This document shows, one piece after another, positions 1 through 64,000 of a stretch of 64,000 bases of DNA (position 1 is its first letter; each line of letters begins with the position of its first letter). Both the position numbers and the translations under genes were made by a program. Location: the NCBI RefSeq assembly GCF_022213955.1, contig NZ_JAKNTW010000003.1:62001-126000 (forward strand), in the 5' to 3' direction. The notes under the pieces were generated by a model, which saw only the letters and a program-made list of their open reading frames with translations, was not told the origin of the DNA and did not search any database. Origin of the DNA: Dolomitihabitans soli (GTDB lineage: Bacteria; Actinomycetota; Actinomycetes; Streptosporangiales; Streptosporangiaceae).

Positions 1-2385
1 GTCGGACGCGAGGCACAGCTGTCGGCACTGGTCACGGCCGCCACCGAGGCCGCCACCGACGGCGCCCGCATCGCCCTCGTCACCGGCGAGGCCGGGCTCG
101 GCAAGTCGACGCTGCTGGAACACCTCGGCAGGCGGCTCGAACGTGACGGGTGGCTGGTCGCCGTCGGCCGCTGCCCCGAGGTCGACAGCGCGCCGCCCGC
201 GTGGGCCTGGACTGAGGCGCTGAGAGCCGCCGCCGCGACCACGTCCCCGGGCGAGTTCGCGGACGACCTCGCGCCGCTGCTAACCGACACCGGACCGGCG
301 GACGACGACGCCACCGCCGGACGGTTCCGGCTGCGCCAAGCCGTGTGGAAGTGGCTCGCGGCGGTCGCCACGGAACGCCCGGTCGCCGTCGTGCTGGACG
401 ACCTGCACTGGGCGGACGCCGCCACGCTGGAACTGCTCGGCGGCGGCCTCGGGATGCGGGCCCCGATCCTGGTCGTCGCCGCGTACCGCGCGGACGAGAG
501 CGGGCACCTCACCGAAACGCTGGCCTCCCTCGCGCGCGCCACGCCCCTCCGCCTAGCGCTGCCGGGGCTGAACGACGAGGCCGTCGCGGAGCTCGTACGG
601 ACCGAATGCGAGGCCGACGAGGAGACCATCGCAGGGATCGCCGAGCGCACCGGCGGCAACCCGTTCTACGTGCGCGAAAGCGCCCGGCTGCTGAACGGCG
701 AAGGCGCGCTGGTCGCCCTCTCCGAGGTCCCCGAAGGCGTACGGGACGTCCTCCGCCGCCGGTTCGCGCGCCTGCCTGAAGGCGGCGTGTCCATCCTCCG
801 GCTCGCCGCGGTCTCAGGCCGGGAAAGCTCAGTGGACGTCCTCGTAAAGGCCGCCGACACCGACGAGGACGGCGTGATGGACGCGCTGGACGCGGGCGTC
901 ATCGCCGGGCTCCTCGACGAGCCCGCCCCAGGCCTCATCCGCTTCGTCCACGCCCTCGTCAGGGACACCCTCGTCGCCGACCTCAGCCGCCTCCGCACAG
1001 CCCGCATGCACGCCCGGATCGCCGCCGCTCTTGAAGGCACCGACGACATCGCGGCGCTGGCCCACCACTACGCGCGCGCCGGCTCACCGAAGGCCGTCGG
1101 CTACTGCGTCCAGGCCGCCGAGCTCGCCGAGGCCCGCTACGCCCACGACGTGGCGGCCGACCTCCTCACCGACGCCGTCACCAACTCGACCGGACCGGAC
1201 GAACGCGTCGAACTGCTCGGCAGGCTGCTGCGCGCGCAGATCCGGGCGGGAGCCGTCGGAGCCGCCCGCGAGACACGCCGTGAAGCCGTGGAGTACGCAG
1301 AGTCCCTGGGCCGCGACGACCTGATGATCGCCGCATTCACCGCGTGGACAGAGCCGACCCCCTGGCAGGCCCGTACGTACGGCACGGTGGACCGGGCCAT
1401 CGTCGACCGCCTGAGCCGCCTGCTGAAGCGCGAACTGACCCCTTCGGTGCGGTCCCGGCTCCTGACGGCGTACGCGCACGAACTGGTCGGCGAGGACGAC
1501 CCGACCGTTCTGGAGGCAGCGCAGGAGGCACTCGACCTCGCCACCGGACCCCGGCTGCGGGCCGCGGCACTCGAGATCCTGGCGGAAGTCCACGGCGACG
1601 CCGAGCTCTGCCGGGAGCTCGTGGAGATCGGCACCGAGCACGACCTGCCGGTCTACCGCATCACCGGGCTGCTCAACCATGCCGCCGTCGCCGCCGCCGC
1701 CAACGACTCGGTGACCATGCACCAGGTGACCACCGAGGCCCTGGAACTCGCGCGCACCTACCGAATGCGCGAGGCGATCGCCGTCGCCGAGATCATGCTG
1801 GCGACCCTGGCGCTCATCGAAGGCCGATTCGCCGACGCCGAACTCCTCTACATCAAGGCCGACGAGGGCATGCGGCGCGCCGGATCGGTGCACACGGGCT
1901 TTCTCCAACTCGCCCTGGCCACGATCTGGCTGAACGACGGCACGCTCGGTGCGCACCTGGACGACGTTCGCGCCCTCCACGCCGCGCTCGGCCCCATGAC
2001 CTCCGACCTGCTCGCGCTCGCCCTCCACGCCAAGGGCCTGGACGCCGAAGCCCGCGAGGTCCGCGCGTCACCCAGCCCGATCCGCCCCGACTTCTTCTTC
2101 GCCTTCTTCTCAACGTTGCGCGCGATGGCCATCGTCGCCTTGAACGACCGCGACGCCGCCGAGGAGATCTACGCGACGCTTCTTCCGCACCGCAACGGCC
2201 CCCCGGCGGGCGCCACGAGCCTGTCGGTGGCGCTGCGCCCGGTCGCCCACACCCTCGGCGAGCTGGCCGTCCTCCTGGGCCGCGACCACGAGGCCGCCGC
2301 TCACTTCACCCAGGCCGCCACCATCGCCGACCAATGGAACGCACCCCTCTGGGCCGCCGAGGCCCGGTTGCGAACGACCACCTAG
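1..2385 (+). CDS. AAA ATPase of LuxR/AfsR-type regulator (5' end missing)
   Basis: The reading frame is open from the first base, so the gene starts outside the window. The first visible residues carry a Walker A motif (GEAGLGKST, about residues 29-37 of the visible part) and a Walker B-like motif (VVLDDLHWAD, about 130-139). This is the AAA_16/STAND arrangement of large actinomycete regulators. The rest is alanine- and leucine-rich helical sequence of the TPR type that usually follows the ATPase. No LuxR helix-turn-helix is visible before the stop at 2385. The DNA-binding part, if there is one, must therefore be upstream, for example a BTAD/SARP domain. Role as a transcription regulator is inferred from the family; the target is unknown. 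Confidence 0.75.
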   Translation, partial: VGREAQLSALVTAATEAATDGARIALVTGEAGLGKSTLLEHLGRRLERDGWLVAVGRCPEVDSAPPAWAWTEALRAAAATTSPGEFADDLAPLLTDTGPADDDATAGRFRLRQAVWKWLAAVATERPVAVVLDDLHWADAATLELLGGGLGMRAPILVVAAYRADESGHLTETLASLARATPLRLALPGLNDEAVAELVRTECEADEETIAGIAERTGGNPFYVRESARLLNGEGALVALSEVPEGVRDVLRRRFARLPEGGVSILRLAAVSGRESSVDVLVKAADTDEDGVMDALDAGVIAGLLDEPAPGLIRFVHALVRDTLVADLSRLRTARMHARIAAALEGTDDIAALAHHYARAGSPKAVGYCVQAAELAEARYAHDVAADLLTDAVTNSTGPDERVELLGRLLRAQIRAGAVGAARETRREAVEYAESLGRDDLMIAAFTAWTEPTPWQARTYGTVDRAIVDRLSRLLKRELTPSVRSRLLTAYAHELVGEDDPTVLEAAQEALDLATGPRLRAAALEILAEVHGDAELCRELVEIGTEHDLPVYRITGLLNHAAVAAAANDSVTMHQVTTEALELARTYRMREAIAVAEIMLATLALIEGRFADAELLYIKADEGMRRAGSVHTGFLQLALATIWLNDGTLGAHLDDVRALHAALGPMTSDLLALALHAKGLDAEAREVRASPSPIRPDFFFAFFSTLRAMAIVALNDRDAAEEIYATLLPHRNGPPAGATSLSVALRPVAHTLGELAVLLGRDHEAAAHFTQAATIADQWNAPLWAAEARLRTTT

Positions 2386-2535
2386 CCTCTGCCCACGGTG
2401 CCGCACATCTGTGACACCGCAAGTGAGGGTCGAGAAGGTGGCCAGCCCCTGGTGATCTTCTCTGGCAATAGACCGTCTGTGCGAACCGGCCGTTACGGCG
2501 AGCAGTTGCTCCGGGAGACGAACGCCGGGCGGTTC

Positions 2536-3144
2536 TCAGGGGAGCGGCCAGTTGCGTAGGGCGGCGTCGGCCATCTCCTGGAGTTCGTCGCGGCCGACAC
2601 CGCTCGCGGCCTGCACGGCGATGCCGAATGCCAAGGTGGTGACATAGCGGGCCAGGAGTGCCGGGCTGGTCTCCGCAGGCAGGTCGCCGTCGTCGACGGC
2701 CCGCTGGAACCGCTCTCGGACGCAGGAGCAGCCGTTGTTGCGCCAGGCGGTGAGAAGGTCACGGACTCTGCGCCCGGGGTCGCTGGTGGCCAGGGCGCCC
2801 TGGACGCCCATGCACCCGTGGGGATGGGCCGGGCGGGTGGTGGTTCGAATGGTGCCGGCCAGGATCGCGGTGGCGACGCCGAGGGCGGTCGGCTCCTCCA
2901 GGGCCTGGGCCAGGTATGCGCTCGGGCCTTCGGTGTAGCGCTCCAGGGCCTTGCGGAACAGGTCCTCCTTGTTGCCGAAGGTTGCGTACATGCTGGTGGT
3001 GGAGATACCCATCGTGTCGGTCAGGTTGGCCAGGCTGGCCCCCTCGTAGCCGTGCTCCCAGAAGACCAGCATGGCGCGCTCGAGAGCTTCGTCGGCGTCG
3101 AATCCTCGCGGTCGGCCGATTGGACCGCTCTGTTTGGTCTCCAC
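2536..3144 (-). CDS. TetR/AcrR family regulator
   Basis: The protein has 202 residues, normal for TetR repressors. The N-terminal 50 residues form the typical TetR helix-turn-helix (ALERAMLVFWEHGYEGASL, then TMGISTTSMYATFGNKEDLF). The C-terminal part is the variable ligand-binding bundle and resembles the group that controls short-chain dehydrogenases. The GTG start at 3144 is preceded by an AGGTAGG ribosome site. The gene diverges from the SDR gene at 3240, and the 95 bases between them hold two palindromes that are good operator candidates. It probably represses the SDR gene and itself. The inducer is unknown. Confidence 0.88.
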   Translation of the reverse strand: METKQSGPIGRPRGFDADEALERAMLVFWEHGYEGASLANLTDTMGISTTSMYATFGNKEDLFRKALERYTEGPSAYLAQALEEPTALGVATAILAGTIRTTTRPAHPHGCMGVQGALATSDPGRRVRDLLTAWRNNGCSCVRERFQRAVDDGDLPAETSPALLARYVTTLAFGIAVQAASGVGRDELQEMADAALRNWPLP

Positions 3145-3159
3145 GCCCGCAGCCTACCT

Positions 3160-3183
3160 CTTCTGCATCGATCGATGCAGAAG
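3160..3183. promoter_or_regulatory. Operator candidate 1 of the TetR/SDR pair
   Basis: A perfect 24-bp palindrome with half-site CTTCTGCATCGA. It lies 16 bases upstream of the TetR start. Its first 15 bases recur exactly in the second palindrome at 3198-3212, which supports recognition by the same protein. Confidence 0.65.
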
Positions 3184-3191
3184 TGCTACCG

Positions 3192-3225
3192 TTCGACTTC
3201 TGCATCGATCGCTTCAGAAGTCGAA
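3192..3225. promoter_or_regulatory. Operator candidate 2 of the TetR/SDR pair
   Basis: A 34-bp imperfect palindrome whose 11-bp outer arms (TTCGACTTCTG at 3192-3202, CAGAAGTCGAA at 3215-3225) are perfect. It reaches the ribosome site of the SDR gene at 3240, so a bound repressor would block that transcript. Confidence 0.6.
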
Positions 3226-3239
3226 AGAAGGTTGTTCAC

Positions 3240-3989
3240 ATGGGACTACTTGATGGTAAGACCGCTCTCGTCACCGGCGGCAGCACCGGAATCGGCCTGG
3301 CCAGTGCCGTACGGCTGGCGGCCGAGGGCGCACACGTGTTCATCACCGGCCGGCGCGAGACCGAACTCGACGCGGCCGTCGAAGTGATCGGTTCAGCGGC
3401 TACCGCGGTGATCGGCGACATCTCGAACCTGGCCGACCTGGACCGGCTCTACGAGACGATCCGCAGCCGGGGACGGGGCCTGGACGTACTGTTCGCGAAT
3501 GCCTCCGTCGCCGCGTTCGTGCCGCTTGAGCAGGTCACCGAGGAGCACTTCGACACCCTCGTCGGTGTCAACGTCCGGGGCACGCTGTTCACCGTTCAGA
3601 AGGCGCTGCCCCTGCTCAACGACGGCGCCTCGGTGATCTTGAACGGCTCTACCAATGTGGACGTCGGCGCGGAGGCGTTCGGCGTGTACGCGGCGACCAA
3701 GGCCGCCACCCGATCGTTCTCCCGGACCTGGGCCAACGAACTCAAGGGACGCGGTATCCGGGTCAACACCATCACGCCCGGCCCGACCGACACCCCTGGT
3801 TTGTCGGGGCTCGCTCCCAACCCGGAGCAGGCCGCCGGCCTCAAGCAGCAACTGGCTGCGCATGTGCCGCTGGGCCGGCTCGGGCGCCCGGAGGAGATCG
3901 CCGCCGCCGTGGCCTTCCTCGCCTCCGAGCAGAGCAGCTTCATCACCGGTTCGAGCCTGTACGTCGACGGCGGACTGAACCAGATCTGA
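3240..3989 (+). CDS. SDR family oxidoreductase
   Basis: A classical short-chain dehydrogenase/reductase of 249 residues. The N-terminal cofactor motif is TGGSTGIG (residues 13-20), and the NAS version of the NNAG motif is present (LFANAS). Catalytic residues sit in the usual order: the serine in ILNGST and the YAATK (Tyr-x3-Lys) pair. The C-terminus has the family ending LYVDGGLNQI. The ATG at 3240 matches the family start; the same frame is open far upstream, but that part is non-coding and holds the operators. It is probably an NADP(H)-dependent oxidoreductase for a small carbonyl or alcohol substrate. Substrate unknown. It is controlled by the divergent TetR gene. Confidence 0.9.
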   Translation: MGLLDGKTALVTGGSTGIGLASAVRLAAEGAHVFITGRRETELDAAVEVIGSAATAVIGDISNLADLDRLYETIRSRGRGLDVLFANASVAAFVPLEQVTEEHFDTLVGVNVRGTLFTVQKALPLLNDGASVILNGSTNVDVGAEAFGVYAATKAATRSFSRTWANELKGRGIRVNTITPGPTDTPGLSGLAPNPEQAAGLKQQLAAHVPLGRLGRPEEIAAAVAFLASEQSSFITGSSLYVDGGLNQI

Positions 3990-4400
3990 GTTCCACGGCC
4001 CGCACACCCGGCCAGGATGGCGGCGCCTGGCCGGCCGGCTCGCTCAGGCGGGCGAGCCTGGCAGCCTCGTTCGCAAGCTGGCCGGGCGGACCGAGGTCAG
4101 GCCTGCCGCAGCAGCACGAAGGTGATCCGGTGCACCAGCAGTTTCCTGCCGCCGGCACCGGACACGGTGCCGCAGGAGACCGCCAGCAGGAAGAGTCCGA
4201 CCAGTGAGCGGTAAGTCCGCGCGTCAAGTAGGTCTGCACGATCAAGACGGCCTTGATCAGGGCGACCCATCATCCTGATCAAGGAACGGTTCCGACGTGC
4301 ACCCCATCTGCGGCGTCCTCGCACGAGTCCGTACAACATACGAGCGAAGCCACGCCGGCCGACGGCGCAATAGTCTCACCAGAGATTGAGGTAAGGACTC
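3990..4400. other. Intergenic stretch with no supported gene
   Basis: About 410 bases without a convincing gene. An 80-codon minus-strand frame (4097-4339) has a membrane-like piece (LVGLFLLAVSCGTVSG) but no ribosome site or recognisable family, so it may be a remnant. The main structure is the inverted repeat at 4251-4284, listed separately. Confidence 0.4.
4251..4284. repeat. Perfect 11-bp inverted repeat (hairpin or operator)
   Basis: CCTTGATCAGG at 4251-4261 is followed after 12 bases by its exact reverse complement at 4274-4284. It lies about 117 bases upstream of the gene at 4401. There is no T-run after it, so an intrinsic terminator is unlikely and a protein-binding site is possible. 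Confidence 0.5.
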
Positions 4401-5054
4401 ATGACAGTAATCGGCATCATTGGCGCAGGTGAGGTCGGTAGCCAGGTCGCGCGTGCGGCGATCGCGAACGGTTACGACGTCGTTATTGCCAATTCGCGAG
4501 GACCCGAGACGTTGAAGGACCTCATTGACGAGCTCGGCCCGTCAGCGCGTGCCGCAACCGCTGCCGGAGCTGCTGCTGCCGGTGAGTTCGCAGTCGTGGC
4601 GGTCCCCCTCAAGGTGGTCAACGACATGCCTGCGGGGGAGCTGGCAGGCAAGATCGTGCTTGACACGAACAACTACATGGCCTGGCGCGATGGCCATATC
4701 CCGGTCATCGACTCGGGTGAGAAGACAGTTCACGAGCTACGCCAAGAGCACCTTCCGCGATCCAAGGTCGTCAAGGCCTTCACCCACATCCAAGCTCCCC
4801 GCATCACCACCGCGGGCAAAGCGGCGGGCACCCCCGGCCGTGTGGCGCTGTCGGCCTCGAGCGACTTTCCCGAAGCCGTGGAACTCGTGACGCGACTGTA
4901 TGACCAGTTCGGGTTCGACACCGCCGACAACAGCCCGCTCAGCGAGTCGTGGCGCAGCGGCCCCGGTCAACCCGCGTGGGTCGCGCACGAGCACCAGACC
5001 CGTGCCGAACTGATGGCCAACCTCGCCCGGGCGCGACGGATCATCTTGAGGTGA
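4401..5054 (+). CDS. NADPH-dependent F420 reductase-like protein
   Basis: A Rossmann-fold protein of 217 residues. The N-terminal motif GIIGAGEVGSQVARAAI (residues 5-21) binds the dinucleotide. The following ANSRGPETL and the VVAVPLKV / DTNNY segments are typical of the F420-dependent NADP reductase (NADP oxidoreductase coenzyme F420-dependent) family. An AGGTAAGGA ribosome site lies before the ATG. Paralogues in actinomycetes act on various NADP-linked substrates, so true F420 use is not proven. Its stop overlaps the GTG of the next gene by four bases (GTGA), so the two are probably translated together. Confidence 0.8.
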   Translation: MTVIGIIGAGEVGSQVARAAIANGYDVVIANSRGPETLKDLIDELGPSARAATAAGAAAAGEFAVVAVPLKVVNDMPAGELAGKIVLDTNNYMAWRDGHIPVIDSGEKTVHELRQEHLPRSKVVKAFTHIQAPRITTAGKAAGTPGRVALSASSDFPEAVELVTRLYDQFGFDTADNSPLSESWRSGPGQPAWVAHEHQTRAELMANLARARRIILR

Positions 5055-5350
5055 GTCTGTCCCTGCAGCGGATCATCGAGGTGGTCTACGTGGCCGGCCA
5101 CGAGGGTAGTGGCGCTGCCGCGGAGCAAGTCGTCGTGGAGCGTGCGGGCCGAGGCGACATCGTGCTCGACTTCGACGCGGACGGACTCCTGCTGGGGCTC
5201 GAGATCATCGGGGCCACGGCGCTTCTCCGCGAACGCCACTGTCTCGGCAGCCGAGCGGATCTGACTACCCGGCTAGGCCGCGCAACAGGCCCTCGAAGTC
5301 CTGTTCGCCGTCACGGGTCTGGGCGCCGCGGGCCAGCCCTGCGCCCATGA
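5051..5350 (+). CDS. DUF2283 family small protein
   Basis: A 99-residue frame starting at a GTG that overlaps the stop of the preceding gene. The core has the DUF2283 pattern, a run of hydrophobic beta strands ending in DIVLDFDADGLLLGLEIIGA (about residues 44-63). The C-terminal 30 residues are arginine-rich and run 86 bases into the convergent gene ending at 5265. The natural protein may once have ended near residue 72. Function of DUF2283 proteins is unknown. Confidence 0.6.
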   Translation: MSLSLQRIIEVVYVAGHEGSGAAAEQVVVERAGRGDIVLDFDADGLLLGLEIIGATALLRERHCLGSRADLTTRLGRATGPRSPVRRHGSGRRGPALRP

Positions 5351-6092
5351 GCTGCGCCGTGGCGGAGCGGAATACGAGCCCGGCCCAGGCATCGGTCTCC
5401 CGTGCCAAGCCATCGGCATGATCGCTGGGGATGATGGCGTGCTTGGTCGCCGCGACGACGCCGTCCGGCAGCGCGGCAATGTTGCGGGCGAGGCGGTCGA
5501 CGAACTCGTCGAGCTCGTGCGCGGGGAGGGCGCGGTTGACCCAGCCGTACCGCTCGGCGGTCTCGGCGTCGAGTAGGTCGGCGCCGAGCACGACTTCCAG
5601 GGCGCGGTTGCGGCCGACGCGCTCAGTGAGGTACTGCGTGGCGCCTCCGCCGGGGACGATGCCCATGAGGGCTTCGATCTGGCCGAGCCCGGCCCTGCCG
5701 ATCGCTGCGAACGCCATGTCGGCGGCCACGACGAACTCGGCTCCGCCGCCGCGCGCCTTGCCGGCGAGCTTGACGATGGTCACCTGGGGCTGGTGGCGTA
5801 GTTGCTCCCCTACGGCCTGGAAGACATTGACGTGTTCCGGCAGGTCGGCCATGAGCCCGGCGAGATCCTCCGGGGTGAGGGTCATGTCGACGTGGGCAAG
5901 GAAGAAGTCCGGGTCGGCGCTGTCGAACACGATCACGCGTACGGTGTCGTCACCGGCCAGCGTGGTGAGCAGGCGCCGCAGGTCGGTCATGACGGCGACG
6001 CCGAGGACGTTGATCGGTGGGTTGTCGATCGTGACGTGCGCGACCCCATCGTTCCGGCTGACCCGCAGAGTCCGGTAGGCGTCGTGGTTCAT
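5265..6092 (-). CDS. Enoyl-CoA hydratase/isomerase family protein
   Basis: A 275-residue crotonase-fold protein. It has the conserved N-terminal strand pattern (VAHVTIDNPPINVLG), the oxyanion-hole region (KLAGKARGGGAEFVVAADM, about residues 108-126) and the catalytic-glutamate region (GQIEALMGIVPGGGATQYL, about 141-159). The ATG follows a GGAG ribosome site. It is divergent from the HxlR gene at 6212, with a GTAGGTAT/ATACCTAC inverted repeat between them, so HxlR control is likely. The acyl-CoA substrate is unknown and the fold also hosts other CoA-ester reactions. Confidence 0.85.
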   Translation of the reverse strand: MNHDAYRTLRVSRNDGVAHVTIDNPPINVLGVAVMTDLRRLLTTLAGDDTVRVIVFDSADPDFFLAHVDMTLTPEDLAGLMADLPEHVNVFQAVGEQLRHQPQVTIVKLAGKARGGGAEFVVAADMAFAAIGRAGLGQIEALMGIVPGGGATQYLTERVGRNRALEVVLGADLLDAETAERYGWVNRALPAHELDEFVDRLARNIAALPDGVVAATKHAIIPSDHADGLARETDAWAGLVFRSATAQLMGAGLARGAQTRDGEQDFEGLLRGLAG

Positions 6093-6101
6093 CTTGTCTC
6101 C

Positions 6102-6142
6102 GTAGGTATCTGGCAGGATCTTGGTTCCTGTTGTATACCTAC
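6102..6142. promoter_or_regulatory. Inverted repeat between hydratase and HxlR gene
   Basis: GTAGGTAT at 6102-6109 and its reverse complement ATACCTAC at 6135-6142 flank 25 bases in the divergent promoter region. This is a plausible binding site for the HxlR protein encoded next door. Confidence 0.45.
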
Positions 6143-6211
6143 TGTGAAACCGATGATGACCTGCGTCAATAACGCACTTCAGGCATCCCAGGGATCGTGG
6201 AGGATACCGCC

Positions 6212-6607
6212 ATGGCCGCTTCTGAGACCGTTTACCGGGCTATCGCCGAGCAGGACCTTGTGTTCCGGTCCGATTGTGCGAGCCGGCCGATCCTCGATCA
6301 GATCGCCGACAAGTGGTCGATGATGGTGATGGCGGTCCTGGCCGAGCCGCGCCGGTTCAACGAGATCAAGCGCCGCCTCGAGGGCGTGACTCAGCGCGTG
6401 CTCACGCAGACCCTGCGCCGGCTCGAACGCAACGGGATGGTCGAGCGCCGGGTGCTGCCGACCTCGCCGGTCGGCGTCGAATACTCGTTGACCCCGCTCG
6501 GCGAGACCCTGCGCGAGCCGTTCGGCCGCCTCTACGACTGGACAGTCGCCAACGCGCCCGAGATCCAAGCACGCCAGCGCGATTTCGACCAGCGCGCTCA
6601 GCCCTGA
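6212..6607 (+). CDS. HxlR family regulator
   Basis: A 131-residue winged-helix regulator. It has the HxlR core: a cysteine near the start (FRSDCASRPILDQIADKWS), then the DNA-binding helices (FNEIKRRLEGVTQRVLTQTLRRL) and the wing (VEYSLTPLGETL). The ATG at 6212 is chosen because GGAGG lies at 6199-6203; an in-frame GTG at 6197 has no ribosome site. HxlR proteins often sense thiol-reactive or carbonyl compounds through the N-terminal cysteine. It probably controls the divergent enoyl-CoA hydratase gene. Confidence 0.88.
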   Translation: MAASETVYRAIAEQDLVFRSDCASRPILDQIADKWSMMVMAVLAEPRRFNEIKRRLEGVTQRVLTQTLRRLERNGMVERRVLPTSPVGVEYSLTPLGETLREPFGRLYDWTVANAPEIQARQRDFDQRAQP

Positions 6608-6651
6608 CACCGGAGCCGAAGCCAGGCCCCCTGCTCAAGGCCTGCACGCAG

Positions 6652-6859
6652 ATGTACGACCGGTGCGGCTACCTGCTGCTCTACGGGCAGATGCCCCCCC
6701 ACACTCGGGGTGGATCGCTTCTACCGGCGAGCCAGGTTCGAGGTCGGTGACGCCGGCGCCCCGATCGACCTGTGGGTCGTCTTCGGCGTTCACTCCCGCA
6801 TCCAGTCCGGCGCCGACGAGCGCATCTTCCTGCGTCTCACCCGGCCTGCGCGGGCATGA
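6652..6859 (+). pseudogene. Unrecognised coding remnant with a frameshift
   Basis: Two frames together give protein-like sequence: MYDRCGYLLLYGQM, then after a shift near 6700-6715 FYRRARFEVGDAGAPIDLWV and FGVHSRIQSGADERIFLRL, ending at the TGA at 6857. The family was not recognised. The C-run at about 6693-6699 is a likely place for the shift. It sits in a debris region upstream of a broken transposase. Confidence 0.35.
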
Positions 6860-6944
6860 CGGCGATGATCACGATAGGCGTGAGACTGACACAATTAACC
6901 ACGTAATCGGTCACGTCGATTATCTGACCTGACCGCTGCTGATA

Positions 6945-7370
6945 TTCGAGGGCGCCTCCATCGGGCGCGCCCTGATGGAGCTGGGCAAACTCGATCGCTC
7001 CACCCACCTGGCCAGCTGCTACGACGACGAACTGCTGCGCCGCCGGGTCAACACTCAACTTAACCGGCAAGAATCCCGCCACACCCTGGCCCGTAAGATC
7101 TTCCACGGCCAAAAGGCGAACTCCGGCAGAAGTACGAGGAAGGCTAGGAAGATCAACTTGGCGCTTTGGGATTTATGACCAACGTCTGCATTCTGTGGAA
7201 CACCGTCTACACGGCCCGCGCTCTGGAAGAAAATGCGCGCCGAAGGCAAGAGAATCTCTGCCGCCGACATCGCCCGACTCTCACCTCTGGGCTTTGAGCA
7301 TTTCAACATGCTCGGCCGCTACAGCTTCCCCCTGCCGGAACTGGTCCGCGACGGGCAGCTGCGCACGCCC
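6945..7370 (+). pseudogene. Tn3-family transposase C-terminal remnant
   Basis: Three frames must be joined to read the C-terminal end of a Tn3 transposase. Part one reads GRALMELGKLDRSTHLASCY and LNRQESRHTLARKIFHG. A shift near 7115 leads to ELRQKYEEG, a TAG stop near 7146, then EDQLGALGFMTNVCILWNT. A second shift near 7232 leads to RISAADIARLSPLGFEHF and MLGRYSFPLPELVRDGQL. The order and motifs parallel the C-terminal part of the transposase at 22704-23169, but identity is low, so it came from a different Tn3 element. No terminal repeat was found. Confidence 0.75.
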
Positions 7371-7384
7371 CCGCCCGCCGAGTT

Positions 7385-7662
7385 ACCCCCCTCTTGTTCA
7401 GCGCGCGCCGTACGGCCCTCGGCCAGCGTCCGGCGCGCCTGCTCATGCGAGATCCCGGCGCTCGCGCCGATTTTGCGCAGGCCCCACCCCTCACCCCGCG
7501 CGTCCGCCATCGCCGCGATCAGCGCTGTGCTGGTCACCTCTTCCAGCATCGCGCGCAGCTCCGATAGCCGGCGCAGCCGTATCGCAGGCGCCAAATCAGC
7601 GATCTCACGGCAAAACGATCAGCATCAGAGCGCAGGAACGCCACACCCTCAAACTCCGCCAT
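7385..7662 (-). pseudogene. Broken HTH-type small protein
   Basis: Starts as MAEFEGVAFLRSDADRFA at 7662 and needs a shift near 7608 to continue as REIADLAPAIRLRRLSELRA. It then runs into a helix-turn-helix-like end (GLRKIGASAGISHEQARRTL). The frame runs on into the Tn3 remnant, so the original C-terminus may have been replaced when the transposon fragment arrived. Such small HTH proteins are common and unstudied in actinomycetes. Confidence 0.45.
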
Positions 7663-7750
7663 CGGACAAGACCGGCCTGGTCAAACCCATGGTGTCAACA
7701 AATGTGACACTAAGCCCGGCTCGCCGTTCCACTCCTATCGGCACGCCAAC

Positions 7751-8082
7751 CAGTCGCAGCGAACGCGGCCTCTTTCTGGGGCGGGGGAGTGGGGGTCGAT
7801 GGGAGGGGTGTGGTAACAACGGAGTTCGCCGGTCCATGTGGCTCCGAGGTTCGCTGCTTCGCACGTCGGGCCTGCGGCGGGCGTCGTCACAGCTTGGCGA
7901 TGTTCAGGCACTCGCCCTTGCCCACCACTTATAAATCTACAATGTAAAGGCGCTGGCTAAGGACAACTTTCTATAACCAGGCCACACAAACATCAGCAGG
8001 AGGGCGACAGGCCAGGACGCGCCACCGGCGCGTGCCACGAGCGGGGCGGGACCACTGGTCAGCGCGGCCGTCCACTCGCGGG
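7751..8082. repeat. Long dispersed repeat, copy A
   Basis: About 332 bases nearly identical to 38147-38502 (copy B), in the same orientation and 30 kb apart. It starts with CAGTCGCAGC and ends near CCACTCGCGGG. Copy A lacks about 20 bases that B has after GCCGGTCC. It also has a change that turns a TGG codon of B into TGA on the minus strand. The right end overlaps a degraded MFS transporter piece in both copies. No terminal inverted repeats were found. Confidence 0.8.
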
Positions 8083-8100
8083 CCACGCCGCGCCCATCCC
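7988..8100 (-). pseudogene. Fragment of an MHS-type MFS transporter (copy A)
   Basis: Minus-strand sequence REWTAALTSGPAPLVARAGG followed by ASWPVALLLMFVW resembles the tenth to twelfth membrane segments of metabolite:H+ symporters (ProP/ShiA/KgtP type). Only about 35 residues are left. The same piece, better preserved, is present in copy B at 38401-38590. Confidence 0.45.
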
Positions 8101-8460
8101 CTCGTGCTGGAAGTAGCCCTTCTCCACCCCAACGAGCCGATGCAGGCCCAGTGCGGGATCGCCGAGCTTGGCCACCGGCTTCAACCCGAGGCCTCCGGCA
8201 GCGGCGCGGCCTCCAGCTGCAGCTTCCCGCCCCTGATCGTGATGGCCGGGTTGGCGTCCAGCACATCGGCGAGCTGCCGATAGACCTCATCCAGGTCGAC
8301 CGCGAGTTTACGCAGGTGGCGCTCTGCAGGTCCGCGATCCCGGCGAGAGCACCCCGCCTGCCCGCGACCCCGCCCAACGCACTCTGCAGGCTCGTGAGCT
8401 GGGCGAAGACACCCTGCGTGCCCGCGACCCGGCTCAACCGTAACTTTGATGGCTTGATGG
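8100..8460 (-). other. Degenerate coding debris, family not recognised
   Basis: Joined minus-strand frames give protein-like strings: VAGTQGVFAQLTSLQSALGG, then LDEVYRQLADVLDANPAITI, GGKLQLEAAPLPEASG, then GLHRLVGVEKGYF. They need at least two frame changes. I cannot name the family. Confidence 0.3.
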
Positions 8461-8466
8461 CGTGAG

Positions 8467-8889
8467 TTACCCGGCGGTATTTGGCGTCTTGCTGCTGGGG
8501 CCGCTCAGTGGGTGCGGCGGGGTTGGGCGAGGACACCGGTGATCTTGGCGATGGCCTCGCGCGGTCGTCGTGCAACGGCGGACGACGTTCCCGTCCTCGG
8601 TCACCAGCCACGCCGAACCGTCGCCCTGCTCCCCGAAGTAGTAGGCCTGAGCCTGCCTATATCGTGCGCTCAGCGCCTGGCACAATCTGAGCACGTCCTC
8701 GTGGCGCTCGCTGTCACACGGATCACACCATGGCCCGATGACCAAGGTGCAGCCGTTCACTTCGGGGCTGACGTAAACCTGGGACAGCTGATGACGATGG
8801 TCCGGATCGCCGTGTGCATCAGCGTCGATCATGTCCCTGGCTTGGGCAAAGGTGATCGGCCTTGATGCGGACAATCCGAGAATCTCCAT
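8467..8889 (-). CDS. Hypothetical protein, probably C-terminally frameshifted
   Basis: A 140-residue frame with a well-formed first 105 residues, including a Cys-x2-Cys pair (GPWCDPCDSERHEDVL, about residues 53-68) and the strands YYFGEQGDGSAWLVTEDGN. After VVRR the sequence becomes low-complexity (proline, serine and threonine). In the next frame it reads EAIAKITGVLAQPRRTH and stops, so a one-base shift near 8575 is likely. Family and function were not recognised. It lies downstream of the MazG-like gene on the same strand, 301 bases away. Confidence 0.5.
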   Translation of the reverse strand: MEILGLSASRPITFAQARDMIDADAHGDPDHRHQLSQVYVSPEVNGCTLVIGPWCDPCDSERHEDVLRLCQALSARYRQAQAYYFGEQGDGSAWLVTEDGNVVRRCTTTARGHRQDHRCPRPTPPHPLSGPSSKTPNTAG

Positions 8890-9019
8890 GACACCGCCTG
8901 ATCACCCGTGGGCACTGCAATCCAATAGTTCCAGCAGGTCCACACCGGCTCAGGCCAGTCTTTGGTTTCAGCCCGCACAGGGGCAACTATGCCGGATCGG
9001 CCAGCGGAGCACAGCGTGG

Positions 9020-9140
9020 AAGGTCTTCGCAGGGCGAGCGCATCGTTTCACCAGTGCGTCCGCGGGCTGGTGCCCTTTTTGTGGTGGGCGGGCGCTTGCG
9101 AGCCTCGCCGGCGGACACCAGGATGCGTCCGACGTTGTGA
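9020..9140 (+). other. Possible zinc-ribbon (DUF4379-like) remnant
   Basis: In an otherwise geneless 300-base gap the plus strand reads RAHRFTSASAGWCPFCGGRA. This resembles one zinc-ribbon unit of DUF4379-type proteins (aromatic and charged strand, then CPFC-GG). Only one unit is visible and there is no start, so it is at best a fragment. Confidence 0.25.
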
Positions 9141-9190
9141 CGGGGCCTGCTGCCGCCGATCGCGGACGTCAGGGTTCGGCAGGAGGGCTG

Positions 9191-9787
9191 TTATCGCCAG
9201 GTGCGGTTGTTGTTGCGCTCTTCTTTGGCTCGCCATGCGTCTTCGAGGGTGACATGGATGAGGTTGGCGATGGCGGCCAGGAGGATCGTGATGCGGGCAC
9301 ATGTGTCGGCGATGGCGACGGTGCGTCCGTGGGGATCGGTGGGGTTGCCGTTGCGTTTGCGGATTGCGCGGAACAGTTCGCCGGTCTCGTGCCCAAGACG
9401 CAGACACAGGTCGGCGAGGCCGAGCGTGGCCAGGTCGGTCCCGGCCGCGTAGTCCTGGACGCCGCCGAGTGAGCTGCCAAGACCGATTACACGGCCGGTT
9501 TCATGAAGTGCTCTGGCGCGGACCGCGTCCGTGAGGATGACGTTGGTGCGGTTGGCGATCGAGGCGAGCAAGATCGTCACGTCGACGCACTCTTCGGCGA
9601 TCACGGTGGTGGGACCGGAGGGGTTGGAACTGAACGCTCCGGCGGCGTCGAACAGCTCACCGACTTCCTCGCCGAGTTTGAGGCACTGGGAGTCCAAGCC
9701 GAGGCCTGACAGGCCGCGCTCGATCTCCATCTTCGCCACGTACTCCTGGAGATCGGCGAGTGAGGCTTCCTGGGGCAACGGTTCCAT
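9191..9787 (-). CDS. Tandem MazG-like nucleotide pyrophosphohydrolase domain protein
   Basis: The protein has 198 residues and reads as two copies of a MazG-like helical unit. Unit 1 (residues 10-95) has the metal-binding pattern EEVGELF (E40, E41, E44) and EECVDV (E65, E66, D69). Unit 2 (residues 122-193) has the same order of segments, but the acids are degraded: HETGELF, then DTCARI in place of ExxD. If active, it would hydrolyse NTP-type substrates to the monophosphate and PPi using unit 1. The ATG at 9787 follows AGGGA; the same frame stays open far upstream, but only as a shadow of the next gene. It starts 59 bases after the winged-helix gene and is probably in its operon. Confidence 0.75.
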   Translation of the reverse strand: MEPLPQEASLADLQEYVAKMEIERGLSGLGLDSQCLKLGEEVGELFDAAGAFSSNPSGPTTVIAEECVDVTILLASIANRTNVILTDAVRARALHETGRVIGLGSSLGGVQDYAAGTDLATLGLADLCLRLGHETGELFRAIRKRNGNPTDPHGRTVAIADTCARITILLAAIANLIHVTLEDAWRAKEERNNNRTWR

Positions 9788-9846
9788 CGGGCCATCCCTG
9801 GTGTGTCTGAGAAGAGGTTGCGACGCTAGCGGCCGGTGATGGGCCC

Positions 9847-11058
9847 CTAGCCGCCGGAGTTGGTGACGGCGAGCTGCCCGACGCTGACGTCGGAGACCTG
9901 TGCGGTGCCGGATGCCCATCCCTGGCGGAGCGTGCCGGTCAGGGCCTCGGCCCGCCGGGCGATCGTCTTCCGGTCGGCCGGGCTGACCCGGCCCCGGACG
10001 AGTGAGACCTCGACGCTGCGGCAGGTGGGGTTCCATTCCCAGGTGCCGACGATCCGACCGTTGATCATGATTCCGGGTAAGGCCTCGCCGATCTGGTTGA
10101 ACGCCCGGCGTGGGGGGAGGTCGCCAAGGTAGCGTCCGCGAGTCTGGAAGTAGCTCTTGAGCGCGGTGTCCTCGTGCGCGAGCAGATTCACTCCGGTCGC
10201 CGTCGGGGTGGAGGCCTGGAACTCCTCGAACCGGTCGGCGAACATCAGGCAGTCCGCTTGTGCCCAGGGTGTACGGATCCGGACGAGCTCGCGGCCGGAG
10301 GCGGCGAGTCCGGTGAGGATGTCGGTGGCCGACAGCCCGGACCACCAGGTGGCGTCGCGCACGGTGGCGGGCCCGTACCGGTCGAGGTAGGCGGTGACGA
10401 GGGCGGTGATCGCGGCGTCGCGATCCAGGCCGAGGTTCAAGCCGGGGATCGAGGAGGCCACCGCGAAGGTCCTCTTCTCCCGGTTCCACACCCTAGTGGC
10501 GTTGCGGTAGACGATCTGGCCGCCCTCCCACGCCCTTTTGATCGCCAGCCGTCCAGTCGGGACGCCTACACCATCCTGGGCCAGGCGCTGTTCGATGGCC
10601 CGGTGACCGAGCGGGCCATCGGCCAGCAACGCCAGGAGCCGGTCTACGGCGCCGGCGATGGTCTGTTCGGACAGGCCGGCCTTTACGATGGCGCGGCGAG
10701 CGTCGCGGTCGCGGAACCGCAGTGTGGCGGCGTGCGCGATCGCGGCGAGGCCCAGCGGGAGAGCATGGAGGGTCTTGCGCATGCACCGGACGGTCAGCAG
10801 CGTGTCCTGGACCGGCGCGGTGAACAGGCTGGTGGGCACAGCAGCGCCGGTGCTGCGGGACGCAATGATCCCGTAGGGCGAAGGGAGCCGGGCGGCGTGC
10901 AGACCGAGCGCGGCGTCGGAAATCTGCGCGACCGTTTCCAGCCGAGTGTGGTCAGCCAAGCCCTGCCGGGCGAGCAGGTGCTCCCACAGAGCGGCCGCTT
11001 TGGCCTCGCTCAGAGTGTAGGTGGCCATTCCTGGGAGCAGTGAGGAGGACGGGGCCAC
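9847..11058 (-). CDS. Winged-helix DNA-binding protein, AlkZ/YcaQ (HTH_42) family
   Basis: A 403-residue protein of the HTH_42 family, which includes the DNA glycosylases AlkZ and AlkX and has three tandem winged-helix domains. The family motif that follows the first helices normally reads LQAQ, with two glutamines used in catalysis; here it is LGLHAARLPSPYG (residues 51-63). Both glutamines are replaced (H54, A56), so glycosylase activity of the AlkZ kind is doubtful. Other family blocks are kept (RCMRKTLHALP, TWEWNPT). The GTG at 11058 is used; ATG at 11028 is an alternative start. It is probably a DNA-binding or damage-related protein, upstream of the MazG-like gene. Confidence 0.75.
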   Translation of the reverse strand: MAPSSSLLPGMATYTLSEAKAAALWEHLLARQGLADHTRLETVAQISDAALGLHAARLPSPYGIIASRSTGAAVPTSLFTAPVQDTLLTVRCMRKTLHALPLGLAAIAHAATLRFRDRDARRAIVKAGLSEQTIAGAVDRLLALLADGPLGHRAIEQRLAQDGVGVPTGRLAIKRAWEGGQIVYRNATRVWNREKRTFAVASSIPGLNLGLDRDAAITALVTAYLDRYGPATVRDATWWSGLSATDILTGLAASGRELVRIRTPWAQADCLMFADRFEEFQASTPTATGVNLLAHEDTALKSYFQTRGRYLGDLPPRRAFNQIGEALPGIMINGRIVGTWEWNPTCRSVEVSLVRGRVSPADRKTIARRAEALTGTLRQGWASGTAQVSDVSVGQLAVTNSGG

Positions 11059-11366
11059 ATGGGGAGCTTAGATGAGACGAGACTTCAGGGGCGGAGCATT
11101 GGCCGAGTTCGCCAGCCGGGCCGAACCACATCTTGCCCACACCGACGTCACCGGGCCTCGATCCCCGCGGCCAAAGGTGCGGGCGTTATTTCCTAGGCAG
11201 GACGGTAGGAGCGGCCCATCACCATGTCTCAGTCTCCACCTGATTTACCGGCATCACCACGCTCGCGAACCGCTCGATGCTGGACCAGCCACACATACCG
11301 GACAGGTTGTCAGCACCGGAGAATGCGAATGGAAGGGCGAACTCGGCTCGGGAGGATGTATCAGTC
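11059..11366. other. Intergenic stretch, nothing recognised
   Basis: About 308 bases between the start of the winged-helix gene and the stop of the radical-SAM gene, both on the minus strand. It must hold the promoter of the winged-helix gene, but I see no clear consensus, repeat or small gene. Confidence 0.4.
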
Positions 11367-12680
11367 TTATGGGCCCCAGGTGGCGTCGACGAAGGTGCGG
11401 AGCCGGAGGTAGGAGGATTCGACCTCGGCCCACTGGTTGTCGTCGCCCCACCAGCGCAGAGTGTTGTGGTGGATGTGGAATCTCGACCAGTCGCCGTCCC
11501 AGCCCGGCTGCTGGTGGGTGCCGGAAATCCCGTACTTGTCGGGGTCGGCGTACACCTGTGTGCCGGGTAACGGTACGAACCTGAACAGGGCAACCCGCGA
11601 CAGGTTCGGAGCAAGCTCCTCCAGTAGCGACAGGGTTTCGTCGGTCGTCTGTTCGGTCTCGCCGGGGTAGCCGTGGATGACGAACACCTTCGCGCCGATC
11701 CCCGCGTCCGCGGTCGCCAGGATCGCGTCGCGGATCTGGGCACGGGTGATTCGCTTGCGCATCGCCGTCAGCAGCAGCTCGCTGCCGGACTCCATTCCGT
11801 ACTTGACCTCGATGCATCCCGAGGCGGCCATCTTCTTCAGCAACGGGCCATCGACGGTGTCGACCCGCGACAGGGCTGACCATCGCAGTTTCAGGTCGGC
11901 GATCGCCTCGCAGATCTCTCCAACCTTGCCCTTGTGGACGATGAAGTTGTCGTCCACGATCGCGAACCCCTCGATCCCGTAGGCGTCGATCAGGTGGATG
12001 AGCTCGCGACGCGCGGAGGCCGCTCCCCGATACTGGAGCCGGGACTGAGCGGCGGCGCAGTAGGTGCATGGGAACGGGCAGCCACGCGAGAACATCACGT
12101 GCGCCATCGTCGTGTCAGTGCCGGCGAGCCGGTCGGACAGCACGACGTGCTCGCGGGGGAGCAGGTGCCGGGCGGGCAGCGGCAACTCGTCGATGTTGCG
12201 CATCAAGACCCGGCTCGGCCCCTGCACGATCTGCCCGTCCCCGTTCGGACAGTAGATGCCGGGGATTCCGGTGAAGTCCCGGCCGCCGTCCACGCCGCGA
12301 TCCAGCAGCTGCAGAATGATCTCCTCCGATTCGCCGTCAGCGACGACGTGCGCAGCGAAATCGGTCAGGGATTCGATCGGGTAGAAGTTAGCGTGCACCC
12401 CGCCTACCATGATCAGCGCATGGTCGGCGAATGTGGAGGTCCGGCGCGCCGTGAGCATCAGCCCGTAGGTCGCCGACGAGGCGAGGCTGAATCCGACCGC
12501 GTCGAACCCGCTCAGCTCCAGTCGGGTCCGGGACGGCGTGACCGCCTCGATCACGACCTCGTGGCCGCCCTGCTCGATCACCGCTGCCAGATACAGCACC
12601 CCGAACGGCGGGAACTCCTTACGAGCCTCCTTGTAGCGGGCCATGTCGTACACCTCGGGGTACAGCAACACCACGCGCAT
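11367..12680 (-). CDS. B12-binding radical SAM protein
   Basis: A 437-residue class B-like radical SAM enzyme. The N-terminal 150 residues form a cobalamin-binding-type Rossmann domain (VVLLYPEVYD, PPFGVLYLAAVIEQGGHEV, IMVGGVHANFYP). The iron-sulfur motif is CPFPCTYC (Cys201, Cys205, Cys208, CX3CX2C). SAM-binding strands follow (FAIVDDNF, VKYGMESGSE, VFVIHGYPGET). The ATG at 12680 has AAAGAGGTGG upstream; an earlier in-frame start would overlap the kinase gene by 80 bases. It lies 16 bases downstream of the thymidylate-kinase-like gene, so the two are co-transcribed. The substrate is unknown. Relatives methylate unreactive carbons or build tetrapyrroles and natural products. Confidence 0.87.
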   Translation of the reverse strand: MRVVLLYPEVYDMARYKEARKEFPPFGVLYLAAVIEQGGHEVVIEAVTPSRTRLELSGFDAVGFSLASSATYGLMLTARRTSTFADHALIMVGGVHANFYPIESLTDFAAHVVADGESEEIILQLLDRGVDGGRDFTGIPGIYCPNGDGQIVQGPSRVLMRNIDELPLPARHLLPREHVVLSDRLAGTDTTMAHVMFSRGCPFPCTYCAAAQSRLQYRGAASARRELIHLIDAYGIEGFAIVDDNFIVHKGKVGEICEAIADLKLRWSALSRVDTVDGPLLKKMAASGCIEVKYGMESGSELLLTAMRKRITRAQIRDAILATADAGIGAKVFVIHGYPGETEQTTDETLSLLEELAPNLSRVALFRFVPLPGTQVYADPDKYGISGTHQQPGWDGDWSRFHIHHNTLRWWGDDNQWAEVESSYLRLRTFVDATWGP

Positions 12681-12696
12681 GACACCCACCTCTTTC

Positions 12697-13389
12697 TCAG
12701 CCGCCCCGCGAGAGCGCGAGAAGTTCGCCGACGAGAGCCAGGACGGTGACGGTGACCTGCTCCGCGGTGCGGTCACCGATGTCCAGGCTGATCACTGGGT
12801 AGCCGAGCGATGTCAGGAGGCCGGCGGCCTGCTCGTACAGGCCGGCCTCGGTAGACGCCGCAGCGACGCCGCCCTCGTGGAAGCGGCTGTAGGTGCCCCG
12901 TCGGGCAGCCCGTTCCCTGCAGGTGGCCGGATCACCGGTCAGCAGGACCGCAAGGTCCGGGGCGAACATGTGCCGGTAGAGCGTCGTGATGAATGCGGGG
13001 TCCGCGCCATCCATCTGGTCCAGGACCAGCGCGGTCGGCACGTACCGATCACACACCACAACCCGCCCGGCCTCCAGCGCCGGGAGGATGACCTCGTCCT
13101 GGTGATGGTGCCGGTCGGCCGCCATCAGGAACGTCAGCGCCAGGCCGTGCAGCTCATGCGTCGCCGATCGCGCCAGCCTCCCCATCGGCGAATGCGACGG
13201 CTGCCCCGTGGCCACCACCGCCGCCCCACGCTGGACGAGCATGTCGGCGAGCAGGCGGCAGACCTCGCTCTTGCCAACCCCCGACGGCCCGTCCACCACA
13301 ACCAGGAGACCCGGCCGACCGTGCAGGGGTGCCCTCGGCGCCGAAGGATCAGTGCTGAACCTCGGAGCCGAGCTGGAGGGCGAGGACAT
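12697..13389 (-). CDS. Thymidylate-kinase-like nucleotide kinase
   Basis: A 230-residue P-loop kinase of the dTMP kinase family. P-loop DGPSGVGKS is at residues 33-41. The DR[YF] motif is VVVCDRYVPTALVLDQM and the lid arginines are CRERAARRGTYSRF. The start at 13389 follows AAGGAGT seven bases upstream; the frame is open 56 codons further, but that part reads as promoter DNA. An ordinary Tmk phosphorylates dTMP. This copy is tied to a radical SAM gene and a GntR/PP2C pair, so it may phosphorylate a modified nucleotide or another small substrate. It diverges from the GntR gene over an inverted-repeat promoter. Confidence 0.8.
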   Translation of the reverse strand: MSSPSSSAPRFSTDPSAPRAPLHGRPGLLVVVDGPSGVGKSEVCRLLADMLVQRGAAVVATGQPSHSPMGRLARSATHELHGLALTFLMAADRHHHQDEVILPALEAGRVVVCDRYVPTALVLDQMDGADPAFITTLYRHMFAPDLAVLLTGDPATCRERAARRGTYSRFHEGGVAAASTEAGLYEQAAGLLTSLGYPVISLDIGDRTAEQVTVTVLALVGELLALSRGG

Positions 13390-13517
13390 CGAGCGACTCC
13401 TTCGCACGAAGGAAGCGGCGCGTGCACTACATGACGTTCGGACCGGAAGCGCATATCCAAATGAACGATGTCCCCCCGCAGGGTGTCGGCGGGCCGGCTT
13501 CCCTGCAGGGAGCGATA

Positions 13518-13569
13518 GTCTTGGGACAATAGTCAGCCTGTACCACGATCCTGTCAATTATCCCAAGAC
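13518..13569. promoter_or_regulatory. Inverted-repeat operator and promoter of the divergent GntR / kinase units
   Basis: GTCTTGGGACAAT (13518-13530) and the reverse complement of GTCTTGGGATAAT (13557-13569) form a 13-bp inverted repeat with one mismatch. Between them, on the minus strand, TTGACA (13552-13557) lies 17 bases from GACTAT (13529-13534), a good promoter for the kinase gene. The arms overlap the -10 and flank the -35 box, as expected for a repressor site. The GntR protein encoded at 13590 is the obvious candidate. Confidence 0.6.
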
Positions 13570-13589
13570 AATTATTGAAATGAGGCTGC

Positions 13590-14408
13590 GTGGTGACCGT
13601 GCACTCGCGCTACTTGGATATCGCCGCCCAGATCAGGGCGCGGATTGAGGCCAGCGAGTGGGAGCCGGGAGCCAAGCTTCCGCGCCTGGACGACTTCGCG
13701 GTGGAGTATGCCGCAAACCGGGACACGATCGGCAGGGCGATCGGAGTTCTGGAGTCGGAGGGTTTCGTCTGGGCGGTGCAGGGGCGGGGGATCATCGTCC
13801 GGCACGGCATGATGCGGCTGCGCAGGCCACGGGGGAATCTGGTGAAGCGGAACGTCGCCACTGACAGCCCCGGCTACTCCTTCCCCTCGGCATCCGGCCA
13901 GGAGGTGTGGAAGCATCACATCCAGCCCCTCGCGTCCCTCGAACCGCTGACCGACCCGCGAATCGCGAAACTGCTGTGCGTCCCGGTGGGCAGTTCGGTG
14001 ATGCGCCGTTTCCGGGTCACCGGGCCCGAGTCGGAACCTCCGTTCCAGATCAACATTTCGTGGATTCACCCCCGTGGTGTCGCTGATGCCCCCGAGGTCG
14101 ATTCTCAGGCCCCCGGACCGGGGGACTGGCTATACCGGCTGGAGATGTCCGGTCATTGGCCCATCAGCTGGATGGAGATCCACAGAGCTCGGATGCCGAC
14201 CAAAGATGAAGCCGGCCTGCTGGAGATTCCGACCAGTCTGCCGGTGTTGGAGATCGTGCGGGTGGGAACGTCGGGGGGCGATGGAAATGCCATTGAGGTG
14301 ACCGAGTACATCGTGGCCAGTGATCGGGTCGAAACCGTACACGTACTGCACCGCGACGATTCCGCACAAGATCCATGGTCTGACGACATCGGCACGGCAG
14401 GCGCATGA
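13590..14408 (+). CDS. GntR family regulator with UTRA domain
   Basis: A 272-residue protein with an N-terminal GntR winged helix (YLDIAAQIRARIEASEWEPG, LDDFAVEYAANRDTIGRAI, VQGRGIIV; residues 5-70). A C-terminal HutC/UTRA-type ligand domain follows, about residues 90-255 (PVGSSVMRRFRVTG, LEIVRVGTSGGDGNAIEVTE). Tandem GTG codons at 13590 and 13593 can serve as starts after a weak TGAGG. The gene overlaps the PP2C gene by four bases (ATGA), so the two are made together. It probably represses the divergent kinase/radical-SAM unit. Confidence 0.85.
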   Translation: MVTVHSRYLDIAAQIRARIEASEWEPGAKLPRLDDFAVEYAANRDTIGRAIGVLESEGFVWAVQGRGIIVRHGMMRLRRPRGNLVKRNVATDSPGYSFPSASGQEVWKHHIQPLASLEPLTDPRIAKLLCVPVGSSVMRRFRVTGPESEPPFQINISWIHPRGVADAPEVDSQAPGPGDWLYRLEMSGHWPISWMEIHRARMPTKDEAGLLEIPTSLPVLEIVRVGTSGGDGNAIEVTEYIVASDRVETVHVLHRDDSAQDPWSDDIGTAGA

Positions 14409-15145
14409 CCATGCCCCTCACTGTTGAGGCTGCTGCCCGTACCCACATCGGGCTTGTGCGCCGACGTAACGAGGACGCCGTCTACGCGGGCCAATCGTTG
14501 TTCGCAGTCGCCGATGGTCTCGGCGGTCACATCGCCGGCGACATCGCCAGCGCCACCGTGATCGAAGCGCTGCAAGCTCACGACCGTCAGGCGGACCCGG
14601 CGGACCTCCCCGTAATCCTCGGACGAGCCGTCCACGCCGCGAATGAGGCCCTGCGGCGCAGGATCGAAAGAGAACCAGACCTGGTGGGCATGGGCACGAC
14701 ACTGGTGGCGATGCTGTGGTCCGAGTCGGCGGCGGTCGTGGCGAATGTGGGCGACTCCCGCGCCTACCTGCTGCGCAATACCGGCTCCACCGGTAGCGGG
14801 ACTTCGCAGATCGTCCAGATCACCGAGGATCACACTTACGGGAATCTGGTGGCCGACGCCGCCGGCGTGCCGAACCTGCCCGCGCGCATAGCCCGCTTCC
14901 TCGACGGCCGGGCCGATGGACGCTCACCCGACCTCACCACCCGGGCACTCCGTCCCGGTGACCGGTTCCTGCTGTGTTCGGACGGGCTGAGCGCGGTAGC
15001 GCCACACGAGCTCATCCGAGACATTTTGAGCTCATCCAGCGATCCGGGAGAAACAGCCGATCGCCTTATCGCGCTGGCCACCGATTACGGCGGTCCGGAC
15101 AACATCACCGTGATCGTCGCCGACGTACGGGAAGTTCACCCCTAG
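14405..15145 (+). CDS. PP2C-type serine/threonine protein phosphatase
   Basis: A 246-residue protein with the complete PP2C motif series for two metal ions: GLVRRRNEDAVY near residue 18, FAVADGLGGHIAGD near 34, MGTTLVAMLW near 98, VANVGDSRAYLLR near 115, FLLCSDGLSAV near 190 and YGGPDNITVIVADV at the end. The protein has no membrane segment or sensor domain, so it is a soluble phosphatase of the PstP/Stp type. It is translationally coupled to the GntR gene. A matching kinase is not in the cluster. This unusual pairing suggests that a signalling step controls the neighbouring kinase/radical-SAM unit. Confidence 0.9.
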   Translation: MTMPLTVEAAARTHIGLVRRRNEDAVYAGQSLFAVADGLGGHIAGDIASATVIEALQAHDRQADPADLPVILGRAVHAANEALRRRIEREPDLVGMGTTLVAMLWSESAAVVANVGDSRAYLLRNTGSTGSGTSQIVQITEDHTYGNLVADAAGVPNLPARIARFLDGRADGRSPDLTTRALRPGDRFLLCSDGLSAVAPHELIRDILSSSSDPGETADRLIALATDYGGPDNITVIVADVREVHP

Positions 15146-15295
15146 CAGGTCCCGGGGAATCGGCGCAGGTTCCGGCAGGGCCTGTGAGAAGGTGTTTTCG
15201 ACTTCGCGTGTCCGCGTCGCGACCGAGGGAGTTCTTCGATGGTCAGTGACAGGGACGGTAGGTAGGGCCTGGCTGCGGGGGAGAGGTGGGGGAGC

Positions 15296-15967
15296 GTGCA
15301 CGGCCTGGGCGGCAGCGATCTGGTCGGCGTCACATGGGCGGTCATCGACTTCGAGGGGCTGACTCCGGCCGGGAGGTCGCCGGAGCCGGTCGAGGTCGCC
15401 GTGGTGGCCGGCCGCCTGACCGGTGAGGGCGCCTGGGTGGAGAGCGGACGGTTCGCCTCGCTCATGCGGCCGCCCGCCGACGTGGCCGTGACCGCGTTCG
15501 ACACGGCGCAGACGGGCATCACCGCGGCGATGCTCGCCGGCGCGCCGTCCGCGGGCCGGGTGATGGCGGCGCTGGATGCCCGCTTCGACGCGCCGCCGTA
15601 CCGGCTGGTGGCGCACTCGGCGCACACCGAGGCCACGTTGATCGGCGGTCAGCGCCGCCACTGTCCGGCCCTGGCCGCCATCCCGCTGATCTGCACCGTT
15701 CGCCTGGCGCGGGCCGTGCTTCCCGAGCTGGGCTCGCACACGCTCGATCGCGTCGCCCGCCATCTCGGGCTACCGATCCCGGCCGACCGGCACCGGGCCT
15801 TGGCCGACGCCGAGTTGACGGCGCAGGTGTTCACCCGCCTGGCCATGGGGGGCGCCCGTGCCGGCCGCTGGCGCACCCTGCTGGAGCTGCAGGCCGCCGG
15901 TGGCGTCTACGTCAAACCGGAGCCCAGCCGCCAGGCCGCCCAGGCTGTGCAAAACGAGCTGTTCTGA
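15296..15967 (+). CDS. DnaQ-like 3'-5' exonuclease (DEDDh) family protein
   Basis: A 223-residue RNase T/DnaQ-fold protein. Exo I is VIDFEGLTPAG (Asp and Glu), the middle block is LVAHSAHTEATLI, and Exo III ends HRALADAELTAQVF, giving the His-x4-Asp of the DEDDh class. A GTG start follows GGGGGAG. The Exo II site reads AHSAHTEA where many members have AHNAxFD, so the second-site acid is a glutamate or is displaced. Activity is likely but not certain. Possible roles are DNA proofreading-like trimming or RNA processing. It stands alone, 150 bases after the PP2C gene. Confidence 0.75.
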   Translation: MHGLGGSDLVGVTWAVIDFEGLTPAGRSPEPVEVAVVAGRLTGEGAWVESGRFASLMRPPADVAVTAFDTAQTGITAAMLAGAPSAGRVMAALDARFDAPPYRLVAHSAHTEATLIGGQRRHCPALAAIPLICTVRLARAVLPELGSHTLDRVARHLGLPIPADRHRALADAELTAQVFTRLAMGGARAGRWRTLLELQAAGGVYVKPEPSRQAAQAVQNELF

Positions 15968-16040
15968 CGCCTGGCTCACCAGCGGATGCGTACTGGAGCG
16001 GTCGGCGGCCAGCACATGAACTCGTGGAGAGGACGCCTGC

Positions 16041-16725
16041 TCAGCGCATGGTGGTGGTCCAGTCCCTGCTGCTGAGGTGGAATGCGCCGCGGGCGCCGTA
16101 CACGAGGTTGCTGCCGCGCGTGATCCACATGTGGCGGATTCGTCGAGCATCGTCCACAGGCCCCTGTGCCCGGATTGGGCGATGACGGGCGGCTCGTCGC
16201 CGTGCGCGACGGCGTGGGCCCAGGTGCCGTCGGGGTGGGTCATGGTGGTGGTGGTGGTGGTGGTGGTGCGGCCGTCGGAGGTTTCGGCGTAGTGGTGGCG
16301 GATGCCGGGGGCGAGAAGTTCCAGCAGGGTGGCGGCCTCGGAGGGCGGCGATGCCGCACCGCATGAACAGCGCCTCGCAGAGGTTTTCCACGATGCCCGG
16401 ATGATCGGGATCCATGGGGAAAGACATCCTGGTGTACGGCTGGGGGCGGGCACCCCGCTCTCCGGGATGTAGCGGCTGTCTGCGTCCAGGAACCAGGTCA
16501 TCAGGGCAAGGCCGAAGGGTCTTATCGACGAACAGCGTGGCATCCATCACCCAACCGCCCTCGGCGCGAGGCTGGCGATAGACCCCCCAGCCGAAGGAGT
16601 GATAGCCCATCCAGTTTGTCGATGCTCTGCGCCTCCACGAACGTGAGCTCGTGCGGCGGCACGACTGTCACCATCGACAGCATCGCGTAGAGATCCACGC
16701 CGTGGCCGATGTTTCTCCGTGGGCC
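16041..16725 (-). pseudogene. Decayed gene, several frameshifts
   Basis: Joined frames give a continuous protein: LYAMLSMVTVVPPHELTFVE, then YHSFGWGVYRQPRAEGGW, DATLFVDKTLRPFGLALMTW, DPDHPGIVENLCEALFM, then SEAATLLELLAPGIRHHYAE, HGDEPPVIAQSGHRGLWTML and a final LVYGARGAFHLSSRDWTTTM before the TGA at 16041. At least four frame changes are needed, near 16615, 16520, 16380 and 16140. The family is not recognised for certain. It reads away from the P450 gene. Confidence 0.55.
16243..16268 (+). repeat. (TGG)n trinucleotide run
   Basis: About 8.7 perfect TGG units inside the decayed gene. On the minus strand it encodes a histidine or threonine run depending on frame. It is a likely slippage site. 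Confidence 0.9.
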
Positions 16726-16889
16726 CGGTGGCACTCGCGGTACGGGCCTCCTGCCACGGGGGGCGGGCCGTCGGCCAAGACTGCGTACAGCGACACCGTT
16801 CGAAGGATGTGGCCAACGAGACATTGACCGGCTGCGGGCTGCTTCGTACGTTCAGGGGGCTCGTTGGACGGCATCGCCAGGAGGCGATC

Positions 16890-18104
16890 ATGACAGCACG
16901 GTCCAGCACCACCTGGCCCTGGCCGGACCTTCCACCCGGCCCGTTCGGGACACCCTCCCCTGACCTGGTCCGCAGGCTCGCCCAGGCTCCGATGGAGCCC
17001 ACCACGATGCCCAGCGGAGACTGCGTGCCCATGATCGTCAGGTACGAGGACGTCCGTACCGTTCTCACCTCGCCGGCCGGCAGCCGGAACCTGCGGGCAC
17101 CCGGTCTTCCCAGAATGGTCAGCGGCACGGCCCTCGAGGACGACCCCGCGGCGCTGATCAATCAAGACCCACCGGAGCACACGCGTTACCGCCGCATCAT
17201 GCAGGGCACCTTCACTCCCAGGCATATCGAGCGCTGGCGGCCTCGCGCGGCGGCGATCGCCAACGAGCTGATCGACTCGGCCGGCCTGGAGTTCGACATG
17301 GTCGCAGATTTCGCCCTGTCGCTGCCCGCCCGGGTGATCTGCGAGATGCTCGGCGTCCCGATGGACCGGTTCGAGCAGTTCCGCGGTTGGACGGAGACGT
17401 TCCTGTCCACCTCCGAGGCAAGCGCCGAGGCCAGGGGAGAGGGTTTCGCCGCGTTCATGGCCTACGCCGGCGAGCTGATCGCGGCGCACCGGGTCCGGCC
17501 AGGCGACGATCTCATCGACCTGCTCATCGAGGCGCGTGACGAAGGGGACAGGCTGAGTGAGGCGGAGCTGACCCACATGGTCTTCACGCTGATCATGGCC
17601 GGGCATGAGACCACCGCATCGATCATCATCCGGGGCGCATTCCGCCTTCTGTGCCACCCTGAGCAGTACGCGCAGCTGGCGGCCCGGCCCGAGCTCCTGG
17701 AACCGGCGGTGGAGGAGATTCTTCGCTACGAAGGTCCCGGCGGAAACGGCCTGCTCAGGCTGGTAACCGAGGACATCGAGCTGCCCAGCGGCGCGATCTC
17801 CAAGGGCACCGTCGTGCTGCCCAACCCCACAGGCGCCAACCACGACCCGTCGGCGTTCGACGATCCACTGCAGTTCGACATCCAGAGGTTCGCCGGGACG
17901 GCACCTAACCCGCACCTGGCGTTCGGCCACGGTCCCCACTACTGCCTGGGGGCCAATCTGGCCAGGATGGAACTGCAGGAAGCCTTCCGCGCCTTGGTTA
18001 CGCGGCTGCCCACCCTCCGTGCGCAAGAGGACTTGTCGACACTGCGCTGGACCAATGACGGACTGATCTATCGTCCCCTACGGCTCCCGGTCAAGGGAGG
18101 CTGA
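16890..18104 (+). CDS. Cytochrome P450
   Basis: A 404-residue soluble bacterial P450. It has the I-helix oxygen-activation motif AGHETT, the K-helix ExxR (EEILRY) and the heme loop FGHGPHYCLGANLARME, with the Cys ligand near residue 353. The ATG at 16890 follows GGAGG at 16880-16884; the open frame upstream is not coding. Bacterial P450s of this class hydroxylate small molecules using ferredoxin and ferredoxin reductase, neither of which is adjacent. Substrate unknown. No biosynthetic cluster surrounds it; the neighbours are a decayed gene and integrase debris. Confidence 0.93.
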   Translation: MTARSSTTWPWPDLPPGPFGTPSPDLVRRLAQAPMEPTTMPSGDCVPMIVRYEDVRTVLTSPAGSRNLRAPGLPRMVSGTALEDDPAALINQDPPEHTRYRRIMQGTFTPRHIERWRPRAAAIANELIDSAGLEFDMVADFALSLPARVICEMLGVPMDRFEQFRGWTETFLSTSEASAEARGEGFAAFMAYAGELIAAHRVRPGDDLIDLLIEARDEGDRLSEAELTHMVFTLIMAGHETTASIIIRGAFRLLCHPEQYAQLAARPELLEPAVEEILRYEGPGGNGLLRLVTEDIELPSGAISKGTVVLPNPTGANHDPSAFDDPLQFDIQRFAGTAPNPHLAFGHGPHYCLGANLARMELQEAFRALVTRLPTLRAQEDLSTLRWTNDGLIYRPLRLPVKGG

Positions 18105-18159
18105 GGTACGGATGATCCCCCACGAGTACTCACCTGTGGCTTGAACTGCATGGGTGGAA

Positions 18160-18310
18160 TTTCGGCAGGCGCGCGGCAGCGAGGACACCGGACTCGACCT
18201 GCACCAGCTCCGCGACAGCGCCACCACCCACGTCCGTGAAGTCGAAGCCCCCCGGTCACCTCGTCATGAGCAAGAACCGGCACACGAACCCTCGCACGCG
18301 CCGACGGCGG
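18160..18310 (+). pseudogene. Tyrosine integrase C-terminal fragment
   Basis: The plus strand reads LDLHQLRDSATTHV and, after a shift, MSKNRHTNPRTRRR. This matches the helix of tyrosine recombinases with the HxxR catalytic pair (usually HQLRHSALTH, here HQLRDSATTH) and the following MAKSRHKSLR-type segment. The second histidine is replaced by aspartate. It is a dead fragment. Confidence 0.5.
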
Positions 18311-18502
18311 TGCGCGCCTCGATAGCGTGCGCACGTTCGCGGTGCACACCAGCCCGGTCGCCACGCCCTCGGGGGCGAACCTGCGCATGAACGACGTGCG
18401 GTGCTTCTTCTCCGAAACGGCACGCCCTCCTCGTCGAGCCTGAAGTGATCGGCCATCCACAGCTGGAACTGCAGAGGACCGGCCTGGCCCGCGGCGGGAG
18501 CA

Positions 18503-19246
18503 TGATCAAGGCGGACATCGCCAAGCTGGTACGACTACTGCGCTCACCACGGCCTGCCCGAGGAGATACCTCCCGACCGTGACAACCGCCCTATCCCGAT
18601 CGGCCGGTTCCGCAGCAACCTGGCCTGGTTCATCGCGCGCAAGCCCCGCGGCCTGGTCGCCGCCGCGATCCAGTACGGACACGTCCACGTCAAAATGACT
18701 CTTGGTTACAGCGGCACCTATGACTCCGGCTTTCCCGACGAACTCGCCTTCGAGCAGTGGCTCCACCGCATCGAGCAACTCGTCGAGGCCGACCGACGGC
18801 TCCAGGCCGGTGAACACGTCAGCGGCCCGGCCGCAGACGCCTGCAAACAGCGGGTTCAGGTGGGCGCCACCAAGTTCAGCGGGCGCGTGCTGCGCACCTC
18901 CCGAGAGGCACAGGACCTGCTGGGCAACCTCGACCTCCAGATCGTCAAGGGCATGGGCATGACGTGTGTCCCTGACCCGGACAAAGCGCTCTGCCAAATG
19001 AAGTTCGGGGAAGACGACGCCCGCTTCACTCCTGACGTCGACGACTGTCGTCCCCGCTGCGGCAACATCGCTCGCGCGGACGCCGACATTGCCGAGATCG
19101 AGCAGAAGATTGCCGAACTCCGCGTGCTCGTGGCCGATCCGCTCGCGCCCGTCCTCCGCCACGACCGAGAACAACGCGAGCTGGACCGGTTGGAACGCCT
19201 CGTTGCCCACCACGAGCGAGGCCGGGATCGCGCTCCAACCGGATAG
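18503..19246 (+). pseudogene. Remnant of a second integrase-like protein
   Basis: The frame is open from the TGA at 18500 to 19246 but lacks a proper start. It reads WYDYCAHHGLPEEIPPDRD, then FRSNLAWFIARKPRGLVAAA and IQYGHVHVKMTLGYSGTYDS. This is the C-terminal pattern of large Streptomyces-type tyrosine recombinases. A helical tail with two Cys-containing stretches follows (MTCVPDPDKALCQM, DDCRPRCGNIARAD). The upstream catalytic core is missing. An ATG at 18695 could start a 183-residue product, but that would begin inside a domain. Confidence 0.6.
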
Positions 19247-19358
19247 GTCAACTGCGGCCAACCCAGGCGACGCGACAACCGAGGCAGACACACCAAGGGA
19301 GCCGCAATACGCCCCGAAAGGGCCGCGAGCGTGAGTAGTGATCGTTAAGGTGATTATT

Positions 19359-20009
19359 ATGGCGCTATTGTCTCATCTCGCCCGTTTCAACCAGCGGCAC
19401 CCGTGGAGCCACAACGACCACTACGGACGCTGGATCGCTGACCAGGTGGCTGCGTCCGGAGCCCGCCACGTCCTTGACGTCGGGTGCGGCACGGGCAACC
19501 TTGCCGCGCTGCTTCGCCATCGCGGCGCTACCGTCACCGGGCTCGAACCCGACCCAGCGACCGCCCGCGCCGCGGCGGAGCGCTTCACTGACGAGCCCAA
19601 GGTCGCCATCGTCGAAACCGACTTCGCCGGGCGTGACCCGCAGCAGCGGTGGGATGCCGTCACCATCGTCGCCGTCCTGCACCATCTCCCGCTGGCGCCC
19701 ACCCTGCGTGAACTACGCGACTGTCTTGCCCCGGGCGGGCGTCTCGTGATCGTCGGCTGCTATCGGGAGGCCGGGTCCGCCGATCTACTCGCCTCCCTGC
19801 TGGCGTTGGCCGCCAACCCGATCATGGGGCTGGTCAAGCACCCGGGCCGCGCCGATGCGCCGCCCTTGCACATGACGGCGCCCACCGCCGAGGCGCAGGA
19901 GACTCTGGCCGACATCCGGGACGCGGCCGCGCAGGAATTGCCCGGCGCCCGGATCCGGCGTCGCCTGTTCTGGCGATACACCTTGGTTTATGACGCCCCG
20001 CCGCGTTGA
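19359..20009 (+). CDS. Class I SAM-dependent methyltransferase
   Basis: A 216-residue methyltransferase. Motif I is HVLDVGCGTGNLAALLR (about residues 38-54), acidic post-I GLEPDPATA, motif II AVTIVAVLHHLPL and motif III CLAPGGRLVIVG. The ATG at 19359 has AAGG eight bases upstream; a GTG at 19338 would add seven unusual residues. Substrate unknown. The gene sits alone between integrase debris and a broken HTH gene, with TerC further on. Confidence 0.88.
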   Translation: MALLSHLARFNQRHPWSHNDHYGRWIADQVAASGARHVLDVGCGTGNLAALLRHRGATVTGLEPDPATARAAAERFTDEPKVAIVETDFAGRDPQQRWDAVTIVAVLHHLPLAPTLRELRDCLAPGGRLVIVGCYREAGSADLLASLLALAANPIMGLVKHPGRADAPPLHMTAPTAEAQETLADIRDAAAQELPGARIRRRLFWRYTLVYDAPPR

Positions 20010-20080
20010 CACCGGTAACCAGCCGAAACGCACCTCCACAACCCTTCTCTGCCAGCCTGCACCTTACGATCGCAACCCAT

Positions 20081-20235
20081 CATGGAAGCACCCGTGTCCA
20101 CACGCGAGACCAATGAGCCGAACGGGACGCGATCGCGGCCGCCGCCCAGCGGCTGCTCGTTGGTCAGCCTGCCCGCTCCACTGGCGCGCTGACCGTCACC
20201 CAGCTCGCAATCGAAGCCGGCGTCACTTTGGCGGC
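20081..20235 (+). pseudogene. Fragment of a small HTH protein
   Basis: Starts as MEAPVSTRETNE and, after a shift, reads RDAIAAAAQRLLVGQPARST and GALTVTQLAIEAGV. This is the N-terminal half of a small HTH protein common in actinomycetes next to integrases. The second half is gone; the TerC stop follows. Confidence 0.4.
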
Positions 20236-20264
20236 GTGCCCGCCACGGCTAAGCGCCCCGCGAG

Positions 20265-21296
20265 TTAACCGTCCGAGGGTGGGACGGTGGCACGTTGGAG
20301 ATCGCGGCGGGCAGCGCGGCGGTTGGCGTGCACGCTCGTGATCGTGACGGTCGTCAGGACCACGATGATGACCCCGAGCGAGATCAGGGTGGGGATTTCC
20401 GGGACTGCAGGCCAGATGTCGTGCGCCCAGTGCAGGAGGAGTTTGAGCCCGATGAAGCCCAGGATGACGCCGAGCCCGTGGTTCAGGTGCCGCAGCTTCT
20501 CCAGGACGCCCACTAGCACGAAGTACAGCGCCCTCAGCCCGAGCAGGGCGAAGGCGTTGGTGATGAAGACGAGGAAGGGGTCTTCGGTCACGCCGTACAC
20601 TGCGGGCACCGAATCGACCGCGAAGACGATGTCGGTGGCGAAGACGGCCACGATGGCCAGTGTCAGCGGGGTCAGGGCGCGCCGGCCGCCCTCTCGAACC
20701 ACCAGGCGGGAGCCGCAGTAGTCGTTGGTGACCGGCATGAAGCGCCGCAGCAGCCGGATCGTGCGCATGGAGGAGATGTCAACCTCCTGCTTTTTGCCGC
20801 TGAGCGCGTCCTTGAGGATCTTCCACGCGGTGACGATCAGGATTCCGCCGAACAGCAGGAACACCCAGGTGCCGCTCTGCAGCGCGGCCGCGCCCAGGGC
20901 GATGAAGACCGCGCGTAGCGCCAGTGCCCCGATGATGCCGTACAGCAGCACCCGCCGGGCCAGCCGGCGTGGCACCGCGAAGGCGGACAGCAGCAGCATG
21001 AACACGAAGAGGTTGTCCACCGACAACGACTTCTCCACCACGTACCCGGTGTAGAACTCCACCGACGCCTGCGACCCGAACGCACGCCACGCGTAGAGGC
21101 CGAAGAGCAGGGGAAGCGCCAGGTAGAAGACCGACCAGCTCACCGCCTCACGCATTCGCACCTCGTGTGGGCGTCGCGTCAGGACAAAGTCCACGCCCAG
21201 CAGCAGCACCAAGCCGGCAACGGTGAACGCCCACAACTGTGGTGAGCCGATCGTCTCCAGCGGGGCGGCCATCATCAGACTTGTAGGGGCGGGCAT
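20265..21296 (-). CDS. TerC family membrane protein (probable Mn exporter)
   Basis: A 343-residue integral membrane protein of the TerC/Alx family. Hydrophobic segments cover most of the length. The conserved acidic membrane motifs are present: EKSLSVDNLFVFMLLLSAFA near residue 88 and FATDIVFAVDSVPAVYGVTE near 220, followed by FITNAFALLGLRALYF. A cytosolic loop with KKQEVDISS lies between the halves. Proteins of this family export Mn(II). The 5' leader carries a Mn-type yybP-ykoY riboswitch (21325-21421), which supports that role. GGGGAGG precedes the ATG. Confidence 0.9.
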   Translation of the reverse strand: MPAPTSLMMAAPLETIGSPQLWAFTVAGLVLLLGVDFVLTRRPHEVRMREAVSWSVFYLALPLLFGLYAWRAFGSQASVEFYTGYVVEKSLSVDNLFVFMLLLSAFAVPRRLARRVLLYGIIGALALRAVFIALGAAALQSGTWVFLLFGGILIVTAWKILKDALSGKKQEVDISSMRTIRLLRRFMPVTNDYCGSRLVVREGGRRALTPLTLAIVAVFATDIVFAVDSVPAVYGVTEDPFLVFITNAFALLGLRALYFVLVGVLEKLRHLNHGLGVILGFIGLKLLLHWAHDIWPAVPEIPTLISLGVIIVVLTTVTITSVHANRRAARRDLQRATVPPSDG

Positions 21297-21324
21297 GGAA
21301 CCTCCCCGAACGCGACGGGCCGTT

Positions 21325-21421
21325 CGAGGTCTCCTTCACCCACACCGCGCGGGCGGCCGCCCGGGGACGAGGTCACGTCCGTACTGACCGGACCGGCTCT
21401 TGGGAAGTACTCCCCTCGCCC
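21325..21421 (-). promoter_or_regulatory. yybP-ykoY (Mn) riboswitch of the TerC gene
   Basis: Read on the minus strand, the leader has the signature blocks in order: GGCGAGGGGAGTACTTCC, then GTCAGTACGGACG, CGTCCCCGGGCGG and GAAGGAGACCTCG. It ends 28 bases before the TerC start. The class is known to sense Mn(II) and to sit before TerC and other Mn exporters. Assignment is by consensus reading; a covariance search would confirm it. Confidence 0.75.
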
Positions 21422-21530
21422 TCCCAGGCTAGGCGAACCCTCCCACTTTGCTCCACCCCTGGGCTCTCCGCGGGGTGATCGCCAGGTGTTTGACCGGCGC
21501 CGCGCATGGGGCCGATAGTGGAAGGAGCAC

Positions 21531-21655
21531 GCAAGGGGAGTACCCGCCGTCCGACATCCCGGCCGTCATCACGGTCTCCACGCCTGGGGAGGCCCGGCGG
21601 GATGGCCCTCCCGCTCAGGCTCGGCCGACGCGGAGGGTGCGGGAAGACCTTCGTC
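21531..21655 (+). promoter_or_regulatory. Second yybP-ykoY-type riboswitch
   Basis: On the plus strand: GCAAGGGGAGTACCCGCC, then CCGTCATCACGG, CCTGGGGAGGCCCGGCGG and GCGGGAAGACCTTCGTCC. These are the same conserved blocks as in the TerC leader, facing the other way and only about 110 bases apart. It precedes the 55-codon gene at 21696. Confidence 0.65.
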
Positions 21656-21695
21656 CTCGTGGCCATACCTCCAGGCGAGGCCGAGGGGAGTCCTC

Positions 21696-21863
21696 ATGTC
21701 GATCACCGTGCTTCTTGAGATCCTGCTGGGCATCCTGCTGATCTTCTCCGCACTCATCAGCGCCGCTGCGCTTTGGGTTCCACCGCCGCGGTCCCACCGC
21801 CGGCCGCCGCCGCGCCCTTTCCTGCACACAACCCGCCGAGGCTGGCCAGGAAAGCGCAGCTGA
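21696..21863 (+). CDS. 55-residue single-span membrane protein under a riboswitch
   Basis: An ATG at 21696 with AGGGGA six bases upstream starts a 55-residue protein. Residues 3-28 are one strong membrane helix (ITVLLEILLGILLIFSALIS, then AAALWV). The C-terminal half is basic and proline-rich (PPPRSHRRPPPRPF). It directly follows the second Mn-type riboswitch. It resembles no family I know. Candidate role: a small Mn-linked membrane protein, by analogy with small membrane proteins that regulate metal transporters. That is inference only. Confidence 0.5.
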   Translation: MSITVLLEILLGILLIFSALISAAALWVPPPRSHRRPPPRPFLHTTRRGWPGKRS

Positions 21864-22021
21864 CCAGAATGCAGAGCGCTGCCAATCTGCCAAGGTGCCC
21901 GAGACACCCGCGCCTGCGCTCGATAGCCCCTGGAGCGCTGGCCCGCGCCTTTGGCGACCCGGTGCCTGGCGATCAAGGCTCAACCCCTTCACGAGGAGAA
22001 CCCGGACGACTGGTCTCCACG

Positions 22022-22049
22022 TCAGTACGAGGCGGGGCGGACGAGGCCC
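22022..22049 (-). pseudogene. 3' tip of a LuxR response regulator cut off by the transposon
   Basis: On the minus strand, the bases left of the element encode GLVRPASY and a TGA (22022-22024). Joined through one copy of GTCTC to the segment at 24230-24319 they give AHAYETGLVRPASY with an uninterrupted frame. This is the usual end of NarL-type regulators. Confidence 0.75.
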
Positions 22050-22054
22050 GTCTC
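22050..22054. repeat. Target-site duplication GTCTC, left copy
   Basis: GTCTC directly abuts the left terminal repeat; the identical GTCTC is at 24230-24234. Five bases is the normal Tn3-family duplication length. Confidence 0.9.
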
Positions 22055-22092
22055 GGGGTCTGAGGAACATCGGAACCGGATCGTGCGCTAAG
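22055..22092 (+). repeat. Left terminal inverted repeat of the Tn3 element
   Basis: 38 bp, starting GGGGTCTGAGGAAC and ending CGTGCGCTAAG. It differs from the right repeat at positions 4, 6 and 18 only. The GGGG...TAAG layout is the standard Tn3-family terminus. Confidence 0.93.
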
Positions 22093-22181
22093 CGTTTGTC
22101 CTGGTGATTCCTGGTTTGACCGGTCAGTGATCGTTGCCAGAACCTTCGGAGGTCTTGTCATAGACCTGGTGGAGGTTCGCG

Positions 22182-23169
22182 GTGCCGGTCGAGTTCTTGT
22201 CGGATGAGCAGGCTGCTGGGTTCGCCTCGTTTCAGGGGGCGCCCACACGCACGGAGCTGGAGAAGCACTTCTTCCTCGATGACGCGGACCGAGAGGCGAT
22301 CGAGAGCAAGCGCAGAGATCACAACAGGCTCGGCTTCGCCGTCCAGCTCGGTGTCGCCCGGTTCTTGCGGCGGTTTCTGCCCGACCCCCGCCAGGTCCCC
22401 GTCGAGGTGGTGGACTATCTCGCCGAGCAGCTGGGAATCACCGACGCCTCCTGTATCAAGCTGTACGGGCAGCGTGATGGAACCGCGCGCAGCCATGCCG
22501 GGGAGATCGAAGAGGCGGGCGGGTGGGTCGACTTCGCCGAGGTCGAAGCGGAACTGGCGCAGTGGAGCGCGGCGCGGGCGTTCACCACGGGCGAGGGGCC
22601 CAAGGCGTTGTTCGACGCGGCGGTGGTCGAGCTGCGCGCCCGCCCGGTGTTGATGCCGGGGGTGCATCGGCTGGCGCCGCTGCGGTCCGCGCCGCCGACG
22701 TCATCCGGATGCTCTCTCGCGACGGCCGGCCCACCCCGCTGGGCGACGTGATCGCCCACTACGGGCGCATTCCCAAACCCTGCGCATCCTGCGGATGGCC
22801 GACGAGCCGACCTACCGGCACGAGATCAAGGCCCAGTCCAATCTGCAAGAAGGACGCCACGCACTGGCCCGGCGGATCTTCCACGGCAAACGCGGCCACC
22901 TCTACCAGCGCTATCAGGAAGGCATGGAGGATCAGCTCGGCGCGCTCGGCCTGGTCCTCAACGCCGTGGTGCTGTTCAACACCCGCTCCATGGACGCGGC
23001 CCTGGCCAAGCTGCGGGTCCAGGGCTTCGCGGTGCGCGATGAAGACGTTGCCCGCCTTTCGCCCTTCATCCACGCCCACGTGAACCTGCTGGGCCGCTAC
23101 TCCTTCGCCCTGCCCGAACTACCCGGAGGTTTGCGGCCCTTGGGCGAGTCCATAGATATTTCACTCTGA
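22182..23169 (+). pseudogene. Tn3 transposase with large internal deletion
   Basis: A GTG at 22182 starts the DUF4158-type N-terminal DNA-binding region (VEFLSDEQAAGFASFQGAP, ELEKHFFLDDADREAIESKR, CIKLYGQRDGTARSHAGEIE). The text is normal up to about MPGVHRLA (22660-22675). It then jumps, with a frame change, to AADVIRMLSRDGRPTPLGDV and, after another shift near 22780, to the C-terminal end (LQEGRHALARRIFHGKRGHL, GALGLVLNAVVLFNTRSMDA, VNLLGRYSFALPELPGG). Tn3 transposases are close to 1000 residues. Here about 330 remain and the DDE catalytic centre is missing. Confidence 0.9.
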
Positions 23170-23222
23170 CCGGCGTCCTACCGATCTCGCAATGACCAGA
23201 GGGTCGTCGCCTGCCGGACGAC

Positions 23223-23787
23223 CTATCCGGCTGAGACGGAGTCGGTGCGCATGCTCGGTGTGTCGGCTCCTTCACGCTGTGCGGCGACAGCTCGGTCGAG
23301 CCGCGCCCGCATCGGCTCCAGCAGTTCGGTGCTGACGCCTTGCTCTCTGCTGGCGTCCAGGATGTTGGCGAAGCTCACCGCCTGCATCTGCAGGTTCGAC
23401 TCGTCGTCGGCGGCGTCGCCTGAATCCATGGCCTCGGCTATGACGGGAAGGGCCGCGACCATGGCGTTGAGCCACGAGACCGCCAACGGTGCGAACTCCG
23501 CCGCTGGGACCTTCTCCGAACCGACCATGGCGGCGGCGTGGTAGAACCCGTCGAACATCCCGTACATGGCGGCCAGCAGCGCCAGGTCGTACAGCGAGGC
23601 CTGACCGGCGTCCGCATGCAGGTACCTAGCCGTGCCCAGCGCGCCAAGAGTGCGCTCGTGAGTGTGGAAGGCCCCGTCCGATCCGCTGTAGAGGATGAGT
23701 GCCTCGGGGCGCCCCATCATCATGGGCACTGCCATGATGCCGCCGTCCACGTAGTCCGCCCCGTGTCCAGCGGCCCATTCGGCGAGG
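23223..23787 (-). pseudogene. Imine-reductase-like C-terminal domain, N-terminus lost
   Basis: The frame covers the helical C-terminal domain of imine reductase / beta-hydroxyacid dehydrogenase relatives: WAAGHGADYVDGGIMAVPMM, RPEALILYSGSDGAFHTHER, YDLALLAAMYGMFDGFYHAA and AEFAPLAVSWLNAMV. The Rossmann domain (first 100 residues or so, with the NADP site) is missing. The break at about 23787 is also where the HxlR fragment on the other strand begins. It cannot be active as a reductase. Confidence 0.75.
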
Positions 23788-23921
23788 TCTACCACCAGGT
23801 CCCGCCGAAAGTGGAGTACTCCCTGACCGACTTCGGCCACTCACTCAACACCGCCCTCATCCCGCTGGGTGACTGGGGCGAGAAGCACATGCGAACCATC
23901 GAGTCCCTTCCCCGCGGATGA
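23779..23921 (+). pseudogene. HxlR regulator C-terminal fragment
   Basis: The plus strand reads VYHQVPPKVEYSLTDFG, then LNTALIPLGDWGEKHM, ending at the TGA at 23919. This is the wing and last helix of an HxlR protein. The first 70 residues are missing. It is joined head to head with the truncated imine reductase gene, as if one deletion removed the shared divergent promoter and both N-termini. Confidence 0.75.
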
Positions 23922-23949
23922 AGCCGACCTGCCGCGGCAAGCACCAGAC

Positions 23950-24102
23950 TCACCGCTTGCGGGCGGCGGGGTCGCGCCCTGCCTGCCAGCGCGCGAGAGC
24001 TTCGGCGGAGACTCGAGCGTAACGGGCCAGTGAGGCGACCGAGGTGTGACCGGAGTACTGCCCCCATCCGGCGAAGGCGTTTCCCCAGGACGGCACTGAC
24101 AT
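23950..24102 (-). pseudogene. Tyrosine recombinase C-terminal fragment
   Basis: About 50 codons reading FAGWGQYSGHTSVASLARYA, then ALARWQAGRDPAARKR. This is the final helix with the GHTS(V)AST-RYA pattern and the catalytic tyrosine of integrase-type recombinases. It may be the remains of the element's own site-specific resolution enzyme or an older passenger. Confidence 0.6.
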
Positions 24103-24191
24103 CACCGCAGATAATCATGGATTATCTGCGACTAATCGCTCTCCAAGGGGTCCAGCGAGGAGCTGTACAGCGCTGACCTGCTCTGAGAGGG

Positions 24192-24229
24192 CTTAGCGCA
24201 CGATCCGGTTCTGATGTTCCTCAAAACCC
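24192..24229 (-). repeat. Right terminal inverted repeat of the Tn3 element
   Basis: Reverse complement starts GGGTTTTGAGGAACATC and ends CGTGCGCTAAG. It is 38 bp and is followed directly by the second GTCTC copy at 24230-24234. Confidence 0.93.
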
Positions 24230-24319
24230 GTCTCGTACGCGTGCGCGGCGGCTTGGGTCCGGTCGCGCAGGCCGAGCTTGATCAGGATGCGGCTGACGTG
24301 ACTCGTGACGGTCTGCTCA
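24230..24319 (-). pseudogene. LuxR (NarL/FixJ) HTH fragment at the right flank
   Basis: The minus strand reads EQTVTSHVSRILIKLGLRDR then TQAAAHAYET. This is the recognition helix and tail of a response-regulator output domain. The frame continues across the removed transposon to the TGA at 22022. The upstream part of the gene (receiver domain and first HTH helices) is not present to the right of 24319, so it was already truncated or has been lost. Confidence 0.8.
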
Positions 24320-24623
24320 CACCGCGGCCCGGGCACGGGATGGAACCTGTGCGAATGTCGCCACTCGGCGCTGACCCACCTGGGTGAGGCCGGTGCTGAT
24401 GGCCCAATTCCGGCACGAGAAGCCGGAGAATCAGCGGCTGACCTGCCTCGACTCGCTTAACCGAGATCCGCGACATGCTCAACGCCCAGCCCGGACCTAG
24501 CGGTAGGATGATCACCCCGTTTGCGGTGCCGGACCGTGGTGGTCTCGCGGTGCACGCGATCCGGCCCGCTGTCCCGGCCGGCAGAGCCGCAGGAACCGGG
24601 CCGGGTAGGGGCAGGTTCGTCGG
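24320..24623. other. Gap without a supported gene
   Basis: About 300 bases between the LuxR fragment and the stop of the GMC oxidoreductase. Both strands give only short low-complexity frames. I see nothing functional in it. Confidence 0.4.
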
Positions 24624-26339
24624 TCAGCCGGCGGCGGCCGCGTGGGTGGCGGTGTGCCAGGCGAGGGCCATGATGGTCAGGACGGGGTTGGCGCCGCCGT
24701 TGGTGACGTGGAGACTGGCGTCGGCGATGTAGACGCGGTCGGTTCCCCAGAGTTTGCCGTGCGGGTCGGCGGCGCCGTACCGGGGCGAGTCGGACATCCG
24801 TACGGTGCCGGCCTGGTGCTGGCCGCCGGACAGCCCTCTGTTCGCCGCGCCCATCCGCCAGGTGCGGGTGGCGCCGGATGCGCGCAGCCATTCCTCGGCT
24901 CGGTCGGACAGGAAGGCGCAGGTGCGCAGGTCCTCGGGGTGCTGGAGTCCTTCGAGCCGGGCGACGGGGAGCCCGAGGTGGTCGGTGACGGTGGAGGCGA
25001 GCCGGACGCGCGCTTCGCGGGTGGGTATCTCGTGGACCGGGCCTTGGATGTTGATGGTGTGCCGGTAGCCGTCGGCCAGGGCGCGGCGCGTGTCGGGTCC
25101 GGCCCGGTCGACGTCCGAGGGCAGGCCCAGGGCGTAATGCATGGTGGGGATCTTGATGAAGTCGTGGCCGAGCAGACCGCCGCCGACGATGCCGTCGTTG
25201 CCGTGGGAGAAGTGCCGGGTCGCGACGGAGGGTCCGGGGCCGAGGCCGTCGTGGACGTCCAGGTCGAATAGGCCGAACACGTTGGCGTACAGGTGGCCTT
25301 GGAGGCAGTCGCCGACCCAGTCGTTGCCCAGGCCGCTGAGCTGGAGCAGCCGGGGGGTCTCGACCGCGCCGCCGGCCAGGATGATCCGTTCGGCGTGGAT
25401 GGTGCGCACGGTGCCGTCGGCGGCGATCTCGATCTCGCCGTCGTCGGAGATCCGCATGACCTGTGCCTGGGTGATCAGGTGGGTTCCCAGGTCGAATGCG
25501 CGGGGCAGGACGGTGCTGTGGGTGCCGTTGCGGGCGTCGACGGGGCAGGCGAAGCCGACGCACTGCCCGCAGCGGATGCACGCGGCCCGGCCGCCGCGGG
25601 GCTCGGTGTTCAGCAGCAGCGGGACCGCTCCGGTCGGCCAGCCGAGTGCTTCGGCTCCGGTCTGGAGCACGGTGGCCTCGGCGGTCGGCCGGAACGGCGC
25701 CATCGGGTAGCCGCGTTTGCGGGGCCCTTCCGCGGGGTGGGCGCGGCCGGCCACGCCGAGTTCCCATTCGACCTGGTCGTAGAAGGGTTCGAGGTCGTCG
25801 TAGGTGATCGGCCAGTCGGCGAGCGCCGAGCCTTCGGGGACGCCGTACAGGGAGGCCATGCGGAAGTCGTCGGGCAGGAACCGCCAGGCCTGGGCGCCGA
25901 AGAACCGGGTGCCGCCGCCCACGGTGATCGCGTTGTGGTGGTAGCGCAGGTCGTCGTAGTCGACGGCGACCTCGCCGTCGTCACCGGGGACCGCGCGTGG
26001 GTGCCCAGGGGGCGTGTCGAGATCGCCGCCGAAGAAGAAGCGGTGGTTGCGGACCTGGTCGGCCGCCAGGTCGCGGGCGCCGAACCACGAGCCGCGCTCC
26101 ACCACCAGGACCGACGCCCCGCTTTGGGCCAGGACGAACGCGGCGACGCCGCCTCCGGCTCCGCTGCCCACCACGATCGCGTCGTAGCGGTCGCGCAGGT
26201 CTCGTAGCGCTCGTGTCGGGGGGCGTTGCACCAAGGGCACGTCGACGGGCGGGCGGCCCGCCGGGTAGGGGTCGAAGCCGATCTCCTCCCAGGCGCCCGA
26301 GCCGGGGTCGGCGTAGAAGTCCAGAAGCGAGCGGGTCAT
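24624..26339 (-). CDS. GMC family FAD-dependent oxidoreductase
   Basis: A 571-residue glucose-methanol-choline family enzyme. The FAD-binding motif is AIVVGSGAGGGVAAFVLAQS (about residues 54-73) with the ribose-binding glutamate in VLVVERGSW. A cysteine-rich loop CIRCGQCVGFACPVDARNGT resembles those of gluconate and sorbitol dehydrogenase relatives. The C-terminal end holds HQAGTVRMSDSP and NPVLTIMALAWHTATH with the active-site His and Asn. No signal peptide, so it is cytoplasmic. It overlaps the Gfo/Idh gene by four bases and ends the glycan operon. It probably oxidises a sugar hydroxyl; actinobacterial relatives make 3-keto glycosides. Confidence 0.87.
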   Translation of the reverse strand: MTRSLLDFYADPGSGAWEEIGFDPYPAGRPPVDVPLVQRPPTRALRDLRDRYDAIVVGSGAGGGVAAFVLAQSGASVLVVERGSWFGARDLAADQVRNHRFFFGGDLDTPPGHPRAVPGDDGEVAVDYDDLRYHHNAITVGGGTRFFGAQAWRFLPDDFRMASLYGVPEGSALADWPITYDDLEPFYDQVEWELGVAGRAHPAEGPRKRGYPMAPFRPTAEATVLQTGAEALGWPTGAVPLLLNTEPRGGRAACIRCGQCVGFACPVDARNGTHSTVLPRAFDLGTHLITQAQVMRISDDGEIEIAADGTVRTIHAERIILAGGAVETPRLLQLSGLGNDWVGDCLQGHLYANVFGLFDLDVHDGLGPGPSVATRHFSHGNDGIVGGGLLGHDFIKIPTMHYALGLPSDVDRAGPDTRRALADGYRHTINIQGPVHEIPTREARVRLASTVTDHLGLPVARLEGLQHPEDLRTCAFLSDRAEEWLRASGATRTWRMGAANRGLSGGQHQAGTVRMSDSPRYGAADPHGKLWGTDRVYIADASLHVTNGGANPVLTIMALAWHTATHAAAAG

Positions 26340-27358
26340 CGAGGACGCCTTTCGTCAGAGGGGTCGTTGATCGTCAGAGAGCCGTGCGGCGGAACACGCT
26401 GGACCTGGGCTCGGATGGCGTCGAGAGTGGAGGCGATCGCGATCGTCTCGGTCAGGGGCATCACGGGGCTCTCGGTGAGGCCCTCGGCGAGGCAGCGGTG
26501 GACTTCGGCGATCTCGAACTGGAGCCCGTTGCCCTGATAGGAGGCGTCGATGCGTTCGGCCCCGCCGGGGTGCGTGGTGACGGTGAGTGCGTCGGGGCAG
26601 TGCATGAACGCCGGAAGGTCGATCGAGCCGTTGGTCCCCGCGATGCGGGCCGTGCAGGTCATGACGGTGCGGATCGCGCTCTTGACGACGCCGAGTGCGC
26701 CGCCGGGGTGGCGGAGCACCGCGGCGATCTGCTCATCGACGCCCGTCTCGCCGATGACGCCGTCCGCGACGACGTGTTGGGGCGCACCGAGGACGAGCGA
26801 GCACAGCTGGACGGGGTAGATGCCCAGATCGAGCAGCGCGCCGCCGCCCAACGCGGGGTTGAACAGCCGGTGCTGCGGTTGCACCGGCCACCGCATCCCG
26901 AAGTCGGCCTCCACCAGGAGCGGTTCGCCGATGCGACCGCTCGCCATCGCTTCGGCCAGCATGCGGTAGGCGGGCAGGAAGCGGCTCCAGATCGCCTCCA
27001 TCAGGAACAACCCTCGGGCACGGGCCTGCTCGGCCATCCGCCGGGCCTGCCCGGCGTCCAGCGCGAACGGTTTCTCGCACAGCACGTGCTTGCCGGCCTC
27101 CAGAAAGGCGAGGGTGTCCGGCTCGTGCCGTGAGGCAGGGGTGGCCACGTAGACGATGTCGACATCGGGGTCGGCGGCCAGCTCGGCGTAGTCGCCGTAC
27201 CGGCGCGCGATGGTGAACCTGTCCCCGAAGGCCGTGGCCCGCTCAATCGAGCGCGACGCCACCGCGACGATCTCTCCGCCCTCGACCGAGCGCATCGCCT
27301 CGGCGAATCCGGCCGCGATCTCACCCGGCCCCACAACACCCCAGCGAATCGTGCTCAT
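26336..27358 (-). CDS. Gfo/Idh/MocA family oxidoreductase
   Basis: A 340-residue NAD(P)-dependent sugar dehydrogenase. The Rossmann motif is WGVVGPGEIAAGFAEAM (residues 6-22). The typical DVDIVYVATPASRH strand and the catalytic-lysine motif CEKPFALDAG (about residues 94-103) follow, then the alpha/beta substrate domain with GGGALLDLGIYPVQL. AAGAGGACGAGAA precedes the ATG. Its stop overlaps the GMC start (ATGA). Together the two may oxidise and reduce a sugar at one carbon, as in 3-keto-glycoside routes. That role is inference. Confidence 0.9.
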   Translation of the reverse strand: MSTIRWGVVGPGEIAAGFAEAMRSVEGGEIVAVASRSIERATAFGDRFTIARRYGDYAELAADPDVDIVYVATPASRHEPDTLAFLEAGKHVLCEKPFALDAGQARRMAEQARARGLFLMEAIWSRFLPAYRMLAEAMASGRIGEPLLVEADFGMRWPVQPQHRLFNPALGGGALLDLGIYPVQLCSLVLGAPQHVVADGVIGETGVDEQIAAVLRHPGGALGVVKSAIRTVMTCTARIAGTNGSIDLPAFMHCPDALTVTTHPGGAERIDASYQGNGLQFEIAEVHRCLAEGLTESPVMPLTETIAIASTLDAIRAQVQRVPPHGSLTINDPSDERRPR

Positions 27359-27437
27359 TTCTCGTCCTCTTCAAGATGCGCCGTGGCGCGGCTGTCTTCG
27401 GCGGCTGCGCCTACGGTGATCCGGTGCACAGGTGATT

Positions 27438-29501
27438 TCAGGGCCATACGGTGAAGCCCTCGTGCCGCACGGTCCAGCGGCCGTCGCGGGGGAAGCCCGG
27501 GCAGTCGCGGCCGCCGCCCTGCCAGCCGACGGCCATGAGCGAGACGGCGGCGAGGAGGGCGCCGTTGGCCGGGAGGTAGAGGGGCAGGATGCTGCCGATC
27601 TGCGGGCTGTGGCCGGTGGGCTGGTAGGTGTTCTTGGCGGCGTCGGTGAGGAGGGTGTCCACGGCCAGGTCGGGGCGGCCGAGGCGGGTGGCGGTCATGG
27701 CCATGACGGGGAAGTCCCAGCCCCAGGCGCTGTTCCAGTCCCAGTGCTCGCGGACGTCGAGGAGGGTGGCCTCCATGATGGCGGGGTCGATGAGCGGGGT
27801 GGGCGGGACGACGCCGAGGGCGCACAGCATGGAGGGGTGGTCGTCGCGGCGCAGATACGGTTCCGTGGCGATCGCCGAGTAGACGCCACCTTCCCGGCGT
27901 GGCAGGGCCAGGTTGTCCTGGATGTGCTGCCAGCGCTCGTGCCGTTCGAGGCCACGGCGTTCGCGCCAAATTTGCGCGATCTCCAGGCCCCACCACCAGT
28001 AGGCGAGCTCGAAGGTGGGGTCCTCGGTGGTCCTGGCGTCGTAGAACTCCTGGGCGGGCACGAGCGGAGCGGGCAGGTGACAGACGCCGTCGCGTTCCTC
28101 CACGAAGGAGGCCATGAACGTCGCCGTCTCCTCGACCAGCTCCACGAAACGAGTCACCTCTGATCCGGCGCGGTAGAGGAGTTCGAGGAGATAGAGGAGG
28201 TGCGGCTGCTGCCAGATGAGCAGGGAGCCGATGTCGGACGGGCTCTCGCGGCCGTCCGGGCCGACGTGCTTGGGCCAGCGGGCACCGTCGTAGTGCTGGC
28301 GGCGGGCGGTCTCGCGGGCCGCGCCGAGGATGGACAGGTACCAGCCGAGGCTGCGTTCCAGCAGCTCGGGGCGGCCCCAGGCGGCGAAGTGGGCGGCGTG
28401 CCAGAAGTGCATCTCCAGGTGGAACTTGCCCTGCCAGGAGTTGGTGATCAGCCCGGTCTCCTGGGGCGGCATGGTGCCGGAGCAGTTCACGGCGGTCAGG
28501 TACTGCGACAGCACGACGCGGCGCTCCAGCTCGGCCGCCCGAGGGTCGGTGCTGCCGGCGAAGTCGACGGCGGCGCCGGAGGTCCAGAACCGGCGCCACC
28601 AGGCGATCGCGGCGCCCTCGATCGTGGTGAACTCGCCGCGTCCGAGCACGCCGCCCGGGGCGAAGGTGGCCACGAGTTCCAGCACGGTGGCCGTGGTGGT
28701 CAGCTCGTACGTGTGCGGCTCCCCGGTGGCATTGACGGTCCCCTCCGACCAGTCCAGGCGCACCTCGTAGGTGGTGTCGTCAAGGACGCGGTCGAAGCGG
28801 CAGGCGCGCTCGTCCAGCAGATGGAGGGTGGTGGTGTGCCGGTCCGGCGCGGTCCAGTCGGAGGTCTCGAAGAAGCCGTCGCTGGCGTACGGGAACCGCA
28901 CGGCGACGGCGGCCTGGCCGGTGGCGAGCAGGTCGGACTCGATGCGGAAGGCGACGCGCGCGTGGTGCGGGTCGGCCACGGTGGTGACGCGGACCTCGTG
29001 CCCGGCGTAGCTGAAGACGCTGGTGAGGGTGCCCGTCCACAGGTCGAGACGCTGGCGCGGATCGGTGAGCGCGGCGGGGCCGGTCACTCCCGGTCCGAGG
29101 ATGAGCCCGATGCGGCCCAGGTCTAGCCGGTGGGGGTTCACGTGGAGCCAGGTTCCGGCCCGGAACTCGGACTCGCCGCCCATCGTCGCGGCCATGTCGT
29201 ACTTGTCCGCGTACTGGACCGGCCCGCGTGAGGTCTCGTAGGTGGACATCGCGTCGGCGAGCACGAAGCCCTCGGGATTGGGCATCGCGTGCCAGCCCCA
29301 GGTCGACATCGTCGCGGTGTTCACCGCGAGCCGCCCCTCGGCGCGGGCGGCGGCCTGGTCGTGGAAGGCGGTGAAGGTCTGCATGCCGGTGATGTCGGCG
29401 GTGTAGGCGAAGTCGCCGTTGCCGACGGTCAGCACCGTGGCCGGGTCGGGCCGGGTGATCTCGACGGTGTGGCGGCGGACCAAATTCTCGCGGTCGATCA
29501 T
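27438..29501 (-). CDS. Six-hairpin (alpha/alpha)6 glycoside hydrolase, GH65/GH95-like
   Basis: A 687-residue protein with an N-terminal beta-rich domain (VLTVGNGDFAYTADITGMQT near residue 20) and a helical barrel (LITNSWQGKFHLEMHFWHAA, GARWPKHVGPDGRESPSDIG, WHAAHFAAWGRPELLERSL). The layout matches (alpha/alpha)6-barrel glycosidases such as GH65 and GH95. The exact family is not settled. No signal peptide, so it acts on imported oligosaccharides. The ATG at 29501 overlaps the stop of the GH2 gene (ATGA), so the two are translationally coupled. Confidence 0.75.
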   Translation of the reverse strand: MIDRENLVRRHTVEITRPDPATVLTVGNGDFAYTADITGMQTFTAFHDQAAARAEGRLAVNTATMSTWGWHAMPNPEGFVLADAMSTYETSRGPVQYADKYDMAATMGGESEFRAGTWLHVNPHRLDLGRIGLILGPGVTGPAALTDPRQRLDLWTGTLTSVFSYAGHEVRVTTVADPHHARVAFRIESDLLATGQAAVAVRFPYASDGFFETSDWTAPDRHTTTLHLLDERACRFDRVLDDTTYEVRLDWSEGTVNATGEPHTYELTTTATVLELVATFAPGGVLGRGEFTTIEGAAIAWWRRFWTSGAAVDFAGSTDPRAAELERRVVLSQYLTAVNCSGTMPPQETGLITNSWQGKFHLEMHFWHAAHFAAWGRPELLERSLGWYLSILGAARETARRQHYDGARWPKHVGPDGRESPSDIGSLLIWQQPHLLYLLELLYRAGSEVTRFVELVEETATFMASFVEERDGVCHLPAPLVPAQEFYDARTTEDPTFELAYWWWGLEIAQIWRERRGLERHERWQHIQDNLALPRREGGVYSAIATEPYLRRDDHPSMLCALGVVPPTPLIDPAIMEATLLDVREHWDWNSAWGWDFPVMAMTATRLGRPDLAVDTLLTDAAKNTYQPTGHSPQIGSILPLYLPANGALLAAVSLMAVGWQGGGRDCPGFPRDGRWTVRHEGFTVWP

Positions 29502-31894
29502 GAGCTCTGCACCTCGATGATGATCTCGACGGGCGCGCACTCAGGAGCGGAGGCGAGCAGCCGGATCTTGCCGGTGCCGGTCGGGCGGATGATGGCCAGG
29601 GCCCGGCCTTCATAGGTACGGCGTTGCACCGCGTTGAAGCGCTCCTCCGTGCTCGGGTCGGCGCTGCCCAGGGCGATCAGTTCGCCGGCGCCGGAGACCT
29701 CGACGCTGACCGGACGGTCGGCGGCGGTGTGGACGGTTCCGTCGTGATCGGTGAGGGTGAGGGTGACGTAGGCCAGGTCGCCACCGGCCGCGATGATCGC
29801 CGGACGGTCGGCTTCGGCGTGCAGCCGTACCGCGTCCGATGCCGTGCGCAGGACGTTCCGGCCGGTTTCCAGGCCGTCGCGGTAGGCGATGGCAACCAGT
29901 TCGCCCGGTTCGTAGACCGCCTCGAAGACGGTCTTGAGCGCGGCCGGCGAACGGCCTAGGGAACAGCCGTTGAGCAGCAGTTCGACCTCGTCGGCCGCGG
30001 CGTACACCTCGACGGTGATGGGTGAGCCTTCGAAACCGGGCCACGTCCAGCTGGCGATCGCGTCGCTCCACGCCCACGGGGTGCCGACGAAGGGCTCGCC
30101 GTGGTGCTCGGGCCGCCACACCGCGAGGTAGGGCTGCTCGCGCAGGCCGAAGACGATCTCCCGGTAATAGGAGATCGGCCGCCGGTGGCCGGTGATGTCG
30201 AGGTCGCCGCACCCGGCAGTCAGGTACGGGTAGGGAGCGGTGAAGGCGCGCCTGTCGAGCTCGCCGTACTGCGGGCGGCCGATGCCGGCCTCGCCCAGGT
30301 AGTCCCAGCCGGTCCAGGTGAAGTCGCCGATGACGTGGCCGTGCTGTTCGACCAGCGCCCAGTTGTGCGCGATCCGGGTGGGAAAGGTCTCGGTGCCGAG
30401 GATGATCCGGTTCGGGAACGCTTCGCCGTCGGGGGCGTAGCGGCTGTCGGCGTAGTTCATGCCGGCCACGTCGAGCATCGCATAGGCCTCGGCGGTGCGC
30501 CGGGTGACCAGGTCGGAGGTGGCGATGGCGTTCATCATGTCGCCGGCGTCGGCCATCACCGTGTTGATCCCCGCCTGCTCCGGCTGCCGCTGTCTGAGCT
30601 CGGCCAGGTCGGACATGACGGCCAGCATGGTGTTGACCGCGTTGGTGACGTAGCGGGTGCCGTCCTGTGCGCGGACCTTCTCGGCCAGGTTGCGCGCCAG
30701 CGCCGCGCCGGCAGGTGTGCCGGTCTCGGGGATCTCGTTGCCGATCGAGTACAGGATGACGCTGGGGTGGTTGTAGTCCTTGGCCACCATCGCCTCGATG
30801 TCGCGTTCCCACCATTCGGGAAAGGCCAGGCTGTAGTCGAAGGGGTGCTTGCCGGAAGTCCACATGTCGAAGGTCTCGTCGACGACGAGCATCCCGTGGC
30901 GGTCGCAGGCGTTCAGCATGGCCTTGCTCATCGGCTGGTGCGACATGCGGACCGCGTTGAACCCGGCCTGTTTGAGCAGCTGGATGCGGCGTTCCTCGGC
31001 GCGGGCGTGGGTGGCGGCGCCGAGCGGGCCGTTGTCATGGTGGAGGCAGGCGCCCCGCAACTTGCGGCTCTGCCCGTTGATCCGCAGGCCATGCTCGGGG
31101 TCGAGCTGCAGGGTACGGATGCCGAAGGTGACGGTCTCCGCATCGAGCTCGCCGAGGGTGACGTGGCAGGTGTACAGGTGGGGCGAGTCGGGGCTCCATA
31201 GGGACGGCGTACGCACGTAGAGCCGGTGCCGGGCGGTCGTCGTCGCGCCGGGCAGTACGGTGACCGGCGCGGTTTCGACGGCCACGATGTTTCCGGCGTG
31301 GTCGCGGATCGTCGTGGTCAGATCGGCGGTACGGATCGCGATGGAGTCGTTGGCGATCGTCGTGGCGACCTCGGCCACCGCCTGCCCGGCCGCCACGTCG
31401 GGCGTGCTGACCCGCACCCCGTCCGGCACGATTCGGACCACCTCGCCGACCAGCAGCCAGGTGTCGCGGTAGATGCCGGCGCCGGTGTACCAGCGGGAGT
31501 CCTGGTGGCTGCGGGCCTCGACGCGGATCTCGTTGTCCTGGCCGTAGCGCAGGTAGGGGTCGGCCGTGATCGGGAAGTGGGAGTAGCCGTAGGGACGCTG
31601 CCCGGCGTAGTCGCCGTTGATGTGCACGGTGGCGTCGCGGTAGACGCCCTCGAACTCCACGGTGATCCGTTTGCCGCGCAGTTCTTCGGGGACGAAGAAC
31701 GTCTTGCGGTATTCGTAGGCGCCGCCGGGAAAGTACGCGTTCGCGCCTTCGCCGTCCGGCTGCCGCTCCTGCTCCAGCGTCGCGTCGTGTGGCAGGGTGA
31801 CCTCCCGGTAGGGAACGGTCTGGCCGCCCAGCTCGGCGAAGGGGTTGACCTTCGGCCGGAACTGCCAGCCGTCGTTGAACGAGGTGCGGATCAC
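29498..31894 (-). CDS. Glycoside hydrolase family 2 (beta-galactosidase-like)
   Basis: A 798-residue GH2 enzyme. The N-terminal sugar-binding domain starts FNDGWQFRPK and includes LPHDATLEQERQPDG and YEYRKTFFVPEELRGK. The immunoglobulin-like domain follows. The TIM barrel begins near GACLHHDNGPLGAATHARAE with the acid/base glutamate in ILYSIGNEIPE (near residue 389) and the nucleophile in IILGTETFPT (near 500). A C-terminal beta domain ends it. No signal peptide. Family members cleave beta-galactosides, glucuronides or mannosides. The GH43 neighbour argues for beta-galactosides. Confidence 0.9.
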   Translation of the reverse strand: MIRTSFNDGWQFRPKVNPFAELGGQTVPYREVTLPHDATLEQERQPDGEGANAYFPGGAYEYRKTFFVPEELRGKRITVEFEGVYRDATVHINGDYAGQRPYGYSHFPITADPYLRYGQDNEIRVEARSHQDSRWYTGAGIYRDTWLLVGEVVRIVPDGVRVSTPDVAAGQAVAEVATTIANDSIAIRTADLTTTIRDHAGNIVAVETAPVTVLPGATTTARHRLYVRTPSLWSPDSPHLYTCHVTLGELDAETVTFGIRTLQLDPEHGLRINGQSRKLRGACLHHDNGPLGAATHARAEERRIQLLKQAGFNAVRMSHQPMSKAMLNACDRHGMLVVDETFDMWTSGKHPFDYSLAFPEWWERDIEAMVAKDYNHPSVILYSIGNEIPETGTPAGAALARNLAEKVRAQDGTRYVTNAVNTMLAVMSDLAELRQRQPEQAGINTVMADAGDMMNAIATSDLVTRRTAEAYAMLDVAGMNYADSRYAPDGEAFPNRIILGTETFPTRIAHNWALVEQHGHVIGDFTWTGWDYLGEAGIGRPQYGELDRRAFTAPYPYLTAGCGDLDITGHRRPISYYREIVFGLREQPYLAVWRPEHHGEPFVGTPWAWSDAIASWTWPGFEGSPITVEVYAAADEVELLLNGCSLGRSPAALKTVFEAVYEPGELVAIAYRDGLETGRNVLRTASDAVRLHAEADRPAIIAAGGDLAYVTLTLTDHDGTVHTAADRPVSVEVSGAGELIALGSADPSTEERFNAVQRRTYEGRALAIIRPTGTGKIRLLASAPECAPVEIIIEVQSS

Positions 31895-31910
31895 ACGTAC
31901 TCCAGGGCTC

Positions 31911-33263
31911 TTATCGGACGGACTTGACGCGCAGCAGGACGACCAGGCCGGCCGCGACGGTGAAGGCGGCGGCGACGAAGTACAGCAGTGTGTAGTTCTT
32001 GGCGCCGCCGGTGGCGCCGATCGTCAGGAAGAGCGGCGCGATGAGCGGCGCGACCCCTTGGGCGATCGTGGTGGAGAAGTTGTAGATGCCGGTGTAGCGC
32101 CCGGCGTTGGTCCGGTCGGGCAGCACGTCCAGCGCGATCGCCTGGTCGACGGCGGCGAACACGCCGATGCCGAGGTTCCCGAGGACCGCCCCTGCGATGA
32201 TCACCGGCAGGCCGGGCGCCAGTGCCATCGTGATCGCGCCGGCGGCGTACACGCAACCGCCAAGGATCACGAAGATCCGGCGACGGCGCAGTTTGTCGGA
32301 CAGGAAGCCGCCGCCGACCGCGCCGGTGATCGCGGCGACGATGCCGCCCATGGACAGCACCGCCACCAGGCCGCCCACCTCTTCCACCGTGATGCCCAGC
32401 CGGGAGGCCACGAAGTACGCGGTGAAGGTGGTGTTGAAGGTGAGCCCGGTCATGAACAGGAACTTGCCGAGCCAGTTCCAGGCGAAGTCGGGGCTTTGGC
32501 GCGGGTCGAAGACGTAGGTGCGGGCGAGCGCCCCGAGCGACCACGGTTCACCGGTCCACCTCTGGTCGCGGCTGTCCGGCTCGGGCACCAGGAAGACGAA
32601 CAGCACCATCACCACCGCGCCCACCACGCCCGGCAGCAGGAACAGCAGCAGGGGGTTGCCGGTCAGGCCGCTCGCCAGCAGGGCGCCGGCCACCGGTGCC
32701 AGCTGGCCGACCATGCCGCCCAGGCCGGAGACCTTGCCTCGCTGCGACTCGGGCAGCCGGTCGGCCTGCGAGGCGATCAGCAGCGCGAGGATCGACCCCC
32801 AGCCGATCTGCGCCAGCACCCAGCCGAGGCCGAGCATGAGCACGGTGGGGGCCTGTGCCATGACCACGAGGGCGACGACGCCCAGGACGGTCAGTGCGAG
32901 CAGGTACGGCCGGCGACGGCCGAACCGGCTGCGGGTGCGGTCACTGAGCATGCCGATCAGCGGCGCCGCCAGGACCGAGGCGATGCCGCCCGCGCCGATG
33001 ACGTAACCGAGGTACTCGTCACGGCCCGGGGCGAGCTGGGAGACCCTGATCGCCAGGGACAGGGCCATCGGCGTGACGAGCGCCATGAACACCCCGAAGT
33101 TGGCCAGGACGATCAGCCAGATATAGGTGGCGCCCACCTTCTGCAGATCATCGGCGCCGGTAGCCGGTACGCCGGGCTGTCCGGCGGTGGCGTCGCCGGA
33201 GTCGTGGAGGGATTCGAGGATTGGCGGGCCGACGGGCGGCTGGTCGGCGGGGGTGGGTGCCAT
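31911..33263 (-). CDS. MFS sugar transporter (GPH/SLC45-like)
   Basis: A 450-residue protein with about twelve hydrophobic segments after a 40-residue cytosolic N-terminus. The loop after segment 2 carries the MFS motif LIGMLSDRTRSRFGRRRPYL, which with the KK-free long form is typical of the GPH/SLC45-like sugar carriers. The ATG follows GAGGTTGTC. The gene sits between the GH43 and GH2 genes in one operon, so it probably imports the oligosaccharide that GH2 and the six-hairpin enzyme degrade. Confidence 0.85.
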   Translation of the reverse strand: MAPTPADQPPVGPPILESLHDSGDATAGQPGVPATGADDLQKVGATYIWLIVLANFGVFMALVTPMALSLAIRVSQLAPGRDEYLGYVIGAGGIASVLAAPLIGMLSDRTRSRFGRRRPYLLALTVLGVVALVVMAQAPTVLMLGLGWVLAQIGWGSILALLIASQADRLPESQRGKVSGLGGMVGQLAPVAGALLASGLTGNPLLLFLLPGVVGAVVMVLFVFLVPEPDSRDQRWTGEPWSLGALARTYVFDPRQSPDFAWNWLGKFLFMTGLTFNTTFTAYFVASRLGITVEEVGGLVAVLSMGGIVAAITGAVGGGFLSDKLRRRRIFVILGGCVYAAGAITMALAPGLPVIIAGAVLGNLGIGVFAAVDQAIALDVLPDRTNAGRYTGIYNFSTTIAQGVAPLIAPLFLTIGATGGAKNYTLLYFVAAAFTVAAGLVVLLRVKSVR

Positions 33264-33368
33264 GACAACCTCACAGAGGGTGAGATGAGAGGGGAAGGGG
33301 CCGCAAGGCCAGGTGTTCTACGCGGGCGAGCAGGTGATGACCGTCTCCGACGTCGGCGGGCGTGCGGA

Positions 33369-34427
33369 TCAGTCGAAATCCTCGATGCGCCATTCGTCGT
33401 GCCAATCGAGGTAGGGCATGTCGCCGTCGAAGCGGATCGGCAGCCAGACGTAGTCCGCGACCGCGGTGCTCGGCTCCAGCAGGCCGGGCGGCGCTTCGGG
33501 AGCGCCCGCGCCGTCGTCCTGCGCGCCGGTGTACATGGCCGCCATACGGTCGAGCACCTTGGCGGAGACCTCGGCGGGCAGATCCGGCAGCCACCGGTCG
33601 GCCAGCGCGATGTACAGGTCCTTCTTGTGCGGGTGCTTGAAGACCGAGGAGATCTGCGACCGGAACGAGGTACCGGTCGTATCGCCCGGGTGGGGATCGC
33701 CCAGCACCGTCCAGGGGCCGTGGTAGGTGTCGGCGACGGCGACCTCGCTCGGGTTGGGGAAGTAGCCCGAGGTTCCGGAGGTGAACAGGTGATGCTTGTC
33801 GCCGCGGCGGAAGTAGGCGGGCGCCTCGCGCACGTACGGCGGATGCGGGTGCGGGAAGTGGGTGGAGTAGGAGCCGCTCACGTCGGTGTGGTCGGCGGTG
33901 AGGTCGGCGCAGATGAGCTCGCTGTGCACGCGCTCGAAGTAGTAGTAGCCCCTGCCGTCGTCGGGGTCGACGACGAGATCGAAGTCGCCGGCGCTCATTC
34001 CCAGCGGCCGCAGGCCGGTCCGCACGATCTGGTATGGCCCCTCGATGGCCTCGGCGACCAGCACCGTGGATTCCTGCACCTCGCCCATGATCTTGAGCCA
34101 GCAGACGAACCGGCCGGTGCGCTTGTCGTGGATGATGTGCGGCCGGTCAACCTGCTTGGCCGGGTGCAGCGGGCTGTCGGGGTCGTGGGGCTCCGGTGGG
34201 ATGATCAGGCCGCGGTCCTCCCAGTTGTACAGATCCTGGGAGGTGTAGCAGCGGATGCCCCAGTGCCAGATACCGCTGCCGGTGACGGTCTTCTCCTTGT
34301 TCTCCCCGTACCAGTAGAACGTGCCGTCGACGTCCAGGATGGACCCGCCGTGGGCCTGGATGCGCTCGCCCTTGGTGTCGAGCCACGGCTGCCCCGGCCG
34401 GATACACGTCTGGGGATGATCGCTCAC
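33369..34427 (-). CDS. GH43-type hydrolase (exo-beta-1,3-galactanase-like)
   Basis: A 352-residue five-bladed propeller enzyme. The N-terminus IQAHGGSILDVDGTFYWYGE (residues 23-42) is the signature of the GH43 group that includes exo-beta-1,3-galactanases. CYTSQDLYNWEDRGL, RPHIIHDKRTGRFVCWL and DFDLVVDPDDGRGYYYFERV follow. GTG start at 34427 with AAGGA six bases upstream. There is no signal peptide, so the substrate is processed inside the cell or the enzyme is not classically exported. First gene of the operon, divergent from the LacI gene. Confidence 0.8.
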   Translation of the reverse strand: MSDHPQTCIRPGQPWLDTKGERIQAHGGSILDVDGTFYWYGENKEKTVTGSGIWHWGIRCYTSQDLYNWEDRGLIIPPEPHDPDSPLHPAKQVDRPHIIHDKRTGRFVCWLKIMGEVQESTVLVAEAIEGPYQIVRTGLRPLGMSAGDFDLVVDPDDGRGYYYFERVHSELICADLTADHTDVSGSYSTHFPHPHPPYVREAPAYFRRGDKHHLFTSGTSGYFPNPSEVAVADTYHGPWTVLGDPHPGDTTGTSFRSQISSVFKHPHKKDLYIALADRWLPDLPAEVSAKVLDRMAAMYTGAQDDGAGAPEAPPGLLEPSTAVADYVWLPIRFDGDMPYLDWHDEWRIEDFD

Positions 34428-34526
34428 GTTCTGATCCTTCGGGTTGTAGGCGCCTCACCGAAGAGAGGCATGTTCCGCAACGGGCATGACAGAAAGCAAT
34501 TGGCGGACCGGAGGGGTTTACGCCGT

Positions 34527-34661
34527 TTACGCGCGTTACCTACGCGTGTTAGTACGTTAACAGCGGATGTCACGGCAGAGGCAAGACGTCGTCCCATAAC
34601 GACTGCGCAACGCCGTGGCGAACCCGGCGGGGAGGCGGTCCTCCCGAGTTACGCGCGTTAC
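34527..34661. promoter_or_regulatory. LacI operator candidates in the divergent promoter
   Basis: The 13-mer TTACGCGCGTTAC occurs twice, at 34527-34539 and 34649-34661, on either side of the GH43/LacI promoter region. Its core TAACGCGCGTAA-like symmetry is what LacI-family proteins of actinomycetes bind. Similar weaker boxes (TTTACGC at 34518, TACGCGTGTTA at 34541) lie beside the first copy. Confidence 0.55.
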
Positions 34662-34723
34662 TTGGTGGCCCTACCATGAGCAAGGTCAGCAAGGCCACGC
34701 CGTTCAGCTCAAGGAGAGGGCGC

Positions 34724-35701
34724 ATGACGCGACCCGCCAAGCGGATCACCAGCTCCGATGTGGCCCGGGCCGCCGGCGTCTCCCGCGCCACGGTCAGCTT
34801 CGTGCTCAACGACCGGCCCGGGCTGTCGATCACCCAAGAGACCAGGCGCCGCGTGCTGGAGGCCGCCCAGCGCCTGGACTATCGGCCGCACGCCTCAGCG
34901 CGCTCCCTCGCGGCCGGGCGCAGCGACGTCGTCCTGCTGTCCATCCCCGACCTGCCCATCGGATCGGGAATCAGCCGCTTCGTCGAAGAACTCGCCACCG
35001 CACTCGCCGCCTACGGCCTGACGCTGGTCACCCACCTCGCCGGAGCACACGGCCGTCCACTGCCGGACGTGTGCGCGAGCGTCGACGCCTCGGCGGTGAT
35101 CGGGTTCGACCCCTTCGACCACGACACCATCCAAGCCCTCTACCGGGCGGGCGCCCGCGTCGTGATCCCACCCGACGCCGACCCGCCCGCCGCGACGGGA
35201 CACCTCGGGCGCGCGCAAGCAGACCACCTGATCAGCCGTGGGCACCGGCGCCTCGGCTATGCCGCGCCAGCACACGCCGGTTACCGCGCGATGGCCGAGG
35301 AACGCCTGCGCGGCGTCACCGACGCCTGCGCCGAAGCCGGCATCGACCCACCCGTCGTGCTCACCACGACACTGGAGATCGCCAGCGCAGCCCAGGCCGT
35401 GACCCACTGGGCCGAGCGATCCGTTACCGGCATCTGCGCCTTCAACGACGAGACCGCCATCGCCGTCCTGGCCGGCCTGTATCACCACGGCCTGTCCGCC
35501 CCCGCCGACCTGGCCGTCATCGGAGCCGACGACATCCCCACGGCGCGGCTGGCGACTCCGCCGCTCACCACCGTCTGCTACGACCTGCACCAAGCCGGCA
35601 GGCAGCGCGCCGAAGCGGTCGTCGCGGGTCTGACGGGCCACCAAGACGACGTCGCTCTCACCCCCGCCATCCCGCAAGTCGTCCAGCGTTCCTCCACTTA
35701 G
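34724..35701 (+). CDS. LacI family regulator
   Basis: A 325-residue repressor. The helix-turn-helix and hinge are ITSSDVARAAGVSRATVSFV and LDYRPHASARSLAAGRSDVV (residues 8-66). The periplasmic-binding-protein-like sensor domain fills the rest, with typical blocks such as GHRRLGYAAPAH and AFNDETAIAVLAGLYHHGL. ATG at 34724 is chosen for AAGGAGAGG upstream; the open frame extends 16 codons earlier without a ribosome site. It diverges from the GH43 operon and probably represses it until a sugar binds. Confidence 0.9.
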   Translation: MTRPAKRITSSDVARAAGVSRATVSFVLNDRPGLSITQETRRRVLEAAQRLDYRPHASARSLAAGRSDVVLLSIPDLPIGSGISRFVEELATALAAYGLTLVTHLAGAHGRPLPDVCASVDASAVIGFDPFDHDTIQALYRAGARVVIPPDADPPAATGHLGRAQADHLISRGHRRLGYAAPAHAGYRAMAEERLRGVTDACAEAGIDPPVVLTTTLEIASAAQAVTHWAERSVTGICAFNDETAIAVLAGLYHHGLSAPADLAVIGADDIPTARLATPPLTTVCYDLHQAGRQRAEAVVAGLTGHQDDVALTPAIPQVVQRSST

Positions 35702-36032
35702 GCCGCAGCCACAACGCGCCTGCGTTCAGCGGCTCGGACGGCAGCACGGTCTTGCCGGCGTCTCGGGCTGGATCAGCGCGGCTTCGATGCCGCACGCCAG
35801 CGGACTGACCCCCGGTCGATCGCCGGGGGCAGGCCGAGACCACCATCGTGTTCGCCACTCACTCACACAACATGATCTGTGTCACGTCCAAGACGCGCCG
35901 CCCGAACCGGCGCCACCATCTACGCCTCAGAAGAGACCTGCGGCGTGATGACGGCCGACCTGGCCCGGATGAAGGCCGACGCGGCCATCCAGGCCGAGTG
36001 CTGTCGGGGCTCCCGGACCCGGTGACGGCTCT
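35702..36032. other. Gap without a supported gene
   Basis: About 330 bases. One plus-strand piece (IYASEETCGVMTADLARMKA, then DAAIQAEC, 35910-36002) looks protein-like but has no start, family or ribosome site. It may be the tail of a lost gene. Confidence 0.35.
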
Positions 36033-36923
36033 TCATTGCTCGTCTATGGCTTGGCGACGGTCGGGGCCGGTCGGGTTCCGGCCCTCGCCGGTCGCCGTCA
36101 GGCTTCCCAGGATCGCGAGCAGTTCCGCGCTGCGGCTGCCGGGTTCGGCCTGGAAGACCTTGAGGATCAGGCCGTCGGTGCCGACGATGGCCAGCTTGCT
36201 GGCGTGCAGTTCGAGGTCGCCGACCTTTGGATGGCGCAGCCGGTTGACGCGCGGCCGTTTGGGGCGGACGTCGTGGCGGCCCCACAGGCGGCGGAAGTGC
36301 TCACTGCGTACGGACAGTTCGCCCACGAGTTCGGTCAGGCGTGGGTCGTCGACGTCGGGCCCGATGTTGGCCCGCAGGGAGGCGATCAATGCCTCGGCCA
36401 GTTCCTCCCAGTCCCGCAGCAGTTCCCGTTCGCTGTCGTCGAGAAGGACGGCCCGCAGGAGGTTGACGCCGGCGGAGTAGTTCGGAGAGACGGCCGTCGC
36501 CAGCGCGTTGGCTGCGAGCACGTCGGTGAACTTGTTCTCGACGTAGGCGGGATTGGTGGTCCAGCCTTCCATGAGCTGGAGGATGCCTGGCGGCACGGGC
36601 TCGGGCTTGTGGCCCGTGGAGCGGGGCGTCCGGCGGTCTCGGGAGGGGCGCACCTGGGTCAGGCCGACCAGGTGAGCGGTGGCGTCGGCGTCCAGGTTCA
36701 GGACGTCGGCCAGGGCTTCGAGGACCTGAAGCGACGGATTGCGGTCGCGCCCCTGCTCCAGGCGCAGGTAGTAGTCGGCGCTGATCCCGGCGAGCGTCGC
36801 GACCTCCTCGCGACGCAGTCCCGGGACGCGTCTGAGCCTGCCGCCGCGGATTCCGGCGTCCTCGGGCCGGACCTGTGCCCGGCGGGCGCGTAGAAAATCG
36901 CCGAGGGCGTTCGTGCCGTCCAT
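36033..36923 (-). CDS. XRE-type regulator with MmyB-like ligand domain
   Basis: A 296-residue regulator. The N-terminal HTH is RRVPGLRREEVATLAGISAD then YYLRLEQGRDRNPSLQVL (residues 30-70). The C-terminal PAS-like MmyB domain has VLAANALATAVSP, LLRDWEELAEALIASLR and HPKVGDLELHASKLAIVGTD. Proteins of this kind bind a small hydrophobic ligand and often control a divergent oxidoreductase, here the aldo/keto reductase at 37067. Confidence 0.92.
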   Translation of the reverse strand: MDGTNALGDFLRARRAQVRPEDAGIRGGRLRRVPGLRREEVATLAGISADYYLRLEQGRDRNPSLQVLEALADVLNLDADATAHLVGLTQVRPSRDRRTPRSTGHKPEPVPPGILQLMEGWTTNPAYVENKFTDVLAANALATAVSPNYSAGVNLLRAVLLDDSERELLRDWEELAEALIASLRANIGPDVDDPRLTELVGELSVRSEHFRRLWGRHDVRPKRPRVNRLRHPKVGDLELHASKLAIVGTDGLILKVFQAEPGSRSAELLAILGSLTATGEGRNPTGPDRRQAIDEQ

Positions 36924-37066
36924 GCTCCAACCCTAGGTCCGTATCGGTGCGGGTGCCTGTCCCTGTCACTCCCAGGAACAGCGGGGTACTGCCGCGCGCG
37001 GCTGGTCGTGCGCAGAGTGGGTATCGGACACGCTGTCCATGCACGTATTGCACCGGAAGGCACACC

Positions 37067-37936
37067 ATGAGCGACACTGTTCCCGGCGGAACTCTCGCCC
37101 TCGCCGACGACCTGACTCTCAGCCGCATGGGATACGGAGCCATGCAGCTGGCGGGCCCGAACGTGTTCGGGCCGCCCAAGGACCGGGACGAGGCCGTCGC
37201 GGTGCTGCGAGAGGCCGTCGAGCGGGGCATCACCCACATCGACACCAGCGACTTCTACGGGCCCGCCGTCGTCAACGAGCTCATCAGGGAAGCCCTGCAC
37301 CCCTACCCCGCGGACCTGCACATCGTGACCAAGGTCGGCTGCCGTCGCGGCGACGACGGCAGCTGGAACCTCTCGCGGGACCCCCAGGACCTCAAGGCCC
37401 AGGTCCACGAGAACCTCCAGCACCTCGGCCTGGACACGCTCGACGTGGTGAACCTGCGCCTGGGCACCAACGAGGGGCAGACGAACGAGGAGCCGATCGG
37501 CGACATGTTCGGCGCGCTGGCCGAGCTGCAGGAGGAAGGCCTGATCCGCCACCTCGGACTCAGTGCCGCATCCGATGCCCAGCTCACCGAGGCGCAGGCC
37601 ATCGCCCCGGTCGTCACGATGCAGAACCTCTACAACCTGGCCAACCGGCAGGATGACGCCCTCGTCGAGCGGTGCGCGGCACAGAACATCGCCTTCACCC
37701 CGTTCTTCCCCCTGGGCGGCTTCTCCCCGCTGCAGTCGCAGACCCTGACCGACGTCGCCGCACGCCTGGACGCCTCACCGCAGCAGGTCGCCCTGGCCTG
37801 GCTGCTGCAGCGCTCGGCCACCATCGCCCTCATTCCGGGCACCTCCTCGCGCGCCCACCTGCGCCAGAACATCGCCTCCGCCGACCTGACGCTGCCGGCG
37901 GACGCGGTCTCCGAACTCGACACGATCGGCAGCTGA
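37067..37936 (+). CDS. Aldo/keto reductase
   Basis: A 289-residue NADPH-dependent aldo/keto reductase. The start of the barrel is LSRMGYGAMQLAG. The catalytic Asp and Tyr are in ITHIDTSDFYGPAVVNELI (residues 46-64), the Lys is in LHIVTKVGC, and the usual His position reads VVNLRLG. The NADP-binding end is IALIPGTSSRAHLRQNIAS. ATG at 37067 with GGAAGG upstream. The His to Asn/Leu change in the tetrad region may change substrate range. It is divergent from the MmyB-type regulator, which probably controls it. Confidence 0.9.
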   Translation: MSDTVPGGTLALADDLTLSRMGYGAMQLAGPNVFGPPKDRDEAVAVLREAVERGITHIDTSDFYGPAVVNELIREALHPYPADLHIVTKVGCRRGDDGSWNLSRDPQDLKAQVHENLQHLGLDTLDVVNLRLGTNEGQTNEEPIGDMFGALAELQEEGLIRHLGLSAASDAQLTEAQAIAPVVTMQNLYNLANRQDDALVERCAAQNIAFTPFFPLGGFSPLQSQTLTDVAARLDASPQQVALAWLLQRSATIALIPGTSSRAHLRQNIASADLTLPADAVSELDTIGS

Positions 37937-38146
37937 CGCCGAAGCAGGGAAGGACCCGGGCGGCATTGGACTGGCGGTGCTTGCGAGTCCGGTGGCGGCG
38001 ACGAGCTCGGCGCGATGGTGATCGTGCTTCGCGTATCTGAGTCGCTTCTCGGCCTCAAGGCAGCGAGCAAGCCCAAGGAGGGTCAGCCAAAACCCCATTG
38101 GGATCGTTGTAGGGCGTGAGTCGACGCGGAGCGTGGCGGGATCAGG

Positions 38147-38502
38147 CAGTCGCAGCCAACGCGGCCTCTTCCTGGGGCGGGGGAGTGGGGGTCGATGGGA
38201 GGGGTGTAGTAACAACGGAGTTCGCCGGTCCGTGAGGCGCCGTGGTGGGTGAGGTGGCTCCGAGGTTCGCTGCTTCGCACGTCGGGCCTGCGGCGGGCGT
38301 CGACCACAGCTTGGCGATGTTCAGGCACTCGCCCTTGCTCACCACTTATAAATCTACAATGTAAAGGCGCTGGCTGAAGGCAGCCTTCGATAAGCCAAAC
38401 CACGTAAACCATCAGCAGGCGTGCGATCGGCCACGACGCACCGCCGGCGCCTGCCACGAGCGGGGCGGGACCACTGGTCAGCGCGGCCGTCCACTCGCGG
38501 GC
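38147..38502. repeat. Long dispersed repeat, copy B
   Basis: About 356 bases nearly identical to copy A at 7751-8082, in the same orientation. It contains the string CTTATAAATCTACAATGTAA and a minus-strand frame of 67 codons (38142-38345) that is cut by a stop in copy A. The right end lies inside an MFS transporter remnant. Confidence 0.8.
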
Positions 38503-38590
38503 GATGGCGCCGCCGCTGTAGCGGTAGCGGGTGTCGAACAGCTCGGTGAGCAGGGAGGCCGGCACGGCGAACATCCCGGAGATGCGGACG
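38401..38590 (-). pseudogene. Fragment of an MHS-type MFS transporter (copy B)
   Basis: The minus strand reads GMFAVPASLLTELFDTRYRY, then SGGAIAREWTAALTSGPAPL and GASWPIARLLMVYVVWL. The TELFxTRxRYSG block is the loop of metabolite:H+ symporters (ProP/ShiA/YhjE). Only one sixth of the usual 430 residues is left. Confidence 0.7.
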
Positions 38591-38980
38591 CTCCCTCTTC
38601 GTTGATGTTCTCGTCGTCGTGGGGAAGACGAGGAGGCGCGTGCCGTGCCCGGCCGAGGTGTCGCCCTGAGAGAACGCCTGCTCACGCGGGAGTCGGCGGG
38701 CCGATACCGGCCGTGGAGGCCGCGATCCCTTGGTCCAGGTGGGCCGGCTCACCCTGGGTTCGCCTATGCCGTACCGCCTTGCCGACGGCACGGCGCCCGC
38801 GCGAGTGGCTCCCTGCTCAGCGGGGCGAGCCCTGCCAAGTTGAGCAGGGCGCTGAGCACGAGGTTGAACGGGTGTTAGCGCCGACGATAGAACCGCGTGG
38901 TTCGACCAACCAGTACACGTTCGGTCACTTGTTGCACCGGCATCATCACTTTGTGTAGATATCCTCACGCTTTAAGGTGA
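38591..38980. other. Degenerate stretch
   Basis: No intact gene. A minus-strand piece near 38785-38875 reads PFNLVLSALLNLAGLAPLSR, which looks like a lost protein but is cut by stops. The stretch lies between a transporter remnant and a transposase remnant. Confidence 0.35.
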
Positions 38981-39191
38981 TTAAGAAGCCTTCTTGAGGG
39001 CTGGGTGCCGAGGAGCAGGGGTGCTGGTGCGGCCTTTGGGGGCGGCCCGGACCGGCTTTGGAGGGTTTCGGCGGGGTAGCCGGTGTGCCCAGGATGATCA
39101 GTAGCCGGGGGAAATCGCGGCGAACTCCGCCTGGCGAGAGCCTGCGGTGATGGCGGCGTTCCCACGGGTAGCGTTGATCTTGAGCGAGCCG
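38981..39191 (-). pseudogene. C-terminal end of an IS transposase (NF041680-type)
   Basis: The minus strand reads RLAQDQRYPWERR, LSPGGVRRDFPRLL and TPATPPKPSKAGPGRP. After one shift in a C run near 39040 it reads KGRTSTPAPRHPALKKAS and stops at 38981. This proline-rich PWE...PGRPKG tail is characteristic of a common actinomycete transposase family. The rest of the element is gone. Confidence 0.65.
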
Positions 39192-39210
39192 GGGCGTCCA
39201 CCGGCTGCCC

Positions 39211-40425
39211 TCAGCTGGTAAGCGGATTTTCGTCACCGAGTTGGTGCTCGCGCGTTAAGCGCTGTCCGCCCCGCCAGACGCCGAGGATGTCGAGGGTGTG
39301 GTCGATGTCGGCCGTGGGATCGCCGTCGATGAGTACCAGGTCGGCGCGGAGTCCGGGCGCGATTTTGCCCCTGTCGGTGAGGCCGAAGCAGCGGGCGGTG
39401 GCGGCGGTGGCGGCGGTCAGGGCCTCCCGGGGCGTCAGGCCTGCGGCCACGAGTCGGCGCAGTTCATGGTGCAGGGTCACGCCGTGGGCGGTTCCCATGT
39501 TGGAGGCGTCGGATCCGGCCAGCACGGTGACGCCGGCGTCGCGTAATTCTGCCAGCGTGTGGGTCGCCACGTCGAAGTCGTGTCGTGCGCCTTCGCCGAG
39601 CGGCACGGGTTCCATGGTGAGCATGCGCCGTGCCCCTTCGCCCAGATAGGGCGCGACCCGGGGGTCGGTGGCCAGTTGCCGGCCCTGCGGCCTGCCGAAC
39701 AACTCTCCGAGTACGGCGAGCGTGGGGATCACCACGGTTTCCCTCGCCGCCAGCTCGTAGGCGAACTCCGGGGCGGGCCGGTCGACGAATAGGTGGCCGA
39801 GCACGTCGACGCCTGCCGTGACTGCCAGCCGGGCCGACTCCGCGGTCAGCGCATGGGCGACGGTCAGCATGCCTTTGTCATGGGCGGCGGCGACCAGCGC
39901 ATGGAGTGTCTCGTTGGGCATCATCGGGGTCGGCATGCCTACGGTCGAGCCGTCGTCGAGAAGGATCTTCAGATAGTCGGACCCCTCGGCCAGCCGCTCG
40001 TCCACGAAGGCTTCCGCCTGTTCGGGGGCGGTGAGCGTGGGGAAGGGCGGCAGGAGACCCATCTCCACGAGGTACCAGCCGTATCCGCCGGGGATCGTGG
40101 CGGCGGTGCCCGCGGTGCGCAGGTCCGCCGGTTCGGGGGCGGCCGCGGCCGCGGCACGGAGCTTGGCGGCCTGGACGGGGTCGGCCATCATGTCGAGTAC
40201 GGTCGTGACCCCGAATGCCGAGGCCTGTTCCAGATCGCCGGGGAAGGCGTGCGCGTGCGCGTCGATGAGGCCGGGTATCAGGGTGGCTCCGCGCCCTTCG
40301 ATGACGACCGCTCCGGGTGTCTCCGCCTCTCCGATCGCGGTGATGAGCCCTTCGATGACGGTGACGTGGGTGGGCGGAAGGACCTCCTCGCCGTCGAACA
40401 CCTTGACGTCGCGGAACAGCAGCAT
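39211..40425 (-). CDS. Metal-dependent amidohydrolase (imidazolonepropionase-like)
   Basis: A 404-residue amidohydrolase. The HxH metal site is LIPGLIDAHAHAFPGD (near residue 62). Other ligands lie in DYLKILLDDGST (Lys), TVAHALTAESARLAV (His), VLGHLFVDRP (His) and VTVLAGSDASNMGTAHG (Asp). ATG at 40425 has AAAGGAG upstream; upstream in-frame ATGs lie in the operator region. No signal peptide. Members hydrolyse cyclic amides or dipeptides; substrate unknown. It is controlled by the divergent TetR gene. Confidence 0.88.
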   Translation of the reverse strand: MLLFRDVKVFDGEEVLPPTHVTVIEGLITAIGEAETPGAVVIEGRGATLIPGLIDAHAHAFPGDLEQASAFGVTTVLDMMADPVQAAKLRAAAAAAPEPADLRTAGTAATIPGGYGWYLVEMGLLPPFPTLTAPEQAEAFVDERLAEGSDYLKILLDDGSTVGMPTPMMPNETLHALVAAAHDKGMLTVAHALTAESARLAVTAGVDVLGHLFVDRPAPEFAYELAARETVVIPTLAVLGELFGRPQGRQLATDPRVAPYLGEGARRMLTMEPVPLGEGARHDFDVATHTLAELRDAGVTVLAGSDASNMGTAHGVTLHHELRRLVAAGLTPREALTAATAATARCFGLTDRGKIAPGLRADLVLIDGDPTADIDHTLDILGVWRGGQRLTREHQLGDENPLTS

Positions 40426-40440
40426 GGCGAGCTCCTTTAC

Positions 40441-40488
40441 ATACATGCATCTATGTATCTTTAGCGAAGCATACATGCTCGCACGTAT
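40441..40488. promoter_or_regulatory. Pair of TetR operator candidates
   Basis: Two 18-bp boxes of the same plan, ATACATGCATCTATGTAT (40441-40458) and ATACATGCTCGCACGTAT (40471-40488), with centres 30 bases apart. Each has ATAC...GTAT dyad symmetry. They fill the 78-base gap between the amidohydrolase and TetR starts. Confidence 0.6.
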
Positions 40489-40503
40489 GAGAAACTGTCC
40501 GTC

Positions 40504-41118
40504 ATGCGGAGAACTGCGGAGGAGGCGGCGGCCACCCGCCGCGCCCTGCTGGTCGCGGCTCTTGCGGAGTTCGCCGAGCTTGGTTACGCGGCGGCCACCC
40601 TCGCCGGGATCGCCGCACGGGCAGGAGTCACCCGCGGCGCGCTCTACCACCACTTCACAGACAAGACCGCGCTCTGCCTCACGGCGATCAGCGAACTGTG
40701 GGCCGAAGCCGCGACGCCCGTCTGGAACAAGCTCGACGGCCCGCAACCACCCCTGCAGCGCATCGCCGACTTCCTCGTCGCGTTCTTCACGGCGCTGGAG
40801 GAGGATTCGACGTTCCGGGAAGTGTTCGCGCTGTCGATGCGCAGCGCGGAGGGCGTGGCCGAACTGGAACGCGGCCTGCACGACAAGCAGGCCATCATGG
40901 AAGGCTGGCGGCGGCAGATGGTGCAGCTGCTGACCAAGGCCGAACTCCGCCCGGGCGTCACCGCGAACACCGCGTCGCTCGCGATCATCAACGCGGTCAA
41001 CGGCACCGCCGCCACCTGGCTGGCATGCCCCGCCCTGTTTTCACCCGCGCAACAAGCCCAGTCACTCGCCGACGCCATCCTCCACGGATTCGCCAAGCCC
41101 CCGGATGTCGCCCAATAG
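40504..41118 (+). CDS. TetR/AcrR family regulator
   Basis: A 204-residue repressor with the HTH LAGIAARAGVTRGALYHHFT (residues 33-52) and a typical TetR_C helical domain. It matches the AcrR/TtgR-like group (DKTALCLTAI, FLVAFFTALEEDSTFREVFA). No clear ribosome site lies before the ATG, so the message may be leaderless. It diverges from the amidohydrolase gene with two dyad boxes between them. Confidence 0.9.
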   Translation: MRRTAEEAAATRRALLVAALAEFAELGYAAATLAGIAARAGVTRGALYHHFTDKTALCLTAISELWAEAATPVWNKLDGPQPPLQRIADFLVAFFTALEEDSTFREVFALSMRSAEGVAELERGLHDKQAIMEGWRRQMVQLLTKAELRPGVTANTASLAIINAVNGTAATWLACPALFSPAQQAQSLADAILHGFAKPPDVAQ

Positions 41119-41390
41119 ATCGGACCGGAGCCGGCCCCTTGGCGTTTGAGAAATGTCGGTGAGAAGTAGCAGCGCTGACGGCTGCAGATCTACCGGGACC
41201 CGGTCGTGCGTCGGATCCGTGACGGTCGATGACGACAACGCGGTGCATTTGCCGAGGTTGTTGGCTCACGGTCGTGTCCCCGGGGTGTGGGTTCGTCTCC
41301 CCGGCTCGTGCGATGGCCTGAGTTGCGCGACGTTCCCCTTCGGATGTGTCGGGTTGCGCAGCGGGCGAAGGGAGTCGTTACCGTGCTGGG

Positions 41391-41969
41391 GTGGCACGCC
41401 CAGCGAAGTTCGACCCCGACCAGATCCTCGACGCCGCGGCGGCCGTCGCCGCCGAGAGCGGGCACAAGGCGGTGACGATCACCGCGATCGCGGCCCGGCT
41501 GGGCGCGCCCAGCGGCTCGATCTACCACCGGTACGGCTCGCGCGACCTGCTGCTGGCCCACCTGTGGGTCAGGACCGTGCGCCGCTTCCAGGAGGGCTTC
41601 CTCCAAGCGATTGCGACCCAAGACCTGGAGCAGGCCATACGGCTGGCAACCGCGCACACCGTTCGATGGTCGGCGGCCCATCCCGACGAGGCGAGGCTGC
41701 TGCTCACGCAACACGTGCGCAACCTGAGTGCGCGCTGGCCGGACGAGCTCGGCGAGGAGCTGTCCAGGCTCAACGACGCGACGACGCGGGCGATGGCCGA
41801 GCTCGCCAGGCGCAGCGACTGCGACCTGGAGCGCATGGTGTTCGCACTGGTCGACGTGCCACTCGCCGCAGTGCGGCGGCACCTGCAGGCAGGGGAGCCC
41901 ATCCCGGATTCGGCCGCGGAGATGGCGGAAACCGCCGCCCTTGCCCTAGTTTTAGCGACATGTCTCTAA
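41391..41969 (+). CDS. TetR family regulator
   Basis: A 192-residue regulator starting MARPAKFDPDQILDAA at a GTG. The HTH is ITAIAARLGAPSGSIYHRYG (residues 30-49). The C-terminal domain has helices LARRSDCDLERMVFALVDV and ends at 41969. The frame is open from 41346, but alignment of the HTH favours 41391. It overlaps the SnoaL-like gene by ten bases, so the two are co-translated and the regulator probably controls that small gene. Confidence 0.85.
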   Translation: MARPAKFDPDQILDAAAAVAAESGHKAVTITAIAARLGAPSGSIYHRYGSRDLLLAHLWVRTVRRFQEGFLQAIATQDLEQAIRLATAHTVRWSAAHPDEARLLLTQHVRNLSARWPDELGEELSRLNDATTRAMAELARRSDCDLERMVFALVDVPLAAVRRHLQAGEPIPDSAAEMAETAALALVLATCL

Positions 41970-42349
41970 AACTGGTGGAAAAGCTCTACGAGGGATTCGA
42001 GAAGGCCGACGTTGAGCTGATGCTCTCGGCCCTCCACCCCGACTTCGTGTTGCGGGTCAGCGAGGGCATGCCCCTCGGGGTCGGCGGCGTGCACCACGGC
42101 CCGCAGGCGGCCTTTCGCGACTGCTGGGGCGTCATCTTCACCGCCTACGACACCAGGCCGGTACCAGAGGAGTACCTCTGGGCGGATGACGGGCGCTGCG
42201 TCGTGCTCGGCCACTACCGCGGTACGGCCCGCGCCCGAGGGCAGGCCTTCGACGCGGCCTTCGCCCACGCGCTCACGCTGCGCGAAGGCCGCATCACCGA
42301 ACTGGTCCAGATCACCGACACCGCGAGCTGGGCGCCGCCAGGATCCTAG
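41960..42349 (+). CDS. SnoaL/NTF2-like small protein
   Basis: A 129-residue alpha+beta-barrel protein. The N-terminal helix LVEKLYEGFEKADVELMLSA, the strand HPDFVLRVSEGMPLGVGG, and the end GHYRGTARARGQAFDAAFAH then LREGRITELVQITDT are the NTF2-like pattern. Such proteins act as isomerases, dehydratases or ligand binders; no catalytic residue assignment is possible here. It overlaps the preceding TetR gene. Confidence 0.82.
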   Translation: MSLKLVEKLYEGFEKADVELMLSALHPDFVLRVSEGMPLGVGGVHHGPQAAFRDCWGVIFTAYDTRPVPEEYLWADDGRCVVLGHYRGTARARGQAFDAAFAHALTLREGRITELVQITDTASWAPPGS

Positions 42350-42431
42350 GTCGAGCTCGGCGCCTGTCCCGAGAGGCCGCTAGCCCTGTTCTTCGCATGT
42401 GGGTGAATGCTGCGCTGGCTGGCCTTGCGGA

Positions 42432-42660
42432 TCACAGAGTGAGCCGGCGTGGCAGGGTGGGATCGATGTCGAGCAGGCGCAGGAGCCGGTGTTGGAGCGG
42501 GCCGGGGATCAGGACCGAGCCGCCGCCGACGTTGAGCACGAAGCGTCCGCCCGGGCGCAGGACCTGGTGCATCGCGGCGAACACGGCCGGGACGTCGGTC
42601 TTTCAGATCGCAGAGTTGCCCATCACGGCGTCGGCCGGGCCGGGTACGTGGTGGGCCAGG
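42432..42660 (-). pseudogene. Methyltransferase C-terminal fragment
   Basis: The minus strand reads DAVMGNSAI, a TGA stop, then KTDVPAVFAAMHQVLRPGGR and FVLNVGGGSVLIPGPLQHRL, ending at the TGA at 42432. LRPGGRFVLN is motif III of class I SAM methyltransferases. The N-terminal SAM site is missing and there is an internal stop, so it is dead. Confidence 0.6.
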
Positions 42661-42720
42661 CCCCGTGCATCGGACCATCCGCTGACCGAAGAATGGCCGA
42701 TCGGCCGCCATGCCGGAAAA

Positions 42721-43521
42721 TCAGCTCTTCAGGCCGAAGAAGTGCATCGGTGAGTTCGGCTTGAAGCCGATACGCGGGTACACCGGCGCTCCCGCGACGG
42801 TCGCGTGCAGAGTGGTGCGGGTCAGCCCGGTGGCCCGGGCGCCTTCGTACAGCGCCTTCCGCGTCACCGCCTCGGCATAGCCCCTGCGCTGCCACTCCGG
42901 GTCTGTGGCGACGAGGACGACGAAGAGCCGGCCTTCCGCCTCTATCGTCGCGGCACATGTCACCGGAACGTCGCCCCGCATGCCCAGGTAGGCGTAAACC
43001 TTGCTCGTCCACAGCGTGGAGCCGACGAGTCCGTCGCGGCCGTCCTCCAGGGGGAAGCCGTAAGCGCGCGAGTTGAGGTCCGCGTAGGAACACAGCTGCT
43101 CGTCCGTGGTCACGCGCACGAAAGTCAGTTCGGGGTGCGCAGGCTCGGGGATGGGGAGCAGGTCGCCGGCCATGCCGGTGCCGGGGAAGGCGTACTCGAG
43201 GCCGGCTCGCCCGGCCGCCGCCGGCAGCGTGGCGCGTGCGTCGTCGTTGACGAGGTCCTCGAAGAGCCACAGGAGGCCCGAATTCGTCTTCGAGCGCATG
43301 ATGTCCGCCGCCTGGTGCAGACGCCGCTCCAAGAGGCCCGCGTCCGCGCCGGCGTCGGTCAGCGTGACGCAGTTCCAGAACGTGAACCGGTGGTCGGCCC
43401 AGCGGACGGCGATGCCCGGAAGGTCGCGCACGTCCGCGTCCGGATCCCGGTCCAGTACGAAGGCACGCCAGACGACGGCGAGCTGCTCCATGGATTCGAT
43501 CGAGTCTGCGAGGTCGGTCAC
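42721..43521 (-). CDS. GNAT family N-acetyltransferase
   Basis: A 266-residue protein. The C-terminal half is a GNAT fold with the acetyl-CoA loop LVATDPEWQRRGYAEAV (V-x4-Q-x-RG, near residues 204-220) and the final strand APVYPRIGFKPNS. The N-terminal half resembles the leader part of two-part GNAT proteins (WADHRFTFWNCVTLTD). Substrate unknown. It stands alone on the minus strand. Confidence 0.85.
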   Translation of the reverse strand: MTDLADSIESMEQLAVVWRAFVLDRDPDADVRDLPGIAVRWADHRFTFWNCVTLTDAGADAGLLERRLHQAADIMRSKTNSGLLWLFEDLVNDDARATLPAAAGRAGLEYAFPGTGMAGDLLPIPEPAHPELTFVRVTTDEQLCSYADLNSRAYGFPLEDGRDGLVGSTLWTSKVYAYLGMRGDVPVTCAATIEAEGRLFVVLVATDPEWQRRGYAEAVTRKALYEGARATGLTRTTLHATVAGAPVYPRIGFKPNSPMHFFGLKS

Positions 43522-43843
43522 GCAAGCTCCTCAACGTCGTGGATGTCGATGGTGACATGGCAGGGGAGCCGCCGCCGTCAGTTTGGCCGGACGCGGCGGT
43601 CGAGCGCCCGCGCCCGGAGTCGCCGCCGGACGATCACGGCGCTCTGCGCGCCGGCCTATCGGCCTGGGCCACCCGAATTCCTCAAAGAGACGGGCCGGGC
43701 CGACCTCTGTGACGCGCTGCTCGGCGACCCCGACGGCTCGAACACCGGCCAGCGCTCGGCACCGGAGCCGCACACGAGCTTCACTGGGCAGGGCAAGATC
43801 ATCCCGCGCATGTCCCCGGGCCTCGATCGAGAGGGCAACCAGG
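43522..43843. other. Gap with a protein-like remnant
   Basis: No gene with a start. The plus strand at 43640-43860 reads protein-like (FLKETGRADLCDALLGDPDG, GQGKIIPRMSPGLDREGNQV) but I do not recognise it. The next 130 bases hold the sulfatase fragment. Confidence 0.35.
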
Positions 43844-43972
43844 TCATCCAGTGGGCAAGCCGACCGCCGGCGTCCGTACGTCGGGATGGATGCCGAGCGC
43901 GCCGCGGTCGGCGTACCCGTGGTCGTCGGAGACGATCAGGACGATGCTCGGCCGGCGTTTGGCTCCACGCAC
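43844..43972 (-). pseudogene. Sulfatase N-terminal fragment
   Basis: 42 codons on the minus strand: RRPSIVLIVSDDHGYADRGA, then LGIHPDVRTPAVGL, then a TGA. This is the metal-binding start of type I sulfatases (VLI-DDHGYADLGALG-HPDVRTPN). It lies 16 bases after the stop of the GntR gene. It is a broken relative of the intact sulfatase at 51456. Confidence 0.7.
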
Positions 43973-43988
43973 CAGCGCGAGCCGCCGG

Positions 43989-44747
43989 TCAACCTGACTC
44001 CGTGGTTGTCTCGGCCGGCGGCGTTTCCGGCGGCGAGTTCTCGGTGAGTTTGGATTCTATGCCGATGTAGTGGTCATGGATCGCCGCACGCGCCCGGTCC
44101 GGATCGCCACTGAGAATCGCTTCGTAGATGACGGCGTGGCCGTGGTAGGCATCCATCGGCGTGCGACCGCGCGACGGTGGCGCCGCGGCGTGGAAGGCGA
44201 GCCAGAACTGGTCGAACAGTCTCAGCAGCATCCCGTTGTCGAGATCGCGGAACAGCAGCTGGTGGAACTGGCGGTCCTGCTCAGGGAAGCCCTTCCCTTG
44301 TTCGGCGAGCCTGCGCATCGTGTCCAGGTTCTCTCGCAGCGCGGCGACGCTCGTGGGCGACATGGCCCGCATCGCGTCGGCGACCAGGCTGGATTCGAGG
44401 GTCTTCCGCAACGCGACCAACTCTCGCAGTGCGCGATGGTCTTGCATGAGGCCGTAGGGGAGCTGGTCGAGCAGCGGAGTAAAGGAGAAGTGGCATACAT
44501 AGACGCCGCTGCCGCGACGCGTCTCCAGGACGCCGGTGGACTCCAGCGCCTTGACCGCCTCGCGGACCGAGTTGCGACTGACCCCGAACAGCCGGGCCAG
44601 TTCGGACTCCGGCTTGAGCGGGTCACCGGGGCGCAGGCCCATCTTGAGGATGTAGTTTCTGATCTCCTGCTGCACGATCTTGTGCAGCGGAGGGCTGTTG
44701 TCGAGCCGCCGGAAGTCCGGCTGCCCGTCGTCCGCTCGAGTCGCCAC
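43989..44747 (-). CDS. FadR/NanR-type GntR regulator of the sialidase locus
   Basis: A 252-residue regulator of the FadR subfamily. The winged helix is HKIVQQEIRNYILKMGLRPG, PESELARLFGVSRNSVREAV and LESTGVLETRRGSGVYV (residues 21-79). The FCD-type helical ligand domain follows (VALRKTLESSLVADAM, DRQFHQLLFRDLDNGMLLRL, HAVIYEAILSGDPDRARAAI). Metal-binding Asp and His positions are present. GTG at 44747 gives the usual length. It diverges from the ABC operon over two TGTAGGAYATCTTGC boxes. By context it resembles NanR, the sialic-acid regulator; the ligand is inference. Confidence 0.85.
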   Translation of the reverse strand: MATRADDGQPDFRRLDNSPPLHKIVQQEIRNYILKMGLRPGDPLKPESELARLFGVSRNSVREAVKALESTGVLETRRGSGVYVCHFSFTPLLDQLPYGLMQDHRALRELVALRKTLESSLVADAMRAMSPTSVAALRENLDTMRRLAEQGKGFPEQDRQFHQLLFRDLDNGMLLRLFDQFWLAFHAAAPPSRGRTPMDAYHGHAVIYEAILSGDPDRARAAIHDHYIGIESKLTENSPPETPPAETTTESG

Positions 44748-44778
44748 GTTCTGAATGACCTTCCCCTTCGTATCAACT

Positions 44779-44851
44779 TGTAGGATATCTTGCCAGTCTT
44801 GACACTGTGATAGGCGCAGCCTACGGTAACGAAATCTGTAGGACATCTTGC
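44779..44851. promoter_or_regulatory. Promoter of the glycan operon with paired direct-repeat boxes
   Basis: TGTAGGATATCTTGC (44779-44793) recurs as TGTAGGACATCTTGC (44837-44851). Between them TTGACA (44799-44804) and TACGGT (44822-44827) are 17 bases apart, a good sigma-70-like promoter for the rightward operon. The boxes flank it, as expected for repression by the GntR protein next door. Confidence 0.65.
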
Positions 44852-44889
44852 AGCAACGCGCTGGTATTCCGGTGCGAAGGAGGTCGTCG

Positions 44890-47055
44890 GTGTCAGGTGG
44901 AGGCCTGGATGGTGTGGTCCGAGACGACATCGCCGACAGCGGCACCATGCCCATCGTGCCGGATCGCGGTGCCTGCCAGCCGGTGCTGAGCTTACGGAAC
45001 CTGGTTGTCGAGTTCACGACGCCGGCGGGCGTGGTACGCGCGGTCGACGGGATGAGCTACGACGTCTACGGCGGCGAGACGCTCAGCGTGGTGGGGGAGA
45101 CCGGGTCGGGCAAGAGCGTCTCGGTGCTCGCCGCGCTGGGCCTGCTCCAGACGGCGAACCTGCGGCGGGTCTCCGGCGAGGTGATGCTCGCCGGCGTGGA
45201 TCTGCTGACCCTGCCGGAGGCGGAGCTGCGGCGGCGGCTCGGGCGTGACGTGGCGATGATCTTCCAGGACGCCATCTCCGCCCTCAACCCGGTCCAGCGA
45301 GTCGGCGAGCAGATCGCCGAGGGGCTGCGGGTGCACGACCGGGCCCTGACGGCCAACGCGGCGCGGGAGCGCGTCGTGGAGCTGCTCGAGATGGTGGGCG
45401 TGCCCCATCCGCGGGCCCGTTACGACCAGTACCCCCACCAGTTCTCCGGGGGGATGTGCCAGCGGGTGATGATCGCCATGGCGATCGCCAACCGCCCGAA
45501 GGTCCTGATCGCGGATGAGCCCACCACGGCGCTGGACGTGAGCGTCCAGGCGCAGATCCTCGACGTACTCCGGCTGGCGCGGGAGGAGACCGGCGCCGGG
45601 GTCGTGCTGATCACCCACGATCTCGGAGTGGTCGCCGAGACCGCCGACCGGGTCGCCGTGACCTACGGCGGCCGGATCGTGGAGACCGGCGACGTCATTT
45701 CGATCTTCACCCGGCCGCGACACCCCTATACCGCCGCCCTGATGCGCTCGCTGCCCCGGCTCGACAGCACGGCGGAACGGCTGCTCCCGATCCCGGGACA
45801 GCCGCCCGACCTCACCGAGATACCGCCGGGGTGTGCGTTCGCGCCGCGCTGTCCCACCGCCCGCGACCGCAGCGTCTGCGTACAGACCCGGCCGGAGTTG
45901 CGGGCCGACGACGCCGGTACCGGCGCGAGCGCCTGTCACTTCCCGGACGAGGCGGCGGCGAGGCCCGGAACGGGAGCCGGCGCGCAGCCACTGAGCAGCG
46001 ACGCGGCGGAGCCGGTGGCCACGCCGGCCGGTGCCGGCGACGCGGCACCGGAGTCGACCGTGCCGGTCCTGGAGGTCCGGGATGCGGTGAGCCGGTTCCC
46101 GGTGCGATCCGGGGTCTTCGCGCGGGCGACCGCCTGGGTGCACGCGGTGGACGGGGTGTCGCTGCGCATCCCGGCTGGGGGAACGCTCGGCCTGGTCGGC
46201 GAGTCCGGCTGTGGCAAGACCACGCTCGCGCGGCTCGTCCTGCGGCTGGTGGATCCGACCGGCGGGCAGATCCTCGTGGAGGGCGACGACGTCGGGCGGG
46301 CGGGCCGGGCCGGCCTGCGGCGGATTCGGCGGCGCGCGCAGATGGTCTTCCAGGATCCGTACGCCTCGCTGAATCCGCGCCTGACCGTCGGTGACAACGT
46401 GGCCGAGCCGCTGCGGCTGCAGCGCCTTCCCCGCGCGCGGCGCCGGGAAGACGTGCGCGAGCTGTTCAGCCGCGTGGGACTGCGGCCGGAGCACGCCGAC
46501 CGGTTCCCGGCGGAGTTCTCCGGCGGGCAGCGCCAGCGGGTGGCGATCGCGCGGGCCCTGGCATCCCGGCCCCGGCTGCTGATCCTCGACGAGCCGGTGT
46601 CCGCCCTGGACGTTTCGGTGCAGGCGCAGGTGCTGAACCTGCTGGCGGACCTGCAGCGGGAGTCCGGGATGGCGTACCTGTTCGTCAGCCACGATCTTTC
46701 GGTCATCCGCCAGGTCGCCGACCAGGTCGCGGTCATGTACCTCGGGAAGATCGTCGAGTCCGGGTCGGTGACCCGGGTGTACGACGACCCGCGCCACCCC
46801 TACACCCGTTCGCTGCTGGCGTCGGTGCCGGTACCGGATCCGGTCGGCCGTGAGACCCGGCGCCGGGTGCCGCTGGGCGGTGACGTCCCCAGTCCGGTGA
46901 ACCCGCCGTCGGGGTGCCGCTTCCGTACCCGGTGCCCGATCGCGGCGGCCCGCTGTGCCGAGGAGGAACCCTTGCTCCGTTCCGTCGCCGGCGGGCACAC
47001 GGCCTGCCACTTCGCCGACGAAGTTCACGATCTGGTACCGCAGGTGGGCACATGA
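44890..47055 (+). CDS. Dpp/Opp-type ABC transporter, two fused ATPase domains
   Basis: A 721-residue protein with two complete ABC cassettes of the dipeptide/oligopeptide type. Cassette 1 has Walker A GETGSGKS (residues 69-76), signature FSGGMCQR (about 184) and Walker [13 protein letters not shown] (about 204). Cassette 2 has GESGCGKT (about 437), FSGGQRQR (about 542) and [12 protein letters not shown] (about 562). Both end with the Cys-containing oligopeptide-type tail ([27 protein letters not shown]). GTG at 44890 is used because AAGGAGGT lies at 44877-44884. The stop overlaps the next gene (ATGA). In this context it probably imports a sialic-acid-like sugar; Dpp-type importers for sialic acid are known. 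Confidence 0.92.
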
Positions 47056-47960
47056 GCGCGCTACCCGCCGGCGCCCCGACGGTTGCGCCCCGACGGCGAC
47101 GGCTGGCGGCGGCACGCCGGTTCGCCCAGTCCCGGTCCGCCGTCGTCGGTGCGGTCGGGTTGGCCGCGCTCGTGGTGATGGCGCTGCTCGCGCCGATCGT
47201 CGCGCCGTTCGACCCGGCCGTGCAGGGCGGCGAGCCCTTGCTCGGCCCGTCCGGGACACACCTGCTCGGCACCGACCAGCTCGGCCGGGACATCGTCTCC
47301 CGGATGATCCACGGCGCTCGCGGCTCGCTGCTCGTCGCGGCCGGTGCCGCCGCGGTCGGCGCGGGCATCGGGGTCCCGCTGGGGCTTGTCGCCGGGTATC
47401 TGGGGCGGTGGGCCGACGCGGTCGCGATGCGGGTGGTCGACCTGCTGCTGGCGGTGCCCGGGATTCTGCTCGCGCTGGTCATCATCGCGGTGCTGGGGCC
47501 GGGCCGGCTCAACCTGATCCTGGCGATCGGGATCGGTGCGATACCGGAGTTCGCCCGGCTGACCCGGGTGGCGACCCTGGAGGTACGCGAGCGCGACTTC
47601 GTGCTGGCGGCCCGTGGGATGGGCGCGAGCACGCCGGACACGATGGCCCGCACCGTACTGCCGAACGTGCTCGGTCCGATCATGGTCCAGTTCGTCATCA
47701 CCGCGTCGATGGCGGTCGTGGTCGAGGCGGGGCTGAGCTTCCTCGGGCTCGGCACTCCGCCGCCGGCGCCATCGTGGGGCGGCATGCTCCAGGACGCCCG
47801 TTCGTACCTGTACCAGAGTCCGACCTACGGACTGTTCCCGGGGATCTGCCTGGCCGCCACCGTGTTCTTCCTGGAACGGATCGGGCGTGGCCTGCAGCTT
47901 GCGGTCGGTGGCGGCGGGCCGCGCGCGGCGGCGCGCGGCCTCGGCAGAGGAGCGGTGTAG
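47052..47960 (+). CDS. ABC transporter permease, DppC type
   Basis: A 302-residue membrane protein with the N-terminal region typical of DppC/OppC (FAQSRSAVVGAVGLAALVVM, then APIVAPFDP and HLLGTDQLGRDIVSRMIHGA). The EAA loop is EVRERDFVLAARGMGASTPD. About five or six membrane helices. Overlaps the ATPase gene by four bases; the DppB-type gene starts at the next base after its stop. Confidence 0.92.
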   Translation: MSALPAGAPTVAPRRRRLAAARRFAQSRSAVVGAVGLAALVVMALLAPIVAPFDPAVQGGEPLLGPSGTHLLGTDQLGRDIVSRMIHGARGSLLVAAGAAAVGAGIGVPLGLVAGYLGRWADAVAMRVVDLLLAVPGILLALVIIAVLGPGRLNLILAIGIGAIPEFARLTRVATLEVRERDFVLAARGMGASTPDTMARTVLPNVLGPIMVQFVITASMAVVVEAGLSFLGLGTPPPAPSWGGMLQDARSYLYQSPTYGLFPGICLAATVFFLERIGRGLQLAVGGGGPRAAARGLGRGAV

Positions 47961-48908
47961 ATGTACGGCTATCTGGTTCGCCGGCTGCTGCAGTTCGCGG
48001 TGGTGCTGCTGCTCGGGTCGGTCGCAGTGTGGGCGTTCGTACTCCTGCTGCCCGGCGACCCGGCCACGGTGTTGATCGGCCAAGACGCGACCGCCGCCGA
48101 GTTGGCCGCGGCCCGCGCCCGGATGGGGCTGGACCGGCCCTTCCTGGCGCAGTACGGGGTCTGGCTCGGCCACGCGCTCACCGGTGACCTCGGCGCGTCG
48201 TACTACTCGGGCCAGCCGGTGCTCACCGAGCTGATGGACCGGATCCCGGCGACGGTGCAGCTGGCCGGGTTCACGCTGGTGCTGACGCTGCTCATCGCGG
48301 TGCCGGTCGGCATCGTGGTGGCGTTGCGGCCGTACTCGGTCGTCGGCCGGGTCCTGCAGGGCTACCTCACGGTGGGCCTGGCGGTGCCGGCGTTCTGGCT
48401 CGGTCTGCTGCTCATCATCGTGCTCGCCGTGCAGCTGCGGTGGCTGCCCGCCTCCAGCGACTTCGTGCCGCTGTGGCAGGACCCCGGTGCCGCGCTGACC
48501 AGCACAATCCTGCCGGCGGCCGCCATCGCCGTGCACACCTCCAGCGTCACCGCCCGGTTCCTCGCCAACTCGCTGGGCGAGGTGATGGGCAAGGACTACA
48601 TCCGTACCGCCCGCGCCAAGGGCGTACCGGAACGGGACGTGATCCGCCGGCACGCCGTACGGAACGCCGCACTGCCGACCGTCACCATCGTCGGGCTCCA
48701 GCTCGGCAGCTTTCTCGGTGGCACCGTCGTCATCGAGGCCGTCTTCAACTACCCCGGACTCGGGCGGCTGCTCTACACCGCTATCGGGGAACGCGACTAC
48801 GCCCTGGTCCAAGGTGGGGTGCTGTTCGTCGTCGCCACGTTCCTGCTGCTGAATCTCCTGGTAGACGTGGCCTACGGCGCCCTAGATCCGCGTATCCGGC
48901 TCACCTGA
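47961..48908 (+). CDS. ABC transporter permease, DppB type
   Basis: A 315-residue permease with the DppB start MYGYLVRRLLQFAVVLLLGS, the ARARMGLDRPFLAQY block, GDLGASYYSGQPV and the EAA loop VMGKDYIRTARAKGVPERDV. The typical end FNYPGLGRLLYTAIGERDY is kept. It follows the DppC gene directly, with no spacer, so the two are made in balance. Confidence 0.93.
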   Translation: MYGYLVRRLLQFAVVLLLGSVAVWAFVLLLPGDPATVLIGQDATAAELAAARARMGLDRPFLAQYGVWLGHALTGDLGASYYSGQPVLTELMDRIPATVQLAGFTLVLTLLIAVPVGIVVALRPYSVVGRVLQGYLTVGLAVPAFWLGLLLIIVLAVQLRWLPASSDFVPLWQDPGAALTSTILPAAAIAVHTSSVTARFLANSLGEVMGKDYIRTARAKGVPERDVIRRHAVRNAALPTVTIVGLQLGSFLGGTVVIEAVFNYPGLGRLLYTAIGERDYALVQGGVLFVVATFLLLNLLVDVAYGALDPRIRLT

Positions 48909-48942
48909 CCTCCACCCCCACTCCACCTCAGAGGGCACCACC

Positions 48943-50493
48943 ATGACCATTTCTCCGCGACAGTCCCGCCTCATCTCCCGCCGCGCATTACTACGGACCG
49001 GCCTGGCGGCCACCGGCGCGCTCGCTGCGGCTCCGCTGCTCGGCGCCTGCGGTTCCGGCGACGGTGACAGCACCGGCGGTGACGCCGGCAAGCTCACGCT
49101 CGGTACGACGAAGATCATGCAGTTCGACCCGTACCTCACCAACACCGACATCCACCTCCATGCCTTCTACACGTACCTGGTCGACTACCCGACCGACAGC
49201 ACGTACGAGGCCATCCCCGCCGGCGCCGAGAAGTGGGAGTTCGCCGCCGACCAGGCGTCGGTCACCCTCACCCTGCGGGCGGCGAAATATCACTCCGGTG
49301 CGGCGGTCAGCGCAGCGGATGTCGTCGCCGGGATCAAGCGGGCGCTGAACCCCGACACCGCGTTCACCCTCGCGCAGCCGTCCGCGTTCATCGATACGGC
49401 GACCGCGGTCGACGATCGCACCGTGCGCGTCGACTTCAAGGCGCCCACCCCGGAGACGCTCGTCATCGACTGGATGTTCGCGTTCCCGCTGATTCCGGCG
49501 GACAAGAACACCCCGAAGCAGCTGGAACACGAGCCGGCCGGCTCCGGGGCGTTCCGGCTCGGGGAGTTCCAGCGCAACCAGCGTCTGACGCTGACGAAGA
49601 ACCCCGACTTCTACGATGCGGGCAAGCCATACCTCAACGAGGTCGAGTACCGGTTCTTCACCGACGAGGACGCGTTGGTGGCCGCGCTCGAGTCCGGCAC
49701 CGTCGACGGCGCCGCGTACATCGGGTTCCGGCACTCCGAGCGGCTGAAGGATCGGTTCACCCTGGTGGAGGGCGGTGGCCGGATGACCCTGTTCTTCATG
49801 AACGCCACCATCCCGCCGTTCGACAACAAGCTGCTGCGGCAGGCGCTGGCGCGGGCCATCGACCGCGAGCGGATCATCAAGCAGGTCAACTTCGGCATCG
49901 GCGACCCCATCTACACGGCGTTCATGCCGACGTCGCCCGCGTTCGACCGGGCGTACCTCGACTCGCATGGGTTCGACCTGGACGCGGCGGCCGCGATGCT
50001 GGAGAAGTCCGGCGGCGCGCGCAAGGCCACCGCGGGCGTGACCTCAGGAAGCCCCTCCGTGGAGGTGTTGCAGATCATCCAGGCGGACCTGAAGAAGATC
50101 GGGTTCGAGTTGGAGATCGCGCCGCAGGAGGAGGCCGCGTACCTCGAGGCGCTGTTCGCCAGCAAACTGCAGTGCACCGTCGCCGCGCAGCCGAACAATC
50201 TGCAGAGCCCGTCGCTGATCGCCCGGGGCCGGCAGATGCTGCCGGGCAAGGAGAACACGACGTTCCGCGAGCAGGTGCCGTCCGCGTACGTCGAGGCGGT
50301 GGCCGCGGCCGGCTCCGCGGTCACGCCGGAGGACCAGAAGGCCGCGTACGCGGCGCTGAACAAGGTCCTCGCCGAGGAGTCCTGGGCGATCGGGATCTCC
50401 ACCCAGCCGTCGCTGTTCGCGCTCGACAAGCGCGTCACCGGCCTGGCCACCGATCCCCGCGACTTCGTCACCCTCATCAACACGAAGGCCTGA
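48943..50493 (+). CDS. Family 5 solute-binding lipoprotein (Tat-type)
   Basis: A 516-residue extracytoplasmic binding protein of the peptide/nickel family. The N-terminus has a twin-arginine signal (SRRALLRTG, residues 12-20) and a lipobox LLGAC with the lipid-anchored Cys near residue 36. The family core is visible: AKYHSGAAVSAADVVAGIKR, NPDFYDAGKPYLNEVEYRFF, LLRQALARAIDRERI. It starts 34 bases after the last permease gene. It probably catches the sugar at the membrane for the Dpp-type importer. The family normally binds peptides; a sugar ligand is inferred from the neighbours. Confidence 0.9.
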   Translation: MTISPRQSRLISRRALLRTGLAATGALAAAPLLGACGSGDGDSTGGDAGKLTLGTTKIMQFDPYLTNTDIHLHAFYTYLVDYPTDSTYEAIPAGAEKWEFAADQASVTLTLRAAKYHSGAAVSAADVVAGIKRALNPDTAFTLAQPSAFIDTATAVDDRTVRVDFKAPTPETLVIDWMFAFPLIPADKNTPKQLEHEPAGSGAFRLGEFQRNQRLTLTKNPDFYDAGKPYLNEVEYRFFTDEDALVAALESGTVDGAAYIGFRHSERLKDRFTLVEGGGRMTLFFMNATIPPFDNKLLRQALARAIDRERIIKQVNFGIGDPIYTAFMPTSPAFDRAYLDSHGFDLDAAAAMLEKSGGARKATAGVTSGSPSVEVLQIIQADLKKIGFELEIAPQEEAAYLEALFASKLQCTVAAQPNNLQSPSLIARGRQMLPGKENTTFREQVPSAYVEAVAAAGSAVTPEDQKAAYAALNKVLAEESWAIGISTQPSLFALDKRVTGLATDPRDFVTLINTKA

Positions 50494-50523
50494 CCTGCCT
50501 GTCGGCCAATCGAAAGGAACCGC

Positions 50524-51456
50524 ATGACCCGCTTGGGCTACTGCACCGACGGACCGGACATGGCGCTGCTCACCGCCGTGTTCACCCCGTTCGACGAGGC
50601 TGGCGGACTCGCCCTCGACATCGTCGCGAAGCAGGCGGACGCGCTGGTCGCGTGGGGGTCGCCGGCGGCGTTCGTCGGCGGCACCGCCGGCGAGGGGGCG
50701 TCCATGTCGACCGCCGAGCGGATGGCGCTGGTCGAGCGGTGGTGCGAGGTCGCGGCCGGTCGGCTGGACGTTCTCGTCCATGTCGGCCACGCGAGCGTCA
50801 CCGAGGCCGGTCGGCTGGCGGCGCACGCGGAATCGCTGGGGGTGAAGGCGATCTCCGCGGTCCCCCCGTACTTCCATCGTCCCAACACAGTGGCCGCGCT
50901 GGTCGATGCCTGCGCGGCCATCGCGGACGCCGCCCCGACGCTGCCGTTCACCTACTACCACATTCCCTCGGTGACTGGAGTGAACCTGCGTGCCAGCGAC
51001 GTTCTGCTGGCCGCGCGGGAGAAGATCCCGACCTTCGCCGGGGTCAAGTTCGCCCACAACGACATGATCGACCTGCAACGCTGCCTGCACCTGGCGGGCG
51101 GGGAACAGGAGATCTACGTCGGCGTGGCCAAGCTGGTGCTCGCCGCATGGCAGTGGGGGGCCCGGGCCGCCATCGGGTCGGTGTACAACTTCGCCGGCCC
51201 GCTGTTCCGTCAGATGCTCGACCACGCCGCCAAAGGAGACCTGGCGGCCGCGCAACGGCTCCAACTCCAGGCACAGCAGGTCATCGACGCGGCCGGGCCG
51301 TACGGTGGCGAACTGGCCGGCTTCAAGGCGCTCGGCTCGCTGTTCGCCGTCGACTGCGGACCATGCCGGCAGCCGCTGGTGTCGCCCGGTTCGCAGGAGC
51401 TGGCCGGGCTACGCGCCGAGGTGGCCCGGCTCGGGTTCGGCGACGAGGTCCGCTGA
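50524..51456 (+). CDS. N-acetylneuraminate-lyase-like aldolase (DHDPS family)
   Basis: A 310-residue TIM-barrel aldolase. It has VGGTAGEGASMSTAERMAL (substrate carboxylate loop), the tyrosine segment FTYYHIPSVTGVNLRA and the Schiff-base lysine in IPTFAGVKFAHNDMIDLQRC. The YYHIPxxTGV and the IPTF-G-KF-x2-D-(L/M)xD patterns, with GSVYNFAGPLF near residue 220, closely resemble animal-type N-acetylneuraminate pyruvate lyase rather than DapA. The likely reaction is the split of a sialic-acid-like sugar into pyruvate and an amino- or hydroxy-hexose. No ManNAc kinase or epimerase gene is in the window. Confidence 0.85.
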   Translation: MTRLGYCTDGPDMALLTAVFTPFDEAGGLALDIVAKQADALVAWGSPAAFVGGTAGEGASMSTAERMALVERWCEVAAGRLDVLVHVGHASVTEAGRLAAHAESLGVKAISAVPPYFHRPNTVAALVDACAAIADAAPTLPFTYYHIPSVTGVNLRASDVLLAAREKIPTFAGVKFAHNDMIDLQRCLHLAGGEQEIYVGVAKLVLAAWQWGARAAIGSVYNFAGPLFRQMLDHAAKGDLAAAQRLQLQAQQVIDAAGPYGGELAGFKALGSLFAVDCGPCRQPLVSPGSQELAGLRAEVARLGFGDEVR

Positions 51457-52913
51457 TGCCCAACGTTCTGGTCATCCAGGCCGACCAGTTCCGGGCGGAC
51501 TGCCTCGGCGTCGCGGGCAACCCGGACGTGCGTACTCCCAACCTGGACCGGCTGGCCGGCGACGGCGTCCGATACCGCAACGCGTTCTGCCCGTTCCCGG
51601 TCTGCACCCCATCCCGGTACTCGCTGCTGTCCGGCCTGCACGTGCGCCAGCATTCTGGGTGGACGAACCGTTGCACTCTCCCGCCCGGCGTCGACACGTT
51701 CCCGCGGGCGTTGCGGCGCGCCGGGTACCGGACGGCGGCGGTCGGCAAGATGCACTTCACGCCGACGTACCTCGACGTCGGCTACGACCACATGCAGCTC
51801 GCCGAGCAGGACGGGCCCGGCCGGTACGACGACGACTACCACCGGGAACTGGCCGCGGCAGGGCTGGCGCCGGTGACCGACCTCGTCGACCAGGAGCAGG
51901 AGTTCCGCGCGCAGGCACCCCGGTCGTACTGGGAGACCTTCGGTAGCGGACGGTCGGACCTGCCGGAACAGTGGCACTCCACCACCTGGATCGGCGAACG
52001 GGCCCGTACCGTGCTGGCCGGCTGGTCCGACGGCGCCGATCAGTTGCTGCACGTGTCGTTCATCAAGCCGCACCACCCGTTCGACCCGCCCGCGGGCTGG
52101 GACGACCTGTACGACCCGGCGACGCTGACCCCGTTACCGGGCTGGACGGACACGATTCCGGCAGGCGACCAGCGGCACCGGCGGGAGTACTTCGACAACG
52201 AACCGCTGACACTGCCGATGCTGCAACGGGTGATGGCGCACTACTACGCCACCATCACGCAGCTGGACCACCAGGTGGGCCGTCTGCTCGACCTGCTCCG
52301 GGAGCGCGGGCTCTACGACGACACACTGATCATCTTCACCGCCGACCACGGAGAGTACCTCGGCTTCCACCACCTGCTCCTCAAGGACGGGCCGATGTAC
52401 GACCCGGTGGTGAAGGTGCCGCTGCTGGTCAAGTTTCCGGGCGGGCGGCGACACGGCGATGTCGCCGACGCGCTTGTCTCGCTGATCGACATCGCCCCGA
52501 CGATCCTGGCGAGCTGCGGCGTGCGGCCGGCGTCACCGCTGCCCGGTCGCGACCTGGCCGACCCGGTGGCCGGGCACGACTGTGTCTTCGCCGAGACCCG
52601 CCGCCGGCTGGGCGCCGGGGGCATGGCCCGCACCGACCGGTACAAACTTCTGTGGTCCGAGACGGCCGGAGAGTCCTTCTTCGACCTGGCAGCCGACCCG
52701 CACGAGCTGACCGACCTTCTCAGCGACCCCGCCTACGGTGATGCGCTCGGGCAGCTGCGCGAGGCTGTTACGCGGTGGGCGCTCTACGACGGAACCCCAC
52801 CTACCTATGTGGACCTCAGCGCTCCGCAACGCGGCATCACCACCGAGGACGACCGTGTCGCGCGGCGCGAGCTCTTCGCGACCGCGGTCGCCAGGCACCG
52901 CACCGACTCGTGA
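51456..52913 (+). CDS. Type I sulfatase
   Basis: A 485-residue sulfatase. Metal-binding start LVIQADQFRADCLGVAGNPD then VRTPNLDRLAGDG. The formylglycine motif is CTPSRYSLLSG (Cys near residue 50), the canonical CxPxR, so activation by a formylglycine-generating enzyme is expected. The second metal site is FTADHGEYLGFHHLLLKDG. No signal peptide, so it is cytoplasmic. The ATG overlaps the stop of the aldolase by one base. It probably removes sulfate from an imported sugar or short oligosaccharide. The combination with sialic-acid genes is unusual. Confidence 0.92.
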   Translation: MPNVLVIQADQFRADCLGVAGNPDVRTPNLDRLAGDGVRYRNAFCPFPVCTPSRYSLLSGLHVRQHSGWTNRCTLPPGVDTFPRALRRAGYRTAAVGKMHFTPTYLDVGYDHMQLAEQDGPGRYDDDYHRELAAAGLAPVTDLVDQEQEFRAQAPRSYWETFGSGRSDLPEQWHSTTWIGERARTVLAGWSDGADQLLHVSFIKPHHPFDPPAGWDDLYDPATLTPLPGWTDTIPAGDQRHRREYFDNEPLTLPMLQRVMAHYYATITQLDHQVGRLLDLLRERGLYDDTLIIFTADHGEYLGFHHLLLKDGPMYDPVVKVPLLVKFPGGRRHGDVADALVSLIDIAPTILASCGVRPASPLPGRDLADPVAGHDCVFAETRRRLGAGGMARTDRYKLLWSETAGESFFDLAADPHELTDLLSDPAYGDALGQLREAVTRWALYDGTPPTYVDLSAPQRGITTEDDRVARRELFATAVARHRTDS

Positions 52914-52940
52914 CCCCCCATGAGGAGAGGAACGACGATC

Positions 52941-54992
52941 GTGACAACTCATCGCAGGCTCCGACACCGGGCAACGAGGTTCGCCGCTTTAGTCAGCGCG
53001 ATGGCGGTGATGATGCCGATGACGGCAGCGCCCGTTGCGGCCGACGTCATCGGGACGACGGCCGACCCGTTCCGGGCGAAGACAACGGTGGTGTTCTCCG
53101 ACCCGAACGTGCCGTCCGGGTGTCACCGGATTCCGGCGATCGTCCGGGCGGTGGACGGGTCGTTGCTGGCCTTCGCCGAGCACCGGCTCAACAGCTGCGC
53201 CGACAAGTCCACCATCGAGACGGTGGTCCGGCGGCTGCCGGCCGGGACCACGCAGTGGCTGCCGGAGCAGACGGTCGTGCGGGGCGAGCCTGACGATCCG
53301 CAGGCGCCGGCGACCCGGGGCAATGCTGCGCCGGTGGTGTACCGGAGCCTGCCAGGCGCTCCGGCGGCCGACGCGCCGGACGGCCGGATCGTGCTGCTGG
53401 GCACGCACAACCCGGTGAACCCGGCCACTCCCGGCCAGAGCCATGGGGGTGCCCCGCGTACGCCGTACGTGGTGCACAGCGACGACAACGGGGTGACCTG
53501 GAGCCGACCGCGCACCCTGGACGAGCTGGACGACCCGGCCTGGGGTCACTATGCGACCGGTCCGGTGCACGCCATCCAGCTCACTCGCGGCGCGCACGCC
53601 GGGCGGCTGGTGGTAGGCGTCAACTACGCCCCTCCAGGCGTCCGCGGCGCCATGCTCGTCTACAGCGACGACGGCGGCGTGACCTGGCAGCGGGGCGCGC
53701 AGGCCGAATATCCGCTGGGCCGGCAACTGATCCCGCAGGAGATGAGCCTGGTCGAACTTGCAAGCGGTGACATTTTCGTGTGGGCCCGGCAGAACTGGAA
53801 CGGCGGCACCGACGAGGAGGAGGCCGACCCGGACATCCGCCCGCACCGGGCGGTCGCCATCAGCAAGGACGGCGGCGAGACCTACGACAGTGACTTCACG
53901 CTGCTGCGCGGTTTCGAGGCACCGCCAGTCCAGTCGGCGGCACTGCGGCTGCGGGCCACCGACGAAGGCGACCGGTACAACCGGATCCTCACGTCCGCGG
54001 CATCGGTGAACGTGGACCCGCGGAGCCGGATGACCATCCGCTCGACGTTCGACGAGGGCCTCAGCTGGCAGACCGTCGACACGCCCGCCCGGTCGAGCGA
54101 CGAGGGCGTCCAGGTGTGGGGCGACAACGACCGCGGCATCTCCATCGAGGACTGCGCCTGTTACGGCGGTTACTCGGACATGGTGGAACTACCCAACGGC
54201 GATGTCGGGCTGCTCTACGAACGGACCAGGTCCGGTTGCTGGTCCACCCGGACCTGCGCCGGGACCACCGACTACCGTGCGGAGATCGCCTTCGTCGTAC
54301 TCAACGACCGCGACCTGCACACCCCGTCCACCACTCCGGACGTGCCGGGCCGGTCGGCGCTGGTGTTCGACGGCGTCACCACCACCACAGGCCGGTACGG
54401 CCGGGCGTTCAGCTTCGACGGGGAGCGCGGCCGGGCACAGCTGCCCTACCGGACCACACCGGTCCTCGGCACCGGCGACTTCACCGTGTCAACGTGGATC
54501 AAGTACCGCGACACCGGCAAGGACCAGGCACTGGTCTGGGCCTACGGCATCAACGGCGAACCCGCGGTGCAGCTGAGCGCCGAACCCGGCGACAACCGGA
54601 TCCACGGCACGGTGACCACCGCCACCGGGTCGGCCGACGTCACCTCCACCGGCGCGTACGCCGACGGCGCCTGGCACCACGTCGTACTGCGCCGCCAGGC
54701 GGACACCATCACGCTGTTCGTCGACGGCGTCCAGGTCAGCGCCGCATCCGGTGCCGCCGGCACGGTCGGCGGCGACGATCCCACACCCATCTACCTCGGC
54801 CAGCGACTCGACGGGACGAACCGGTTCCACGGCCACATGGACGAGTTCCGGATCTACGACCGCGCGCTGAGCACCACCGAACTGACCCTGCTGCACACCA
54901 CCAACACCAACGGCATTCCCGGCCGCACCGCACACCTGCCGATGAACGCCCTGGTGCCCGCAGGCAGGTCGGAGACCGGTGATGTCCGTTGA
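52941..54992 (+). CDS. Secreted exo-alpha-sialidase with LamG domain
   Basis: A 683-residue secreted protein. Signal peptide in the first 35 residues (ATRFAALVSAMAVMMPMTAA). The sialidase propeller starts with the RIP motif in CHRIPAIVRAVDGSLLAFAE (near residue 61), and Asp boxes SDDNGVTWS (178), SDDGGVTWQ (241), SKDGGETYD (307) and STFDEGLSW (367) follow. A LamG/concanavalin-like domain fills about residues 480-655 (FTVSTWIKYRDTG, WHHVVLRR, FHGHMDEFRIYDRAL). GTG at 52941 is preferred over the ATG at 52920, because AGGAGAGG lies between them. It cleaves terminal sialic-acid-like residues outside the cell. Kdn, Kdo or Dha substrates are alternatives. Confidence 0.85.
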   Translation: MTTHRRLRHRATRFAALVSAMAVMMPMTAAPVAADVIGTTADPFRAKTTVVFSDPNVPSGCHRIPAIVRAVDGSLLAFAEHRLNSCADKSTIETVVRRLPAGTTQWLPEQTVVRGEPDDPQAPATRGNAAPVVYRSLPGAPAADAPDGRIVLLGTHNPVNPATPGQSHGGAPRTPYVVHSDDNGVTWSRPRTLDELDDPAWGHYATGPVHAIQLTRGAHAGRLVVGVNYAPPGVRGAMLVYSDDGGVTWQRGAQAEYPLGRQLIPQEMSLVELASGDIFVWARQNWNGGTDEEEADPDIRPHRAVAISKDGGETYDSDFTLLRGFEAPPVQSAALRLRATDEGDRYNRILTSAASVNVDPRSRMTIRSTFDEGLSWQTVDTPARSSDEGVQVWGDNDRGISIEDCACYGGYSDMVELPNGDVGLLYERTRSGCWSTRTCAGTTDYRAEIAFVVLNDRDLHTPSTTPDVPGRSALVFDGVTTTTGRYGRAFSFDGERGRAQLPYRTTPVLGTGDFTVSTWIKYRDTGKDQALVWAYGINGEPAVQLSAEPGDNRIHGTVTTATGSADVTSTGAYADGAWHHVVLRRQADTITLFVDGVQVSAASGAAGTVGGDDPTPIYLGQRLDGTNRFHGHMDEFRIYDRALSTTELTLLHTTNTNGIPGRTAHLPMNALVPAGRSETGDVR

Positions 54993-57900
54993 GCGTCGCT
55001 GCCGCGTGGTCGCTGTTCCGCTCCTCGCGGCGGCGCTCGCCGGCATCCCCGTAGTCATCGCACCGACTGCCCTGTCTCCCTCGCAGGCCGTGTCGGCGTC
55101 GGCGGCGCTCGCCGGATCCGTGCCGAGGTTGACCGCCGGGACCTTCACCGATCCACCCTCGACGGTGCGTCCGAAGTATCGCTGGTGGATGCCGATGGCC
55201 TTCACCGAGGACGAGCAGCTACGCGCCGAGCTCGCCGACATGAAGGCCGTCGGCGCCGGCGGCGCAGAGGTCGCCACGACCACCGCCACCGGCCCGAGGG
55301 CCTTCGACCCCGAGTTCCTGGCGGAGTACGGCTGGGGCTCGCCGCGCTGGGCACAGAAGGTCCAGACCATGGCGGAGACCGCCGGCCGGCTCGATCTCGC
55401 CCTGGACTTCACCATCAGCCCACGGTGGCCGGCGATCGTCCCCACGGTGACCGATGTCAACGATCCACGGGCGTCGCAACAGCTGGTGTTCTCGCACGCC
55501 TTCGTCAAGGGCGGTACGACATACGGCGGCGCCCTGCCGGCCAACTACAGCCCGCAGCCCCCGGGCGGTGCGCGGCGCACCCCGATCGCCGTGCTGCTCG
55601 CCCAGTGCGCGGACGCGGCCTGCGACCGTCAGGGCAGCGGTTCCCGGATGCTCCATCGCGACAGCGTGCGCGACCTCAGCGACAGCGTCGGCGACGACGG
55701 CACGCTGAGTCTCGACGTGCCGGGCGACGCCGGGGACACCTATGTGCTGATCGGTTTCTTCCAGACCGGCGACGGCCAGCTTCGCAACGACTTCACCACG
55801 ACCACACCGAACTACGTCCTCGACCACCTCAGCGAACAGGGAGTCCGGGCGACGACGCAGTTCTACGACTCGTCGATTCTCACCCCGCCGGTGCGGGAGG
55901 CGCTCGACGCCGTCGGCAGGGTCGACCTCTTCGAGGACTCCCTCGAACTCGGGACCGCGCAGAAGTGGACGTGGGACTTCGCCGGCCAGTGGGAGCGGCG
56001 GCGGGGTTACTCACCGATCTCCGTACTTCCGGCGCTCACCGGCGCCGGATCCGCGGGCCTCACCACGGCACCGTTCTTCGACTTCACCGACGGTAGCGGC
56101 GCGCGCATCCGGACCGACTACCGGCAGACCTGGAACGACCTGTACATCGACTCCCGGCTCGTGCCGTTGCGCCGATGGGCCAACGACCGCGGCATGGCGC
56201 TGCGGAGCCAGCCGTACGGCGGGCCCGTCGACACGCCGCAGGCGGCCACACATGTCGACGTACCCGAGGGCGAGTCGTTGGTGTTCTACAACAACATCGA
56301 GCCCTACCGGTTGGTGTCGGTCGGCGCGCATCTGAACGGCACCCCGCTGGTGTCGAGCGAGTGTTGCGCGGCGCGGGCGGGCGTCTGGGCGACGACCGCC
56401 GGAGGCTGGCAGAACTCGGCCAACCTGCGCTCGGTGTACCGCGGATACGTGGGTGGCGTGACCCAGGTGGTGTGGCACGGCTACCCGTACCTGACCAAGG
56501 GAGAGGGAACATCCGACCAGGCGGTGTGGCCGGGCATGTCGTACGGGGGCAACACCTCGTTCTCCGAGGCATGGGGTGCCAAGGGCGGCCCCAACTGGCC
56601 GGACTATCGGGCGATCAACGACCACCTCGCCCGGCTGCAACTGGTGCTTCGGCAGGGGAAGCCGACCTTCGACGTGGCCCTGTACCTACAGGACTTCGGC
56701 CTGCGATCGCCGGCCACCACGCTCACCGGACCCAAGACCCTCCTGGAGAGCGACTCGCGGCTGGCAGAACGTGGCTACACCTACGAGTACCTCAGCCCGG
56801 CGCACCTGCGGATGCCTTCGGCGAAGGTGTCGGACGGGCGGCTGTTCCCGAAGGCCGGCGCATATCAGGCGATCGTCCTCGCGGACCAGACGACGATGGC
56901 GGTCGACACCGCGCGCCGGTTGCTCGACCTGGCACGGGACGGACTGCCCGTCGTCTTCGCCGGTGAGTTGCCCTCGTCGACTCCTGGCTTCCACGACGCG
57001 GCCAAGCAGGACGCCGAGCTGCGTCGCCTGATCGCCCAGCTGGCCGCGCGGCCCGGCGTGCACCGGGTCGCCGACCTCGCCGCCGTGCCGGACCTGCTCG
57101 CCCGGCTCCGGATAGTGCCGGCCGCCGCGCCCGCCACGCCGTCCGCCGACGTGCTGAGTGTCCGTCGCTCCGACCCCACCACCGACTACTACTACCTGTT
57201 CAACCAGCGGTCGTGGGCGACCGAACAGCGGCTGACGCTCACGGGCGAGGGACGACCGTACAAGCTGGACACCTGGACCGGCGAGATCACCCCCCTCACC
57301 GACTACCGGCAGACACCGCACGGCGTGGTCGTCGACGTCGCACTGGAGGCATCCGATACCGCGGTCATCGCGCTGTCGACGCGGCACGACGAGACGTTCC
57401 GGTGGTCGGCCGGGGATGAGCACGGTCCGACCGTCGCCAGAAACGCCGGGCTGGGCCCCGTGCTTCTCGACGATTGGACTCTCCAGGTGGTGAGCTGGAG
57501 CCGGGGTGAATCAGGGTTGCCCGGTGACACCGCCAAGACCGCTCTTCCGGCCGTCGGACCGGTCGTCGGTGAGCATGGAGCGCTGCCGCCGTGGTCGGCG
57601 ATCACACCGGCGAACGGATACGACGTCGACCTCCGCGACGTGTCCGGGGTCGGGACGTACACGTCGACGTTCACCCTCGACGACTCGTGGGGCGGGGTCC
57701 GCACGGCATACCTGGATCTGGGAACCGCCGTCGACACCGTCACCGTGACGCTGAACGGCGCCCGCATCCCGGCGCGGAGCCCGCAGGATCTCCGGCACAT
57801 CGAGGTGGGCCGCCACCTGCGGGCCGGTGACAACACCCTGACAGTGCGCGTCGCGTCGACCCTCGCCAACGCGGTCCGGGTCGCACCCGGCACCGGGGCG

Positions 57901-58725
57901 GCCGGTCGGCCACGCCGGGACTACGGGTTGTTCGGGCCGGTACGCCTGACACCGCGCGAGGCCCGGCAGCCGACCCTGGCGGTGGAGGCCCTCGAGCGGG
58001 AACTGCCGCTGGCCACCGGCGGCACCAACCAGGCACGCGTCCGCATCGCCAACAACTCCTCCAGACCGGTGTCGGTATCGATCGACGTGACGGCCGAGGA
58101 CGGGGTCGAGGCGACGGTGGACCGGCCGACCCTGCGGATCCCCGGACGGTCGTCGGCGACGGCGCTGGTACGCCTCAGCGGTCAGCGCGAGTCCGGCTCG
58201 TCCGACCTCGTCATCGACGCGGTGGCGGCAAACGGGGCGAGCGGGCAGGCGCACGTCACGCTTCGGCACTCCGACAACCTGGCGGCCAACGCGACAGGTA
58301 GCCCGTATCCGCGCGTCTGGGCGTCGAGTTACCAGTACCAGCATCCGCCTTCGTCCCTGACCGACGGGTCGGCGTCGACGTACTGGGGGTCCGGCGGTCA
58401 TACACCCGGGCAGGCGCCGACACCCGAGGCTCCGGAGTTCATCGGCGTCGACCTCGGACTCGCCACGGTTGTGCGTGCGGTGGGGTTGAGCGGTCGGGAG
58501 AACTGGGCCCCGCGATCGTACGACGTGCAGACGTCTCTGGACGGCGAGCGGTGGACGACCGTGCTGTCGGTCACGGGCGACGCCCGGAATGCGGCGACCA
58601 CCACGGCGGTCACGCCGACAGAGGCGCGCTACGTGCGGCTGCGCATCACCGAAGGCCGGTACCCCACTCAGCCGGGGCACAACACCCAGCTGGCCGAGTT
58701 CGCCGTCTACTCCACCGACGACTAA
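54982..58725 (+). CDS. Secreted GH106-like glycosyl hydrolase with discoidin domain
   Basis: A 1247-residue protein with a signal peptide (VVAVPLLAAALAGIPVVIAP) and a large GH106/rhamnosidase-like catalytic region starting VRPKYRWWMPMAFTEDEQLR then ADMKAVGAGGAEVATT. Later blocks include DFAGQWERRRGYSPISVLPA, SQPYGGPVDTPQAATHVDVP and SSECCAARAGVW. A galactose-binding-like domain lies near residues 880-990 (GTYTSTFTLDDSWGGVRTAY). A discoidin (F5/8 type C) domain closes it (about residues 1100-1247). The start overlaps the sialidase stop by 11 bases. GH106 enzymes are alpha-L-rhamnosidases of plant pectin; the sugar here is not proven. Confidence 0.8.
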   Translation: MSVERRCRVVAVPLLAAALAGIPVVIAPTALSPSQAVSASAALAGSVPRLTAGTFTDPPSTVRPKYRWWMPMAFTEDEQLRAELADMKAVGAGGAEVATTTATGPRAFDPEFLAEYGWGSPRWAQKVQTMAETAGRLDLALDFTISPRWPAIVPTVTDVNDPRASQQLVFSHAFVKGGTTYGGALPANYSPQPPGGARRTPIAVLLAQCADAACDRQGSGSRMLHRDSVRDLSDSVGDDGTLSLDVPGDAGDTYVLIGFFQTGDGQLRNDFTTTTPNYVLDHLSEQGVRATTQFYDSSILTPPVREALDAVGRVDLFEDSLELGTAQKWTWDFAGQWERRRGYSPISVLPALTGAGSAGLTTAPFFDFTDGSGARIRTDYRQTWNDLYIDSRLVPLRRWANDRGMALRSQPYGGPVDTPQAATHVDVPEGESLVFYNNIEPYRLVSVGAHLNGTPLVSSECCAARAGVWATTAGGWQNSANLRSVYRGYVGGVTQVVWHGYPYLTKGEGTSDQAVWPGMSYGGNTSFSEAWGAKGGPNWPDYRAINDHLARLQLVLRQGKPTFDVALYLQDFGLRSPATTLTGPKTLLESDSRLAERGYTYEYLSPAHLRMPSAKVSDGRLFPKAGAYQAIVLADQTTMAVDTARRLLDLARDGLPVVFAGELPSSTPGFHDAAKQDAELRRLIAQLAARPGVHRVADLAAVPDLLARLRIVPAAAPATPSADVLSVRRSDPTTDYYYLFNQRSWATEQRLTLTGEGRPYKLDTWTGEITPLTDYRQTPHGVVVDVALEASDTAVIALSTRHDETFRWSAGDEHGPTVARNAGLGPVLLDDWTLQVVSWSRGESGLPGDTAKTALPAVGPVVGEHGALPPWSAITPANGYDVDLRDVSGVGTYTSTFTLDDSWGGVRTAYLDLGTAVDTVTVTLNGARIPARSPQDLRHIEVGRHLRAGDNTLTVRVASTLANAVRVAPGTGAAGRPRRDYGLFGPVRLTPREARQPTLAVEALERELPLATGGTNQARVRIANNSSRPVSVSIDVTAEDGVEATVDRPTLRIPGRSSATALVRLSGQRESGSSDLVIDAVAANGASGQAHVTLRHSDNLAANATGSPYPRVWASSYQYQHPPSSLTDGSASTYWGSGGHTPGQAPTPEAPEFIGVDLGLATVVRAVGLSGRENWAPRSYDVQTSLDGERWTTVLSVTGDARNAATTTAVTPTEARYVRLRITEGRYPTQPGHNTQLAEFAVYSTDD

Positions 58726-58740
58726 GGATGGATGCCCGCG

Positions 58741-60915
58741 ATGCGCCCTGTCACCGAACACCGTTCACCACGATCCGTTCTCGCCGCGGTCTTGGCCGTG
58801 GTCGCTGTCACCGCGTCCGCTCTCGTCGCACCCCACGCCGCACCGGCGTCGGCGGCCGACAGCGGCAGGCTGCGACTGGTGGCGTTATCGGCCCGGCCCG
58901 CACTGGTGACGGCGGACGACGTGCTCGTCACCGCGACGGTGCCGCGCGGCAAGCCGTTGGACGCGGTGCGGTTCACGCTCAACGGCGCGGACATCACCGG
59001 CTCCTTCCGGGCCGACGCGAACGCGCACGCCCTCACCGGCCTGGTTGATCGGCTGCGCCCCGGTCGCAACCACCTTGTCGCGACCGCCGGGCCGCTGCGC
59101 GACCAGCTCCTCCTGACGAACCATCCGGCCACCGGGCCGGTGATCAGCGGTCCGCAGGAGACGCCGTACGTCTGCACCACTGATCGGTTCCGTCTGGTCG
59201 ACGGCGGCACGCTCGGCGATCCGCTCGACGCCGACTGCTCGGTGGCCACCCGGGTCGACTACGCGTACCGATCGACCGCCGGCAAGACCATGCCACTGCC
59301 GGATCCGGCGGCCAGACCCGACGACCTCGCCTGGACGACGACCATCACCGGCGAGACGGTCCCGTTCCTCATCCGGATCGAAACCGGCACGCTCAACCGG
59401 TCGATCTACCAGATCTCCATGCTGCACGACCCGGCAACGGAAGAACCCACGTTCCACCGGCACAGCCCCGGCTGGAACGACCGGCTCATCTACACCTTCG
59501 GCGGCGGCTGCCGGAGCGGCTGGTACACCCAAGGCACGAACACCGGCGGCGTGCTGGACCCCCAGATGCTCGCTCGCGGCTACGCGGTCGCGTCGGCGTC
59601 GCTGAACGTCTTCGGCAACAACTGCAACGACCTGCTCGCGGCCGAGACCATGATGATGGTCAAGGAACGGTTCGCCGAGCATTACGGCGATCCGCTGTTC
59701 ACCATCGGCTGGGGTTCTTCGGGAGGCTCCTACCAGAGCCACCAGATCGGGGACAACTACCCGGGTCTGCTGGACGGCATCGTGGTCGGGCGGACGTTTC
59801 CTGACGTCGCGTCCGCGACGAACATCACGCTGTTCGACGCCCGGTTGCTAGAGCACTATTTCACCGAGGTCGCGCCGGGCGCGTTCAGCCAGGAGGAGCA
59901 GCGCCAGGTCTCCGGCTTCCTGCGGTGGGAGAGCATCCGCAACCTCAGCGGCGGGGCGAAACGGCTGGACCCGGTCGCTGAGTTCCCCGACGAGTTGCCC
60001 GTGGAACTGCGCTACCACCCGCAGGCCAACCCCGGTGGAGCGCGCGCGGACGTCTACGACCACACCGCGAACGTCTACGGACGTGATCCGGCCACCGGGT
60101 TCGCCCGGCGGCCGCTGGACAACGTGGGGGTGCAGTACGGGTTGGCCGCGCTGAACTCGGGCGCGATCACCACACAGCAGTTCCTCGACCTCAACGAGGG
60201 CATCGGGGGCCTGGACCTCGACGCCAAGCCGACGACGCAGCGCACCGCGGCTGACCCGATCGCGAGGAACGCCGCCTACCGCACCGGACGTATTCTCTTC
60301 GGCGGGGCGGGCCTCTCCGGCACGCCGATCATCGACTACCGGTCGTACTCCGATGACGCCGCGAACGGCGACATCCACATGATGACGCACGGTTACGCCA
60401 CCCGGGCGCGGCTGGAGGCGGCGAACGGCGACGCGGACAACCAGGTCTTCCTCGTGGAGGACAGCCGTTTCGGCGGGTTCAGCCTGACCAGCCCGACCCT
60501 GCGGTACGCCCTGACGAGCATGGAGGAGTGGCTGACCGCGATCGTGGGCGATGACTCGCGGCTGCCCGCGCACCAAAAGGCGGTGCGGAACAAGCCTGGT
60601 GATCTCACCGACGCCTGCTGGAGCCGTGACGCCGAACCTCGCAAGATCGTTCAACGGCTCACTGCGGACAATGCCGGAGAGTGCGGACGGCTGTTCCCCG
60701 CCTACTCCACCCCACGACTGATAGCCGGCGCTCCGCTGACCGACGACGTGGTGACCTGCCACCGCGAGGCCATCGACTGGAGCGGCTACTCGGTTGCCTT
60801 CAGCCCGGCCGAGCGCCGTCGGCTGGTGGAAATCTTCCCATCGGGCGTGTGCGACTGGACGAAACCCGGAGCCGGGCAGCGTCCGTTGCGCGACACCTGG
60901 CAGACGTTCAACTGA
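58741..60915 (+). CDS. Secreted DUF6351 family protein
   Basis: A 724-residue secreted protein with a signal peptide in the first 40 residues (SVLAAVLAVVAVTASALVAP). Beyond it are an immunoglobulin-like start (LRLVALSARPALVTADDVLV) and an alpha/beta-hydrolase-like core with YTFGGGCRSGWYTQG and GWGSSGGSYQSHQI (a Gly-x-Ser-x-Gly-like turn). DUF6351 has no assigned activity that I know. ATG at 58741 fits the GGATGG ribosome site. The operon position between two secreted glycan enzymes suggests a carbohydrate esterase; that is inference. Confidence 0.75.
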   Translation: MRPVTEHRSPRSVLAAVLAVVAVTASALVAPHAAPASAADSGRLRLVALSARPALVTADDVLVTATVPRGKPLDAVRFTLNGADITGSFRADANAHALTGLVDRLRPGRNHLVATAGPLRDQLLLTNHPATGPVISGPQETPYVCTTDRFRLVDGGTLGDPLDADCSVATRVDYAYRSTAGKTMPLPDPAARPDDLAWTTTITGETVPFLIRIETGTLNRSIYQISMLHDPATEEPTFHRHSPGWNDRLIYTFGGGCRSGWYTQGTNTGGVLDPQMLARGYAVASASLNVFGNNCNDLLAAETMMMVKERFAEHYGDPLFTIGWGSSGGSYQSHQIGDNYPGLLDGIVVGRTFPDVASATNITLFDARLLEHYFTEVAPGAFSQEEQRQVSGFLRWESIRNLSGGAKRLDPVAEFPDELPVELRYHPQANPGGARADVYDHTANVYGRDPATGFARRPLDNVGVQYGLAALNSGAITTQQFLDLNEGIGGLDLDAKPTTQRTAADPIARNAAYRTGRILFGGAGLSGTPIIDYRSYSDDAANGDIHMMTHGYATRARLEAANGDADNQVFLVEDSRFGGFSLTSPTLRYALTSMEEWLTAIVGDDSRLPAHQKAVRNKPGDLTDACWSRDAEPRKIVQRLTADNAGECGRLFPAYSTPRLIAGAPLTDDVVTCHREAIDWSGYSVAFSPAERRRLVEIFPSGVCDWTKPGAGQRPLRDTWQTFN

Positions 60916-60977
60916 TCTCGGGTGCGCTACCGGCCCGCCGTCTCCCCTCCCGACCTCAAACCCATGGAGGAGTGCCC

Positions 60978-63104
60978 ATGCCGCGACATCGGCTCCACAC
61001 CCGCCTGTTAGCCATCGGATGCGCCGCCCTGGCATGCGCCGCGGCGACCGTCTCCGCCCCAGGCGTCGCAACCGCCTCCGACGCCGCCTCGACGTCCTGC
61101 GACGCCGAGGCCGCGGGCTACCGGCCCGTGCGAGCGCTCGACCTGCCCACCGCCGCGAACTGGCGGGATACCACCCCTCCGTACACATTCGACGACACTG
61201 CCGGCGTCGCCGGCGGCTTCGACCGGGTCGGCTACTGCCTGGAGCTCACCACCGAAGCGGGTACGACCTGGGTGTGGACGTCGATGGAGGCGCTGAGCGG
61301 CAACCCCGACGACCTGGGTTTGCCGACCCGCATGGAGCAGTCGCGGCACCAGTTCATAGACGACCTGACGGTCGCCTCCAACGTGCCCGGCGTACAGGAG
61401 GTCGACGGCGGCTCGGGCTGGGTCGAGATGTGGCCCAACCAGTACGACGCGACGGGTTCGCGGCAGATACCGGGAGCGTCCGAGACCGCCCGCGATGCCG
61501 ACGACGCGGTCCTGTGGGCGAACGGGTACGGCTCGTTCCAGGTGCACGCGTTCGCCGACGCCCGCGACGCCCGCGGCCCGCGGGCCGCGGACTCCGCGAC
61601 CGCGACTCCGGTGCTGGCCGTCAACGCCTTCACCACCCCCGGCCCTCAGACGATGGACATCGGCATCGGCGCCGGGCCGGGCGAGAACCCCGACTGGACG
61701 TCCGCCGGGAACGCCGGCGACTACACCGCCCGGCGGCTCACCTTCTACGCCCGGCCCTCGCTGGCCCGGGTGGACACCGCCCCGATCTCGCGGCAGGTGG
61801 TGCCCCGCCCGGGCCGAACCGCCACCAGCGTGTCGGTGCCGGTCAGCGGGGTGGCACTTGACCCGGACGTCACCGCGGTCGAGCTGTGGATCACCCGCGA
61901 CGGCCGGCGGACGACCCGACGGGCCACCGTGTCACCGGCGGCACCGCGGTTCTCGTTCACCGTCTCGCTGCCTGTGGCGCTGACGTCGACCGACCTGGAA
62001 CTTGTCGCGCTCACCACCGACGGCGACAGCCACCGCATCGGACGCGCGCTCGACGTCGTCGCCGGTGACGTCATCGTCGTACAGGGCCAGTCGAACGCGC
62101 AGGCCGGCCGGCAGTCGAACTCGACGTCGTCGGAGGCGGACCGGTCCCGGTGGGTACGCACCTTCGGCACGTCCAACAACAACAACCCGCGGCTGGCCGC
62201 CGCCATCGGCGGCTGGACCTACGCCATGGGCGACAACATCCAGCGGGTCGCGGCGATCGGCCAGTGGGCGGTCCGGATGGGGCAGCTGATGTCGGCCGAT
62301 CTCGGCATCCCGATCGCCATCGTCAACGGTGCCCGTGGTGGCCGGTCGATCAGCTACTTCGCCCGCAACGACAGCGACCCCACCGATGGTGCGACCAGCT
62401 ACGGGATGCTGCTGCAACGCCTCACCCGGGCCGGCCTGACCGGGCCGGACGCCATCGACGTCATGCTGTGGTACCAGGGTGAGGCCGACCGCGACAAAGC
62501 CGAGGTACACGTCGCCGGGTTCACCGAGCTGGTCGCGGACTGGCGCCAGGACTACGGCGCCGAGCTGCCGGTCTACGTCCACCAGGTCCGGAGCTCCCCA
62601 TGCGACCAGGCGACCCCGGTGGCGCTGCGGGACGCCCAACGGCGGCTGCCGGACACCATCGACAACCTGCGGGTGCTGTCGACGACCGGCCTCAACGGCC
62701 ACGACGGATGCCACTTCGCCTACATCGACGGCTACCGCACCTTCGGTGAACACAACGCGGCCATGCTCCTCGACGACCTGTACCGCCCGGGTGCCCCGAA
62801 GGTGGCGCCACCGAATCCCAGAGCGGCGCACCGGATCGACGGCAACCCGAACCAGCTGGCGGTGACACTCCGTTCCCCCGCCGCCCCGCTGACCATCGAG
62901 GATGGCGCCGCCGCGGACTTCCGGGTACCGGGCACCGTCGTGGAATCCGTACGCCGGCAACGCGGCCGTGGCCTGGTGCTGACGCTGGACCGGCCGGTAC
63001 CCGCCGACGCCACCGTGGCGTACCTCGCCCACCATGGCGCCGGTCCCCGCGTCATCGACGCCCTCGGCATGGGTCTGCTCGCCTTCCAGATCCCCGTCGA
63101 ATAG
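60978..63104 (+). CDS. Secreted SASA-type sialate O-acetylesterase
   Basis: A 708-residue secreted protein. Signal peptide LLAIGCAALACAAATVSAPG. The SGNH/SASA catalytic region has the serine motif VVQGQSNAQAG (near residue 367), the oxyanion segment VNGARGGRSIS, LWYQGEADRDKAEVHVAG (near 496) and the Asp-x2-His motif DGCHFAYIDGYR (near 575). The first 330 residues are beta-rich with an unassigned N-terminal domain. GGAGGAG precedes the ATG at 60978. Enzymes of this group remove O-acetyl groups from sialic acids or from plant glycans, which lets the sialidase work. Confidence 0.85.
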   Translation: MPRHRLHTRLLAIGCAALACAAATVSAPGVATASDAASTSCDAEAAGYRPVRALDLPTAANWRDTTPPYTFDDTAGVAGGFDRVGYCLELTTEAGTTWVWTSMEALSGNPDDLGLPTRMEQSRHQFIDDLTVASNVPGVQEVDGGSGWVEMWPNQYDATGSRQIPGASETARDADDAVLWANGYGSFQVHAFADARDARGPRAADSATATPVLAVNAFTTPGPQTMDIGIGAGPGENPDWTSAGNAGDYTARRLTFYARPSLARVDTAPISRQVVPRPGRTATSVSVPVSGVALDPDVTAVELWITRDGRRTTRRATVSPAAPRFSFTVSLPVALTSTDLELVALTTDGDSHRIGRALDVVAGDVIVVQGQSNAQAGRQSNSTSSEADRSRWVRTFGTSNNNNPRLAAAIGGWTYAMGDNIQRVAAIGQWAVRMGQLMSADLGIPIAIVNGARGGRSISYFARNDSDPTDGATSYGMLLQRLTRAGLTGPDAIDVMLWYQGEADRDKAEVHVAGFTELVADWRQDYGAELPVYVHQVRSSPCDQATPVALRDAQRRLPDTIDNLRVLSTTGLNGHDGCHFAYIDGYRTFGEHNAAMLLDDLYRPGAPKVAPPNPRAAHRIDGNPNQLAVTLRSPAAPLTIEDGAAADFRVPGTVVESVRRQRGRGLVLTLDRPVPADATVAYLAHHGAGPRVIDALGMGLLAFQIPVE

Positions 63105-63172
63105 AGCTCTGGATGACCCCGGCGTCCGCCGCTGACCGAGGCGGGCGCATATCGTCCTGCGCGGACAGCAGA
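63105..63172. other. Gap at the end of the glycan operon
   Basis: A short spacer of about 70 bases between the last operon gene and the convergent minus-strand genes. No T-run after a stem was seen, so I do not call a terminator. Confidence 0.3.
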
Positions 63173-63391
63173 TCAGGTCGACAGGGCGAGCAGGGCCGCC
63201 TCCAAGTCGGCCATGCTCTGATGGTTGAACATCCTGATGTCGCAGTACTCGGAATCGCTGAGAGTTCTCAGGTCACCGAGCTGGGCAGGCCGCCCGTGAG
63301 GGATCCGAAACCGCCGGGCCAAGAGCAGATTGATCCTGCTTGGAAGCCCCGGAATGGACTCGAACGAGCCGAGCTCGAAGTCGGCGGGCAC
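63173..63391 (-). CDS. Small protein like the RNA polymerase alpha C-terminal domain
   Basis: 72 codons from a GTG at 63391. The sequence GLPSRINLLLARRFRIPHGR, AQLGDLRTLSDSEYCDIR and MFNHQSMADLEAALLAL matches the helix-hairpin-helix plan of the alpha subunit C-terminal domain (usually L-VR-x-NCLKRA, TVGDLL-LSE-DLL-IRNFG, KSL-E-x-x-L). The frame stays open upstream into the end of the LuxR gene without a ribosome site, so it may be a truncated piece of a larger protein. Role unknown. Confidence 0.45.
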   Translation of the reverse strand: MPADFELGSFESIPGLPSRINLLLARRFRIPHGRPAQLGDLRTLSDSEYCDIRMFNHQSMADLEAALLALST

Positions 63392-63401
63392 CGGGTCGCC
63401 G

Positions 63402-64000
63402 TCATGCGCATCCGAGGGCTGTGTCTGTGGCGTTTATTTCGGTTTTGAAGAGTTGGTTGCGGTGGGCCCAGGCGGCGGCTTCGAGGCGCGTTGTGACTGT
63501 GAGTTTGGCGAGGATGTTGGAGACGTGTACGCCGGCGGTTTTGGCGGAGATGAACAGGTGCTCGCCGATCTTTCGGTTGCTCAGGCCGGCTACCACCAGC
63601 TCGAGCACTTCCATCTCGCGGGTGGTCAGCCCCGCGGGGTTGCCGGGTCGGGTCGGGTTGGTCGTGATCCGTGCTCGGGTGGCGAGTTGTTGGATCTCGC
63701 GGTGAAGTGGGGCGGCGCCGAGGCCTTCGGCGATCGACGCTGCTTCGGTGATCAGCTCGGCCGCAGTGGATCGGTGCTGTGTCGCCAGTGCGGCGCGGGT
63801 GGAGTGCAGCAGTGCTTCGGCGAGCGGGTACGGCTGTCCGAGGTCGCGCCATGCCTCTATGGCCGCTGCCCATGCGTCGGTGTCGTCGTGGCGGGTCGCG
63901 GCGAGGAAGGTCAGTCGGTGGGCCTGCTGGAGTCGGCCGGTGACGGCGAGCGTGTCGGCGTACGTGCTCATCCGGGTGAGGAGGGCGCCGGTGCCGTGGT
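63402..64000 (-). CDS. LuxR family regulator, 5' end outside the window
   Basis: The frame is open to the right edge (199 codons visible). The C-terminal helix-turn-helix is GLTTREMEVLELVVAGLSNR then KIGEHLFISAKTAGVHVSNI. The rest is TPR-like helical sequence as in large LAL/MalT-type regulators. An ATG at 63971 exists, but the frame continues past it without a stop, so the true start lies beyond the edge. It is convergent with the sialidase operon. Confidence 0.85.
   Translation of the reverse strand, partial: HGTGALLTRMSTYADTLAVTGRLQQAHRLTFLAATRHDDTDAWAAAIEAWRDLGQPYPLAEALLHSTRAALATQHRSTAAELITEAASIAEGLGAAPLHREIQQLATRARITTNPTRPGNPAGLTTREMEVLELVVAGLSNRKIGEHLFISAKTAGVHVSNILAKLTVTTRLEAAAWAHRNQLFKTEINATDTALGCA

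What the first reader, a model, noticed from the sequence alone, without database searches (positions are those of the whole stretch)
9191..15145. A regulated nucleotide-kinase/radical-SAM/phosphatase cluster with no known pathway
A GntR-PP2C pair and a thymidylate-kinase-like/B12-radical-SAM pair share one inverted-repeat promoter. A winged-helix DNA-binding protein and a tandem MazG-like protein follow on the same strand. Nucleotide phosphorylation, radical chemistry, NTP hydrolysis, DNA binding and protein dephosphorylation in one place suggest either a modified-nucleotide pathway or a stress or defence system. I know of no described system with this set.
Basis: inference. Interest (0 to 1): 0.68.

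Follow-up and report, generated by a model that had tools for sequence, protein, structure and literature searches.

The report
Mobile modified-nucleotide cassette with DNA glycosylase
A small, patchily distributed gene cassette, also found in a Streptomyces phage and in plasmids, seems to make an unusual DNA building block inside the cell while carrying its own clean-up enzymes, and may be an undescribed weapon in the conflict between bacteria and mobile DNA.

Summary
Window 9191-13389 (-) holds a TMK-like kinase, a B12-type radical SAM enzyme, an AlkZ-like DNA glycosylase and a MazG-like protein. This set recurs in distant actinobacteria. A second clade of the enzyme (about 30% identical) has the same job list filled by other families: HhH-GPD glycosylase, TMK kinase, and NUDIX, CYTH or MazG-like hydrolase; one member has a uracil-DNA-glycosylase-family protein plus MazG. 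Over 63 tabulated loci (19 + 44) a glycosylase-family gene is adjacent in 59, a triphosphate-hydrolase-family gene in 60, a kinase in 52. The second form lies in Streptomyces phage SF3, other IMG/VR contigs and Streptomyces plasmids. Replacement of families by others of like function points to one pathway: hydrolase, radical SAM enzyme and kinase make a modified (deoxy)nucleotide; a glycosylase clears it from DNA. Use against phages or rival elements is inferred, not shown. GntR-PP2C with its inverted repeat is a separate locus, conserved in relatives lacking the cassette. No description was found in the paper listings searched; PADLOC's candidate PDC-M51 is the nearest, weakly.

The parts
12697..13389 (-). 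TMK-like nucleotide kinase, 230 aa from an ATG (start inferred; the frame is open further upstream)
   Evidence: PF02223 5.5e-24; P-loop Gly/Lys and DRY residues invariant in 16 aligned rows; the genome has a separate, better TMK match elsewhere, 161.5 bits against 85.9 here
11367..12683 (-). B12-binding-domain radical SAM enzyme, 438 aa
   Evidence: PF04055 7.5e-17, PF02310 6.8e-10; the three CxxxCxxC cysteines invariant; model pLDDT 84.5 with MgmA, TsrM, AprD4 and OxsB among its fold neighbours
9847..11028 (-). AlkZ-like DNA glycosylase (ATG start; a GTG at 11058 is possible)
   Evidence: PF06224 1.8e-32; clade profile finds only AlkZ 5uuj in the PDB at E <= 0.001, 6.1e-11; catalytic-motif place reads HAAR
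9191..9787 (-). tandem MazG-like protein; by eye repeat 1 keeps EExxE/ExxD, repeat 2 has lost ExxD
   Evidence: MazG-like PHROG 2.9e-5, Pfam MazG only 0.014, under cut-off; single-domain MazG proteins in the same place in relatives
13515..13572 (.). inverted repeat (22-nt arms, 14-nt gap); judged the GntR gene's own operator, not part of the cassette
   Evidence: conserved before GntR in L146 and L147, which lack the kinase
13590..14408 (+). GntR/UTRA regulator; neighbour, not part of the cassette
   Evidence: PF00392, PF07702; conserved with PP2C without the cassette
14405..15145 (+). PP2C-type phosphatase; neighbour, not part of the cassette
   Evidence: PF00481 1e-15

Best explanation
The four genes at 9191-13389 (-) are a transferable cassette for an intracellular modified (deoxy)nucleotide. 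Proposed order: the MazG-like enzyme (elsewhere NUDIX or CYTH) cuts a (d)NTP to the monophosphate and/or destroys the modified triphosphate; the B12-type radical SAM enzyme alters base or sugar; the TMK-like kinase (elsewhere cytidylate-kinase-like) re-phosphorylates the product, and the cell's diphosphate kinase finishes the triphosphate. The product is toxic or miscoding for DNA synthesis; the glycosylase (AlkZ-like here; HhH-GPD or UDG-family elsewhere) removes it from the carrier's own DNA. The likeliest use is against phages or rival mobile elements, in the manner of viperin but with other chemistry and with built-in self-protection. Shown: gene content, co-conservation, replacement by other families, presence on a phage and on plasmids. 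Inferred: reaction order, product, toxicity, role.
For: Partners within 3.6 kb of the enzyme (labels). Clade A: AlkZ-like 17 of 19; MazG-like 14 + NUDIX 3 of 19; TMK 9 + cytidylate-kinase-like 4 of 19. Clade B: HhH-GPD 41 + UDG 1 of 44; TMK 39 of 44; NUDIX 29 + MazG-like 2 + CYTH without either 12 of 44. On the enzyme tree the fewest changes are 6 for hydrolase type, 3 for glycosylase type (L068's deoxyribosyltransferase/MGMT set counted as a type), 2 for kinase type. Control: of 55 other B12-type radical SAM loci from the same scan, 0 match the AlkZ, HhH, MazG or NUDIX queries and 2 the kinase queries. Family assignments. Mobile carriage: the full unit in phage SF3; 9 IMG/VR contigs with the enzyme, SF3 included; 13 plasmid records with the enzyme, and the full unit in 5 of the 5 of these 13 that I opened. 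The genome keeps a separate, better-matching TMK.
Against: No biochemistry or phage test exists. Kinase and hydrolase in one operon could serve repair instead. The AlkZ-like proteins lack the second catalytic residue of characterised relatives, so excision is unproven for clade A. No TMK or cytidylate-kinase match in 11 of 63 loci (in L069 the contig ends first, and L068 has a weak TMK-like protein). The HhH-GPD call rests on profiles: phage gp35 and L045 have no Pfam hit. 'MazG' is under Pfam's cut-off in the window, L041 and L167. ABC-type ATPase genes lie within the fetched flanks of four loci (cluster 4: L038, L039, L047, L054), an MFS gene beside L041 and ABC genes beside L140. PADLOC hits are partial. 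The SF3 paper calls the phage virulent in its title. Defence-island enrichment was not tested. AprD4, the best PDB sequence hit, has a B12-like domain but is recalled as not using B12.
Confidence: 0.55

Rival explanations
1. A DNA and nucleotide-pool repair cassette: hydrolase and glycosylase remove damaged nucleotides, the radical SAM enzyme reverses a lesion, the kinase salvages the product.
For: Glycosylases and NUDIX/MazG are house-cleaning families (recalled); L068 adds an MGMT-type DNA-binding domain (6.3e-6, 26.4 bits, just under Pfam's 27) and a nucleoside-deoxyribosyltransferase-type protein; L131 has a UDG-family protein + MazG and no kinase match.
Against: A kinase is odd for clean-up; sporadic distribution (clade A profile at E <= 1e-90 only in the own genome of 396 phylum-wide; clade B at E <= 1e-80 in 13 of 394 class-wide) and phage/plasmid carriage suit an accessory function better.
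Confidence: 0.2
2. A biosynthetic cluster for an exported nucleoside antibiotic with self-resistance enzymes, like albucidin/oxetanocin chemistry plus AlkZ-type protection.
For: AlkZ-like proteins protect producers of genotoxins (PMC9040887, abstract and passages). OxsB acts on dAMP/dADP/dATP and AlbB is proposed to act on deoxyadenosine; a thymidylate kinase is listed as gene 10 of the albucidin BAC, albA being gene 15 (PMC7074753, parts 1-2 of 4 and passages; the outcome of deleting genes 1-13 was not in the parts I read). L140 lies beside ABC transporter genes and another radical SAM gene; L041 beside an MFS gene.
Against: Outside the unit no gene family is shared by more than 7 of the 21 loci, and the most shared ones read as XRE-type regulators; complete unit in a phage.
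Confidence: 0.15
3. A hypermodified-DNA pathway: the modified dNTP replaces a normal base in phage or host DNA, and the glycosylase attacks DNA lacking or bearing a modification.
For: dNMP kinases and MazG-type enzymes serve base-replacement pathways in phages (recalled); carriage in phage SF3.
Against: In SF3 the unit is beside an annotated integrase rather than shown among replication genes, and it stands alone in chromosomes; a glycosylase against one's own modified base would be self-defeating.
Confidence: 0.1

Closest known systems
Viperin / prokaryotic viperins (pVips, SAND)
   Same: Radical SAM enzyme thought to make an altered nucleotide; nucleotide kinase partners are recalled for viperin (CMPK2)
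   Different: No viperin model among the PADLOC hits; this enzyme has a B12-type domain; glycosylase and hydrolase partners are not part of viperin systems (recalled)
PADLOC candidate PDC-M51 (PDC-M51A + PDC-M51B)
   Same: Best PADLOC hits of the window's radical SAM enzyme and kinase are the two halves of this candidate (9e-10 and 1.3e-8); likewise clade B L045 (1e-4 and 2.5e-9)
   Different: Matches cover about half (M51A) and two thirds (M51B) of the models; none of the glycosylases or hydrolases scanned hit a PDC-M51 model (the clade B NUDIX hit PDC-S07, 1e-7). That it is a two-gene candidate is read from the names; I saw no paper on it
OxsB/OxsA oxetanocin and AlbB albucidin pathways
   Same: B12-type radical SAM enzymes on deoxyadenosine compounds; OxsB is a fold neighbour (TM 0.65)
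   Different: OxsB is not among the PDB sequence hits; OxsA is an HD phosphohydrolase, absent from the window unit (an HD gene does lie near L041)
AlkZ/AZL self-resistance glycosylases
   Same: Same Pfam family; only PDB sequence match at E <= 0.001 is AlkZ
   Different: Motif HAAR, not (Q/H)-aliphatic-Q; sits in a nucleotide cassette
Streptomyces phage SF3 gp35-gp38
   Same: Complete form B: HhH-GPD, radical SAM, TMK, NUDIX
   Different: Other glycosylase and hydrolase families and other gene order than the window; the phage paper's table lists HhH-GPD (3.71e-07), TMPK and Nudix and leaves gp36 unassigned (PMC5336643, passages)

Membership tests
Viperin/pVip | match to a viperin-family model | tested here: not met
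   Only PDC-M51A is listed for the radical SAM protein in PADLOC at E <= 0.1; that PADLOC holds viperin models is recalled
Viperin/pVip | makes ddh-nucleotides | not testable with these tools
   needs biochemistry
PADLOC PDC-M51 | both proteins match the two models over most of their length | tested here: not met
   35.9 bits over 181-382 of 420 and 32.8 bits over 4-135 of 191; PADLOC's own cut-offs were not shown
B12-type radical SAM enzymes | B12-binding plus radical SAM domains with CxxxCxxC | tested here: met
   use of cobalamin itself not testable
NCBIfam radical SAM equivalogs (ApyD, PhpK, BchE, AprD4 and others) | score above the curated cut-off | tested here: not met
   best is ApyD, 168.4 bits against 750; 25 of 26 matches shown, none over its cut-off
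dTMP kinase (TIGR00041) | score above the curated cut-off | tested here: not met
   82.1 against 83.25 bits
AlkZ/HTH_42 glycosylases | PF06224 family | tested here: met
   113.7 bits, cut-off 25.9; AlkZ 5uuj 6.1e-11
AlkZ/HTH_42 glycosylases | catalytic motif (Q/H)-aliphatic-Q, Q-aliphatic-D or H-aliphatic-(S/T)(D/E) | tested here: not met
   HAAR in 15 of 17 clade A loci with an AlkZ-like gene, HSAR in L066, not found in L070; own paralogue L005 has QAQ; motifs from PMC9040887
HhH-GPD glycosylases (form B partner) | HhH-GPD similarity with the catalytic Asp | tested here: met
   profile against AlkA 7.4e-7, Asp aligned in 2jhj and invariant in 9 rows; single sequences mostly miss Pfam: 2 of 7 at E <= 10, best 9.1e-4; phage gp35 none
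MazG | Pfam MazG cut-off | tested here: inconclusive
   window protein 16.1 bits against 22; same-place L039 passes, 32 against 22

The most novel reading that the evidence does not exclude
A previously undescribed class of poison-and-antidote immunity built from small molecules: a B12-type radical SAM enzyme and a kinase put a poisoned deoxynucleotide into the cell's pool, phage or plasmid replication takes it up, and the carrier survives because a dedicated DNA glycosylase and a triphosphate hydrolase remove it from its own DNA and pool. The antidote slots are filled by any enzyme family that does the job.
Probability: 0.33. Interest if true: 0.92.

Novelty: new variant of a known kind. Interest (0 to 1): 0.72.

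Why it matters
As far as I recall, radical SAM enzymes that make antiviral nucleotides are known only from the viperin family. A second, chemically different lineage, paired with its own DNA glycosylase and nucleotide hydrolase and carried by phages and plasmids, would give a new source of nucleotide analogues and a testable case of genome self-protection by base excision inside a mobile cassette. It would also give a joint function to genes now annotated piecemeal as radical SAM protein, dTMP kinase, NUDIX and hypothetical protein.

Tried and rejected
GntR-PP2C as part of the system: rejected. Against that rejection, GntR-family genes also lie near the unit in two clade B loci (L046 29%, L055 26% identical) and a 94-aa 35% match in L038; I take these for chance in genomes rich in GntR genes, untested. 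Viperin membership: not met. A specific known radical SAM equivalog: none over cut-off. Clade A in viral contigs: none (32 stretches matched, no relative). Plasmid and phage searches with the window enzyme: 15 plasmid records, 2 phage records (both SF3), all under 60% identity; of the 6 plasmid regions opened from that search, 2 hold form B, 2 other radical SAM genes, 2 carried no annotation and show other radical SAM genes by my gene prediction. The fold search placed the enzyme among B12-type radical SAM proteins without singling out a substrate. No tRNA in the window to suggest an integration site. The sigma-70 scan found nothing. The DNA phosphorothioate paper was unrelated (PMC10853773, passages). 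Paper searches for this gene set gave no description (listings and abstract starts only, apart from the papers named). One search listed 10 of 14 papers with PADLOC candidate terms; none opened. Not done: defence-island enrichment, a second structure job, a genome survey outside Actinomycetota apart, opening 8 of the 13 plasmid records.
Full report
What is there. On the minus strand at 9191-13389 lie, in order of transcription, a thymidylate-kinase-like kinase, a B12-type radical SAM enzyme, an AlkZ-like DNA glycosylase and a tandem MazG-like protein; divergently lie GntR and PP2C. The genome has 10.8 Mb in 81 contigs and is the only one of its genus held. It has a better TMK match elsewhere (161.5 bits against 85.9), so the kinase here is probably an extra.

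GntR-PP2C is a separate locus. Of 100 genomes searched, 9 besides the own one have a GntR match at E <= 1e-25; the four at 82-85% identity (L146-L149) have PP2C at 64-67% right downstream, and none shows the kinase or radical SAM gene within about 1.5 kb. None of these four genomes is among the 44 of 297 with a radical SAM match. The inverted repeat (18 of 22 pairs; best of 100 shuffles 16) is conserved before GntR in L146 and L147; L148 and L149 lack both the DNA-binding half of GntR and the repeat arms. I take the repeat for the GntR operator. It may act on the cassette in this genome, but as adjacency, not as a conserved link. GntR-family genes near the unit in L046, L055 and L038 are the one sign the other way.

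Clade A, the window's form. The order-wide search found 44 of 297 genomes at E <= 1e-20, 6 of them (own included) with an enzyme at 59% identity or more; 15 weaker matches came without a locus and were not examined. AlkZ-like proteins are adjacent in 17 of 19 (not L041, L068), MazG-like in 14 (one convergent, L041, under Pfam's cut-off), NUDIX in 3, TMK-like kinase in 9 and a cytidylate-kinase-like protein in 4 (PF13189, 5e-12 in L063). L068 differs: MOSC + MGMT-type DNA-binding domain (26.4 bits, cut-off 27), nucleoside-deoxyribosyltransferase-type protein (PF05014, 2.1e-8), then a weak TMK-like protein (0.013, under cut-off).

Clade B. A second radical SAM clade, about 30% identical, has HhH-GPD, radical SAM, TMK, then NUDIX. 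The HhH-GPD call rests on profile comparison (AlkA, 7.4e-7) with an invariant Asp aligned to that of 2jhj; single proteins mostly miss Pfam (2 of 7). Among 44 loci: HhH-GPD 41, UDG 1 (L131; PF03167 2.5e-17), 2 cut off by a contig end (L160, L178); TMK 39; NUDIX 29, MazG-like 2 (L131; and plasmid L167, so annotated in the record, with PRA-PH just over and MazG under Pfam's cut-offs), CYTH without either 12 (Pfam-confirmed in the 4 scanned, the others by tblastn), none 1 (L175). L050 and L052 have both NUDIX and CYTH. Dropped as the same loci: L057, L058, L114-L117, L156, L158, L163, L173. Left out by oversight: L017 and L019, both with HhH, TMK and NUDIX. Near-identical loci (L135/L157, L043/L044, L169/L170, L130/L159) were kept, and several loci were found by searching phage and plasmid collections, so counts are neither independent events nor frequencies. 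The partner queries come from these loci themselves.

Replacement. On a tree of the 63 enzymes (quick method) the fewest changes are 6 for hydrolase type, 3 for glycosylase, 2 for kinase, loci without a partner left out and L068's set counted as a glycosylase type; L131 sits on a long branch. Plasmid L167 is the plainest case: HhH, radical SAM and TMK as in its neighbours, MazG-like in the NUDIX place. Clades A and B are each supported (100 and 99) but not shown to be sisters: L027, L028 and L035, without a kinase match in their 1.5-kb flanks, group with B. The same partner jobs may thus have been recruited twice. Among 55 other radical SAM loci, none matched the AlkZ, HhH, MazG or NUDIX queries and two matched the kinase queries; this control lacked UDG, CYTH and cytidylate kinase queries and can miss distant partners. 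Outside the unit no gene family is shared by more than 7 of the 21 loci compared; gene calls there are my own script's.

Mobility. Form B is complete in Streptomyces phage SF3, gp35-gp38, next to an annotated integrase. The phage paper's table gives HhH-GPD, TMPK and Nudix for gp35, gp37, gp38, nothing for gp36; its title calls the phages virulent (PMC5336643, listing and passages). IMG/VR gave 9 contigs including SF3; L157 and L158 carry the same unit. By my reading of predicted proteins, an integrase or recombinase gene lies within the fetched stretch in L156-L159, L162 and L164. Plasmids: 13 records with the enzyme at E <= 1e-40; I opened 5, all with HhH, radical SAM and TMK, and NUDIX (4) or MazG-like (1). 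Clade A was not found in viral contigs. Clade A profile at E <= 1e-90: own genome only of 396 phylum-wide; clade B at E <= 1e-80: 13 of 394 class-wide.

Active sites. The CxxxCxxC cysteines are invariant in 20 rows. Kinase P-loop and DRY residues are invariant in 16 rows. The AlkZ-like proteins have HAAR in 15 of 17 loci, HSAR in L066, and no readable motif in L070, whose sequence holds undetermined bases; aligned with AlkZ, GLHAAR falls on GVQAQV; the own-genome paralogue has QAQ. Known motifs are (Q/H)-aliphatic-Q, Q-aliphatic-D and H-aliphatic-(S/T)(D/E) (PMC9040887, passages). So His is kept at the first place and the second catalytic residue is gone, almost uniformly: either an altered mechanism or a lesion-binding role.

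Mechanism. MazG, NUDIX and CYTH proteins are unrelated but can act on triphosphates; AlkZ, HhH-GPD and UDG proteins are unrelated but handle wrong bases in DNA; the two kinase families phosphorylate nucleotides (family knowledge, partly recalled). Their interchange beside one kind of radical SAM enzyme says that the enzyme's product passes through a nucleotide and ends, wanted or not, in DNA. The order hydrolase, radical SAM, kinase copies the MazZ-PurZ logic of 2-aminoadenine phages (recalled). A glycosylase against the product suggests that the product harms the carrier, which with phage and plasmid carriage and no widely shared exporter leads to an intracellular weapon. A repair cassette, an exported nucleoside and hypermodified DNA remain open.

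Known or not. The best PADLOC hits of the window's enzyme and kinase are the two halves of candidate PDC-M51, as are those of L045 and L039, at partial coverage. Searches for the gene set among 5.39 million open papers listed no description; most subscription papers and all bioRxiv preprints are not held.

Noticed in passing
window 13515-15145; L146-L149: GntR, PP2C and a 22-nt inverted repeat form their own conserved locus in relatives without the cassette; the pairing of a UTRA-type GntR with a PP2C phosphatase is itself unexplained.
   Followed up: partly
L138:4890-8263 (phage SF3): The phage paper's unassigned gp36 is a B12-type radical SAM protein in a complete form B cassette.
   Followed up: yes
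window 9847-11028: AlkZ-like subfamily with HAAR at the catalytic motif, in 15 of 17 clade A loci with the gene.
   Followed up: partly
L068:8347-10041: MAG labelled Verrucomicrobiales: radical SAM enzyme followed by MOSC + MGMT-type domain, a nucleoside-deoxyribosyltransferase-type protein and a weakly TMK-like protein.
   Followed up: partly
window 9191-9787: Tandem MazG-like protein, about 90-118 aa and single-domain in the other clade A loci read; by eye only repeat 1 keeps the metal-binding motif.
   Followed up: no
window 11059-11366: 312 nt between the radical SAM and AlkZ matches here, against 69-158 nt in 15 of the other 16 clade A loci with both (603 in L070, which holds undetermined bases).
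   Followed up: no
L041:7194-8093: Clade A enzyme without AlkZ, convergent with a weak MazG-like and an HD-domain gene.
   Followed up: no
window 58879-60915: DUF6351 tannase-like protein of unknown function (1e-238), next to a GH106 rhamnosidase-type gene.
   Followed up: no
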